A DNA stretch of 64,000 nt from Cucumis sativus (taxonomy: Eukaryota > Streptophyta > Magnoliopsida > Cucurbitales > Cucurbitaceae): contig NC_026661.2 of NCBI RefSeq assembly GCF_000004075.3, positions 3,658,001 through 3,722,000 on the forward strand. The letters are read 5' to 3'. A program made the position numbers and the translations under genes. Under the pieces are notes generated by a model. That model saw nothing but the letters and a program-made list of their open reading frames with translations, had not been told where the DNA came from and did no database searches. Shown one piece after another: positions 1 through 64,000 of the stretch. Within the stretch, counting starts at the first letter, position 1. Every line of letters begins with the position of its first letter.

Positions 1-109
1 AATGTTGCTTTATTCTCTTTTCTTCTAAACCATTAATTCCTCTTGCCTTAATTAAATATATACTAATGCTTCCTGCCCTCTTCCCACTTCAACACATCTG
101 TCTTATTTC

Positions 110-112
<3 letters not shown>

Positions 113-158
<46 letters not shown>
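113..158. repeat. (AT)n microsatellite
   Basis: A pure alternating AT run of about 23 units. The neighbouring DNA up to about 860 is AT-rich and no gene can be seen in it. Confidence 0.95.
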
Positions 159-160
<2 letters not shown>

Positions 161-863
161 CAAACTTTTCAATACAAAAAATATAGCACTAATACACACA
201 CTCTCCAACTTTCCATACTCCAAACCAAACGATGAATATTATTCTTTTCTGATTTGACCTCACTCATCAATATACAACGTTTCATGTTAATGAGTTAGTT
301 TAAAGTAGGATATAAATTAATGTGCAAGTTTTAATCGTCAACATTGATGAAGTTTAGTTAGTAAAATTGAATATTTAACACTATTTTATAAAGTCACAGA
401 ACAAAACATCTCCTTTCCTTCTAAATATACATATGGGAGATTAATTAATTAATCAATCCACAAATTTCTATATTCTTTTCTTTTTCCATTTTCATTTCCA
501 CGAAAAAATAAAACCACGAACCTGTTTATAATTTTCATTCTATTCCACACTTTTTCTTTCTTTTACTCTAAAATCATTTCATTTTAGTACAAAAATTTGA
601 TCTTAGACATATATAGATGTATGAGTTAAGCTAAATTCTCGACATGGAAATGTAGTTAGAAGTTTTTTTTTCATGAGCTACGTTTTCGTAGAGTTTTTTC
701 TTTTAATTAAAAGCAAAATTGAAATGACAGTTTGAGTCGTCCTTACAATCCATCTCCATGCAGATGAGATATATCTTTGGTCATTTACACAGTCAATTGG
801 GTTCATTGAAGTAAGAAACTAGATCTACTGTGTGTTAGTAAAGTAAATAATGATGAATTAAAT

Positions 864-905
864 CCCTCTCTCCTCTCTCTTCTCTCTCTTCTCTCTCTTC
901 TCTCT
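864..905. promoter_or_regulatory. CT-rich (GA/CT) tract upstream of the SRS gene
   Basis: About 42 bases made almost only of CTCTCT/TTCTCT units, some 350 bp upstream of the TATA box of the SHI-type gene. Pyrimidine-rich (GAGA-type) tracts are common in plant promoters and can be bound by BBR/BPC proteins. A regulatory role here is inference; it may simply be a microsatellite. Confidence 0.5.
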
Positions 906-1212
906 AAACCCCCCAAAACTTTTTCTTTTTCCTTTGCAAAAGAAAAAGGAAAGAATCCCAAATCCCTCTGTATTTTATAGAGTAGTATGAGTGAGTGTGT
1001 GTGTTGGTTTAGTTGTGTTAAATGATCAGAGCAAATCCCGGCAGTATTAAAGACGACGGCATTTTCAGGCCATATTCTTCCAAAATATTCCACCGGTAAC
1101 CCATAACCTAACCCTCTTTCTTAATTTCTTCTTTCACTTTCAACTTTTATCCCTACAAAATTAATAAATTTCTAAAATTTAACCTACAGATTTTTTTGCA
1201 GGGCCTTTGAAG

Positions 1213-1222
1213 TATATATAAA
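1213..1222 (+). promoter_or_regulatory. TATA box of the SRS gene
   Basis: TATATATAAA lies 52 bases before the start codon at 1274. That would put transcription start near 1245 with a short leader. No other start codon lies between it and the CDS. Confidence 0.6.
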
Positions 1223-1273
1223 GTCATTAGCCAAATTAAGATTGGTATAGAGAAAAATTAAGTTGAAGAAAGT

Positions 1274-2437
1274 ATGAGAGGGTTGTTGTATTTAGGTGGG
1301 AAACAAGAGGAAGATGAAGAAGAAAGTCTAAGATCAGGAAGAGAACAACAATTGTTTTTGTATAGTACAAACAATAACAATAACAATGAAGAGATCTACT
1401 CCAAGGGATTGGAGATTTGGCCTCAACAAAATGTGGAGAACTACATTTCCTTTGGAGTTGTGGGTCCTACTAGGAAGAACTTGATCATCAACGCCTCCGA
1501 TCATGAGTTCGTTTCCAGATTAGGGTTTTCGATGATGAGAGGAGGATCAGGTGGTGGTGGTGGGATGAATTGTCAAGATTGTGGGAATCAAGCTAAGAAA
1601 GATTGTTCTCATTTGAGGTGCAGGACTTGTTGTAAGAGTCGAGGGTTTCAATGCCAAACCCATGTTAAGAGTACTTGGGTTCCGGCTGCTAAGCGACGGG
1701 AACGACAACAACAACGTCATCAGATTTTTCAGAACCATCGTCGACAACAATCTCAAGCAAATCAATCAGATCAAACCACTCTCAAAAGACTTGGAGAAAA
1801 TCAGCCACTTCTTGCAACTCCTACTGTTACTTCAGGTAAATTAAACAAATAAATAAGCTTAAGCCGATGGTTTACGGTAAAATTTATTATGATTATTATT
1901 ATTATTTTTAAGTTCAAACAAACATGGGGTTGGGATGGAGGTGGGGATGATTTGGACCTCGAACTCAATGATGTAATGGCTTAGATTGGTGGAGATGATT
2001 GCTTTGAGTGTTTGTTCTAATCAATGTGGTTCTGAATTAAATTAGGGTTACAAGTTGCACATTTTCCAGCTGAATTCAATTCCCCAGCTAATTTCCGGTG
2101 TGTAAAAGTCAGTGCCATTGACAACGTTGAAGAACAATTAGCTTATCAAACATCAGTGAACGTTGGTGGCCATATGTTCAAAGGCATTCTTTACGACCAC
2201 GGTCCCGAAAGCAGTCAAAATATGAGTATCGATATTGGTGGCGAGAGCTCATACTGCCACAGGGGAGAAGACGACAGTCAACTGCTCGATCTCGTGATTG
2301 GAGCATCCAACGGGAGCGGGAGAGTTAGCCAATCATCATCATCTGCCCCATTTGTGGAATCTTCACTGTATCCTATCCCAATCAACCACACATACAACAA
2401 CGCCGGTACGCAATTTTTTCCATCCACAAGAACCTAA
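1274..2437 (+). CDS. SHI-RELATED SEQUENCE (SHI/STY/LRP1 family) zinc-finger transcription factor
   Basis: Nuclear transcription factor of the plant-specific SHI/STY family. Known members activate auxin-biosynthesis (YUCCA) genes and shape gynoecium, stamens, leaves and lateral roots. Two exons, 1274-1835 and 2046-2437, join in frame (GT at 1836, AG at 2044-2045) to give 317 residues. The RING-like zinc finger, CX2CX7CX4CX2CCX6C, spans residues 100-127 and is followed by a basic stretch (KRRERQQQ). The IGGH domain is encoded by exon 2, with [18 protein letters not shown] at about residues 225-242; it has VGGH where IGGH is usual. A glycine run precedes the finger and an Asn run lies near residues 33-38. 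The N-terminal segment (FLY..., [11 protein letters not shown]) resembles the SRS5/SHI branch, but the exact paralogue cannot be fixed. The intron between the two conserved domains is normal for the family. Confidence 0.93.
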
Positions 2438-4384
2438 CAAAAATGGAGATTCTTAATTAAACTAGAAAAAGAAAAACTTCTCCATTTTATGATGTGTTGA
2501 ATGAACACAATAAAATAAGATCATGATGTTATTTTAATTAAATTAATGTATGAGTATACAATGGTGATGATGATGATAACTAGATACAACTTCTAAATTC
2601 TATCCATCCCTACGTTATATTTAATTTTGCATTCTCATATGTCATAAATTATCATATGAGCATAGCTAAATTTATAATTTTCATCCATCAATCAAAGGTT
2701 TGAATATTCATTTTCTATAGTTGAAAAAAATTAATAAATACAAAAAGGCTAAGCTTATGACCATAAAACAGGGCAAATAATAGATTTTGCATGTTATTAG
2801 TTTTGGATCAATAATGTGTTTAGAGGCTCGTATGCATGCTAAGAGAAAATATTAAAATATTGATTTACAATATTAATACATATATTTGAACTAAGTCGAT
2901 ATTATCTATGGTCATATATAGATGTCAATAAATTTTTTTATTAAATCAAAATATTTATAAAAACTATTTAAATAAATAAATATGCTTTTTGTATTCGTAT
3001 TCATTCAAATTTATTAATGATATCTTTTTTATGTGTATTTATAAAATATATGTAAATATATAAGAAATATTGGGTGATCAAATATTCAACCCTCTCATTT
3101 ACATGTATATGTATGGTTGAATGTGTATGGATTAATTTTTTTTTTTTTTGAATATGTGATTAAGTAGATCATTTGTGGAATTTAATTAATTTATCTTCTT
3201 TTTCATTGCTTTTTATTATATTGTCCGTACTTTGTCACATGATTGGCTTCTATGCTAATTGAAGACCATGGGAGTATTCTTATTCATTAAGGTCTTTGTT
3301 TTATTTAGTTCAATTATTATATGTCAACTTAAATAAATTAAGTACTATACTTCATATATTTAATGCCTTTGATTTTCTTTTCTCTTCTTTTTTGATTTAT
3401 GACGTACTAGGGTTTATACTTCATGAGTTTGCACTTTATTTTTTCTAATTGAATTTTGGTATTAATTTGTTTAACTAGCTACTTTTGTTGATACTGCAAA
3501 CAATTATCATGGCTTGATTTGAATCAATATTGCTCTAATTTGTTGGATGGATTTTGTGCCAAATTATTAGTTCTTTCACATCTCACTATGGTATATATGG
3601 AGATTATTGTCCAACACACACACACATATCAATATATAAATATTATTGCAAAGCTGCATAGTTGATAATCATCTAGCTTCAATCACACATCATCGCTGCG
3701 GTGCTGTTCAAAATTGTGCCATTAGGCTAGAGCATCACATGTAGCATTGTGTGCCATGAGGTTTAGGGTTTTTAATATTTCTAGACACACATACTCTTTG
3801 TTAGATGAGAGATTATTCACTACAGTGTGATGTACAAAATTTTTACAATTAAACATATGTGACTTACATTTTGGATGGAATTTTAGAGATCAGTAGAGAA
3901 ATAGAAACAAAAACAGAGATTAGAGGCTATATTTTTTCCAATTTCCAATATTACACTATGTGTCGTAATAAACCCTATAATAACATCAAAAGGCCTAATA
4001 ATGGCTATAGATTTTATTCTTGGAGTCCTTTTTGTTTTTCCTCAAATAAATCAAAATCCACATGGATTTGTGGGTTTCCAGCTTTCTGATCATGTAGCCA
4101 TACCCAGCAAATTAATAAAGGCTCTAATTGAGAGGCTTTAATTTATATTATTTATGACATTATATAGTACATATCACAGATTCTATTTAAGTTTGCTTTT
4201 ATCTAATTTTAAGGTCAAGAAATTCTATTGTGTCTTAAAGAGGGCTCATGATTGGGCTATATATATTATTTCTCTAAAACTTACGAACGATAACGAAAAC
4301 TTACGATAGGGCATGAAGGAGAGAGTTAGAGGTAGAGGAAGATGTAGGTATTTATAAAACATTAAAACAAACCACTTCTGAGAG
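2438..4384. other. Intergenic, no gene seen
   Basis: AT-rich DNA after the SRS gene, with a short CA run near 3617-3627 and poly-T near 3138. Only one short open frame occurs (near 3859-4089), with no family resemblance and no splice context. Nothing else can be supported. Confidence 0.6.
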
Positions 4385-4394
4385 AAAAAAAAAA
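4385..4394 (-). terminator. Pol III terminator of tRNA-Glu
   Basis: A run of ten A on the plus strand (T on the transcribed sense) begins three bases beyond the 3' end of the tRNA, as expected for RNA polymerase III termination. Confidence 0.8.
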
Positions 4395-4396
4395 GA

Positions 4397-4469
4397 TTCC
4401 GTTGCCGGGACTTGAACCCGGGTCTCTCGGGTGAGAGCCGAGTATCCTAACCAACTAGACTACAACGGA
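4397..4469 (-). tRNA. trnE-CTC: tRNA-Glu (anticodon CTC)
   Basis: The minus strand folds as a 73-base cloverleaf. The acceptor stem TCCGTTG pairs with CAACGGA, followed by discriminator A. The D arm contains TAGTCTAGTTGGTTAGGA. The anticodon stem-loop has loop CTCTCAC, so the anticodon is CTC and it reads GAG codons. The T arm has GGTTCAAGTCC. There is no intron and no encoded CCA, as in nuclear plant tRNA genes. The internal A and B boxes are intact and a T-run terminator follows, so it looks functional. Confidence 0.97.
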
Positions 4470-6096
4470 TTTGTAATCTCAGTGAGTATAATTTTCAAAA
4501 CATCCAAAAAGTATAAAACTTTAGAAACTTTCCTAACTAAACATAGTTAAATTGAAACGTAATTTGAATTGGGAAAAAAGTGCTAAAAGATGAAAGTTAA
4601 AAAGAAGTCACGATTCAAAGATTAAATCGACCTATTATGACACACACACATATTTTTTAAGGGATAGCCCAAAAACAAAGTGGGGTATAGAAAGTGAGTC
4701 GAGGGATCCAAAGCTTAAGAAATAAGGAGTTGACTCAAAAACCTAAAAGAAAAGGAGAAAGAGACTATAATAATGAGAGGAAAAGAAATACCTATTTTAG
4801 TTGCACAACTCACATTTCCTAAAATATGAAATTTATGAAAGCCAACTTAAAAACCAACGTGTGGTTTCGTTTTGATTTTGTCAAACAATCTCTTCTCTCA
4901 AAAATACAAATTTGTGGTTGTAGTCAAAATCAAAAACATTTTTCTTTTAAAAATCAAAATTTGACATTTTAAATTTAAACTAAAAGTATTAAAACACCAA
5001 GATTTTTCTTTCTTTTTTTTTTCTTTTCGTGTGTGATAAAAAGAGCACAATGATGTTAGGTGGTTCCTTGGATATTGGACAATCAATATAGGGAAACTTT
5101 AGTTGGATGTGTTTGGAGTTAAAACTTGTAAGGGTATATTTAGTTGAGTTTGTAGGCCACTTTTTTGGTTGGGTATAATTGGCATCTAAAATAACCAAAC
5201 AATTGCAACCCCACCACTTGCAATCATCCACCCCCTCACTCTTCCAAACCAAACAACTCTTTCCTTTCTATATCCCAATCTTATTTCTCAACAATACCTC
5301 TTACTTTTACTATTATTGATCAATTTCATATTGCAACTATTAACTCTGCATAAGCCGTTAAATAGAGTATAGTATCATTAAATAGAATATAATGACTAAT
5401 TATTCTAATAGAACAATACAATCAAACTACTCATCTTAATTAGTTATTTGCTTTCAAACTCAACTAAAGAAAGAAGAAGAGGAGAGAAAAACTCTTCAAA
5501 TTAAAATGAGATATTATATTACACATGAACAAATAATTAAAGGTTGAGCAATTTAAAACTCTTTAAATATAGAATAATAAAATAACAATGGAGCCATATT
5601 TCAATACATCTAAGCTGTATAATTACTTTACAAATTCAAACATAACTCATCAAACAAAAGAAACTATGTATTTGACATACAAAAACTAATTAAATTTGTA
5701 AATGAAACAATGTCTAATTGGATGTTTGAGTGCATAATTTGAAAGTTTCAGCAATGAATTTAATTCATGTTTTCAAATACTCAACTTATCACTTTAATTT
5801 TCTTTCACTACCTTTCTATAAAATTCAATAACAATTCCCTCCAACATCTCAAACTTATTTGTCAAAATTCATTTTACATTTGCATCATTTGGCCCAACTA
5901 TTTCTTCCAATTTTGGTTAGGATCTCATTGGAAAAAAAGAAAGAAAGAAAAAAAAAACCAAAACCAGTACCTTTTGATTAAGTGGGGTAGAAGAAAGAAG
6001 TATGCTTTAAGGCATCCTATCTGTACACCACATTTGGTTGGGTTTGTGGGGTTGAAAAAGAAGAAATCACAAACACCCAATGGAGTTTACATTACA
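4470..6096. other. Intergenic, no gene seen
   Basis: AT-rich DNA between the tRNA and the glycine-rich protein gene. Overlapping open frames near 4898-5252 and 5767-6165 are low-complexity and lack any family signature. An A-rich block near 5933-5960 is the most visible feature. Confidence 0.6.
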
Positions 6097-6097
6097 T

Positions 6098-6105
6098 TTA
6101 TATAT
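6098..6105 (+). promoter_or_regulatory. TATA box of the glycine-rich protein gene
   Basis: TTATATAT lies about 33-40 bases before the ATG at 6138, so the leader would be very short. It is the only good TATA match in the 150 bases upstream. Confidence 0.5.
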
Positions 6106-6137
6106 GGGCTTTCAAACAGTAGATCCAATTGCAAGAA

Positions 6138-6716
6138 ATGGGGTGGGAAAATCCAATCAAATTAAGTGCTTTGGTGATTTTAGCAACAGTGATTTCTGGG
6201 TCAAGAGCTGCTGAAGGTTTAGGAAATGGAAGTATGCCCATGAATGTAACTTTCTTAACATTCTCAGAGCTGCCACAGAGGAATGCAGGAGAGAGGAGAA
6301 ACAGTTCTAGCAATAGTACTACAGTGGAGGTCAGCAAGCAAAACGGGGGAGGAGGCGGCGGCGGCTATGGATGGGGATGGGGCAGCGGTGGTGGTGGAGG
6401 AGGAGGAGGAGGAGGTGGTGGTGGAGGTGGTGGAGGATGGGGATGGGGTGGAGGTGGAGGTGGGTGGTGGAAATGGGGTTGTGGAGGACAGCCAAAATCC
6501 GAGAGAGTTGGACGACGCGACGATAACGGAGGAAGCAGAAATGTGAAGGGAAAGAGAATGTACAGCGAGAAAGATTATAGAATGGGAGAATTTGCGCAAT
6601 GTATGGTGAAAGGAAGATGCAGAGGAATGAGATTAGATTGTCCACTCCATTGCGGCGGACCTTGCTTTTATGATTGTCGATACATGTGTAAAGCTCACTG
6701 TAATCGACGCCCTTAG
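6138..6716 (+). CDS. Secreted glycine-rich protein with cysteine-rich C-terminus
   Basis: Single exon, 192 residues. The start is the ATG at 6138 (MGWENPIKLS); no upstream ATG is in frame. Residues 1-25 look like a signal peptide: a short N-region, a hydrophobic core LSALVILATVI, then small residues before a likely cut near SRA/A. The middle is a Gly/Trp run (GGGG, GWGWG, WWKWG) of roughly residues 70-115. The last about 55 residues carry eight cysteines, mostly paired (CRGMRLDCPLHCGGPC, then YDCRYMCKAHC), with one more just after the Gly block. The layout suggests a disulphide-stabilised head on a wall-associated or extracellular glycine-rich tail. A family with this C-terminus occurs in other plants, but I cannot give it a functional name. 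The Gly run is encoded by near-pure GGA/GGT/GGC triplets, so its length may vary between strains. Confidence 0.8.
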   Translation: MGWENPIKLSALVILATVISGSRAAEGLGNGSMPMNVTFLTFSELPQRNAGERRNSSSNSTTVEVSKQNGGGGGGGYGWGWGSGGGGGGGGGGGGGGGGGWGWGGGGGGWWKWGCGGQPKSERVGRRDDNGGSRNVKGKRMYSEKDYRMGEFAQCMVKGRCRGMRLDCPLHCGGPCFYDCRYMCKAHCNRRP

Positions 6717-8024
6717 TTTGCATGATCCGCCATAACTTCTACAATAACCACTCTTTAGCTCAACTCATTTTAATTTGACTGCTAATTGATCAAAAGGAAG
6801 TTGATTTTGATTCCTATCGTTGAAACTCTTTAGTTTGTGTAGCTGTTTCACCTTAGTGTGAGGGAGATGAATTGGATTGCTAAGTTTTTGTGAAAGTGTA
6901 ATATATCATTTTGCTTGGTTTGGGCAGAGAAATGATTTTCTCTCTTTTCTTTTTTAGCTCAAGTTGAATGTGCAAAATCAGCCTTAAAGAAAGTCCTTTT
7001 CCTTTTCATTGATTGGTTTTGATGGTTTTATATTTGTAGTGCCATGTTTTATATTTATGCCCAAATTTTGCAATTGGTTGGCTAATCTAATGAAGCCTAA
7101 CTTATTTTCGAGAAAAAAAAGTAAATTGGACTTAATACATTTACGGTTAACGAGTTTAGTTTTGTTGTAATTAAAGATTGAAGGTTCGATCATTCATCGA
7201 TCTCTGTAGTTGTTATACTAAACAAGAAAATTATTTCAATGATAGATTAACATTAAATTGAGAGATAAACGTAAATAAATTCATGAATATAAAAAAGTAA
7301 TAAAATATTACTCGTTTTAAAAATATTCCTATATACTCTTAATTATTATCTATTCCGATTAATTATACATATACTTCCGTTGGTTGAGAACAAAGGTAGG
7401 TTGTCATATTCATATATATGCATGACATGATAAATTTTAATGATATTATGTTTAAAAATTGAGAATATTGCACGTTTGAAAAAAATGCAACTCAATTATT
7501 TAAAAGTAAAAATATCTATGTATTATACATATGAATTAGATCATGTACTCTAAAGTGTCTAGGAATTTTCACTTATATATGTTTAATGATATGTCTTTAA
7601 AATACATAGACAAATATATGTTAGGAGTGATATTAGACTAAAATTTAACTAAAAACAAAAAACTTGAACCAAAATTGGCTTAGAAGGTGCTAAAACAACA
7701 TGATGATCAAGATGCAAAAAAGATGTAAACCAAATCAAAACGTCTAGGTGATCATCAATCTTTCTTGCATTTAAAATATTTTCAAAATGTTGACGTGAAA
7801 GGACGCTCTTAGACCAAAATTAACACAAGATCGAAGAGAGTTGTCTACCATGATTCAAGCTATATGTTTGACCTCGATCAAGGTTGACTCTACAAGGCAT
7901 GCACCGCAAGCACATTGGAAGTTTTTTCTTTGTTCTTGTGGATCTTTCTTTTACAAATTACAAATTTAACTGTTAGTGTCAGTTGAGGATCAAGTGCATT
8001 TAAAGGTTAATAATATGTCTAAAC
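6717..8024. other. Intergenic, no gene seen
   Basis: 3' flank of the glycine-rich gene, then AT-rich DNA. From about 7640 to 7990 the base composition is less AT-biased, with phrases such as ACCAAAATTGGCTTAGA and GACCTCGATCAAGGTTGACT that look like eroded repeat DNA. No reading frame or terminal structure could be recognised. Confidence 0.5.
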
Positions 8025-8414
8025 TCAATCAACACAAACAATATTTAATAATATGTAATAAGGAATGAAAGATAGGAAGGAAATCGAAGAGCAAACTTCT
8101 TTCTTATTCAAAATGGTAAGTAGACATACAAACAAAATACCAAGCGCAAAAGGCCTGCCATTGCAATGAAATGCAGGAGATTTCAAGAACATCTTAATGG
8201 TGTCAACCAAAGTAGAATCTCCGCCGCTATCGCTATCGCTGCTACATTCGTTCCTCTTCTCCATCTCGACCTCATACCTTATTAGTAAAGAACAGAGAGG
8301 AAGGACATCCACAGAAGTTGAAATCCTCCAATGTTCCAGCGAGAGAGAATCTGTGGTTATTTCTAATTCCACTACAGCATCAACAAATGGAAAAATGCAG
8401 TCACCATCATCGCT
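8025..8414 (-). CDS. Orphan exon-like reading frame, unidentified
   Basis: An open frame entered from a good acceptor (CTGCAG at 8415-8420, intron-like T/A-rich DNA upstream). It starts SDDGDCIFPFVDAVVELEI and continues through LSLEHWRISTSVDVLPLC and SDSDSGGDSTLVDTIKMF. A possible donor, GTATTT after GCGCTTG near 8124, would end the exon after NGRPFAL. Otherwise the frame runs on through hydrophobic sequence to a stop at 8025. There is no ATG at the front and no matching exon within several hundred bases either side. It reads like ordinary globular protein, unlike the surrounding junk frames. It may be a captured gene fragment, a pseudogene remnant or the tail of an undetected gene. Family not recognised. 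Confidence 0.3.
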   Translation of the reverse strand, partial: SDDGDCIFPFVDAVVELEITTDSLSLEHWRISTSVDVLPLCSLLIRYEVEMEKRNECSSDSDSGGDSTLVDTIKMFLKSPAFHCNGRPFALGILFVCLLTILNKKEVCSSISFLSFIPYYILLNIVCVD

Positions 8415-8420
8415 CTGCAG

Positions 8421-9083
8421 TTGGGTTTATTTATACAAATTAATATCAACATTTTATATCCTTTCTTCAACACACTTCCATTACAAACAAAAACAACTTT
8501 AAAACCCCAATTTCTTTCATTTTCATCTTTTTAAAACAAATTTCAGGCTAGAAAAAGGTATTTGTATGAGTTAAATTTTATTTAACCAATAAGTTTAAGG
8601 AGGTGGAATCAAATTGTAATGAATTAAATATCATTTTCACACTTATAATTAGAAATTTATTCAATTATAATTTTTAATCTTTCCATAAATCTTAAATCTA
8701 ATCAACACAATTATATATTCAGAATATTTTTAAAAAAATATTATTTATTAGCATTTTTGCTATGAATTTTAAAACATATTTTATTATGTCATGAAAATTA
8801 TTATTATTATTTTACCCAATATGGTAAAAAAAATTGTTTCAAAGACTAAAATTAAAATTCATTGAAAGTAAATTAATTAAAAAATGGGCAAATTTAAAAG
8901 TGTAAATTAGACTAAGATTGTAAGATTAAAATGATAAAAATATTCATTAACATTTTAAAACTATAATAATCACTTCCTACCACTATTACTATTTCTTTGT
9001 TTCAAAAGCTATGAATTACAATCTTTTGTGTTTTTCAACAAAAGAAAAAAGTGGTATTTTTTTTCTAATTTCTTGTTTGTGTG
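8421..9083. other. AT-rich spacer before the BBX gene 3' end
   Basis: Very AT-rich, with no coding frame recognised. If the BBX gene has a third, short exon it would have to lie here, but I could not find a convincing one. Confidence 0.5.
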
Positions 9084-10005
9084 TTAAAAAGTGGAGAGTA
9101 TGAGATTGAGTTCAACAATGATACGTTGAAACGATTGTATTTTCTTTTTCGAGAAAAAGAGAAAAGTGAGTGGGCAGACCTTAGAGAAAGCAAGAGGATG
9201 AGGAGGAGGAGCATTAGTAGTAGTGGTAGAAGAAGAGTCAAGAAATTCTTCAAAATGCCATTCGGGAAGCGGCTCAATCAAATACTCCGCCACACCGTTC
9301 ATTGACCCGCAACCGTGGGCGGCGGAGGCAGTGGCCGTAGAACTCTCAGCAACGGAAGGCGAATGGGAGACAGGAGTAGAAGAAACATTATTAGCCCCTA
9401 CAAGGTGCGAATTGGAATTAGGTAAAGAAGATAATGAAAAAGCAGCAGCTGATGAAAGCTTAACACCAGTAAGAAGAAAGCGTTGGTGATTCCGAGTAAC
9501 TTGATTCGCCCAATGGATTGCAACATCACAGTCCTTGCACAGAATCGCCCTGTCTTCCTGACAGAACAAGAACGCTCTTCTTTCCTACAACGAAGATATT
9601 TGAACGATAGTGAACATACAAACACAAAGTGTACCCAAAAGCTTAGACTTCCCTCCATCATCTGATACCATCCTCATCATAAATCACTAACTCAATACAA
9701 AATATGGGTCAAAAGAAAATTTTAATATAACAACTAAAATTAGATTTAAATAGAGCTCTCTCATCTCAAAACTAATTATTATGGGAGAAAGGTGAGGAGA
9801 CCTGACAGATATCGCAAAGAGGAAAATGGTTGTTGTTGTTGTTGTTAGGGTAGAGGAGAGGGAAACGATGGTGATTAGAGGAGAGGAGATCGGGTTGTTG
9901 TTGGTGGTGGAGACGGTGGTCGCAAGAGGAGCAGAGGGCGGCGTCGTCGGCGGTGCAAAAAAGCATCGCCTCGTCTTTGCTGCACACGTCGCACTGGATT
10001 TTCAT
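9084..10005 (-). CDS. Double B-box zinc finger protein (BBX20-25 type, no CCT domain)
   Basis: Transcriptional regulator of light signalling; relatives BBX20-23 act with HY5 in photomorphogenesis. Exon 1 is 10005-9802, 68 codons starting MKIQCDVC. Exon 2 runs from 9584 to a stop at 9084, giving 234 residues. B-box 1 occupies about residues 5-47, with Cys/Asp/His ligands CDVC, FCTADDAALC and CDHRLHH. Its usual ANKLASKH-like segment is replaced by Gln/Ser-rich sequence, so it is atypical. B-box 2 is orthodox: LCDIC at the exon joint, then LFCQEDRAILCKDCD and HQRFLLTG. The tail EYLIEPLPEWHFEEFLD matches the conserved C-terminal motif of the BBX20-22 branch. There is no CCT domain. The donor is weak (GTCTCC) but is the only one giving an in-frame join. 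The last about 25 residues after LAFSK look intronic (AAG/GTCTGC), so the true 3' end may use a further small exon. Confidence 0.85.
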
Positions 10006-13000
10006 TATTGTTATTCAAACTCACTAACCAATGTGGTAAGGTGTATGGTTGTAGAGACACTTTTATTACGTGAAGTCCAATAAATGTAGAAGACGGTAAA
10101 ATTAATAGTATTAAATAATAGTTAATTAAACGCGGCCGTCGAAATCTGTTTGCTGCAATTTTTCTGACTTTTAGAGAAAGACGAGACCAAGAGGATGAGC
10201 CAAAATTGGTTAAAAAAATGAAAGAATGGTAGAGAGGGAAGAACAATATCGAAAATAAGATTTGGAAGGGAATCACATTTTCTTTCTTTACTTAAAAAAC
10301 AAAAAAAAAAAAATTAATGTCACACTTTGCAATTTGTTTGATCTCCAGTGATTCCAACTTTCTTCTTTTCATTAATTTCCTTTTATTTTCATCTCTTTTC
10401 CCTGCCATAAACCATATCATTTTTTTATTTTTTATTGTGCTATGGATATTAGAACACTATCCTTACATAAACATATGGTGTGATTGGAAAGCTAAGAAAA
10501 ATTAGTTCCACTCGAGGTTTCTAATTTTAGAGAAATTTTGGTTTCTTTCACTGTTGCAGATGATCTTGATTTAAAACACCAGCAGGTGTGTGTTGTTATT
10601 ATTGTACTGCTTCCACTCTCTTGCATTTTGGTTGTGTGCTAGGGTTTTAGGAGGCTTTCTCTCTATTTTTCACATTCAACCAAGACTTATAGTTTGAATT
10701 TATTGTATAGCGACCTCAGTGATACTAATTAACACCAGCATCATGAACTTGTAATACGATGTTTATGCAACTTTAATTTGGTCAGAAATAATTTAGAGCT
10801 AAATTTCTTTTTCTAAATTGTGTGAGAATGTATCATGCCCTTTTGTTTCTTCATTTTAATTGGTCAGAACTCATATTTATCTAAAAAAATTCACTTGCTA
10901 ATAACATAAAATCAATTCAATGTTTAACTTTAAAACAATGATTAATCCAATGCTTTTGAAAATGTAATTTTAAAATTACTCCCGATCCTATCATATCATA
11001 AATGTATGTTCAAATAATTTATACAATTGATTTTTTTTTTTTTTTTGTATATTGGTTTTGTACCCCCACACAAAATAGTAGACCGTTGAAAATGGTGGAT
11101 AGAGAGAGAGAGAGAGAAGGGAGAAGTGAAAAAGTGAAAGTAAAATAGATAGAAAGGGGAGAGAGTGTGGGTATGGAAACCCATAATTCTAGGCTGCTGC
11201 TACATATCAGCTCACAGTATATTGCCATCTACACAAGTCTTAGGTCCATATCCATACACCATCATAGCACTTTTATTACACTTTCTAGGACCACTTTAAC
11301 ATTACATCTCTCTCCAACCATGCAAAAACAAAATAGACATTCAAATCCTCTCATATTTTTCCAATTTTATATTATTTGTTTGTATTAGGGTAAGTTTTAC
11401 TTTTTATTTTTTTTGTTCAGTTTTCCCTTCTCTTTCCACCGCTCCTGGGAAATTTAAGCTCTGCCCTCTGCCCTCTACCCTCTTTGAAGAACTAAGACTA
11501 TGTTTGAGAATTCATAATAGAATAAATTTGTGATATAATGTAATTCAAAACAAATGTTTGAATGGAGAATGTATTAGGTTCCATTATGTTATACCAATCA
11601 TATTATGTATATAATGTTGTGTTATCAATCCAACTTTTTTTAATTTCTGGTCTTTTTCACACTTTAAGATTCTACTTTTTTCCTCGTCCTCCATTTCAAG
11701 ATTCTTCAAATTTCTCACCTCTCAAGGAATAAGAAAAAAAAGCTAATTTGTTTTCATTTAATTTCAGCAAAGAAATAAAAGAAAAGGTTATTAATTATAT
11801 GGTAACGTATATAGTTGGATCAGAATGAATGTTTGCATGTAGTAGTTTCCAATCCAAGACAGGAATGAATAATAATAAAGAAGAGTCAGAAAATGGAGCG
11901 TAGCGTAGAAATTAAATAAAGAAGATTCATCCCCTTTCTCGACAATAACAAAGTATCAAATTGACTGACTGGAAGATTTGAGTTATTGAGAATATGATAA
12001 GGGATACGCCTTCTTTTCTTCGATCTATCAGTACTTTGGATAGAACAGTGATGAGTACATCTCCAGTATCCAACAACACATAGTCGTCACCATCATTTCT
12101 GATCTGAAACCCTGCCTTAATTGATCTTATCAAACAATATCAAAACTTTAGATCCATATCTCTGATTACCTTGTGAACCAAGGCATGTCACCTTACCTTT
12201 TTATTAATACTTTTTCACATATAATAATAAAGTCTATTTCATAATCATTCCACTTTCTTTTTATATATGTATATATATTTATTTATTTATTGTTTTCTAT
12301 GAAATTACTACTTATAACTTTATGTAATATTATTTTATTGAAGGTATGTAGATATGCTAAAATCGGTAAAATAATTTTTAAATGATAAAGCATTTACGGA
12401 AAAATTTTAAATTTTATTGCTTTTCTATCTATTTAAAAATAAGTATACGTAAATTATGTGTGATATATATTTTTCTGTCTCGTTTCACTTTTACTTTGTC
12501 AGAAATGACCATTCTAGAAAATAATGTATTTTTGGATCTAACAACTATGATATCCATTATTTTTCTTTTGCATCAAGAGGTTCAAAATTTTCTTCTCTTC
12601 CTCTTCTCTCCGTCAAATAACATTCGATCCTCATCTTCTTCTCCAGTTCTTTTCAGACTGCATTTCATCAATTTCTGGCTTTGAACTTGATCAATCATGT
12701 TTCATGGGTTTGATTAGTATTTTCACACGTTTTATTAGAGTTTTTGGAGTTGATTTGTGTTGGACTGGGTACTGCATATAGTATATGTTTGAGCGGGATT
12801 TAAGGCGTCGGAAACTGGATGTGATCTAAAACAGGACGTCTAAATTTGAAATTTGATGTCTTTGTGATTTGGACATGCCTAATAGCCTGGTAATTTGGAA
12901 GCGGATAACTCAAATGATTAGAGGAAGATGCATTCCGATCTCGTCGTCTGAGTTTGAACGTCTAAGAAATACAACCAAAAGTTGAGTAGCAGTAGCTCAG

Positions 13001-15553
13001 ATTGGAGTGCAAATAATTTTGATAATGTCAGGATGTCCTCGAGATAAAACAACCAACAAGGCAATAAATCAATTGAAAATAAACTAAAACCGAATAAAAT
13101 ACAAACAGGAGAGAACTTTTTTTATAAATGTATTCATGTGATGTGTGTTAGAGATTGAACTCTCGTGTCATACGCTAGCCTCAACCCATACACATCAAGA
13201 GTCATAATCTTGATCTCAACTTTTCAACTGTTATAATACAATTTTAAATGAAAGGAACGTTTTTAATAAGTAAAAAACTGATTTGCTTTAAAACATAAAA
13301 ACCTTATAAATTTTAAAAAAGGAAAATATTGCTTTTGAAAATTTTCCTCAACAATTAATTTGTTCATCGTTTGATTAGAAATTGGATTAGGATTTTGGCA
13401 TTAATTAAGTGGGATTGTAAGAAAAATAATGAAAGCTTGACCAAGTACAACTATGCATGGGGATCAAGGGAGCACCAATGAAGGCATTGAGAAGAGGTTT
13501 GTACATAAACAGAGTCTATGTTACACCTTTGCTGGGGATTATATGGTATATGCTGTGGTATAAATAAATTCTTTTGATATATTTCGAAATGATATAATCA
13601 AGTACATTTATATTTCATATATATTTATAAACATATATTACAATATTTTCATTGTATTTGAGTACGTACTAAATATATTTAGTAGTATATTTCACATATT
13701 GCTCACTCATTTGCTAATGTTTAGTGGTATCGTACAAAAATAACATGAATCCTTTAAAACCAATTTGATACTTAGAAAAGGAAATGGAAATGTATTAAAT
13801 GAGAAAAAGTATTTTCTCACCCCATAATAGAAATGACATGAAATCAGTCCGTTTTGGTCGATAGGTTGAGTTTTTCGATCTATTCGACAATAAACAAGAG
13901 ATTGATTGAATTTAATTACATATAAGTGAAACACTTTTGTTTTTCAGTATGTTTTATTCATGATTAAAATGGTTAATCCATTCATAGACAATTCACTAAT
14001 TAATAATCAAATTGCTAATACTTCAAACATTGTACCTTTTTTTCAAGTAAAAAACAAAGTACGATATACATTTGAATTTAGGAATGATGGCTTTTATCAA
14101 TTTTTTTTTTTTTTAAATTTGAGTTTATATATATAATATATGTTTTTCAAGCTGTTTTATATATACTATATAGACATATGTATGCATGCATATTAGTTTA
14201 TTGACTTGGTTTTGGTTGAGTTTTTAGCTATTTATTTTTCTAGAAATGATATAACAAATGTTTTGGAACATCTGGTGCAGACGTAAACATCCATGTGACA
14301 TTATTTATATACTAAACATTATCAAACATTAAAATAAAGAGTATATATTTCAATGTATCATCTACTATTTTTAAAATTAAATTATAAACTTCAACTTGAC
14401 AATCTAATTGATAAACTAGGTCCAATTTGGTGGCTTTGGTATTTGTTTGACAAGTTGGTTGTATGCAGTTGGAATGATTGATTGATCATTTGAAAATGTA
14501 TTTATGAAAATTATAATTAAGTTTGATTGGGATGGACATCGTTTTCTCTTTTAATATAAAGTTCCATGAATCTTCGCACCAACTAATATTTTTCACCATA
14601 TACAATTAATTTGAACCTTTTAACAATTATTATAAAAATTAAAATGAAAAGTATTCTCTTTGAATTAATTTAAAATTTAACTACTTTTCAAAAAGAAACC
14701 AACCTTGATTATTCTTAATCACTGCTGCATACTAATATATTATAATATCTTCAATTTTTAACGTTGAAGTTCATGGTATAAACTTATACAATTATGCTCA
14801 TCTTAGTCTAATATTCTCTATTTTGTTAAATTGAATAACAAAACAGTGCTTGCAATGAGATTTAAAGAAGAAAAACTATAATTAATTTTTTTTTTCTATT
14901 GACATGTATTTATTTTAAGTTAAGTTTAATGGTAGAATCTTGTGCTAGTATAGTTACAAATAACAAAGTATTAATAATTGGTGGATAATTAATATAATGG
15001 ATAGAATAATAATTAAGTTATAACAATATTTTAAAAAAATTACAAATATAGTAAATATTACATAATCAATCTAATTGAATTTATATTTTGGACTACCTTT
15101 AATAATTTTATCAACAATAATAAAAACTTTAAATGCATAAAATTATAAAGAGTAAAACATACTTAAAATGATTCATGATGTGCTTAATACATGAAAATAT
15201 ACTAAACACAATCTTTTTAAATTTTTTTTATTGAAATCTTAACATGCAGTATCTATAAAGGTCAATAGAGCATAGAACACTTAATTAATTAAATCTAAAC
15301 CCTAAACCTTAATAGCAATGCAAATCTCATATGAAACTAAAATTTACTTATAAAAATCTTGAAAACATGACAGTGGTAATCGATTAACTCCTTTTTTCCG
15401 ATAAAGATTATGTAAAATTGTATGATTAACTAAATGTTCTATGCTTAGTACAAAAGACTTGATCTCATGATATAGATAATTGTTAGCAACGAGAAGCATA
15501 AAAGCTATAATAATTAATCATCAAATGGAAGGTCACATGTTCTCAACCAGGTT
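10006..15553. other. Gene-poor AT-rich region
   Basis: No supportable gene. Visible items are a GA run at 11101-11117, poly-T/poly-A tracts and many short open frames with biased composition. A less AT-rich patch at 12600-13010 and another near 13440-13560 read like eroded transcribed or repeat DNA but give no recognisable protein. Confidence 0.55.
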
Positions 15554-15565
15554 GCTATGATACCA
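15554..15565 (-). repeat. tRNA-iMet primer-binding-site-like motif (eroded LTR element?)
   Basis: The minus strand reads TGGTATCATAGC, one base from TGGTATCAGAGC, the common primer-binding site of plant LTR retroelements and of the small elements found later in this window. No flanking LTR pair could be recognised by eye, so this is only a hint of a degenerate element. Confidence 0.25.
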
Positions 15566-15618
15566 CATGTAAAATTTAACTTGCATGATTATATAGAGTT
15601 ATTTTATGGATTGTCCAA

Positions 15619-15885
15619 CTAAAAATCATATGACGATAGCACAAAAACGTTTTTTCTGTTTATATTTAATGATTTTACAAGTCTTGAGTCATCAAACAGG
15701 TAGAACCAAGCGTTAGGATTACAAACCAAACGGGACTCAAGTGCAGCAACGTAGAAAGAAGAAGCAAAATGCCAAAATGTCTCTGAGGGGAGGGCATTGT
15801 GCAACGCTGCAAATGTTGCACGCGCCATATCTAAGTCAGTAGACATGCTTTGGCATGATGCGAATTCGAAAAGGCTATGATGCAT
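15619..15885 (-). other. Isolated open frame, unidentified, possible gene fragment
   Basis: An 88-codon frame with good amino-acid balance (FEFASCQSMSTDLDMARATF, then NPNAWFYLFDDSRLVKSL). It stands alone in AT-rich DNA with no promoter, partner exon or known motif. GC content is higher than its surroundings, as for an exon fragment carried by a transposon. Not recognised; it may be chance. Confidence 0.2.
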
Positions 15886-18800
15886 TGAGTGTCATGACGA
15901 CACTTTTGATATTTGAAGTAGGAGATGCTCGTGTAAGAGCGATGCAGAGCTTTGATCTCCCTGATGTTATTGTCATCCTTCTTCTGTATACCTTACTATT
16001 CTTGCTCAATCAGGACCTGTATTAATCTTTCTTCATCAATTTGAAGGTTGATTTCTTGGCTAAGGTACGTTGTTTCAGCATGCATGGCTGTTTAGATCAA
16101 GTTTTCCCGTTTTATGATTAATTTTTTAGATTAACATTCTTGTTTCTACATTTTATCTCCAGAATGAATTGATTATCGATCAATTTATCAATGAATTGTC
16201 TGAAAAACAATCCTAGATTGAATGATTAATTGCTATTGATTCAAACTTCGTTCATTAGTCCCTAAATTACTAAGTAGCAAGAGGTTAGATTAACCACCGA
16301 TGAACATCGTTTTACACAAGCCAAGCGAAAATCACATCAAGATTGTACTCAAGCATTATCAATTAGAATTTGATTCTATAACATAATCCCTAAAAGTTTA
16401 TATATGCAATTTGTGTTATCCAGTGGTTACCATTTGCTCATCTACTGATCATGTTGGATAATTATATAAGTTAATTAAGATAGCCGGTTAGTATAATTAT
16501 TACTAATCAGTTTGGTTGAGCATAGACAATATTGCAATCTATATCAGTTGGATGATGAATTAAGCTGATTAGGAAAAAGTTCGAAATGAACCCAAACTGT
16601 ACCTTTATAATCATGATTTCACAACTCTCTCTTGCTTTCTTTTTGCCTACAATTTTACCTCTTACATAATTTATTTTCTTGCTTCTGCTAATTCTTGCGA
16701 ACACCAAACAAAACCATCTTTTGGTTACCTCAGAGACTGTAAGCATTAGAAAATACAACGGTTTTTGTGGTTCGACCTGTACTACATAAATATATATACG
16801 ATGCATAATTAAGATAGACACGCAAATTTATTTGATTATTCATCAGAGGATTCAACACCCCCTTGGGTGTGAGTTATCATACGACTCTGAAATATTCCTC
16901 CATTCTTGATCATGAACCACACTTAAACTCTTGAGTCTTTGTTTGCATGTTTTCAAATGAAGAAACTGTAAAACAATATTCGTATATCTTGCAATGATGT
17001 AATACAATATTTTTCTGTTTTTACAAGTAAAATCATCATTCCAGTTTACCAAAATTGGTACATCTTGCAACAATGTCAGTACGTCGCAAAATAAAAAGTA
17101 GAAAGAGTTCAATGACAATGGTAGCATTTTGGTTTGTGGTCAAAGAATTCAAGCCACATGTTAAGTTCTTAGAAAGCTTCAACAGAATTGGAGGATCTCA
17201 TGTGACTTTACCAATAAGCTAAGATCAATGAAGGTAAAAAAACAGACCATGGAGAGAGGTTGGCAATTATGGCTAGGAGAAGAAAGTGATGAAGGTAATG
17301 AATATCCAAAAAATTCACTATAAAAAAATTATAAAGAAGTAGCTGCAACTTAATTTCAAGTATGGAGGAGACGCTTCAAACTTCAAAGCTGGCTAAATGT
17401 TTCAAAGTTTGATATGAAAACTAATTATTTTCATACTCATCTTTGTTTTCCCAAAATGAATTTAGATGAAGGATCGGTTCACAGAGTTCTAAAGAAATTA
17501 AAGTGAAGCTTGGTGTTGTTGCACATGAGGACGCTGAGGGATGTTAAAATTTCTATTAGAATTTGATAGTTTGATGGACAAAATTTATTTACAAACATAG
17601 TAAAATATTTACAAATGAATAACATCTTGTTTTATTTTAAAATATTTTTAACGATTTTATCATTTCAACAACAATGACGTCAACTCTTTTCGATTAAAAA
17701 CGAATTTTTCATCTATTCAAATAAAAACGGAACAAAGTAATTTATAGTTTTTTAAGTTTAATTTGGTGGTGTTTTTATATCTAAGCTGTGTCAACTTTTT
17801 TGGAAAGAAAATAACAGAATGAGTAAGAAGAATTATCAATGGTTGGTGGAGTCCAATTATAATTCTATGATGATTTTCTTCATAAATAATGTTCAAATTT
17901 TCAATTCATAACATTTCTTGTTTTAATTATTATTTATTGACATTGGACTATGGCAATTATTGATGTAGACAAATTGCAACTTGTATTCATACATAAAAAA
18001 AAAAAACAAAAACAAATAGTAATGTCAACATCATTTTCTATTTCTTAATCATCTTACTCTATTTTATTTATATATCTTGAAATTTATGCATAATTTCGAA
18101 ACCAAATTCAAAACTTGTATGCATATTATTGTAAGTCTCTTCCGAGTTTAGGATTCAAAATTTGGGTTCTACACATTTAATTATTCTATTATTTCTCGTG
18201 TGATCCAGTTATGTTATCTTTGTTTGTTTTGTAGATCTTTTTTAAGATGAAATTTGTCTCCACAAACTAGTAGAGGTTTTTACTCGAAGCATTACATGTC
18301 TATCAACTTTTGCTTATTCATTTCTAAATTACGCGTCTTATTCGAAGAGACTCTACTTTGATACCATATTTATAACATCCTATATAATTCAAGGATTTAG
18401 GCCATAATTCAAATTTTTAATTCTTTGCCTTGGAGACCTTTAATAGAAGAAGCTTAAGCATAGTTGACTTTAGAGTTCTTATAGTTTTGATATTGAAAAA
18501 AGTGAACCAGTACACTTTACATTGATGTATAGTAACTTTTAATTGTTTAATGTCTCTTTAACCATATTTTTATATCTTTAGAATCACTCTCATTAAAATA
18601 TGATCTTAGTTCATTCATATTTTCCTATTGAACTTTGTTATACGTCTCTTTGTGTGCATCAATCTTCTATTTCTAAACATGAAGATTGCAAACTTGGATT
18701 CATTTTTAAAAACAAAAGTAGCTGACTTTGTCATTTGTTTTTTTTTTAAAAAAAATATTGAAGATCTACCTATAAATCCAAAAATAAATGTTTATAGGAT

Positions 18801-20330
18801 CATAAGATATAAAATATACTTTTAGCTTGAATAGATCAAGTTAGTTTTTTAAAAATTTAAATTCTTTTTTATCAATTATACTTTTTTTCTTCATAATTTT
18901 AACAATAAGTTTCTTATTCGTGAATCAATACCAAATACACATATTTTTTTTAAAAAAATAATTTTCAAAAAATAAAAAATTTGCATAAACAAGCCATACA
19001 TTTTACATTTTTGATCTTCTTTGCCCTATTATTTCACACATTTCAAGCAAAACACACTATAGTAATTCATTTCATGATGTAAAGGCTTAATTGTTTCCTT
19101 AATTTTATATGACAAACAACAATATTTACCTTTTCTACTAAGGTTATTTCTATCCATTATCTCTATACTTTTTTACTATCAAATGCAAAATAAAAAGAGA
19201 TCAATGAGGAGAGACTTTTTTTTTTAATAAATAAATAATTATCAAATTCTAAGGATGATTTGATTTGTAGAAAAAATAAGTGCTTTAATTACTATCAATT
19301 AGTAGCTAAGATTTAACGCGATATTAAAATTTATCTACAAAGTTTATTGTCTTGCTTATTTGCAACCTAATGTACTTTTTAACTTATGATAGATGTTAAA
19401 TCCTCATCATCCTATCAAAATTGTGGCTTTATGGAAAATAAAGGTATGTTGGATATATACATACATATATAATTAAAATTACCTTTATGTAAAACAAAAT
19501 GTACTAAAAAAATATTCATATTCTTTTAACATTGAATTACAAAAGTTTAGTTTACGAACTTTTGATTTAAACTTTTTTGTCTACTTATATATGCTCTTGC
19601 TCTTGTAATTTGTTGAGGTAAGACCCAATGAAGAATAGAGCCCTAAATAGAGAAAAGGGGAAATCATACCTTCGAGTGTAGAGTCGACCAAATTCGAATG
19701 AGAAATTATCGAAATGAGTTGATTGTAGATATGTTGAAACCTTGAAGGCTGGCTTATTTAAACACTATTATATATATATTACAAAACTGACTTTTAGAGA
19801 AATGGCCTTATTCTTAAATCACAAGTTGATAAAAAAAAAAAAGCACAAATACCTCATAGTACAGTGGTAACTTTAAGTAATATAGTGTACTTAGCTTTGC
19901 ATCACACTCTTGAAGATACTCTGTCACAAGTCAGGTCCAATACTTGTCCAGATCAAAAATGATAATTCAACGTTGATATATATATATATAAGTACTCAAT
20001 AGTAAAATTGATAAATAGATGTGAATATCAACAAAACAAAATGATGTAAAAGAGTTTGGTTAGAAAAAGTAGGGGAGGGCCAACTAAGAAATGAGTAGGG
20101 AGACATGAGGGGCGGCAGCTGGCATCCAAAAATGGCACCGTCCTTGCTTTGGCTTTAGAGCCGCCCATGGCATGCTGATGTGGTAATATCAAACTCTTTT
20201 CTGTCTTTCTTTTTCCCTTTTTTTCCATTCTTCTGACCACAAAGACACAGCCTTTGAATATTTTTCAACCCAAACAATGGTCGGCTCTTTCCATTCACTC
20301 CAATTTGGAATTTTGAATTTGGAATTTTCT
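15886..20330. other. Gene-poor AT-rich region
   Basis: No gene that I can support. Short frames on the minus strand near 16507-17127 are not convincing. A second primer-binding-site-like motif (minus strand TGGTATCAAAG, 18357-18367) hints at another decayed LTR element. A short TA run lies at 19976-19990. Confidence 0.55.
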
Positions 20331-20334
20331 TCCA

Positions 20335-20360
20335 CTCTCTCTCTCTCTCTTTCTTTCTCT
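20335..20360. promoter_or_regulatory. CT tract in the actin promoter
   Basis: Pure CTCTCT/TTTCTTTCTCT run 60-90 bases upstream of the actin TATA box. Such pyrimidine patches are frequent in strongly expressed plant promoters; function here is inferred. Confidence 0.45.
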
Positions 20361-20422
20361 TCAAATGGGGTTTGTTGTATTTGGGTCTCATTTGCATTTG
20401 CATTTCCCCTTTTCCTTTCTCC

Positions 20423-20430
20423 TTTATAAG
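20423..20430 (+). promoter_or_regulatory. TATA box of the actin gene
   Basis: TTTATAAG in a C/T-rich context, about 90 bases before the donor of the leader intron. It predicts a short untranslated first exon starting near 20455. Confidence 0.65.
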
Positions 20431-20510
20431 CCTCTGTCTTCTACCATTTTCTCTATTTTCCATTTTCACACGAACCCATTTTTCTCTCTCTGCTTCTTCT
20501 TTCAATCAAG

Positions 20511-21024
20511 GTTCGTGTCTCTGCTGACTTTATTTTGCAGTTTTTCCATCTGGGTTTCTGTTTTTCTTTTCATTACTTCGTCGTTCCCTTTTACTTTTGC
20601 ATGTGGAATTCAGTTTCTCTTTGTTGTATTCTGTTTTTGATCGTTGGATTTTATGATCAGCTTGTTGCATTTTTCTTCTTATTGGGTTCTTGTTTCCTAA
20701 TCGAGTCTGATCATCTGATCATCTTTCTATTGCTTAGTTAACTCTTTTTTCAAATTTTTTTTCTTGATCGTTCCCTTTTTGTCTTTATCTTGAATCAATT
20801 GTTGGGTCTGTTTTATTTTTAGATTTTTTTATTGAATATGATATTTGGAATCTTGTATGTTCTTTGGGGAAATTATATGCAGCCGTGGAATTGGGCTTGA
20901 TATGAATGATAGAATGATAAATTACCTTCCTTGGTTATTACTCATAATCTGTTTCTTTAGTCAAAAGCTTAGATCATGTATTTTTTCTTTTGTTTATGAT
21001 GATATTTGGTTTCTGTCGTATCAG
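20511..21024 (+). other. Actin 5' leader intron
   Basis: The donor is GTTCGT after CAATCAAG and the acceptor is GTATCAG, leaving 20 untranslated bases before the ATG. Plant actin genes typically have one intron in the 5' leader just before the start codon, and it often boosts expression. The interior is T-rich, as expected. The exact acceptor is inferred; later AG dinucleotides at 21035-21044 are weaker. Confidence 0.75.
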
Positions 21025-21044
21025 TTTTGCGTGGAGTTTGAAAG

Positions 21045-23611
<2,567 letters not shown>

Positions 23612-24942
23612 GAAGAGTTGTGATGCTAAAGTCAACAATCTTCTATTACTCCCATCTTGTGTCATATGTCAAGTAAAGTTTGGTTAGTTTTTTACTTTGA
23701 AGATTTGTTTATACTTTCAAAAGAAAGATTGGTAAGCTGGATTCTTGAAGTTGTAAGTTTGAAATGCGTTTTATTTTTCAAAAAGAAAACAAAAATAATA
23801 TATAGAGAGGGTTTTCTAGAGATAGTTTTTTTTTTTTTTTTTTTGCATCCCAAACTAGTATTTGGAATAGTTGGGCTAAGTATGGACAAGAACAACACTT
23901 TTGTTTGTGAGTGATATATTGTTGGTTTTGAGGTCATGAGTTGTATGCATTTACACAAATTGTAATAGGAACTTCTTGTGATGGTATTAGCTGTGAGTTG
24001 TATCATTTTTTTTGTTAAAGAGTGTTTTGAATCTTTGAATTTAATTGTTATTGGTTATATAAATGTTCATGTTTTTAGGACTGAATGATCTTTACTTATT
24101 TTGCTTCATTATTTAACTTTTAAATAAATAAATAAATAAATAAAAGTTAATACCAATTATATTTGTATAGTTTAAGACTTATTCAATGTTACTAATGTTC
24201 TTTAAATGTTTTATTTTGGCTAGTTATGTATGTCAAGTAATCTTTTTTTTTTTTTCTTTTGTTATCTTAAATATTTTTCACTATGAATTTTTAGACATAA
24301 TTAATGCTATATCTTTTATTTCATCAAATATTATTATTGTTTAAATGTTTCAATAAAACTAATTTTTAAGGGAAATTTTAAATTTGTCAAAAAAGTCAAA
24401 ATTAAAATTAAACAAGTTTCAAAATATATTGGTCCAAATCACTTAGAAGGAGTTGGATTAAAAGCATACCAAATATAGGATAAAGGATTATGATTTTCAT
24501 TGTAGATCCCAACATTCATTACGATTAGAGATGTCCACGGGACTCCGGACTGGGGATATCACTCCCCCTCTCCATCCCCACCTCCCTATCCCACTACTCG
24601 GAACAATTTTCCCGGAAAGCATCAGGTGAGTATTGTCCGAGGAAAAATATTTCTATTTTTTAAAGTTTAATCTTATTTTCTAATCCACATCTACTTAAAT
24701 TACATAAATTTTCAATGTTTTTATTTTGATGGAATATTATCAATTTTCTTATTTAAAATAGAATATTATCAATTTTCTTATTTAAAATGTCAAATTCTTA
24801 TTGTTTATACAAACAAATCAACTATTAGAATGTGTATTTAGAAATTCATCGGTAAATTTTAAATTAAAAAATTAAAGACCAATTCAGAAGTATTCTAACA
24901 AACCCTTATATTCTTTAAAAAAAAGTTTACAAATTAGGCCTA

Positions 24943-24980
<38 letters not shown>

Positions 24981-25873
24981 ATGAAATTAGGAAAAAAGAA
25001 ATAAAGAAATGAAACAGAGATTGAGGGCTAGGGAACTCCCCTGGTTGTTAGTGGAAATTTTTTTTCCATGTATTCGAAGATTCCTCACCCCGTTCAAGGC
25101 AGATATCTCCGTACTTATAATAGATAAAAAAAAAAAATTAAGAACACAATTCGTCTTGTTTGGTAACTATAACAGATAAAAAAAGAATTAAGAATAATAA
25201 CATTTAAAAACATTGTAAATATAGCAAAATATGACAATCTAACAGATCATTAGTTTTTTTGAAAATGTTATATATATGGAAATATTTGCAACTGTACTAA
25301 TTTATCTTTTCATATTGTTTACGATGTAAAAGGTGGCCAACTTTTGTTTTGCTTGTCAAAGCAAGCATACAACAATGTCCCACGTCATAATTTCAACTTC
25401 AGTTGTTTATGGACAAAAAAAACACAGAAAAATAAAATAAACTGAGCCAAAACAAAAACCCTTGGCAACGAGTAAGCAATTCTAAGACCTAAGTTATTTA
25501 TGTCCCAAAAGAATTTCAAGCAGTCATGTAAACATTAAATGCACCCATCTTCCCTACTCTTGCCAACGACTTTCATCTCCAAACTCAATTGATTTAGAAC
25601 ATGAGCCAGCACAAGAAAAGTCCACAAATAAAGAAGACTTGGTTGGAAAACAGCAACATATGGATGCTGAGACTTGGCAAAAGAAGAATACTCTTCAGTA
25701 TGATATTCGAGCTTCACAAACATGTGCAACAAAAATGTTATCATGATTTGACAATATAGTAAGATGTCGAAAAATGTGTAACTTATACTTAAGATTGAGT
25801 TCTGACACTGCTTTTGGCTGAGAGATGGAACACAACTCTCGGTGGAACAAAACCCTCGGTGGAACACACTCTT
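23612..25873. other. Actin 3' flank and repeat-like spacer
   Basis: Actin 3' UTR followed by poly-T (about 23827-23844), a (TAAA)n run at 24121-24143 and an (AT)n run at 24949-24973. Between about 24525 and 25120 there are unusually C/G-rich patches (GACTGGGGATATCACTCCCC, CTCACCCCGTTCAAGGC) that resemble pieces of a dispersed repeat rather than a gene. The part after 25535 is probably the 3' UTR of the minus-strand gene ending at 25874. Confidence 0.5.
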
Positions 25874-27580
25874 TCAATCAGCCATGGCAGCAGAAGCTAG
25901 AATTTCCAAAACATTTTTAACTACTGTGAAACGAAAATCTCGACTACTCTCAAAGTGAGAGAAAGGATGCCTCAGGAATTGTTTCACTGTTTGACCAGAA
26001 GGATATCCATGCAACTTTATAATACTTATCAACCACGTGCACAGATGCACCACAATATGTGCATGACTTTCTCCGTCTGTATCAAGGAAATTAGTATTAG
26101 TTCACGCACTAATTTGACTAATCACAATGGTTGACGACTATAACATTATGCTGATGTTTTTTACAACATGAGAAAATACTAGGATAATGAGAAGGGTTGG
26201 ATACACAAGAGATGGGGTATGCACACTAGTTCCATCGGGAAAAATATAATGTATTCAGCCTGATAGTAATGAGATAAAGATCACATTACACGAAATATGC
26301 AGTGTGCCAAGAAAAGCAATCTAGTTGTCCATCCCTTCCCCAACAATCTTTAACTTTTTAAAAACTACCTAAATGAGAGCTAGTCGAATAAGTTAGAATT
26401 ATAAAGACCCCTCTACTCTGTATTTCTTCCTCCATACCATTTATCTTCGATAAGAAATCATTTGTGGATGATAGCTCTCTAAGAGAGCTGTTTTTTTTTT
26501 TAAAAAAAAGGAGCTGCCTAAATCAAGCTTTTTCTTATGAATTTAATGCTTAAATGTGTTCTTAGAAAGGAAATAGAGCAAAGGAGACTCTCGGGACGTC
26601 CTAGAACAAGTTGGGCTAAAAATAGAACAAATAGCAACAAAAGGAGCCAAATGACAAAAATGCCCCACAGTGCAGCGCCCCATTGTCGTGCAATGCTAGA
26701 GATATAAGGCATGATTTTGTGGTAGTGTCATGGTGCCATCACCTTTTTGTGCGTGCATGTGCATCCCTGCGAAAAGATGCCTCAACGCCACCCCAATTTC
26801 CTATATATTCACGTCAGATCTTAGGATTTGAAAAACAAGAAAAGAATGGAGGAGATGGAGAGGATTTCAGCAGGCACAACCTATTTTCTTCTATCAATTT
26901 AGTCTTGATAAACTTGTAGTTTTATTTTGAATGCTTCCTAATCTCTTCTACATCGTCATGATGTGTCAAGGTTAGTAGTTTTTCTAGTTAAGGAGTAAAT
27001 TAGAACTTCATCCGAACCATAAGAACCGGGTATGTAATTTAAAGTTAAGCTCTTCATTTGGTTGGAGCTCCACGGAAGAGTTAACAAGTTGAGCAGGGTG
27101 ATGAGGAAGGCACCCATAATGGGGGGTCGTGCTGTTGCATCCTTTGGTCTTGGTTTGGCTAGGCATAGGGGTTGCAAAAGATGTTTGAGGAATTCCTTCT
27201 CCATCCAATCTTTCACGAAAAAAGAAAGTCTTGGGAATGTGAGCGACCTTGTGGGGACTTTTGAGAGAAAGGAACAAAATAATTTTTGAAGAGCTAACAA
27301 GATCTTCGAGCAATGTAAGGTCTTTTGTGAGGTTATGTGTTTCTCTATGGGCTTCGATGACAAAGTACTTTTGTAATTGCCCTTTCATCTTTTAGTTATT
27401 CATAAAAAAGAGAGAAAAAAATTGCCAAAAAATTCAAATTTAGATTTCAAGAAATCACCATATCATCACTCCGAAGCCATGAGTGCATAAAAGTATCAGA
27501 CTCACCAGAATGTTGTGTGTGTCCATCATCATCATGAAATCTATTTCGTTTTCTATTGAAGAGGTAATAAGTAGCCACAG
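25874..27580 (-). CDS. Last two exons of an unidentified protein gene (5' part not found)
   Basis: Two pieces fit together exactly. Exon 27580-27506 (acceptor TTGGAG, donor GTGAGT) reads AVATYYLFNRKRNRF, then HDDDGHTQHS. Exon 26076-25874 (acceptor GATACAG) completes the split Asp codon and stays open for 66 codons: DGESHAHIVVHLCTWLISII, then GYPSGQTVKQFLRHPFSHF, then RFTVVKNVLEILASAAMAD and a stop. The phases agree (1 base + 2 bases), which random frames rarely do. A membrane-edge look (TYYLFNRKR) and a hydrophobic helix (CTWLISIIKL) can be seen, but I do not recognise the family. No convincing earlier exon was found before DPH1 at 28234, so this may be a truncated gene or pseudogene, or it may have far-off exons. 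A LINE tail sits in the 1.4 kb intron on the other strand. Confidence 0.45.
27050..27415 (+). mobile_element. LINE 3' end fragment
   Basis: The plus strand reads, across frameshifts, KEQNNF...EELTRSSSNVRSFVRL, then CVSLWASMTKYFCNC. This is the typical C-terminal tail of plant LINE ORF2 (ER/Q-N..F, then SLWAS..K.FCNY), ending in an A-rich tail near 27400-27420. It is heavily decayed and 5'-truncated. It lies antisense inside the intron of the unidentified minus-strand gene. Confidence 0.5.
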
Positions 27581-28233
27581 CTCCAAGAGGAGTAATTTAG
27601 TCCACCAGAACTTGTAAAGCCTAATCATGTCTTGAACTATAAGGGAGTTGCTTCATCTACCGAAGAATTTGATTTTCTGTCAGACAAATCATTTGAATTA
27701 TATTGTCCAAACACTTTTGACGCCATAAAAGAAAATGGCATGCAGATTTAGAAAAGTTGAAAGATAATACGACAAAAGGCAGAACCAATGAAGTATTAGG
27801 CCAGAAAATGCTCCCAGTAACATATAGAACAGAGCAATTCATGTATTGCATTGCACTCAACGTTGAATCACAGAACACATGTCCATAGATGGGCCAAAAT
27901 TCACCTAACTCCCCATTAAACTTGAAATAACTAATAATCCAAAATGTTAAACTACATTTCCAAAGAAATCCAAACAAAATAAAATTGTACAAGCCAACAG
28001 TCAACCATACTAAAGCAAATTCATACACATGATTGATATAAGAATGATTTCAGAAAGCAACATTGCCATCTAAAAATCTTCAAATTAAAATGCAGTGTCA
28101 GACCAATATTTGATAAAGCTGTAGATAATAGAGTTGTATGCTTATATGTACAATAAAAAATTTCAGAGGAAGCAGCACTTCTAGTTCTAACATATAAAAC
28201 ATTAAGCAATCTTGTATACCTTATTTGAAGAGG

Positions 28234-29622
28234 CTAATGTAAAGAAATGGCTTTGTCACTGATACAGGAAACATCTCTCCGGACGGGGCGAGAAACTTTC
28301 TTCTTTACATAGGAAGAGTTCCATTCACCACCATCCTGAGCATAATAATCCATAGGATATTCTCCTTCAGCTTCCGCCTTATTTATTTCATCGCCATTAC
28401 ATCCACATTCCCGACAATCATTACAACTCAATTTAGCTGAGCTCGTCCTCTCCCACCAACCAGGAATTAGTCCAAGAGCTACCTCAGCCTCAAATGGAGT
28501 AAGAAGAGGCTTAGCAAAAGCATCTCCCCAGTCAATTGAAAGACGGGGACAAGCTATCTGAATCCATGCATCCACCGAATCCTCAAACAAAGCCACTCTA
28601 TAAGGACTGATTTCAGACATTAATACAACAGTATAATCAAATCCTTTAGACTTCATCTTCTCTTCCAATCTCTCCAAAATTTTAGGGTTCCCTTGCCTCC
28701 CTAAAGTTCCCAACACAATACCCCAATTTGTAGCTTCCTTCGCCTTCAGAATCGCGCCTTTTCTCGACGCCTTCATTCCTTCATGATCATACTCCTCAAG
28801 CAATAACTTACCAATATACGGATCATACCGGAAAACCCTAATTCCAGGATTCGCAATCATGAAAGCTTCCAAATGAAACCTCCCATCGGCCACAAAAATC
28901 GCAACAGTCTCCCCATTATTACCGAACGCAGCAGTAGAAACTTTAGGAGCCGTACAGCCCAGAACTTCCCCAGCAGACAATGGCCTGGACTGAGGAATTA
29001 AAACCCTGATGCCATGTCTCTCTAGCTCCATCTTCGAAGCTCTAATAGCAGAGGCGAATTGAATTGTCCCAGCAAGCACCAAATTTGTAGAATCAAGGCA
29101 ATCAACATTGAGACGAACAGTATTAACAAGACGAGGCACATCAATAGCAATGTCTACAAAAACATAGAGGCAGGGAATGGTAGTGGAATCGATAGGGACG
29201 AGGCAACTGTGGCCGTAATGGACGAGGAGATCGGCATGGAGAGCGGAGGCGGAAAGGTCATCAACACAACAAGCGCCAAAAGTGACATCGCCAAGAACGA
29301 AGCAGTGGGAGGCTTTGCCGAAAGTGGTGAGGATATCGGAGAGGATAAGAGAGTACATGAGAAGACCTTCGGGGAGCTGAAGGGCAACACGGGAGGCGGA
29401 GGAGGAGAGAATTCGCCATACGCACTTGTGAACCTCGAAGTTGTAGTTGGAAGGAAGGAGAGAGATGGCGGCATTCAAGGCAGGATCGTTAAGGATGGAA
29501 TCGGGAATCTGATTCTTCACAAATCGCTTCGGAGGCGGCCTGGATCTTGGCGGCGGCTTGTCCTCGGTGCTTTGCGAGAGAACGGCGAGCTCTGATGATG
29601 GGTTTTGGAGCTCCGACTTCAT
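28234..29622 (-). CDS. DPH1: Diphthamide biosynthesis protein 1 (3-amino-3-carboxypropyl transferase subunit)
   Basis: Radical-SAM-like [4Fe-4S] enzyme. With DPH2 it transfers the 3-amino-3-carboxypropyl group from S-adenosylmethionine to a histidine of elongation factor eEF2, the first step of diphthamide synthesis in the cytosol. Single exon of 462 residues from the ATG at 29622 (MKSELQNPSS); the in-frame sequence upstream lacks an ATG. The three cluster cysteines of the family are present: GACC at 118/119, GCTAPK at 223 and IACPRLSIDWG at 358. Other family blocks are VALQLPEGLLMY (79-90), TIQFASA, the YDPY segment and the C-terminal LTPFEAEVALG. The C-terminal tail is Cys/Asp-rich, then basic. 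Length and motif spacing are normal. An intronless form is plausible for plants, though I cannot compare it here. Confidence 0.96.
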   Translation of the reverse strand: MKSELQNPSSELAVLSQSTEDKPPPRSRPPPKRFVKNQIPDSILNDPALNAAISLLPSNYNFEVHKCVWRILSSSASRVALQLPEGLLMYSLILSDILTTFGKASHCFVLGDVTFGACCVDDLSASALHADLLVHYGHSCLVPIDSTTIPCLYVFVDIAIDVPRLVNTVRLNVDCLDSTNLVLAGTIQFASAIRASKMELERHGIRVLIPQSRPLSAGEVLGCTAPKVSTAAFGNNGETVAIFVADGRFHLEAFMIANPGIRVFRYDPYIGKLLLEEYDHEGMKASRKGAILKAKEATNWGIVLGTLGRQGNPKILERLEEKMKSKGFDYTVVLMSEISPYRVALFEDSVDAWIQIACPRLSIDWGDAFAKPLLTPFEAEVALGLIPGWWERTSSAKLSCNDCRECGCNGDEINKAEAEGEYPMDYYAQDGGEWNSSYVKKKVSRPVRRDVSCISDKAISLH

Positions 29623-30991
29623 TTTTGATATGAGAAAAACTAAAAGGCGAATTTCCAAAACTTAGGAACCCTATGAACTATGAAGTATGAACCACTGTTA
29701 AATTAATCACCTCTTTAACCTTTTCAGTATCCGTTTCAATTGAATTAATAACAAAGTACTTTTTAATAATACATTTTTTTAACACAATTGTTTAGATTTT
29801 TTTACCTACTTCGTTTTTAAAACTTTTTTTAAATAGATTATTTTATAAATAAATTTTTTTTAAAATGTATTATTTTAATTTATTAAACACTACCATTTTT
29901 TTTAAAATAATTTTTTTTTGACAAAATTAAACACTTTACAATCTTAACCAAACACACCTTAAGTAATAGTTCTTAAGTAATAGTTCTTGTTATCTAAAAT
30001 TATCTAATTATACAAAGATGAACGGATTGAGCATAGAGCCAATATAGTGGTTTAGATCTCTATCTTGAATGGACTCAGTCTAGCAACTTTTTGTTCTAAA
30101 TGTTTCAATCTACATACCTCTTAAAGCATTAAATTCCTAGGGAGAAGAAACCAGCACATTTCAAGTTTTATCGGTTGTAATTAAGTTAGTTTATAACTCA
30201 TTGGTATACTTTATTTGTAGTTTACCCGTTTTAAATGCTTTTTCGAAACTTTGATTTTTAGAAAATTAAACTTTGCTTTTATTTAGTTTAGGAGCCAATT
30301 TGATTAGGTAAGAAGAGTTTTTGTTTGCAATGAGTTTCTCATGGTTTTATATATGGGTACGTTTTTTGTTCATTTAATAAAAATTTTAATATATAAGAAA
30401 ATAATATTTTGATTACTTTGGACAGAATTAATTAAAGGAAAACTTAAGCCATTTTCATGGAATTGGTTAGGTGAGAAAGTGTGAGTCAATTTTTAGTTTG
30501 TTGGGAGAGTGACAGGCCACGCAATAGCTAAGGTCTTTTAAGAGCACTTTAGTGAGTTTGAAGGCGAAAGTGAGACTTAGGTCGACACATTTCTTAGTTT
30601 GTTTCCGAAGGAAAAGGTCATTTAATTAAATACTTTTTAGAAAACTTTTATACATGGTTTTTGATCCATAAACAAACTTTGACTTAATTAACAATCCTTT
30701 TAAGATGGTTTTAGACACTTTTTTAGTTTATTTCGAGATTAAGAATATATCACACATATATATATAATTTATCTCTCTTTATTCATGATATTACTGATTA
30801 GCTCATTTGCATATGCCATTCATTATCTTATGGTATCTAAAACAAAAGGATGTTTATAAAAGTACTCAACCTTTGTTGCTTATATTTAAGCAAAAAGGGA
30901 TATTATTTATGACATATATTATGTCGATATTACATACTTATATTTTGATAATACTTCTGATAGATGATCATGATATCTCTGATCATGATTT
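29623..30991. other. Intergenic, AT-rich
   Basis: 5' flank of DPH1 and 3' flank of the PP2 gene. It holds long A/T runs (29760-29930) and a small tandem duplication (AAGTAATAGTTCTT repeated near 29960-29990). No gene seen. Confidence 0.6.
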
Positions 30992-32013
30992 TTATGCAAA
31001 ACACGATTTTGGTCGAATTTCAACACCTTTGATAATAAGACCCTTCTTCCAACGCCCATCATGTTGATATAGGCCAACCTCTATCTCACCACCACTCTCA
31101 CAGCTACAGTTATCGACCGAGAGATCACCAGCCGCAATCTCCACCCATTCTCCTCGTTTTAAACTGTTCAGAATTAATTTACTTTCTATCTTGCACCCAT
31201 TTGGCCTCTTCAGTTCTAGAGTCACAGGAACTTCCCATCCTGAAGCTCCTGGGAGTATCTTTACTATAAAATATATAACATACACAACTCTTGATGAAAG
31301 GATTGGTGAACTGATTTTCACACGCACATCAAACCAAGATACTTGTATAAGCTCCGGCACGTCCCATTTTTCCCTGCATAAATAATATATAGCAACTAGT
31401 TCATTATCTATACCTTTTCGTATCTCCAAATGGTTGTACTTCTAAATTAATTGTCTATCAAAACTACCTATGATTAATAAATAACATTGGAAATGAAAGT
31501 AAGAGAATGGTTTATAAATTAGAGGAAATTATCTACCCAGCTTCTGTGAAGTTTATCCACTTCCAGTAACGAGCATCGCTAACCCATGCTATTGACAAGG
31601 CTCTTGGATATATCCACCACCAGTTACTGTTTGTCTTCTTATCAAGCTTATACTTCTGCATTATTATTCAAAGCAACGAAAGAGAGAACCATATATTAAT
31701 CACCTTTTTAATCATTCATAACGATCAACTTTGATGTAATATAATTAAAATTGTGTACTACTTAAAAGTATATATATATATATATATATATTAGTTTACA
31801 GACATAAACAATAAAATGTATACATGTATGTGGATATATATATTCACTTGCCTTATTGTTGAATATGATTCCACTAGAGACTTGAGCATAAAGTTCATCG
31901 TAGGAAGGCCAAAGGAGTTGCACGTCTGAATCTTTACATAAAACTTGTAAGCAATGACCATACTTGGCTACTGCTTGTAATTTTTTTTTTGCTTCCGACT
32001 CCTTTTCGCACAT
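30992..32013 (-). CDS. Phloem protein 2 / Nictaba-type lectin (PP2-A-like)
   Basis: Carbohydrate-binding phloem lectin family; cucurbit PP2 binds chitin oligomers and travels in the sieve-tube sap. Three exons, 32013-31852, 31655-31537 and 31373-30992, give 220 residues. Domain landmarks run in order: LWPSYDELYAQVSSGIIFNN, WWWIYPRALSIAW with ARYWKW, then WDVPELIQVSWFDVRVKI, and near the end EIEVGLYQHDGRWKKGL and GVEIRPK. No F-box precedes the lectin domain, so it belongs to the short A-type. Intron 1 has a GC donor (AAG/GCAAGT). A GT four bases on would break the frame, so GC-AG splicing is required here. Intron 2 is GT-AG (GTAGAT). A TATA box lies about 90 bases upstream. The start ATG follows CTTGACAAA. 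Confidence 0.93.
31769..31791. repeat. (AT)n microsatellite in PP2 intron 1
   Basis: A pure TA run inside the GC-AG intron, close to the middle. It could vary in length between individuals. Confidence 0.9.
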
Positions 32014-32100
32014 TTTGTCAAGCTTTGTTTTTCTTTTTTTTTTTTTGCTTTGTTTATTGAGGAGTGGAGAGGTGAATTAAAGTGGGGATCGAGAAGGCAA

Positions 32101-32108
32101 TATTTATA
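32101..32108 (-). promoter_or_regulatory. TATA box of the PP2 gene
   Basis: On the minus strand TATAAATA occurs 88-95 bases before the start codon, in a G/C-poor region with no competing match nearer the gene. Confidence 0.6.
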
Positions 32109-32109
32109 A

Positions 32110-35100
32110 GTCCTCATGCATGAGAATGAGTCAATACCATACTTTTTATTTTAGTGGTTCGTGTCTAAGGGAATTTGATACCCTTTTAAAAGCATGCCTT
32201 CTTTTTTATATTCATTTTTAGAATTAATACATTATTCTCTAATTTCTTTCTCTTTATTAATTAAGATTTTAGATTATCCTAAATAAATATTTATTTAGAT
32301 GTCTATTATAATTGTAATTGCATGTGTAAATGTTGACGGGAGAGCAAATGTTTTAAAATGAAATGGAAAAATAATTATAGCATAGTATAAAATTTAGGAA
32401 TGTCTCTTTAGGTGAAATTACATTAAAAAACAATTATGAAAATCTTGGATGGTAATAGGAAAAAACTCATATGAATTCATTTTTTGAGGAGAAGCCATTT
32501 AAAAACTTAATAAAAAAATGTTTGAGCCAACTTAAAAATCTATAATTTTTTTTAATGTTTCATATTCAATTTGTTTAGAAATAAAAGTTTTGAGTTGAAA
32601 AGAAATATAAAAATTTGAGAAAATATGAAATATTAGAAAAAGTAGTTTGGTGGTAAAAGTTTCATCATCAGTAAAAAGAAATGGCATTTTTGTGTGAAAC
32701 TAAAGAATGGTATATAATAAGAAAAGAGTTTTTTAACCAAAATATATATATAACAAAACAGTCAAATATTTACGAGCAAAAATGAAAAAACTCACAAAGC
32801 TCACGATAGAAAGTACAAAAAATAATTCATGATTAATTAGCACAGAGTGCCGAATGTATTTGGTAAATCATGATTTGGCTATTCTTTTCCTAATAGTTTA
32901 ATTTGATAGTTAAGACTTAATATTCTTTTGGTTATCCAAATCTAAACTGTTCTTTAAAATTTTTTGGTAAAGATCTCTTAGATTTGGTACATGTTTTTAA
33001 ATTTTGGTACATTTGGCTACCCAATATTTCACCATCTTTTATATTTGACACACAAACAATTAAATAACGAAATAACAGTTTGAAAAAATAATTAAAAAAA
33101 GTACATCTTTTATATTTAGTACCAAATAACAATTTGAAAAAAAAAATACGAAAAAACGATGAGAAGAAAAAAAATTATGGAAGAAAAAAAATAGAAAATA
33201 TTTGAAAAAAGAATAGTCGGCTTTTGTTATATTTATGAAAATTAAAATAATAAAAATCTAAATTTAAAAATAGCTAATTAAAAAATTTGAAAATTTATCA
33301 GAAAAATTTCAAAAAAGATCAAAATTTTAAACAAAATGGAAAAGAATAAAAAATAAAATAAAATAAAAAGCAATAGGAATATTTTCAACAAAATTCTTTT
33401 ACTTTGTTAGCCTTTCGAAAGCTGAAACGTTTAAATTTATTACCATTTTTGAAGAAATATATCTATTCATTTTCTTCATTTGAAATTTAGAACAAATGGA
33501 TAAAAGTAAATCTAAGGTTAAGGCAAATTTTTTGAATAAGAACCCTCCACACTTTATATTAATTTTATTGATTTGAACTTTATATTCTTTTTCTTTTTAT
33601 TTTGATAACAGATTTATATTCTTTTAAAAGATATATTTTCCATATATTCTTAATTTTTTAGCATAGTATACTTTATCCAATTGTAAATAGCAAAACTATC
33701 ACAAAAAAAAAAAATATTTACAAACATACAAATTTTCAAATTTTATCAAAAACTTTTATAAGTGTTCATCAATCTTACTAATACATACTAATAGAAGTTC
33801 ATATGTAAATTTGTATCCATATCAATCCTTGATAGAATTTGAAATTTTATTATATTTTGTATGTTTGTTTGGTGTTATTATATTTAAAAATGATTATTGA
33901 GATTTAATTCTTAATTATTCTTGTAAAGAAAGAAACAATTGAATTGAAGAATGCACCATATTCATTCATTAATGCTTAATGCAATTAATAATGGTATGAA
34001 TTTAAACTTAGAACTTTCGTAAAAGTATTTTTATATTATCTATAACATCTTATCTTATATAATTTTACTAATTAAACTTCTAAACTTTCATAAACAAATA
34101 AATTTACTCACTCAATTTAATTTACCTTTGAAAATCGTCCATGCGCATTAGTTCTCATTGTCAAAATTGTCCATTCGTCAATAGTTTTCAAGTTAATCTT
34201 ATTAATAAGTATAAGTTATACGTCTAAAGTATGAGTCACCCAATTTTAATCAAATGCTAATGGCAACGTTTCATAAAATTTAGACAAGGTGATTGATCAA
34301 ATTAAAAGTTTAGGGGTGTAGTTGCAACAAACCTCATACATTAAGGATGATTTGTGCAATTAAGTTTTTTTATTTATATAATAGAGATTTTCTATAAAAA
34401 AAAATATGTAAAATATTTACACATAATTTCGAAAAAGGAAAAAACTCACTGCATTGGTAAACACCCATAACTATATCCAAATTTCAAGATTATTTGAGTA
34501 CACGATTGTCCAAATCTAAACGGCCGTGTGCCAACATTTCAACCATTTTTTCGAAGATGTTTTATATTTGGTACACTATTTTGAACCAAATAACAATCTG
34601 ATAAAAAAATATAAATTTCATGATGAATTGAAAACAAATATCATGCTTGAAAAAAATATATATAAAAGAATAATTGAAGAAGAAGAGAAAAAAGACAATG
34701 AAAAGGAAAAGAGAAATCTTAAGAGAAGAAAAATCGTAGGAGAAGAAAGAAGATGGTGAAATATTTTTTAAAAGTAGTCAACTATATAGATTTTTCGATT
34801 TTGTTATATGGTAAATAAATATTTTGGTATTTTGCTATATTTTATGAAAAAAATCAATAAAATATATGTCCAATAGAAAGTTTATTATACCTAAAGAAGT
34901 TTGTGTAGACTTATTCATTAATTGACATTGTGAATTAAATAAAGTTATTGAAAAATTCATTGTTCACTGAAATTATTGAGCTTCGGAAGATGTTAATTAT
35001 CTGCATTTGTTTTTCTTTTTTCTTTCTTTCTAATTAAAAATTAGTTGCTGAATTTGCAAAAAGGAACATATATATACATTAAAATTTTTCCTTTAGATAA

Positions 35101-36908
35101 TGTGATAATTAAACTTTATTAATTTATATATATATATATATATAGAAAATAAAAATGTAATCTATGTGAGAATGCTCAAGAGAGAGAATAAATTGAATAA
35201 ATATCACATCTATTTCCTTCCCTTTATATATATCAATACAAGAGTATGTTCCCATGGTGTATATCCGAAAAGAATATTTAAAATCTTCAATGGGTAGATT
35301 TGGACTAAAGAGCATATCCGATTTTGACTAATCCAATGGACAAACATATTACACAAATGTGTCTAATGAATGAGAGAGGTTAGACGAAGTCAATAGAATG
35401 TAATATTACCCAATTCGGACCTAAAGAATAAGAGAGGTTAGAACAAAGTAGATAAATAGGAAAAAGATAAAGTTTAATAGCACAATTTTATTTTAATTTA
35501 TAAAAATGAAAAAATAATAATAATAAAGTCTTACAAATAGGACTTACATGCCTCAAAAAAAAACTAAACATTTATTAAAAGTAAAGGTTCAATTAAAATA
35601 TAATTTTATTACATAAACATATAAACATTTATTAGATTTAAAGGTTTGGTTATGATATAATTAACTTAAGCTATGATAGCTATTGAAAATAAATTTTAAA
35701 TTTCGTTAGGATCTAACACAATATCCGAGTTTGAAAAATGTTTCGAAAATCATGTGACCTTACAAATGTACGATAGTACGTAAAAATCATAAGATATAAA
35801 AAAAAGTGCAAGTTAGAAAATTTGCTATAAAACTTATTAATTCCGTTTTTTTTTTTTTTTTTTCGCTATAATTTCAACCGGCTCTTCATATTTTGTCAAT
35901 TCATCCACCTGGAGACTCTTCCTTTAAAGAATAAACCATAATTAATGCATTCCCTAAAACATTTGGGCTTAGTAAAATAGGAGAAAAACAAAAAGCAACT
36001 TGATTTGCCTTTCCATGTGAAGAATGAGAACAAAAGAAACTCATTCTCATCCATGGAACTCTTGCTATAACTAAAGTTTTGTACTGACCTAATGCATTGT
36101 GACTAGTACAAGAGTGGTGCCAGATTCTTTTTGTTTTACCAGTCAGATGATTTCTTCTATTTGAATTTTGACAGCAATAGCAGCAGGCGTCATCTGTGCA
36201 GAACAAAATTTTAAATTAAACCTTCAAACGAAAATCCAAAAATAAATCAGAGGGCTACTACGAACCCATGACTTGAGGAAGATGATAATGGTTGCAAAAA
36301 CTTGTCGAGGGTCTTTACAATCAAATACATTTATAACATACCAATCAATAACTTTTACTACTAGACAGTAACAGTAGCAAGAATGGGGACAAACCACTGG
36401 AAGTCTAAGATAAAATCTATCTACAATATGTCTTGTTGGGTCATTTGTGCTTTAAAATCTTGTAGTTAATTAGTTATGTATCTAGGTTTAATTGCTAAAT
36501 TTGTAATACTAAAGGTCTCCATTACATTAAAAATCCAACCGGTTGTTAGATGTAATCTTGAGTAGCCTAAATAGTCTAGTATGTGGATTAAAGTTTATCA
36601 ATGTTGGAATGATATCCTTACATACAGAAAGGAGGACATATCTAACATTAATATCCGCTTAAGTTACTATCAATAGACTTTGATGGGTGTAAAATTGAGA
36701 TTAAAGAAAAAATTGATGTAAAAGAAAACCAACTTGGTATGCCCGAAATTAGCTAATTTTATCATTTACTACAAATACTTTTGAATTAATATGGATAAGC
36801 AAAATATCTATACCCACAAGACGTCAACACAATAATCTGGGTTGCCGAGACAAATGAACAAGTTAACTAACACATAATTTCTTTTATATTTTTACCTGTT
36901 TCTTTCGT
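32110..36908. other. AT-rich, gene-poor region with diverged repeats
   Basis: No gene seen. Two stretches, about 32930-33250 and 34500-34860, share a run of phrases in the same order (CCAAATCTAAAC, TTTATATTTGGTAC, ACCAAATAACAAT, an A/G-rich block, then TTTTGTTATAT). They look like old copies of one repeat. An (AT)n run lies at 35125-35144. The segment 35880-36900 may include 3' UTR of the PPR gene ending at 36909; a minus-strand frame at 35901-36206 has no recognised homology. Confidence 0.5.
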
Positions 36909-39900
36909 TCATTCAGACTTCACAAGGTTGCTATTGTCTTCAGTGCCCTTTGTTGATTTTCGTTTTCTCTTTGATTTTTCAAACGAAATCCTCTTATATT
37001 TCTTCATGGGTCCTTCCTTCTCATCAAAAAGGTATTTGTACTTTACGAGTACCCTCTCTTTCTCTTCAAGCAAGCCTAGCATCTCACAAGCATCTGCAAC
37101 CCTCTGAACTATTGATTTGTCTGGGGGTTTACGTCCGAAGGCTTCGAGATCCTTAAAAAGCTTTTGATTGAAGAAGACAAGTTTAGATTAACAGAGAATA
37201 GAGGGTAATGCAATCAGATAAAACTCATCAATACATCAACCATTTTGCACCAATATATACCATTCTGTAAGTCAGTCATTGTGAAGTGTAGTGGTTATCA
37301 AACACTCTTTTCTAATTGAGCCTTCCTACCTCTAAGACAAACGGGAATTTCTCTTCTTGTTTGGGGCATTTATTTCAGTTTGGGAGGGATGACCGCCGGA
37401 CTAAGTGAAGGTTCTACCAATATGGAGTTCAATAACAATATACCTATCTGCAAGGGAATTTGATTTAATACGAAGTTGTAAAGTAAATTGCATTTGGAGC
37501 TCTAATTCATAGGAAACAAGAGAGTTTTTCCTGTTTTTCTTCTGTTTGATGCGCTGTTGGAGTGATAGTCCTCCCTTAACATTGCAAAACGACTGGATTC
37601 CAAATGACCATCGTTTCTCCTTTCTTCAAGTGGGAACTATCAAAGAAGCATAAAAACATGGAGTTTCAATGGATAACCTCAAGCTTTATTTTGGCAACTA
37701 AGACAAGGTCAACAGATAACTGAACCCCTGGTCCATATCAAATGGATTATTCCTAAAAAAAAATTTGGTGCTCTTTCTTGTATATTCAAAACCTAGTAAA
37801 ATCAAGTTCGCTTTGCAAGAGGGCAAGGAAACCTAAATATAATTAAAAGAGATCAAAATGTCTCTTCAACCATAGGAGCCATGCAGCCACTGTTAGGTTG
37901 TTGTGCTTGTATGAGATTAATGCTCCTTTGTTTATTTCCATATTTTATTTACATTGCGCCGTTCTTGATCTTTTACCCCGCTGGCCATAGGAATATATGA
38001 TAATCATTTACCATTCATCACTTGAGAAATTGAACTAGTTCAGATCTTTTTTTTTTTATAAGAGACAAGTATATTCATATAACGAGACAGAACATCCTAA
38101 GGGCGAGGGACAAGAGGGCCCTCCCCGGAAGAAGCTAGGGAACTAAGACATAATGGCCTTCCAATTGTTGAAAATCATAGAAAGGCTATAATTACAAAAG
38201 TGTTTGGTGTAATTCGTACTCCACCAAGAGGCTGTGTGTTGAACCACAGTCCAAAAAGAATCAAAAGAATTAAATCTATCTTAAAAAATTCCGCTATTCC
38301 TTTCTTTCCAAATACTCCACAAAAGGGAACGCGTCGCACATTTCCATAAGATGTTTCCTTTAGGGCTGTAACCTCTAATGTTAAGACCTTCAATCATCCA
38401 GCTATCAATCTTGCTAGGAAGGCAAAGCTCCAAATCAAAAATACCAAACAGAGTGTTCCAAGCTTTTCTTGTGAAGGGACAATGTAGAAATAAATGATCC
38501 AAGGTTTCCTCATCTTTAGCGCATAGGCAACACATCGAGGGGCTAAGCAATGTGTTCTGAATTTTTTTTTGTAGTTTCTCATGGGGTGTTGAGGCTTCTG
38601 TAAGCAAGCGACCATAAGAAAAACTTCACCTTCTTCGGAATTTTATTCTTCCAAATATGACGAATCAAGGGAACAGCAATGTTGGGGGATCTCTTAGTTA
38701 AGTTAAGAAAAGTAGATTTTGTAGTGAAGTTGCCATTCATGTTAGGAATCCATTTAAGACTATCATTCCTTTCAGTGGGGGCCCAAGAGTGAAGAATTTC
38801 TAAAGCAGAGGCCGCATTGGCAATCTCGTTGTCGAGCATATTTCTTCTAAGGCCCAAATTCCAAGAATGAGTAGCAGTACACCAGCATTCAGCCACATAA
38901 GCATCCTTATTCAGCGCCAAAGAGAATAAGTTAGGGAATTTTTCTGCAAGTGTTTCCGCGACACACCATTTATCCTTCCAAAATTTGATTTTTGTTCCTT
39001 CTCCCAAAACAAAAGCAGAAAAATTAAAGAATATCTCCTTATGCTTTAAAATACCAGCCCATAATCTATGAGATTTTCCCCTGTTTGGATCTTTGGTAGA
39101 CCACCCATTCTCATCTAAACCATAGATGGCCACAATTAATCGCCTCCATAAAGAGGTTTCTTCCTTACTAAACCTCCAAAACCATTTAGTGAGAAGAGCA
39201 ATATTCTTTTGCCTAAAAGAGCCAATCCCAAGACCACCATAACAAGTTGGGGTGGAAGTGCATTCCCAGTTGACGAGATGAGCAATTGGATTCGTAGATC
39301 CACCTGTCCAAACAAACTTCCTGATCATCTGTTCCAATCTATTAATAACGCCAACTGGAGCTTGAGCAAGGGAGAAGAGATAACAAGGGAGGCTGTTGAG
39401 AACTGATTGCACCAGAGTTAGTCTACCCCCTTTGGAGAGGGATACATTCCTCCACCTATCAAATTTGTGTCTGAATCTCTCTTCAAGATTGTTCCACATC
39501 TCTTTTCTATTATGACCCCTTCCAATAGAGAAGCCCAAATATTTAAAGGGAAGATTATCGACCGAGCATCCCGTAGATTCACTAAAAGGAGCTAAGTCAT
39601 CATTGCTAAGGTTAATACCGATCAGGGAGGTTTTAGCTCTATTAAGGGAAAGACCGGCTCCCATAAGGAAGATATTAACCACCTTCCACCAGTTCTCCAG
39701 ATTTCCATCCTCCCAGGAAGAAAAAAGAAGCGTGTCGTCTGCGTACTGAAGATGGGTTAAATCCTCTGACAGGTTCTCAAAATGAAAGCCTTTTAAACTC
39801 CTTTTCTCATTACAGTAGTGGATAAGGCAGCTTAGAGCATCTCCCACAATCGTAAAAAGAAAAGGAGCAAGAGGATCACCTTGACGAATGCCCCTTTTAG

Positions 39901-42900
39901 CAATAATTTTTCCTCTAGGCCTCCCGTTGACAATGATGGAGAAATTAGTTGTCGACAAGCATCCCCAAATCCATTTCCTCCATCTCTTACCAAAGCCTTT
40001 AAGTTTCATGATCATATCAAGAAAAGACCAATCCACCTTATCATAAGCTCTCTCCAGGTCGAGCTTCAAAAGCACGCCTTTTCTGCCTCTTAAAGACCAT
40101 TCGTCAACAGCCTCAGAAGCAGTTAAAATAGCATCAAGGATTTGTCTTCCCTCCACAAAAGCCATTTGAGAGTTATTAATTATCGATGGAATAACTTTTT
40201 TAAGCCTTGAAGCAAGCACCTTGGAGATAATTTTATACAAGGAGGTAATCAAGCTAATTGGTCTGAAGTCACTGACACGGCCCGCCTCTTTCTTTTTGGG
40301 GATGAGGCAAATATAAGTCTCGTTACATCTTCTATTAATAACTCCGTTTTTAAAAAAATCTTGGAACACCCTTACGAGGTCGGATTTCAGAATGTTCCAT
40401 GATTTTTTATAAAACTCTCCAGTCATGCCATCAGGGCCAGGGGACTTGAGACAACCCAAATCAAAGACAGCTTCTCTAATTTCTTTTTCGGTAAAGGGAG
40501 CCTCAAGTAAATTCGAATCCTGTAAGCTAAGGCCTCTCCAATTAAGACCGTCACAAATAAACGGCGAGGAGATCCTTGTGCCATATAACATTGAAAAGAA
40601 GCTGAGGATCTCATCCACAATCTCCTTATCTGTGACAAGAGTCTTCCCATCAATACTAACCAAGGAAGAAATAATACTTTTACTTTTACGAGCCGAAATC
40701 CATCTGTGGAAGAAGCTTGAGTTTTCCTCCCCCTCTCTAAGCCAGTGAAGCTTCGACTTCTTAATCCACAACTTCTGTTCTTTCACAATCAAATCAAGCA
40801 GAGCTCCTCTACAGTTTTCTCTTTCCTTCACATTTTCCTCGTTGAGGCAGCTTGACTCTTCAAGTGAGTCAAAAGAGTTAATCTTATCAATCAGCACCTG
40901 TTTTTGGGAGAAAATGTTACCAAAAGTCTCCTTATTCCAACTTTTTAGGATGGCTTTCAGACCTTTTAGCTTTTCCATGAAAGAGAATATAGGCCAGCCA
41001 TCAGCCTCCAAACTGCCCCACCAGTTCTCAACATTTTTAAAGAAAAGATGATGATCCAGCCAAGCATTTTCAAATCTAAAAGGTGTGGGACCCCAGGAAT
41101 GAGCCCCCATTTTTAAAAGTATCGAAAAGTGATCCGATGTGGTACGAGGAAGTCTTTCCACACTTACTTCTCTAAAGAACTCCATCCAAGGCTTGGATAG
41201 AGGGAATCTGTCGAGCTTTGAAGCAGCGGGCCTAACCCCTAATCGGGACCAAGAGAACCTTCCGTTTCGGAAGGGAATATCCACCAAATCCAACTCCTCA
41301 ATCAGGTTGTTAAATCGAAGCATACTTCTAGTCGGGCGAGTGCCAAAGCTCTTCTCATTTAACCATCTGACTACATTGAAGTCACCCCCTACGCACCAGT
41401 TATCGTTGCACAAGCCATATAAGCTAGAAAGCTCCATCCAGAATTGGTCTCTACGTCTATAAGACGAGGGGCCGTAAACACCTGTTATCCATCCACAGAA
41501 ACCAGCATTAAGTTTACAATGAATAGAAACAGAGAACTCCCCTTGAATTGAGTCATCTACCGTGAGTGAATCCTCTTTCCACAAAATAAGAATACCACCC
41601 GACGAACCATAAGCCTCTAAGGAAGCCCAGCCAACAAACCGACTACTCCAAACGGACTTCACCAACTGACGATCGACACTGCTTACTTTAGTTTCTTGTA
41701 GAATTACCACATCTGGATTGAATTTCACAAGCGCTCTTTTGGGGCGAGCATTAATACCCCTTACATTCCAAGAGATAATTAACATGGATCACCCTCAAAG
41801 CCCGGCTTATTATTATCTTTTTCCGCTTGGGCTTCCCTTTCCCAACTACCTAGCAGTGCTTTGACTTCTCTAGTAAGCTTTTTGTTGTTGTTCGAGGAGG
41901 TCCCACCCTTCCTATGTTGTTTCCCTTTTCTGGTTACAGCCCGAATGCATAAATCATATTCAAGTAGAGCCGCTATCACCTCCTTACTCAATGGAAAAGG
42001 ATTCTGTATAGAAGCTGCTGGTTCTAACTCGGTTACGCTTTCAGTTTCAAATAACTCTTCATTGGATAAAGGAAGCTCACCGGTATCCTCAACAGCTATT
42101 AGCTGGAGACCCTCTTCCCTACCTCTTTCCGTGGTGCTTACCTCGTGGAAGAGTCTTTGGACGTCGGAAGAAAAATCCGAGATGTGCTGCACGTCTTCGG
42201 CTTCAAGAGGAGCAAATTTGTTTTCAGAGATGAGGCTGCCCGGGCTAGAAATAGAAACGTCCGAAGTTGGATCTATTTCTCCATGAATGCGGTCTGATAT
42301 GAACGTTGAAGTTGAAGAGCCTCCAGGTTGGTTTGTGGAGCAGATCACACTGTTTTTAAAGAAAGGTCGAATTTCTTCCTTTTCTGCAAACTTAATTTTG
42401 GTGGGCTTGGGTAATTTTAGTAAAAGGGGTTGGTTGGCACGGGTAGCTTGGGAATTTTCTCTAATAAAAAGCCCAGTTTGCTTTTTAATATTGGTGGGTT
42501 GTTGAGTAAGTACTTCATCAACTGCTATGCCTTTCCCTTTTAAATCAGGGAAGCCCACATCTGTAATGAGGCCCACTTCATTGGTCAAGCCCAATTTATT
42601 AGTCAAATCCATTAGGGTTTGCTTGGGCGGCAAATTTGAATTAGTTCCTCTAATATCTCCGTCAGTTTGCAGAGAAGGACAGATGTTCTCAGCTTCTTCT
42701 GTCGCCGTACTCACCATCTCAGAATTCTGAAAAGCGAAAACTGCCAGCCTTGAGTTCGACTTCTCCACACGCCAAATATCAATCGGGTTCGGATCCGGGC
42801 CGCCCGGACCTTTGAAGAAATTCTCAACTTGTTCCGGCGAGAAGGATCCATGGATTCCGGCGACTTTATCAATAAGAAGATTGGGATCTTGGAAGGAAGC

Positions 42901-45900
42901 CACCTGCACAAGATAAGAATCGGGACCTTCTATCAGCTCAAAATCCACCGAAATGAAGCCGCAGTAATTCCCTCTAACTTTGATATTCACTTCCAAACAG
43001 TTAATGAGGCTCGAATTTTCTTCCGCAAACTCAATGAAGCCTCCAAGAACAAAGCTAGGGTTTGAAATGTTTGTGAAGGCCCACAAAACATGAACCTAGT
43101 AAAAGGAACCATAAACTTGACACACTATGAACCACGTCCGATCAGTACAGATCAAAATCAAGTTTAGGAGTATACTTTAGTCAAGGATTCAAAATAAAAA
43201 GAGTTATAAAATCTGTTGGTTTATAACTAAGAGAATATCGAGGAGTAGTAGATTAGCATAATACAATGATCAATTAAAGTGAATCAATTCTATAGAGCTT
43301 GGCCTGTTAATCTTGTCTTTTCAATTATTCCTTACTAATCAGTTTTTTTTTTACTAATAAAAACACTTCCATTGAGAGATAATGAAGAATTTACATGAGT
43401 GGCAATACCCAAGCCCCGAGAAAGTCGCATTACAAAAAAGGATCCCAGCTAAGGTTAGTAAGATCCAAAGAACAATTACAAAATGTTTTTGACAACAAAG
43501 CCCAAAGCGAAACGTGATAATGAACGAGAGACCAAAGGTCTTTAGAGTCCCTCTCCACACCTCTAAAAGTCCTATATTCTGTTCACCCCATAAAAACCAC
43601 AAGATTGCACAGACAGTAGCACTCCAAAGAAATTTGCCTTTGTCCCCAACAAGCAAATTGAGGAGGTATTCCTCAATCATACCTACTGCTCTGAGGTGAG
43701 CAGTATCCCTACCAAATGTCGAGCAAAGTAACCCCATACAGTACTCGCATAATCACAACTCCAAGGGATATGGTCCAAGCCTTCCGCTGACTTGTAAAAG
43801 AGAACACAGCAAAAAGGGCCAAACTAACGAGGGCATTGTTGATTTTATGGAATAAATCTATATTTCATTCATTATTTAGTAGAGATACAAGCTTATATAT
43901 AACCATAGAGAAATAGACTTAAGGAAATAATATCAAATAATATCTCTAGAATAATATCACCTAAGAATAATCTAATTATATTAATAACCTTAACGAGTTA
44001 TGCCAAGAAAAGAATCTCAAGTTTCTAGAACTCTTAATCCTGCAAGGTTTGTAGGAAAGATTTGCAAGAATAGTCCTTCATGGGATTGGGGCTCCATATT
44101 CTAACTGTTGGTGATATATAATTAAATTTGCCTTCAACCACCAGCTTAAGCTTTTGGATGAATTGGTGGTTTAATATGGTATCAGAGCAGGTGGTCCAGG
44201 GAGGTCCTGTGTTCAAGCCCCTGCATTGTCGTTTCCTCCCCAATTAAAATCAATTTCCACTTGTTGGGCCTTTCAGATATTTCAAGCCCACAAGTGAGGG
44301 GGAGTGTTGGTGATATATAATTAAATTTGCCTTCAACCACCAGCTTAAGCTTTTGGATGAATTGGTGGTAATACTAACATCCCTTCTACCTTGTCGAAAG
44401 TGGTGATCCTCCAATAAGGAAAGGAGTGTAAGTGGTAACCACTTCCATCCTTTCCTCATCAGTAAGGTGTCGATTAAAAACGAAGTGCAAAGAATATGAA
44501 TTCCCCAACCATACTAAGAAGTCAGACATTATGTGATATGACCATACTGAGGAGTCAGACATTACCTGATATTTGAGGTAAGAGAAATGATACAAAGTGG
44601 GAAAGGAGGCACAAAAAGGTTTATCCCCAACCCAAAAATAAGTAGTTTTCCCATCCCCCACCACACATCGGACCCAAGGAGAAGATTTAGGAAGCTCTTT
44701 TGAAATTTCTTTCCAAAATTTCCGGTGCATGCCTTTACATTTATTAAATCACCAATTCACCCAAAAGCTTAAACTTGTGGTTGAAGGCAAATTTAATTAT
44801 ATATCACCAACAACATTCTCTAGACAACCACTCAAAAGGATGGGGACCAAATTTGAATGGTAGCATAATTACACGCTTGGAAAGATTGAGAATTCGCCAC
44901 TGGACTAGGTCCATTACAAGGAAGTTTTAAGTATTAGGAAGATAATGTTGGTTGTCTTTGGCTGAAATATTTGAAATTGGTATAGTTTGTTTTATTTCGT
45001 TTCGTTGTAATTTGAATGTTATTCTCTTTTCATTCTATCAATGAAAAGGCTTGTTTCCTTTATAAAAAAAAATGTTTTTCTCCATTAATGGAAACATTTA
45101 ATTTTTTTTGTTTTTAAAATGGGAGAAAAAATTTATTTCCTATTCCAAATAGTTTAATGGGAAAGTGAAAAATAAATAAATAATAAAAACAATATCCCAA
45201 GCATAAAGTCATTTCCAGAAGGCACTGGCACTGCAATAGACTGAATAAAACTAAAAATGAGAATTATACCTTTACAAGGTCTTCTAGCCTTTTATTTCGG
45301 TAGTATATTGCCATCATGCTTCTGCACACTTGCCAGGGAACTGAATGAAGATCCGAACCAATCTTCATGACCCAAAATTTGTGTGCTTCTTCCCCTCGAT
45401 GGTCCATGTCTAAAGCCCGTATTAACTGCCCATAGACATTCATTGTGGTTCCCTGGCCCTTGCTTAGCATCCATTTGATTACCTAGAAGACATTCACATG
45501 AATCTAACAGCATCCATTTCTATCATGTTCATGACCTATAGAATTACCCAATATTTTGTCCAAATTCAATGACGACAAGTTTTAAAAAAATATTTTAGAA
45601 GTTGACATTTCCACAGCTTAACTCAAAATATCTATAGTATTATTAGGCCAGAGTATTACCCAACACACATAGTACTCTTCAATTTATGTGAATTAATCTA
45701 AACAAGTAGAAGTCTTTAACTAATCTACATTACACAATTATTCTTTTTTCCTTTTGAAACAGAAACGAGTCTCTTTATTAGTGACAATAAATTAGCCTAA
45801 TGCTTAAAGTACAAAAGTAATATACTGTGAGCAATAGATAGGAGAAAAATGACTAAAAGGACAATCAAAATAATGGTACAAACAAGCCAAAATCCTCTAT

Positions 45901-48900
45901 AACTCAAACCAAAAAGGAGAAAGAATAACCAAGCAAAATAGTGCTCTTTCAAAAAGAAGCCAATTTCGATAGAAGAATTGCACACTAATAGCTTCAAAAA
46001 GAATGTAGATGGAACACCAATGGGAGACAAAAACAATCTTGAGCCCGAGAAGACTTGCTAACAATTTTCAAAGCAACAAACTACAAAGTAACATTAATTT
46101 CTATGACAGAGGAAGTCATTCTTGCACCCGATGAGAAAAGATGAAACGATAAACCAACTCAACCAAAATGTCGAAAAGTAAATTACAACGCCCACAATAA
46201 GCTTCGAGATGAGTGAAGAGGGAAAGCCAAGTGAACAACAACCATCCTTGCTGAATCTTCACTAAGACGAAAACCAGGAACTGCTAGAAATATTAACTGT
46301 TCAATCTGTTGGAAGCAATTCTTGAGCCCTGCTTCTTCAACGAATCTAAGGGAAGAACTAGTTCTAAATTAAATGCTCAATAGACTTGAATCCCAAACTC
46401 TTTATCTGCAGCCTTCAAACCTCACAAAGAACCCGATTATTGAAACAAAAAGTGACTAAAATCAGATTTCAAATAAAAACTAGTTTACATTTTTCTACTA
46501 TCGACTTTAAATGAGTTGGAATTTCGCAATGCTTAGATTGAGAGGGGTTTCCAGAGGTCTGTTTTCCATCATTCAATTCCTCTTCATTCTTAAAAAAACC
46601 ATTGAGATCAATTTCTAAAGTCTCCTTCAAAGCTTGATCCTCTAACTCATTTAGCTTCCCCAAATTTGAGTCAAAATTTGAATCACAATTCTTTTTGGAT
46701 AGAGGGCCTGGAGTTTGGCAAAGGGAGCCTCTCAAAACTTTTACTTTTGAGGAAGGTAAGGAAAAAACAGAATATTTAAAATGTGGTTGGCAAGATCTCT
46801 GATGGTCTGATCTGGTTGAAAGAGAAGAAACTTGAATCTATGTGTAATTAACCTCTAAAGAATCAGGATCTAAGTTCCATTCTACCTAAGCCAATCTTTT
46901 TTTAACTCTGGATGTCTAACCTTATTGAAGATGAAGCAGCTTGGCCTTCAGTGTCTTTTACCTTTAAAATTTCAGAATTTTAAAGATTTTGGTCTGACAT
47001 CTTTGTCTTTACGAGAGCCTTTCTTAAGAGATCCTTCGGCCTCCTTCTTCTAACAAAATGCTTGGGTAACGTCTTAAAGGGAAGTGAAGGTTTCTTTGAT
47101 TTTGTATGCTTTCTAGAAAAACCTCTTAGACTAGAATGGCCGAAGACGCATGGGATGAAGAAGATAAATGCACACATGAAGAGAAGAAGCTTGAGGCTCT
47201 TTTAGACGGAGCTGAGATTGGCACTAACCCAACCTTTGCAGAAGAGGCTCCTGATGCTGAAGAAGCAAGAGAGAGAGACCTTCTAACGGCAGAACAAGAA
47301 GCGGAAAAATTATGACATTTAGCCAAACGGACTAAATAAGAGGAGATGGGTTGAGTGTCTCTTGGGTTCTCGGTGGACAGTACTTCTTTTTTGATGTTAA
47401 CATAGTTCTTGCCAGTAGAAAAAACTCAAACTACCATTTTAAAAGCACCCCTTCGACTTCCACTTCAATATTCCCTCCAAAAAATGAAGAGATTGTCGAT
47501 TAAACGACTGATTAACTTCCTAAATTTCAGGCGGGTGCACCAAAGAATCCAGTACTACCTTTGGATTGCAAGTCGTTGATTGGCTTTCCCCGTTTAAGAA
47601 AACTGAAGAGCCCATAAGAACTTTCTCTCTTCTTTGATTGCACCTTTACAAATTCCAACAAATTGTTCACAGTGACCTTTAGATTTACCCCATGAACAAC
47701 CACCTTCTCCGGCTCCAATGAAACAAATTCTGGCTTCTAAAGTTTCAACTGGTTGAACTTTTATGACCGGATAAATGAATTTCTAGAGTATTGTGCACGC
47801 ATCCTTGCCTGTAGAAGAAACTCAATTTGATCATTTAGCGAATCACATTCAACCCGTTCATCCTTCAAAACTGGATTTAATCTAACAGCATCTACCGGAT
47901 TTGAAAAATCATAGACAAATAAGTCTCCTCTGACTTTACTGGGTGGATTGACTGATGAAATATCACCAAAGTTCAAGAAAATATTACCTCTTTTCTCATC
48001 ATTGATTTCAAGTGTTGCCGGAATGAACACACAAAGATTCTCTTTAACTTGAATTTTAGCTTTTGAAACATTTACAAAATTCAAAGTTTCCATGGATGTA
48101 TCTAATAAGCCCCTAAAGTAGGCCCTAATAGTTTCAAAAGTTTGTTATTCCAGTAGTCTAGAGTTAAGTTCTTAATCGAGATCAATCCACCATATCCTCT
48201 TGCATACAGTGGTATGCTATGTAATATCTTATCCCATTTTTCAAATTTTAAGTGAAAGGCACCAAAATCCTGCCATTTCCCAGGTTGCTCTATCACTTCA
48301 TCCAATGATCTTTGATCAATATCAATTAGAGCATTCTCTGCAAACAACGGGTTGATGATAATCTCCAGTTTGAAGGTAGTTTGTAAAGTTTCTTTAATCT
48401 CAACCCAGCTATTGAACTCAAATAGACGTGTGACAACTCAAAGATTGTCGAAATTTGTCCGGAAGACCTTTGGATTCTTGATAATCCAATGTTGGTGACT
48501 GCTCTGTTTTTCCAGTTCCAAAACAAAGTCTTATTCTGCTTAATTTTGTCCGCATAACTATCCTTCTCTTCTTGTGATAAGCCAAAACCTTTAGATTGAC
48601 TGCTTTTCAGCTTGTTCTGGACTGAAAACCATGTCGTATAATCATATGCTTGGATTTGAAGCTTTTCATCATTTCCAGAAACGCTTGCCATCTCTGTTTT
48701 CCCTTGCCCGATAGGATATGTATGAAAGATCTTCCTCCTGTTCTAGTCCAAAAGCTGCATCTTAAAACCCAACCTTTCTCCACTCTGAATTTTGAGACTT
48801 CTGTTATGCCATTTTTTATTCTTTCTTTCTAGTAGTACTTCTTTTCTGATGTTAACATATCGATAGGCACTTGGAACCAGCAGAGTTGGGAGCTTGATAA

Positions 48901-51900
48901 AGGCAGGGTTTTTTTCCTTCCACATCTTCAACTTGGAATAACTCCTTCTCTGACCAAATACAATAGGGAGAGTCCAGAACTCTGCATCTTTCCACCTCCA
49001 TTTCTAACTTACTTGCCAGAAAACTGATATCTGAAAGTGTCGGAGCAGGTAGAGGACAGGAGGAGAGAGAGGAGAAAGGAGAAAGGAGAGAGAACTTACC
49101 TAGGAAACAATGATTAATCTTCAGAATTATTAATTATAACTTGGAATTAAAAATGTACACGATGTGGATAATTTAATAGCATCAATCTAAGGGTTGCGAT
49201 TGGTGCTCCTTAGTGGTGGACTAAGGCAGAAACCCAAAATGTTCAAAAAAAATTCTGAAGAATTAAGAGCTGCTGGATTTCTAGAATTTATTGGTTGCAT
49301 TAGAGGGTCAAAAAGTGGTTAAAAGACGAAGTTGGAAGTTTCAACTCAGTTTTCGGTTAAATCTTTATCCAGGCATTTGGTGGCCTCTTCTCTCATGGAT
49401 TCAAAGCTGTACAAAGCTGTGTGGAAATCAAACTGTTCTTGAAGAGTTAACATCATAACTTGTGTAACGATTTATGGAGCTGTTAATTGCTCTAAGTGTC
49501 TTCAAAGATAGCTCCCAAGCCATTCGTTAATGCCCTCAATCTGCCTGCTGGGTATGGAAAGTGTGGAAGACTCCCGGCACATATTTTTTATTGTAGCTTC
49601 TCCAAAAAATTCTGCTATGTTTAATCTGCATCAGGTGTGGTGTAGAGCACTGTTTCCAAGGAGAATGTAATTCAGCTTCTAGTGGGGCCTTCGTTAAAAG
49701 CTATCCCTTGCCTTTCATAGGTGAACAGAGTCAAAACGATTCTCTTAAAAATTCCGTTTGAAAGGAACCAGCATATTTTTCAAAATAGGTCTCTCCCTTG
49801 GTTTGACCGTTATGAAATTGTTTGAGTCAAACCTTCTTCATGGTGTTCTCTATCCAAATTATTTGCTGAATACTCTATTTAAAATATTAGTTTAAATTGG
49901 AAGGCACTTATCTCCTCTTAACTATGTTTGTTGGTTTTACAAATACCATTGGTCTATTTATGTCATTGCATCATCATTTGATGGTTTCTTACATTGCATT
50001 TCATATCTATTTCAATGAAGAGTTTTTTTTTCTTCAGTTTCAGAAAAAGAATGGGAAGAGTCGGTAAAGGGCAAAGAGAGTAGATAAAGAATAGCTGGTA
50101 CAACTCGTACCTGTACAATTCTATGCCACTGTTGTTCCTTCTCAAGGGCAGCCAATACATGCTTAAGGGGTGCTATTGGAAAGTCTTGCTCCCATGCAAC
50201 CCAGGCATCAAGAGCACCATAAACAGCCTCCTTACTATCTCTCAGATCAAGCAGCTGCAATATTTAGAGACTCATAAACCTCCAAGTTCGTACAATTACT
50301 TAAAAATAAATAAAAGTTTGATATTGACCATAAAAATATACATAAGAAACAAGAGCATCGAATAAAAGGAAGTCCTGGTATGTGCAAAGTATATAATATA
50401 CTTTTCGTAAAGAAAATATTGAACTTGTATCATGCTGTTCATGCACAAATCATCTTCCCTGTAAAATGCAATTTAGCATAAGACTGCATCAAAGCAACTG
50501 GAATGAGAGCAAGGGGTAAGGAAATGCTCTCTTCTCTCTCCTCTCATCCCATATCCATCCCTTCATTCTTAGCCTTCAGCCACAGTTTTCGTGTCAGATT
50601 TTAGTGATTCCATTTACTTCTTCATCTATGTTTTATTGCTAAAATATTCGGAAAAGATAATTATTCACTTCCAAGATTATTTTGTTAATTTGCATTATGA
50701 AGACAAGGAGTTGTGTCTGTAAAAGGTATTTTTGTATTTGGTCTGAAAATACAATATTCTCTTTTTTTTTTTGGTAAAAGACATGAAGAACAATCAGGTG
50801 ATTCCCCTCTTGGTCTACTAATTATTTGGTTGAATTATCGCTACATCCATAACAGGTGCATTACTTTGAGCAATTTAGGGATGTACTCGGCACTATTTGT
50901 CTGCCTAAAAGTATATTCTTTGAAGGCTGACACATTCAATGCCTTTATTCGCCCCTCTTGAGGAACTGTCAACCTAGCTAAGATGTCTAGGTGCGTCCAG
51001 ATATTGGTCCTTTATGTTGTATTCTTTCTCGAAAGGCAAAGGAAATTTTGGATCATTTGCTTTGGCGATATGAGTTTGCAAATTCTTCTTCTACACGTTT
51101 GGTGTCTTTTATGTTCGTCATAGGGACACTAGTGGATGGATGGATGTCTCCCCTTGTGGATTGATGATCGAATGATGGAGGGTTTGAATGGGGGCAGCTT
51201 TTGTGGAAAAGGAAGAATTTTTTGAAGTTGTGCAACCTACACGCTTTTGTAGCATCTTTGGAATGAAAGAAATATTAGAGTGTTTGAGGATAAGTTTAGT
51301 TCTTTTGGTTCTTTCAGGGGCTCTTATGCAGCATGCAACCTCTTGGTGGTGTACAAACTACACAAAGTTATTTTGCAACTACAACCTTCTCATGATTTAT
51401 TAACAATTGGAAGGCTCTTATTGTTTAGTTTTTTTATTGAGAGGGGGGATCCCTCAACCCCTCGCCCTTTGACTGTTTTCTTCTTGTTAATATATGTATA
51501 TATTCCTCTGTTTCTTAAAAAAAAGAGAAAAAGAAAGAAAGTGTTAACTTTTCCATGTAGAACTCGCCAATTGAACTTAGAATTCCTAGGAATCTTAATC
51601 CTCCAAAAAAGCTAGAAAATTCAATTCGCCTAAGGGAGGGCACTTTGCATATGAAAAAAGAAGGTGCACGCAAATTCCTTTGAAAGATTAGGATTCTACA
51701 CCCTAAAATCCTTTCTCCCTGGTTTAAAAACAATCCCATAAAGAAAGACCAAAGCGACATCCATCCCTTACCTATTGAACGAAGAGCGATGGAGACCAAA
51801 TGAAAAGGAAAAGGATCTTCTCTACCAAACACCACATGATTTTTAAAGGACAAAAGATGGAAAGAGACGAGGGAACATCGACCAAAGGTCTGCTTCCCAC

Positions 51901-52944
51901 CCACTAATCTTATCATCATCAAGTTTGCATAAAGCCTATCCACCATGGAAAGATTAAACGGAATAGAGATGGTAAATTGATCTACCTAAGCACCTTTAAT
52001 CTACTTCCAATTGTTAGGAGCAAACAATCTAGACACAACCATAGCTTGTTGACCATTTCCTGATCCATTCTTACCCCGTGTAAATAAGAAGCAAAAAGAT
52101 GTAATGAAGTAAATAATATAGTCCTAAATCACCAATTCAACCAAAAGTTTAAGTTGATGGTTGAAGGCAAATTTAATTATATATCACTAACACTCCCCCT
52201 CACTTATGAGCTTGAAATATTTGAAAGACCCAACAAGTGAAAATCAATTTTAATTGGGGAGAAAACAACAATGCAGGGGCTTAAACACAAGACCTTCCTG
52301 GACCAGCTTCTTTGATGCCATCTTAAATCACCAATTCAACCAAATGTTTAAGTTGGTGGTTGAAGGAAAATTTAATTATATATCCCTAACATATAGTGAT
52401 GACAGAAAGAAATAGGGGTTTTTTTTAACAGAAATGATTTACAATACTTTCCATCAGCATAATGAAAGATAAGTGCTCCAAAATACTACATACCAGGAAC
52501 TACCAGGCATAAAGACATACATTAAATTGAATTAAAGAAAGCATTCAAGTTCAAACTTCAGACAACTGTTCTGAACAGAATAACCACAAAAAGCTTTTGA
52601 TTGAAAACACCATGATGAGGCAAGAAGATGTGTTGAACCCAACCGATCTGTCCAATCAAGTGGTAGGTTTGTGACAGAAGGAAATAGGAGATTTGAAAGG
52701 CTAATCGCTATTACTTTTAACAGGAAACAAGAAGTCTTGCCAATTAGTGTTTGACGTTTGCAACTCTTATTGATGCAAACAGTTTTAGCATTTGAACACT
52801 TAAAATGCTGTTCTTTGGGTTTTTTTCCCCCTTTCAGAATTAGACTATTAGTTATTCCAAAAGAATTCTTAAAGCCTCCTATGAAATGAAAATATACCCA
52901 TATGTAATGAGTGAGACTCAATTCAAAACCAACCCCCCTGCCCC

Positions 52945-52981
<37 letters not shown>

Positions 52982-54564
52982 ATGAGAGAGATATGGGAGA
53001 TATTTTCCCATTTATACTTGCCGTATTTACAAGAAAGTGAATTTTGTCTTTCCGTGAAATGTTTTTCCCAATTTGGTGCTTTCTAATGTCTCCAATATTT
53101 TGCTCTGAAATGTGGCCCAAAGCTTTACTACTGTTAACATCCTGGATCATTGGTAAAAAGAATTCAACAGTCAACTAATTTACCAACAAATAAATTTACA
53201 ATAATTTCAATATTCACTGTTCTGTTTAAGTACTCGAGGAATATCAATTTGTGTAATGTTTGACCGAAAAAACAGAAACAAACAAAAGTAACATATAAAG
53301 TACATGTTATAAGTCTCAATATTAATACACATTAAGAGAAGAAACTAACAACTACAAGAAAAATTTAAACACACATGAAACTTGACAAGTCCCTAGAGCT
53401 ATTTTATCCTCCCCAAATACAAAGATGACAGAACTCTCTTCTTTCTTCAAACCCTTCATAAACAATATTTTATCAACCTTAGTATCATTTCTGCTACCAA
53501 ATAATGCAATACTAATAGTGAGAGCTACAACAGTTATGCGGAAAGGGAAAGAAGGCCAAATCTTTAAAATATCAACCAAACTAATTTTACTCTGCCGAGG
53601 CATCGAAAGACTTCAAAAGTATGTCATACTTTCTAAGCATGGACTGTATAATTTATCTCAGATACCTTATCTTTTCTATCTTTATCAGCAAGCTGTTGAC
53701 ACATTTGATCTTGTATCGTTGTGCAGTAACAAGAGGACCCAACTTGCAGCCTGCTGACTCCAAGCTCCATGGTTTGCCCTACCTGTGAGCTCATTTATTG
53801 AAAAATTTAGATTCCTTAAAAGCAGTCTAAAACAAGCTACCATAGGTTAATATATTATACACTTGCTCTTAGCCAAAAGGCCGTGACATGTATCATGGGT
53901 TAATATATTAACAGGAAATTAATTCTACTATAGACAAATAAGAAATCAATGATGGGGGGAGCTTTTAGCCACAGTTAATTATTCCCCAAGTAATGCAAAA
54001 CAGAGGATGTCAATAATAGATGACTGTAATCCAAAAAATCCTAACGCAAGATTCTCATTATTAGGGAAGGATCAGAACAACCCAATAAGTTCAGTTTCAA
54101 ACATTGTGGCCATCTGTTAAGATAATATCCTACATGTTTTCTTGACACTTAAATATTGTAAAGTCAAGCAGATTATAAGTGCAAGTAAAACCACCCAGAA
54201 ATTCCCGGATAAAAAATAAATAAACAAATAAAAATGTAAGTTCAGGGTTGTAAGAGAGGTATCCAGTTCTTCCCCTTGGTCCTTTCATTATCCATTTTTT
54301 GAAAACATTAAAAAAAAAAGAAAACAATAATACAAGGGACTTAAGCAGAAACTAAGAATTTCCTGTTGCCAATCCAATTAGCAAACGGAAAAACATATGA
54401 AGACAACTAACAACCATTGAAACCAAAAAGAAGTTACGGAAATTCAAGCATTCAAAGGTTCGAGGAGATAAATGAAGAGAAAAACGAGTTGAAAGACTTA
54501 CGGTTGGATGTCGCAACAGAGGCGTCGCCCATGCCGCGGCTCGATGAATCCTCCGGATGAGCAT
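36909..54564 (-). CDS. Short P-class PPR protein (At4g18975 / EMB1417-like) with giant introns
   Basis: Probable organellar RNA-binding protein. Six exons: 54564-54502, 53782-53666, 53141-53022, 50254-50111, 45482-45270 and 37160-36909. All join in phase 0 to give 302 residues. Residues 1-21, MLIRRIHRAAAWATPLLRHP and T, are Arg/Ala-rich with no acidic residue, like a mitochondrial or plastid presequence. The core reads NISRKDKIHFLVNT, LLDLRDSKEAVYGALDAW, EKEQQWHRIVQ, VIKWMLSKGQGTTMNVYGQL, IRALDMDHRGEEAHKFW and LFKDLEAFGRKPPDKSIVQ. The tail is Lys/Arg-rich. These blocks match, from memory, the At4g18975 branch of short PPR/THA8-type proteins; target RNA unknown. Introns are 719, 524, 2767, 4628 and 8109 bases, the last three swollen by retroelements. 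Intron 3 has a GC donor (ACG/GCAAGT); the others are GT-AG. No stop or frameshift appears in any exon, so the gene looks alive. Confidence 0.87.
37161..38047. other. PPR intron 5, unassigned part
   Basis: Intron DNA between the last exon and the LINE 3' end. It is less AT-rich than true spacer and may be older repeat sequence, but no protein or terminal motif was recognised. Confidence 0.5.
38579..41785 (-). CDS. LINE ORF2 polyprotein: AP endonuclease + reverse transcriptase (frameshifted at 3' end)
   Basis: 1068 codons open. The endonuclease is at the front: SWNVRGIN (5-12), ILQETK with catalytic Glu31, GGDFNVV near 133 and SDHFSILL near 217. The reverse transcriptase follows: KSPGPDGMTGEFYK, FVEGRQILDAI, KLDLERAYDKVDW, GIRQGDPLAPFLF and the active-site LQYADD near 679. 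Then come the thumb and the start of the zinc region (KKVKFFLWSLAYRSLN). The frame breaks at a run of four C (AACACCCCATG) near 38585-38590. The next frame (38607-38281) continues with HEKLQKKIQN and CCLCAKDEETLDHLFLHC up to WKERNSGIF, then TAA and a further in-phase tail FWTVVQHTASWWSTNYTKHF. A related copy at 57400 reads [10 protein letters not shown], showing that one C was gained here. ORF2 would not make a complete protein now. Confidence 0.93.
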   Translation of the reverse strand: MLIISWNVRGINARPKRALVKFNPDVVILQETKVSSVDRQLVKSVWSSRFVGWASLEAYGSSGGILILWKEDSLTVDDSIQGEFSVSIHCKLNAGFCGWITGVYGPSSYRRRDQFWMELSSLYGLCNDNWCVGGDFNVVRWLNEKSFGTRPTRSMLRFNNLIEELDLVDIPFRNGRFSWSRLGVRPAASKLDRFPLSKPWMEFFREVSVERLPRTTSDHFSILLKMGAHSWGPTPFRFENAWLDHHLFFKNVENWWGSLEADGWPIFSFMEKLKGLKAILKSWNKETFGNIFSQKQVLIDKINSFDSLEESSCLNEENVKERENCRGALLDLIVKEQKLWIKKSKLHWLREGEENSSFFHRWISARKSKSIISSLVSIDGKTLVTDKEIVDEILSFFSMLYGTRISSPFICDGLNWRGLSLQDSNLLEAPFTEKEIREAVFDLGCLKSPGPDGMTGEFYKKSWNILKSDLVRVFQDFFKNGVINRRCNETYICLIPKKKEAGRVSDFRPISLITSLYKIISKVLASRLKKVIPSIINNSQMAFVEGRQILDAILTASEAVDEWSLRGRKGVLLKLDLERAYDKVDWSFLDMIMKLKGFGKRWRKWIWGCLSTTNFSIIVNGRPRGKIIAKRGIRQGDPLAPFLFTIVGDALSCLIHYCNEKRSLKGFHFENLSEDLTHLQYADDTLLFSSWEDGNLENWWKVVNIFLMGAGLSLNRAKTSLIGINLSNDDLAPFSESTGCSVDNLPFKYLGFSIGRGHNRKEMWNNLEERFRHKFDRWRNVSLSKGGRLTLVQSVLNSLPCYLFSLAQAPVGVINRLEQMIRKFVWTGGSTNPIAHLVNWECTSTPTCYGGLGIGSFRQKNIALLTKWFWRFSKEETSLWRRLIVAIYGLDENGWSTKDPNRGKSHRLWAGILKHKEIFFNFSAFVLGEGTKIKFWKDKWCVAETLAEKFPNLFSLALNKDAYVAECWCTATHSWNLGLRRNMLDNEIANAASALEILHSWAPTERNDSLKWIPNMNGNFTTKSTFLNLTKRSPNIAVPLIRHIWKNKIPKKVKFFLWSLAYRSLNTP
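41779..43086 (-). CDS. LINE ORF1 (nucleic-acid-binding type), 5'-incomplete
   Basis: 435 codons open with no stop. The front (LWAFTNISNPSFVLGGFIEF, then GNYCGFISVDFELI) is the end of the DUF4283-type N-terminal region of plant LINE ORF1 proteins. The rest is hydrophilic and Pro/Ser/Lys-rich. No CCHC knuckle was seen. The listed first codon is TTG, so the real start is missing, in line with 5' truncation. Its TAA stop overlaps the ORF2 start within ATGTTAA. Confidence 0.75.
   Translation of the reverse strand: MWAFTNISNPSFVLGGFIEFAEENSSLINCLEVNIKVRGNYCGFISVDFELIEGPDSYLVQVASFQDPNLLIDKVAGIHGSFSPEQVENFFKGPGGPDPNPIDIWRVEKSNSRLAVFAFQNSEMVSTATEEAENICPSLQTDGDIRGTNSNLPPKQTLMDLTNKLGLTNEVGLITDVGFPDLKGKGIAVDEVLTQQPTNIKKQTGLFIRENSQATRANQPLLLKLPKPTKIKFAEKEEIRPFFKNSVICSTNQPGGSSTSTFISDRIHGEIDPTSDVSISSPGSLISENKFAPLEAEDVQHISDFSSDVQRLFHEVSTTERGREEGLQLIAVEDTGELPLSNEELFETESVTELEPAASIQNPFPLSKEVIAALLEYDLCIRAVTRKGKQHRKGGTSSNNNKKLTREVKALLGSWEREAQAEKDNNKPGFEGDPC
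44106..44373 (+). mobile_element. SMART/TRIM-type miniature LTR retroelement, copy 1 (268 bp)
   Basis: Left LTR 44106-44176 (71 bp) and right LTR 44305-44373 (69 bp) match exactly over the first 65 bases, beginning TGTTGGTGATATATAATT; they differ by a 2-base gap near the end. The primer-binding site TGGTATCAGAGC (44177-44188, initiator tRNA-Met) follows the left LTR with no gap. The purine tract AAGTGAGGGGGAG (44292-44304) abuts the right LTR. Direct 5 bp target duplications CTAAC flank it (44101-44105 and 44374-44378). The 128-base interior has no coding capacity, so it must have moved using another element's enzymes. LTRs end in TA, not the usual CA. Antisense to the host gene. Confidence 0.92.
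44742..44812 (-). mobile_element. Solo LTR of the same miniature LTR element (71 bp)
   Basis: It is exactly one LTR long and close in sequence to the LTRs of the two full copies (inverted GGTTGAAGGCAAATTTAATT core). It is flanked by the perfect 5 bp duplication ACATT (44737-44741 and 44813-44817). Solo LTRs arise by recombination between the two LTRs, which is notable here because the LTRs are only 71 bp. It lies 368 bp from copy 1 in the opposite orientation, so the two could pair as a hairpin in the intron RNA. Confidence 0.9.
44871..45074 (+). mobile_element. LINE 3' UTR/tail remnant
   Basis: The plus strand ends with ATCAATGAAAAGGCTTG, TTTCCTTTAT and a poly-A run. The same wording occurs at the 3' ends of other LINE pieces in this window (63550-63590). 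No coding part is left. It faces the minus-strand LINE fragment next to it. Confidence 0.5.
45750..48990 (-). mobile_element. Decayed LINE with DUF4283-type ORF1 remnant
   Basis: Lies in PPR intron 4. Broken minus-strand frames in order: FIKLPTLLVPSAYRYVNIR, KTLFWNWKNRAVTNIGLS, then ALIDIDQRSLDEVIEQPGKW, GAFHLKFEKWDKILHS and ARGYGGLISIKNLTLDYWN (the DUF4283 core), KIQVKENLCVFIPATLEI and LKVTVNNLLEFVKVQ. These are ORF1 of the L1-type LINEs. ORF2 is missing except for a possible tail at 45797-46036, followed by an A-rich 3' end near 45750. Many stops and shifts, so it is old. Confidence 0.65.
48991..50110. other. PPR intron 4, unassigned part with GA-rich patch
   Basis: It contains a purine-rich run of GGAGAAAGGAGAAAGGAGAG type at 49055-49097 and moderately GC sequence up to about 49900, which may be the 5' UTR of the decayed LINE. 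No gene or clear element ends found. Confidence 0.4.
50713..51040 (+). mobile_element. LINE 3' UTR remnant
   Basis: The end of this stretch (GTCAACCTAGCTAAGATGTC, then TAGGTGCGTCC, at about 50968-51000) matches the 3' UTR wording of the LINE tail at 63450-63490 (GTCAACCTAATTGAGATGTC, then CTGGTGCGCC). Same lineage, no coding part recognised. In PPR intron 3/4 DNA just upstream of another LINE tail. Confidence 0.45.
51180..51533 (+). mobile_element. LINE ORF2 3' end fragment with poly-A
   Basis: The plus strand encodes, with shifts, NIRVFEDKFSSFGSF, then ATSWWCTNYTKLFCNYN and NNWKALL. This is the same C-terminal tail as in the big LINE (ASWWSTNYTKHFCNYS, NNWKAIMS). It ends in an A-rich run near 51517-51533. 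It is antisense to the PPR gene, in intron 3. Confidence 0.65.
52122..52391 (-). mobile_element. SMART/TRIM-type miniature LTR retroelement, copy 2 (270 bp)
   Basis: Same family as copy 1, in the sense direction of the PPR gene. Two LTRs of exactly 71 bp, 52122-52192 and 52321-52391, differ at 5 positions, so this copy is older than copy 1. The primer-binding site is worn (minus strand TGGCATCAAAGAAGC) but sits right against the LTR. The purine tract (minus strand AAGTGAGGGGGAG) abuts the other LTR. Perfect 5 bp duplications TATAG flank it (52117-52121 and 52392-52396). No coding capacity inside. Confidence 0.92.
52948..52978. repeat. (GA)n microsatellite in PPR intron 3
   Basis: A pure AG/GA run of about 15 units, 40-70 bases into the intron with the GC donor. 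It could vary in length and influence splicing of that intron, but this is speculation. Confidence 0.9.
53858..53893 (-). pseudogene. U2 snRNA 5'-end fragment (retro-inserted)
   Basis: The minus strand carries CGGCCTTTTGGCTAAGA followed by a CAAGTGTA match. This is the highly conserved 5' region of U2 snRNA (one mismatch in 26 bases), preceded by a weaker match back to the U2 cap-side ATAC. It stops about 36 bases into U2, before the branch-point-pairing region, so it cannot work. It is flanked by the 13-base direct repeats GGTTAATATATTA (53845-53857 and 53898-53910), which look like a target-site duplication. Located in intron 2 of the PPR gene. Confidence 0.7.
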
Positions 54565-56910
54565 TGTAGAGTGAAGGGCGCCACAGTCCCGAGTGGTAAT
54601 TAGGCAATACGCTCTTAAAGAAACCGCCAATAGATGTAAAATATATAGAGAGAGAGAGATTTGTAAAACAACCCATGTTTTCTAAATTTGTAAATATAAC
54701 GAACATTTTAAATCTGATTTCTAGCTTTTATTTTTGGTATTTCAATCATTTGGACAAACTATATGAAATATAAAATATCATAACTTATATACCATAATCT
54801 TAATTGTATTATGATGGATGATATTTGTTGGAGTACATTGAATTTTGTCATTTTATATTGATGATATATTCCTAATTTGTAGGGGTAGGCGAGCTCTCTC
54901 CCCTAAAATACAAATTTACCGTTGTTGTCCTATAATGATAAGGTATGTCGCTTGGTCAAAATTTGACATCAACGTACTATACAATATTTGTATTGTCATA
55001 TAATAATACCAATTCAAAAGTGTATTCCAAATTAGTATAAACCTAATTTAGAGTTGCATAAACAAAGGTTAAAAATTAAAGTTTTCAACAACATACATGA
55101 ATTTAAATCGGGTTGGGAGCTTTACAATTCCTAATATCCTCATATGTACAATAATAAAATTGAATTTTTAATCAAATGAGTCGATATGTATTCATTTACT
55201 TGCTTATTATTTATTTTCTCATCAAATATCTCCATTTCATCAACTATTACTAAAAAATAATATAAAACCAATTTAGATTCTTAATCACCTCACGACTTTA
55301 GAAGATGATCCTTCTTATCTCGATCTATGCCTTTTTTCATGCATCTTCTGAACTAATTAGAACTTTCATGAAAATGAACTAATTGCTATAACTTTATGTG
55401 GGAACTCAACAAACTTGGAAAGAAACCAGTTTTTTATTCTTCTTACTTTTTTTCTCAAACAAAATTTTGTTAGAAGTGATGGACATTCACAAATAAATAA
55501 TCAACAAAAAAAAAATGTGATTTAAAAAATGTTCAAGAGAAATAAAATCACTTGTAATTAGAAAAACTTTAGAGACTTGGTTTGCACGTTTTTATTTGAA
55601 CGGTCTCTGTATTCTCTTCTTCACACACTTGCATAAACAATACAAAGACCAACCACATTTCAAGGGTTCTCATGACAATTTTAGATAATTCATAACTCCC
55701 ACTTATACAATTCTAGATCTACAACTCTCTTCCTTTTCTAATAAATAACCTTCAATAAACATAAACTCGACTTTTCCTTGTAGATTATGCCATGTCATGA
55801 TAAAAAAGTTTTAATTATTATTTTTACAAAATAGACAATTAACCAAGACGAGTCAAATTTTGGGTCATTCTATTCTAACCCCTTCGCACAAATATATAAA
55901 CTCTTTATTATTCATGAACATATCTTCCAATACACGAGTTTACTAACTCTCATTCATCGACATACTTAACTGCCAAGGACACATTTACTGCATAAGAAAC
56001 CATGTTTGAGTTGTAGTTTAAAGAAAGTTTGTTTAAGAAGTTCAAGTTTAAAAAGCTTGAAAATGGAGTGCAAATTTAGAAATTTTTAAGTTCATGAAAT
56101 ATTTCATTGCATGTAGTCAATGATGAGATATTATATTAGAAATATCATCATAATTATTTTAACATGGTTTAAGTTTAAAATAAATGTGATCTCATATTGA
56201 GGTACATAACCTTCTCAACCTTTTCCAAATAAGAACCAGGTGTTAACTCGAAGGGAATTTGCATGCCAACATGTAAAGCAGAAAATGTGAATAAAAAGTA
56301 CAACAGCAAGAAAATGGAATTGATGAAGAAATTGTTGCTTTATTGGGTTGAAATAGGTAATAAAGAGAGAGAACCTACGCTAAATATGTTATTCTATACT
56401 TCAAAACATGTCTACAATAGCAATAGTTGCCAGAAAAAGGAAAACTTAAAATATTGTCAAATTAAGAATTTGAAGTTCTACATATTACATAAAAAATGGG
56501 CAATGATACAGTCGAGACATTTTATTCCACATGTAATTTTCAACCCACACAATGTAGAAGGAAAAATTTTCCTATCAAACAAATATATTTATGCATTCAT
56601 TAAACATCAGGGGTTTCACTTTTACAGTCCCCATATTATGATTTACAGATAGATAGATAGCCAAAAGAGGCATCGGTTTTGACAAGCGAAACAAATCCAT
56701 CGTGGCAAAATACCAAGACTCAGTTAGCCTACTGCCCATGATATGGCATTTAATAAACAAGATTTTATGCTTAAAGAGAGGCCTACTTTGTGATAACATT
56801 TTGTGAATAAACTGCCTGTCTTCCCCGAGCATGCGGGGCTGGTCAGTCAGCCTGCTGGAAATCATTTGGGATGGTTCACGGAAATTTGTTATATAGATGG
56901 ATTGTTCAAA
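54565..56910. other. Intergenic between the PPR gene and MED15A
   Basis: 5' flank of the PPR gene (short GA run at 54644-54657), then AT-rich DNA without gene signals. The part just before 56911 is probably the 3' UTR of MED15A. The plus-strand frame at 56263-56652 is low-complexity and has no family signature. Confidence 0.55.
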
Positions 56911-59900
56911 TCAGGCAGCGCTCAAACAGTTCTCCCAAGCACCATACTTTGAACAAAAGCTGCCACCACCGCTCTGCTGAGCGTACTCAGAAACAACAGC
57001 ACGTGCACAGACATCCCATGTTCTTGCTATGTCCGCCAGCGACATCGGTTGTGAAAGGTTTCGCAAGGATATGCTAAATCTCGACTTAGCCTTTATTGAA
57101 AGGTCTTCATATTCCTTGCTGCAAAAAAAAATAAAATGATGATAATGACGATAACAGGGTGGTGGTTAGGGACCAACAAAGCTTAAACGAAATTATCAAA
57201 ATATAGTAATGGAATTAAACAGAAAATTTCAGGATTTTAAGCAAGAAGCAGACTCAAGTAGTAAAGAGAAACACGGGTAGATAATTGGGAGAGCTATTAT
57301 CAAAGGTAGATAAAAATCCTTGGCATTCTCCTAACGGTTTTTCTATTAAAAGGAAGCAGAAGTTTAGTATCCGGTTAAAATCTTTGAAGTCTTGCCAGAA
57401 TAGGCTAAATACTCATGAAAAAATGCAAAAGAAGTTTAGGAGTCGTTGTATGTTTCCATCCATGTGCCCCTGAAAGATGAGGACTGTAGCAATCACCTTT
57501 TCCTAAATTGTAATTCTGCTTAAGAGGTTGGGAGCAAATCTTTAAAGCTTTTGGCATCAACATCTGTCTTCCTAATAAGATGGAGTGGCTGGTGGAAGCT
57601 ATCAGAAGTTGGGGCATCGAAGGTAAAGCTAAAATTCTATGGGGCTGTGCTGCTGGTGCCCTCTTTGGAAAGAACAGAATACAAGGGCCTTCGAAGATAA
57701 GTCCACTTCTTTCTGTAACTTTTGTAATTATAGCCTTAATCATATCCTCCACAATTGACAGTCTCTATTAATAAATATTCTTTTTTCTTTCCTTTTTTTC
57801 TTTTTTTAAAAGAAATAATACATACTCTTCTGATCAAAAATAGAAAAGTGTGCCTTTTCTTTTTAGTTGAAAACCTCCATTAACCAAAATCCAATTTGAC
57901 TTGATCAAACTATAGGTTGCGATTGATAAAGCACTTGTGAGGATAGAACTGAATTTGTTAAGAAAAGTAAAAACAGCTGACAAACAAAACCCAGAACCCA
58001 TGTACAAACCTGACTTCAACTGAAAACTTGTCTAAGAGTATTGGAGAACAAGTTGGATAATTTGTAGGAACAAGTAACCGTAGAGGCTGAATTGGAGACT
58101 GCAAAACAAAAATGCACATATAAGAAAATAGATAATTATGCAGACGATGAAGAACCCAAACCCGATACATAAGAAATATGCCCACCATTTGTGCAGAAGT
58201 GTACTGGGATTTTAAGCTGGGACTGAGAGCCACAGCACTAAAAGAACACTTGACAACTGTTCCTTCACTCCCATCAGAAGCAGCCGCTAAAGCACTTGGA
58301 TCAACTACTTCGTCACTGATTACAACCACAGTGTCAATAAGACGCTGGTTTATTTCCCTTATTTCTTCCAGAAGAACATGATTGGCCTGCAATAGGTAAA
58401 GATTTAAGTATAACTAAAATCGTAAAGCAAATCATTGATAAAACTAAAGTGAGCCAATACGGTTCAAAACAGATAATATTGTGTTGATATTCTGACGTAA
58501 AGATTGATGAGCAAATTCCAAGAAGCCCTTAATCTCAAACGAGCCAGACATCCTAATACATCCATAAAATACATTTTAAATTTGTTTTTGTCTTCCTCCT
58601 ATCTCAAAAATATTAATAAAATCTAAATGAAATTTAGGACTTCATATTTGTTGCTTTGTTGCTTTACTAACCAAATCTCTTTAGCAAAAATACAATGCAT
58701 GAAGCCAATAACACTATGACTATCTAAGAACAATGATGTAAATTCTTCAAGATTATTTAATGAGCAATTCTTTTATTGATTTTATAAGAGTTGGCAAGAA
58801 GCCTATTTATAAACAGTAGGGCAGGAAATAACAAACTAACTGTAACTAAAAGAAATAACAACCTGACTGATAACTAACAGAGATAAAAACCTGGACAGCC
58901 ACTTAAACAAGTAGTTAAAAACAGTAACTTAAACGGTTTATTCCTCCACAATTACTCCTACATCAAACAAATATACTATATCTTGAAATTAATATTTCTC
59001 CAACTACAAGACATTGGACCATCAAATAAAAAATAAAAAAGGGAAGAAATTGAGGAGGGGCTAAAATAATGCTGATACTTTTGTTTTAACACCCTTGGAA
59101 GTATATTGATATTCAACAACGATGTAGATTACTAATACTTAACCACACCTACCTAAAGAAAAGAAATAAAAAGGAGCAAAAGTCTAAAATAAGTATATGA
59201 AGTTCAAAATGGCTACAAAAATCAGTTGAATATTGAAAAATATTTAATAAAACAGAAGAATATCCTAATGAAAAAGGAGAAAAAATGTGAGGCATATATA
59301 TATACTTTTTACAAGAACGAAAACTTTCATTGAGAAAAAAAGAAAGAATACACAAGCATACAAAAAATCAAGCCCACAAAAACAAGGGAAGCATATGTAT
59401 GACACCTCTAAACATAATTAGATAACTAATGATGAAGCTTATCTGCTCTTTAACTTGGGTCTCTTAACATTATCTATCTAAACTGGCCCTCATTCATCAC
59501 ATCATCACAAGTTCTTTACAAGCATATTTGGAAGTTCACTTGCCCAAAACAAGTTTGTTCGTTCATTTGTTTGTTTGTTTTTTTTCTTTTCCCTTTACAA
59601 AAGGCACTATTTCATTGATGAATGAAATCTCCAAAGAGTAGAAAATGGGCCCATAATGGGATTACAAAAGATTCCTCCACTTGGATACAAGGAAATTTAA
59701 ATTGTAACTATCGAAGGGTTGCATATTTCTACACCAAAAAAGGCATTGAAAATAGATGACTCATGAACATCCCGAGGATCTTTCTTTTCCTTTAAAAATC
59801 CTAAAATTCCTCTCTTTCCAAACCTTCCAGAGAATGGCTCTGATAATGCTGCCCCGCGAAAGCCCTTTTGTCACCTTAAATTGGTAATAGATATGCTTCA

Positions 59901-61557
59901 AAAGGTATGCCCTTGGTTCTACCCCTATCCATCTTGGTGCTACATTTGCAAAAAAGACATTGAATCACAGAACCATACCTTTTTCCATTCCCAAGTTTCA
60001 GCTAAAATATGGACTGAACAGTTCTCTACTGGTTGGATTACTGTCCCCTATCTCGAAACACTCATTGGATCAGGATGTTTTTTATTGATTCGTGATTCAA
60101 GGCTACTGAAGCTCATATTACATCTTGCTTAATTAGGGTTGTTTTGTAAAAGATATCATATGTGGGGATGAAGAAAGCAACATAATTTTCCATGGCAAAG
60201 GAAAAGATGCTGGAGAGATACTCATTTTTGCTATTTCCAACGTTTCGTTTTTTTTTTTTTTTTTTTTGGGTGGGGGGGGGAGAAACATCTACAACCTCTA
60301 CAAAGTCATAGTTTGAATTTCGTTGATTCTAACTGGAAGCAGCTTTTGTGTTCCCTGTAGTTAGACCCCTTTTGCATCTCTAGGGATATTTCATTCAATC
60401 AATATATATCTTTTCTTTTATAAAAAGATTAAAATTTTATTTCACCCTCATACGACATACAATATGTAAAAGTTGTTAATACCTCAACCCTGGGCCTTTT
60501 GGCACTAGATGTTGCAGTTGACTCAAGGTCAGATGTCTCAGAACCAGTTAGTGGTTTAAAAACATCATTTACACTTCCAGCTGATGATACGACATTTAAG
60601 GGCATTGCACTTGTGTGGCGTCTCATCTTTTTTGTTCCATTTGGTCCATCGTGTGAAAAATTTCTTGCTTGTAGCCGACATTTTGTCATGGCAACCAGAT
60701 CCTCCCCAACTGCAGCTCTCGACCCATTTCCAGGGGCCGAGCCTGCTATCCTATCAATCATACTAACAACTGATCCAATGCCATTGACAGAGGCACTCAA
60801 AGCTTTAGGTGACATTGATTTAACCTGAAAACCATAATAAGGTTACAAATGAAAAAACAATCAAGAAGAATACTAACAATTTAATCTACAAACAAAGAGA
60901 AGCACTCAAGGTTTTGGCTAACCGCTTTAATTAAGCGTTCAAGAGGCTGCTCTGTAAAACTTGATTTGCCAGAAACAGTTGGTAACACATTGGCATAAGG
61001 GCCATCTGTACCACACTCAGCTAGCAATGGCGAGGCAGATATCCCAGGGGTTCCAATGGCAAGAGATTGGGCTTGTGTCCCAGACACACTAGTTTGTTGT
61101 CCAGCATTCCCAGCATTTGTATGCGCTGAGACACCAGATGTGGGCTTTTCAGATTCACCAGGCATTGGAGATGGAGCCATAGGGGTTGAAGGAGATGGTA
61201 CAACAAAAGGAGAGCTTGCAGATTGCAAAGGAGTTCCAGTTTTAGTAATGGATGAAAGCAGACTTTGTTGATCGACCTGTGGAGAAGAATTTTGGGCAAC
61301 TTGAGGGGATGCAGCCTGAAAGATTGGGGGAGAAATAGGAAATGAAGTCCCTGGTTTCATCTGCTGATGGGTATAAGCCGCACGCTGAGTTGCTGGGAGA
61401 TGTTGAAACATCCCTGGCTTCGCAGCAAGCCCCTGTCTCATTTTCAGGTCACTGATCTCCATTTGATTAAGGTGTGACATTGCGTGTGCCTGTATTTGTG
61501 TGGGTAACTGTTGCTTTCCTTGTTGATGTAGCTGTGACTGTTGCTGATGTAACTGTG

Positions 61558-61616
<59 letters not shown>

Positions 61617-62652
61617 TGGTGTTGCAACTGCTGCTTCAGCTGTCTTTGCTGGATTTGTTTCAGTTGTTGTGACTGCAGCAACTGTTGTGGATCCTGTTGT
61701 TTCAGATGTTGATGTTGAAGCATATTAGGGTTTGATTGAAGAGAATTCATGTTTGGCTGCAGAGTGTTCACCACATTTTGTGATGGCAAAGAACCATTAT
61801 TTGACCGTTGGGAACTGTTTGCAGGGTTCTGTTGCAAAGACCCAGCAGCAACCTGCTGCAACGAGCTCAGGGAATTACCCTGTCCTGATTCCAAACTGGA
61901 ACCAGGCTGCATTGGGATCGTCATGTTTTGTTGTGCTGCTGATCCTGAAAAAGTTTGAAGAGAATTATGCTGCATACTGCTCATATTATTCTGCTGCACT
62001 GGAGCAACAGATCCTTGCATATTTGCAGAATGCAGTTGGGGATTGATTTGATTTTCAGGAGATTGTAAAGGGGTCATCTGTGATTGTGACTGCTGTATAG
62101 GTTGTATGGTAGGATGCTGTCCTGGCTGCAGTGTAGGGGGGGCTCGAGTCCTTGAAGGCTTATTGGAATTTAAAAAACTAACAATCTGCTTCTCATACTG
62201 GCCTATCTTATCTTTCAATTCAATTGCGATATTATTTTTTGGAAGCTGTAAAAATGTCAGAAGGCGTTCCAAAATGCCCTTAAATGTCTTCAGCTTATTT
62301 AGCTGCTCTAACTTTGGTTGTTGTGGAAGACTGTCATACTGCACAATAAAATACCAAATTGCACAATATCAGTGCATACTAATAGAGAGAATGAAACAAA
62401 CTGCAATTCGAGTGAAGAAAGGATATTCAACAGCTGAAGTAGAAAAAAAGTTTGCAATGCATGCAAACATATGAATAAAGGTGATAGATCAATGAACGCA
62501 CTCCATGAAGATTCAGCTACCACAACAGATAATATCAAAAGTCAAATGCTCTAGGATATAGATGTAGATCCACATACCTGATGCACTTTTGGAAGAATTT
62601 TCTGGTACATCTCTTTCAATTCATAAAAGTACAACTCCCTCATACCTTTAAT
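56911..62652 (-). CDS. MED15A: Mediator complex subunit 15a, C-terminal exons (5' part outside window)
   Basis: Tail-module subunit of Mediator, linking transcription factors to RNA polymerase II in the nucleus. Six coding exons: 62652-62578, 62338-60923, 60824-60483, 58386-58186, 58098-58010 and 57118-56911. All splice in frame to give 776 residues plus the stop. The first piece reads [20 protein letters not shown] and enters in phase 0 from upstream exons (KIX domain region) not in the window. The 472-codon exon is Gln/Ser/Pro-rich with a run of about 20 Gln. Conserved C-terminal blocks are [102 protein letters not shown] and, at the end, WENCLSAA. No disabling change. Introns 3 and 5 (2.1 and 0.9 kb) hold LINE tails. 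Confidence 0.95.
57270..57800 (+). mobile_element. LINE ORF2 3' fragment in MED15A intron
   Basis: The plus strand reads [20 protein letters not shown], then after shifts [16 protein letters not shown] and a tail, ending in A/T-rich sequence near 57790. It matches the zinc region of the large LINE (LNTPHEKLQKKIQN). Antisense to MED15A, in its last intron. Confidence 0.6.
59583..59850 (-). mobile_element. LINE ORF2 3' tail in MED15A intron
   Basis: The minus strand encodes [17 protein letters not shown] and [18 protein letters not shown] in the usual LINE C-terminal position. It ends in a T-run on the plus strand (59575-59590), i.e. a 3' poly-A. Sense with MED15A, next to an oppositely oriented LINE piece. 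Confidence 0.5.
59851..60430 (+). mobile_element. LINE zf-RVT fragment and 3' end in MED15A intron
   Basis: The plus-strand frame contains [20 protein letters not shown], then SAKIWTEQF, the zinc-binding zf-RVT motif of LINE ORF2. It is followed by non-coding sequence with a poly-T/G tract (60249-60282) and a 3' end ATTCAATCAATATATATC with A-rich tail near 60420-60430. Confidence 0.6.
61559..61618 (-). repeat. Poly-Gln-encoding CAG/CAA repeat in MED15A
   Basis: 20 Gln codons (CAG with interspersed CAA) in the large MED15A exon, within a longer Gln-rich region. Gln-rich tracts are typical of MED15 and help it interact with activators. The pure CAG core of ten codons may be length-variable. 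Confidence 0.9.
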
Positions 62653-62755
62653 CTACAAAAAAGAGGAAGGAGAAGGAGAAGAAGCAGTTAAACAATATTT
62701 TTTAGTATGCTAAATTCTACATAGAAAGAAGTACATTACCTGAAGCGAGTATAAT

Positions 62756-62791
62756 CCCCCCCCCCCCCCACCCCCCCCCCACACACACACA
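62756..62791. repeat. Poly-C / (CA)n low-complexity tract
   Basis: Two C runs of 14 and 10 split by one A, then an ACACACACAC run and A-rich sequence, about 105 bases upstream of a MED15A exon. Low-complexity; assembly errors are possible in such runs. Confidence 0.85.
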
Positions 62792-62989
62792 AAAAATAAA
62801 TAATAATAAACAAATAAACAAACAAACAAACAAACAAAAATTAACCTAAAAACTAAAGCGCCTTATGAGACACAACCTTCCACAATTAATCAAAGAGGAG
62901 CCACCATTCTAAATCATAGCTTTTGACAAAAGGTACCTAAGAAACTCAATCCTGTTAACCCTTGGACGTTTCAAATACATAAACAAGTA

Positions 62990-63590
62990 ATTAGGAAAGT
63001 AAGTTATGTTGGGGCCCATTTTAAAGAAAAGACCGAGAATAATTTGGCAAACTTATCAAAGGTTGTGTTGTCAGAAATTTGGTTTGAACAAAACCAAAGA
63101 ATCTTTCATGGTAAGGACATGTATAGGTTAGACCGCTTTGAGATAGCTAATAGGAACACTGCAGCTTGGTGTACCTTACACAGATTTTCAAGCATTATCC
63201 ATCCAAGAGATCAGTCTTAATTAGCGGACCCTCATTTTTCCAGACCATTAGTACCTTCCATGACTCACATTTTTTGCAGCTGTCACTGAAAGACTTTTGT
63301 CTTCACTTCTTCAGGCCTTTCACGCCTCATTTGGGATGTTTTTTTCTTGTTGCTTAGTTTATTTGCTTTACAGCCCCTGCTTGGTGTATTCTTGTAAGTT
63401 TTTATCATGTATCTTGGGCTGTATTTTTTGTTGGATATGATGAAGGCGCTGAAGGGGTGTCAACCTAATTGAGATGTCCTGGTGCGCCTGCTGATCCTAT
63501 GGTCTCTTTTTGTTTCACTCTTTGTATAAATCTTTTGTACTTTGAGTTTTATTAATATCAATAAAGAGGCCGATTTCCTTTAAAAAAATT
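62990..63590 (+). mobile_element. LINE ORF2 3' end with 3' UTR and poly-A
   Basis: The plus strand encodes LSEIWFEQNQRIFHGKD, then DRFEIANRNTAAWCTL, the ER/Q-N-R-F tail of LINE ORF2. A 3' UTR of about 230 bases follows (GTCAACCTAATTGAGATGTC), ending ATCAATAAAGAGGCCGATTT with a short A-run. 5'-truncated. Lies in the MED15A intron upstream of the first exon seen here, antisense to it. Confidence 0.65.
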
Positions 63591-64000
63591 AGGAAAGTTA
63601 AAGAGTAACCATGTTAGGCCACCTAACAAGAGTACTCGAGAACATTAAGAACACTAAAGATAGAAATGTATATTGCTATCATTAAAGAAACAAAAATCTA
63701 GTCTCAAACACGAGTGGCTTATATTCGATATTCCTGCCCCAAGTTTTCCCACGGATTAGAACTTAACCATCTTAATGTAACTCCGAAACCACGCTCTCCA
63801 ACAGTACTCAAAACCCTTTCTTTTTCTTTCTTTATCTCAGCCCACATGATCATAAGCCTTTTCGAATTCGATTTTTAAAATCATCCCTTCACGATTTTCT
63901 TCCGTTGCCTCATTTAGCAATAAAAGACTGGTCTACAATTTGCCACCCAACAATGGGAGGCCCCTTGTGTGTCAAAGATGGTTCGAGGATGGACTTTCTT
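63591..64000. other. Right edge, MED15A intron DNA
   Basis: No exon found. On the minus strand I could not see the expected preceding MED15 exon, so it should lie beyond the window. Confidence 0.5.

Follow-up and report, generated by a model that had tools for sequence, protein, structure and literature searches.

At positions 44106-44373 of the window (the whole 64-kb stretch of cucumber DNA analysed here) lies a complete, protein-less LTR retroelement of the TRIM type with a total length of 268 bp. Its parts and neighbours are listed in Table 1. The two LTRs show 0 substitutions over 65 bp, the PBS and the PPT each abut an LTR and a perfect CTAAC TSD encloses the whole, which bears out the sequence-only reading of a complete element. 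Two relatives are found in the window as well: a solo LTR, and an older full-length copy that carries 5 substitutions between its own LTRs. The focal element is situated about 1 kb beyond the 5' side of a LINE-type element, whose 1069-aa frame matches RVT_1 and an endonuclease (zf-RVT falls just under the cut-off) and whose upstream 438-aa frame is without Pfam match. The direct repeats between the focal element and the solo LTR sit in a minus-strand open frame of 120 aa, also without Pfam match.

Table 1. Features of the focal element and its surroundings (positions in the 64-kb window)
Feature	Position	Strand	Basis or remark
tRNA-Glu (CTC) gene	4397..4469	-	ARAGORN
LINE-type element	38281..43095	-	Pfam matches
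TSD CTAAC, left	44101..44105	+	sequence; same as 44374-44378
5' LTR, 71 bp, TGTTGG...TTTAATA	44106..44176	+	sequence
TATATAA, candidate TATA box, LTR position 10	44115..44121	+	putative promoter function
GCTTAAGC palindrome, LTR positions 39-46	44144..44151	+	sequence
PBS TGGTATCAGAGC	44177..44188	+	abuts 5' LTR directly; exchange point in hybrid copies
Internal region, 128 bp, non-coding	44177..44304	+	sequence
Predicted stem-loop just upstream of PPT, CACTTGTTGGGC / GCCCACAAGTG	44258..44296	+	fold prediction
PPT GAGGGGGAG	44296..44304	+	directly against 3' LTR
3' LTR, 69 bp	44305..44373	+	two T's missing before terminal AATA
TSD CTAAC, right	44374..44378	+	sequence
Two direct 32-bp repeats, 88% identical	44508..44572		spacing 33
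Solo LTR of the same family, 94% identical	44742..44812	-	ACATT at 44737-44741 and 44813-44817
Older full-length copy of the same family	52122..52391	-	internal region 88% identical; TSD CTATA

We take the PBS of the focal element to match a met-tRNA. The PBS sequence TATCAGAGC is given as complementary to the 3' end of met-tRNA in PMC2829016; no Met tRNA gene is present among the 10 cucumber tRNA loci that were fetched. Folding of the whole internal region is weak (z -1.78, with 13 of 200 shuffles folding as well or better), and the stem-loop segment is found duplicated in several other copies of the family. A tRNA-like or box-B character of the region after the PBS, where TGTTCAAGCCC resembles a T-arm, was considered and dropped: Rfam listed no tRNA, and a general pattern of PBS plus box B gave 1 match in the genome.

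The TRIM assignment follows from direct LTRs of 71 and 69 bp with TG...TA ends, a PBS beside the 5' LTR (from 44177), a PPT beside the 3' LTR (ending at 44304), a 5-bp TSD that is perfect in 30 of 41 units of the family, and a dispersed, repeated and non-coding sequence. The 8 Rfam matches in 44000-44500 (E<=10) include no 5S rRNA, as would mark a Cassandra/Ajax LTR, and the same scan gave no tRNA match of the kind expected for Helenus, which carries a tRNA-like sequence in its LTR (PMC10886601). The LTRs had been placed at the extreme low end for LTR elements. With 71-bp LTRs and 268 bp in total it is indeed small but no record, given that the published TRIM CcaRetroS9 measures 233 bp with 52-bp LTRs (PMC4717578).

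The focal element belongs to a dispersed family, called family A here. In the genome searched (226.6 Mb in 88 contigs) at least 51 places match the 268-bp query (40 of 1112 first-look candidates scored) and the 134-bp query 44171-44304 finds at least 47 (40 scored out of 671 candidates). A pattern for the junction between A LTR and PBS, allowing up to 2 mismatches, yields 119+109 = 228 junctions genome-wide, against 0 matches for the reversed-pattern control. We delimited 41 LTR-internal-LTR units (chosen by similarity or list order and not a random sample); the 30 perfect 5-bp TSDs comprise 28 different sequences, while mismatched flank pairs at the same offsets were perfect in 43 of 1640 cases. 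Five of the 11 units without TSD have the PPT-like GGGAG as 5' flank, so that further element sequence follows on that side. Members of the family usually measure 270 bp. At C1:31020252-31020515 lies another copy that equals the focal element over 264 bp but is flanked by TACCT instead of CTAAC, hence the two represent separate insertions. This outcome of the copy test agrees with the earlier proposal of a TRIM. The recent movement it had read from the near-identical LTRs is plausible, since 19 of the 41 LTR pairs are without substitution, although LTRs of 65-71 bp have little dating power. Its suggestion of a large donor element ending in the same LTRs found no counterpart: none has an A LTR at both ends among the hybrids and the 30 of 228 junctions that were read, and in all 30 the A internal region comes next. 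Searching exactly for A LTR and PBS followed by a non-A base returned 3 places, of which two (L069 and L071) are hybrids with a second family, described below, and one (L070) continues into a copia-like leader.

Rearranged copies of family A were observed as well. At C7:10440033-10440795 (L012/L026) A LTRs and short, repeated ends of the internal region form an array. Its repeat units contain TTATCATG, which is identical to the flanking sequence; given these flank-like units the array may have grown after insertion. The segment just before the PPT, i.e. the hairpin region, is recurrently duplicated with several different breakpoints (L035, L045, L050, L053, L055, L056, L060, L063, L064, L065 and L068). 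The TSD is perfect at nine of the 11, the exceptions being L035 and L064, the latter outside the scored set.

A second TRIM, called family B, is unrelated to A. In the copy read first its LTR measures 127 bp and its internal region 80 bp. Apart from the 12-nt PBS and TGAGGGGG, nothing detectable is common to both families: 150 of 300 shuffles score as well as the actual comparison of the LTRs, and 34 of 300 for the internal regions minus PBS. With up to 3 mismatches, 29 pure junctions of B LTR and B internal region exist genome-wide. Under the same threshold 8 junctions join an A LTR to a B internal region and 4 join a B LTR to an A internal region. Seven of the former were read and all 7 are hybrid; judged by its matched letters the eighth, C4:19898019, is apparently a mutated pure A junction. 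All 4 of the latter were read and are hybrid too. In total there are ten A/B loci (L038 included), eight of which were found via patterns that demand a join at the PBS, so that joins elsewhere may be under-sampled. The other two, L028 and L038, emerged without any junction pattern among 30 loci from an internal-region search, and both are joined at the PBS.

A perfect TSD surrounds the whole hybrid at five of the ten A/B loci. L072 reads A LTR, B internal region, B LTR, A internal region, A LTR (TSD CAGAT); L075 reads A LTR, B internal region, B LTR (GTATA); L038 reads A LTR, A internal region, A R-U5, part of the B internal region, B LTR (AGCCT). The remaining two, L076 (GTCTC) and L078 (CCCAT), are hybrids with inverted parts, and L078 contains an additional join outside the PBS, from the A U5 end to position 43 of the B LTR. 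As one perfect TSD encloses the whole structure, these five hybrids must have been assembled before integration. At the other five loci the TSD is imperfect (L028, 4 of 5 bases, CTATT/CTATC), no matching TSD is seen (L073), the structure ends inside an LTR (L079), or the locus is old and its ends are without exact limits (L074 and L077). In L073 (C1:30431500-30432900) the A LTR, B internal region and B LTR are located between copia RNase H-like and gag-like stretches, as labelled by eye.

Inverted structures may provide a further trace of the copying process. In L076 the A U5 end forms a perfect palindrome of 58 bp; L014 has one of 82 bp that includes the PBS and L078 one of 58 bp, the latter two with at most 6 mismatched pairs. 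All three palindromes are centred at LTR positions 42/43, which is the middle of GCTTAAGC in the focal element and lies about 30 nt downstream of TATATAA. TSDs flank L076 and L078; for L014 none is clear. The palindromes fit minus-strand strong-stop DNA whose 3' end paired with itself or with another copy and was then extended. Their centre would also put the RNA start of A at about LTR position 40, in agreement with L038, whose A LTR sets in again at position 41.

Physical joins also connect family A to Ty1-copia elements. L027 (C4:11398743-11399726) is a composite of A and pol fragments of an element called copia D, in the order of an inverted A with partial LTRs, an inverted copia piece, a forward copia piece, and the A PBS, internal region and LTR. 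The inverted piece equals D over 192/192 bp and matches Pfam Pol_BBD; it includes WVIDSGA, which we take to be the protease motif. The forward piece is 99% identical over a 503-bp alignment and matches rve and gag_pre-integrs. At the point where the composite is joined to the A PBS, the sequence of D is TGGTgttgCAGAGC and resembles a PBS. A scan of 3535 bp of D pieces shows no further sites of this kind except D's own PBS in two copies. The composite is without clean TSD. L020 on C55 is the same composite as L027 on C4 with similar flanks, and the two therefore count as one event.

Copia D is an intact young Ty1-copia family. A protein search gave at least 151 matches (150 of 1597 candidates scored), with at least 25 places at 99% identity over the whole 153-aa query, at least 7 of which have an open frame of 1377 codons. 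In both copies read the two LTRs agree at 100%, over 145 bp in one copy and 142 bp in the other. Its PBS is TGGTATCAGAGCC, and the junction of PPT and LTR, GAGGGGGAG followed by TGTT, is common to A, copia D and a further element, copia C. The latter is connected to the TRIMs by L070, an A LTR and PBS followed by a copia C-like leader (70% over 717 bp), and by L028, in which a copia C-type LTR (83% identical to copia C) is followed by PBS, B internal region, B LTR, PBS, A internal region and A LTR. A pattern search for A LTRs on a D internal region gave 0 matches, and one for D LTRs on an A internal region gave 2, both D variants by their matched letters. L015, at first taken for a copia-A hybrid, is rather an A LTR into which copia C has inserted (ATACA, TGTTGGTGATATATAAT and TGTTGGAATTC in succession).

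Summarizing, we consider it probable that family A is an ordinary TRIM that relies for its copying on Ty1-copia particles, which act in trans and are shared with TRIM B. The basis of this reading is directly visible in the anatomy, the dispersed copies with different TSDs, the solo LTR with its TSD, the TSD-flanked hybrids and the physical joins to copia. The A LTR, with its candidate TATA box at 10-16 and putative RNA start near 40, would give rise to a short non-coding RNA. This RNA would be packaged into Ty1-copia particles, presumably together with B, primed by met tRNA at the PBS and copied, after which copia enzymes acting in trans would integrate the product with a 5-bp duplication. The A/B hybrids would arise when a strand is transferred to the PBS of another template packaged in the same particle, probably at the second-strand transfer, with plus-strand strong-stop DNA landing on the minus strand of the other element. 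Strand transfer explains the hybrids best because plus-strand strong-stop DNA terminates in the copied tRNA 3' end, which is the same for both elements. In a wider sense, unrelated TRIMs and Ty1-copia elements that have just the met-tRNA PBS and the PPT in common would pass through one particle pool, with the PBS marking a boundary between modules where any LTR can be combined with any internal region; we give this generalization slightly better than even chances.

That nesting, unequal exchange or end joining among neighbouring A, B and copia copies generated the hybrids from already integrated sequences seems improbable. Nesting does occur (copia C inside an A LTR has its own duplication), arrays with repeated units exist and half of the A/B loci miss a perfect TSD, but five hybrids each within one perfect 5-bp TSD are not expected from stepwise exchange, and the homology at the PBS joins amounts to just 12 bp. 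Still more doubtful is that A and B belong together in a single larger family, with the hybrids as parent form and A and B as deletion products. Orders do recur, A-B-A in L072 and L079 and A-A-B-B in L074 and L077; nonetheless, the pure forms (228 junctions for A, 29 for B) outnumber the hybrids, each has its own LTR pair and TSDs (e.g. the B copy L082, with TCAAG on both sides), and hybrid orders differ among loci. Practically no weight is left for segmental duplication of a single-copy sequence that is not mobile. It accounts for single cases only, such as the C4/C55 composite with common flanks, and is refuted for the family by the 28 different perfect TSDs and unrelated flanks; the sequence is neither single-copy nor confined to shared flanks, as the 228 junctions and the separate insertions demonstrate.

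Concerning the helper, the protein partner that the sequence-only reading had left unnamed is narrowed by the hybrids to those Ty1-copia elements that have PBS and PPT in common with A. Copia D is the leading candidate, based on one event, in view of its 1377-codon frame, identical LTR pairs in both checked copies, and the same PBS and PPT-LTR junction; copia C-like elements would come second. That another Ty1-copia family than D, or several of them, acted as helper is a serious possibility to which we assign a little less than even weight. The A LTR on a copia C-like leader (L070) and the C-type LTR joined to B and A (L028) speak in its favour, as do the negative searches for strand-transfer hybrids of A and D. 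On the other hand, as far as they were compared, the sharing between C and A (PBS, PPT and TGTT start) is no greater than that between D and A, and the D pieces at the join still match an existing D copy at 99-100%, which makes the join young.

Non-autonomous elements with a proposed autonomous partner and chimeric elements are also known from Dasheng/RIRE2 in rice, which resembles the present case in these respects and differs in that its elements are large. The kind of element described here is already known: smaller TRIMs, tandem TRIM arrays and Ty1-copia helper candidates are all published. For cucumber, 4 TRIM subfamilies with 30 complete copies and 2,816 copies in total are reported (PMC4717578, Gao et al. 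2016), to one of which family A may belong. Like the plant TRIMs in that survey, family A is short and non-coding, has a PBS, PPT and 5-bp TSD, and forms arrays (tandem arrays being common in TRIMs); hybrids between different TRIM families, as seen here, are not described in the available text of PMC4717578. In near-equal size, solo LTRs with TSDs and a TATA motif in the LTR, family A resembles SMART, one grass family whose member FRetro129 measures 292 bp with 85-bp LTRs and for which the authors found no homologue outside grasses (PMC3281118, Gao et al. 2012). There too the candidate helper, FRetro64, is a Ty1-copia element with common PBS and PPT and a different LTR. However, FRetro64 has 96% of the SMART internal region whereas the copia candidates for A share just the PBS and PPT, and for A, unlike SMART, the link to a helper comes from hybrid joins (PMC3281118).

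Complex TSD-flanked insertions similar to ours were observed in cereals and explained by template switching between co-packaged RNAs (Sabot and Schulman 2007, PMC1950507). VejuL and BARE2, apparently the products of a switch from one RNA to a different one within the same particle, set a precedent for hybrids between elements (PMC1950507). The Angela, Squiq and Opie complexes of the same study arose within one large family each, with switching proposed at R, whereas the hybrids described here connect two unrelated TRIMs, and copia sequences, through the PBS. Four sequence strings of the element gave no match in full-text literature. Judged mostly from titles and abstracts, PBS-joined and TSD-flanked hybrids of unrelated TRIM families that point to a helper were not found in the literature either.

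The shortness of family A lets accidents of reverse transcription be seen clearly, as inverted strong-stop-like palindromes, PBS swaps and PPT-side duplications. Naming the helper of a TRIM matters given that 278 of 289 plant TRIM subfamilies are without protein-coding relative and a larger relative is known for just 11 (in flowering plants these are Ty1-copia elements; PMC4717578). TSD-flanked hybrids record which RNAs were copied together, and thereby make the assignment of a helper testable from genome sequence alone. If our reading is true, such hybrids are fossils of co-packaging that could name the helper of a TRIM without any sequence similarity between the two, and those found here would point to copia D and C-like elements.
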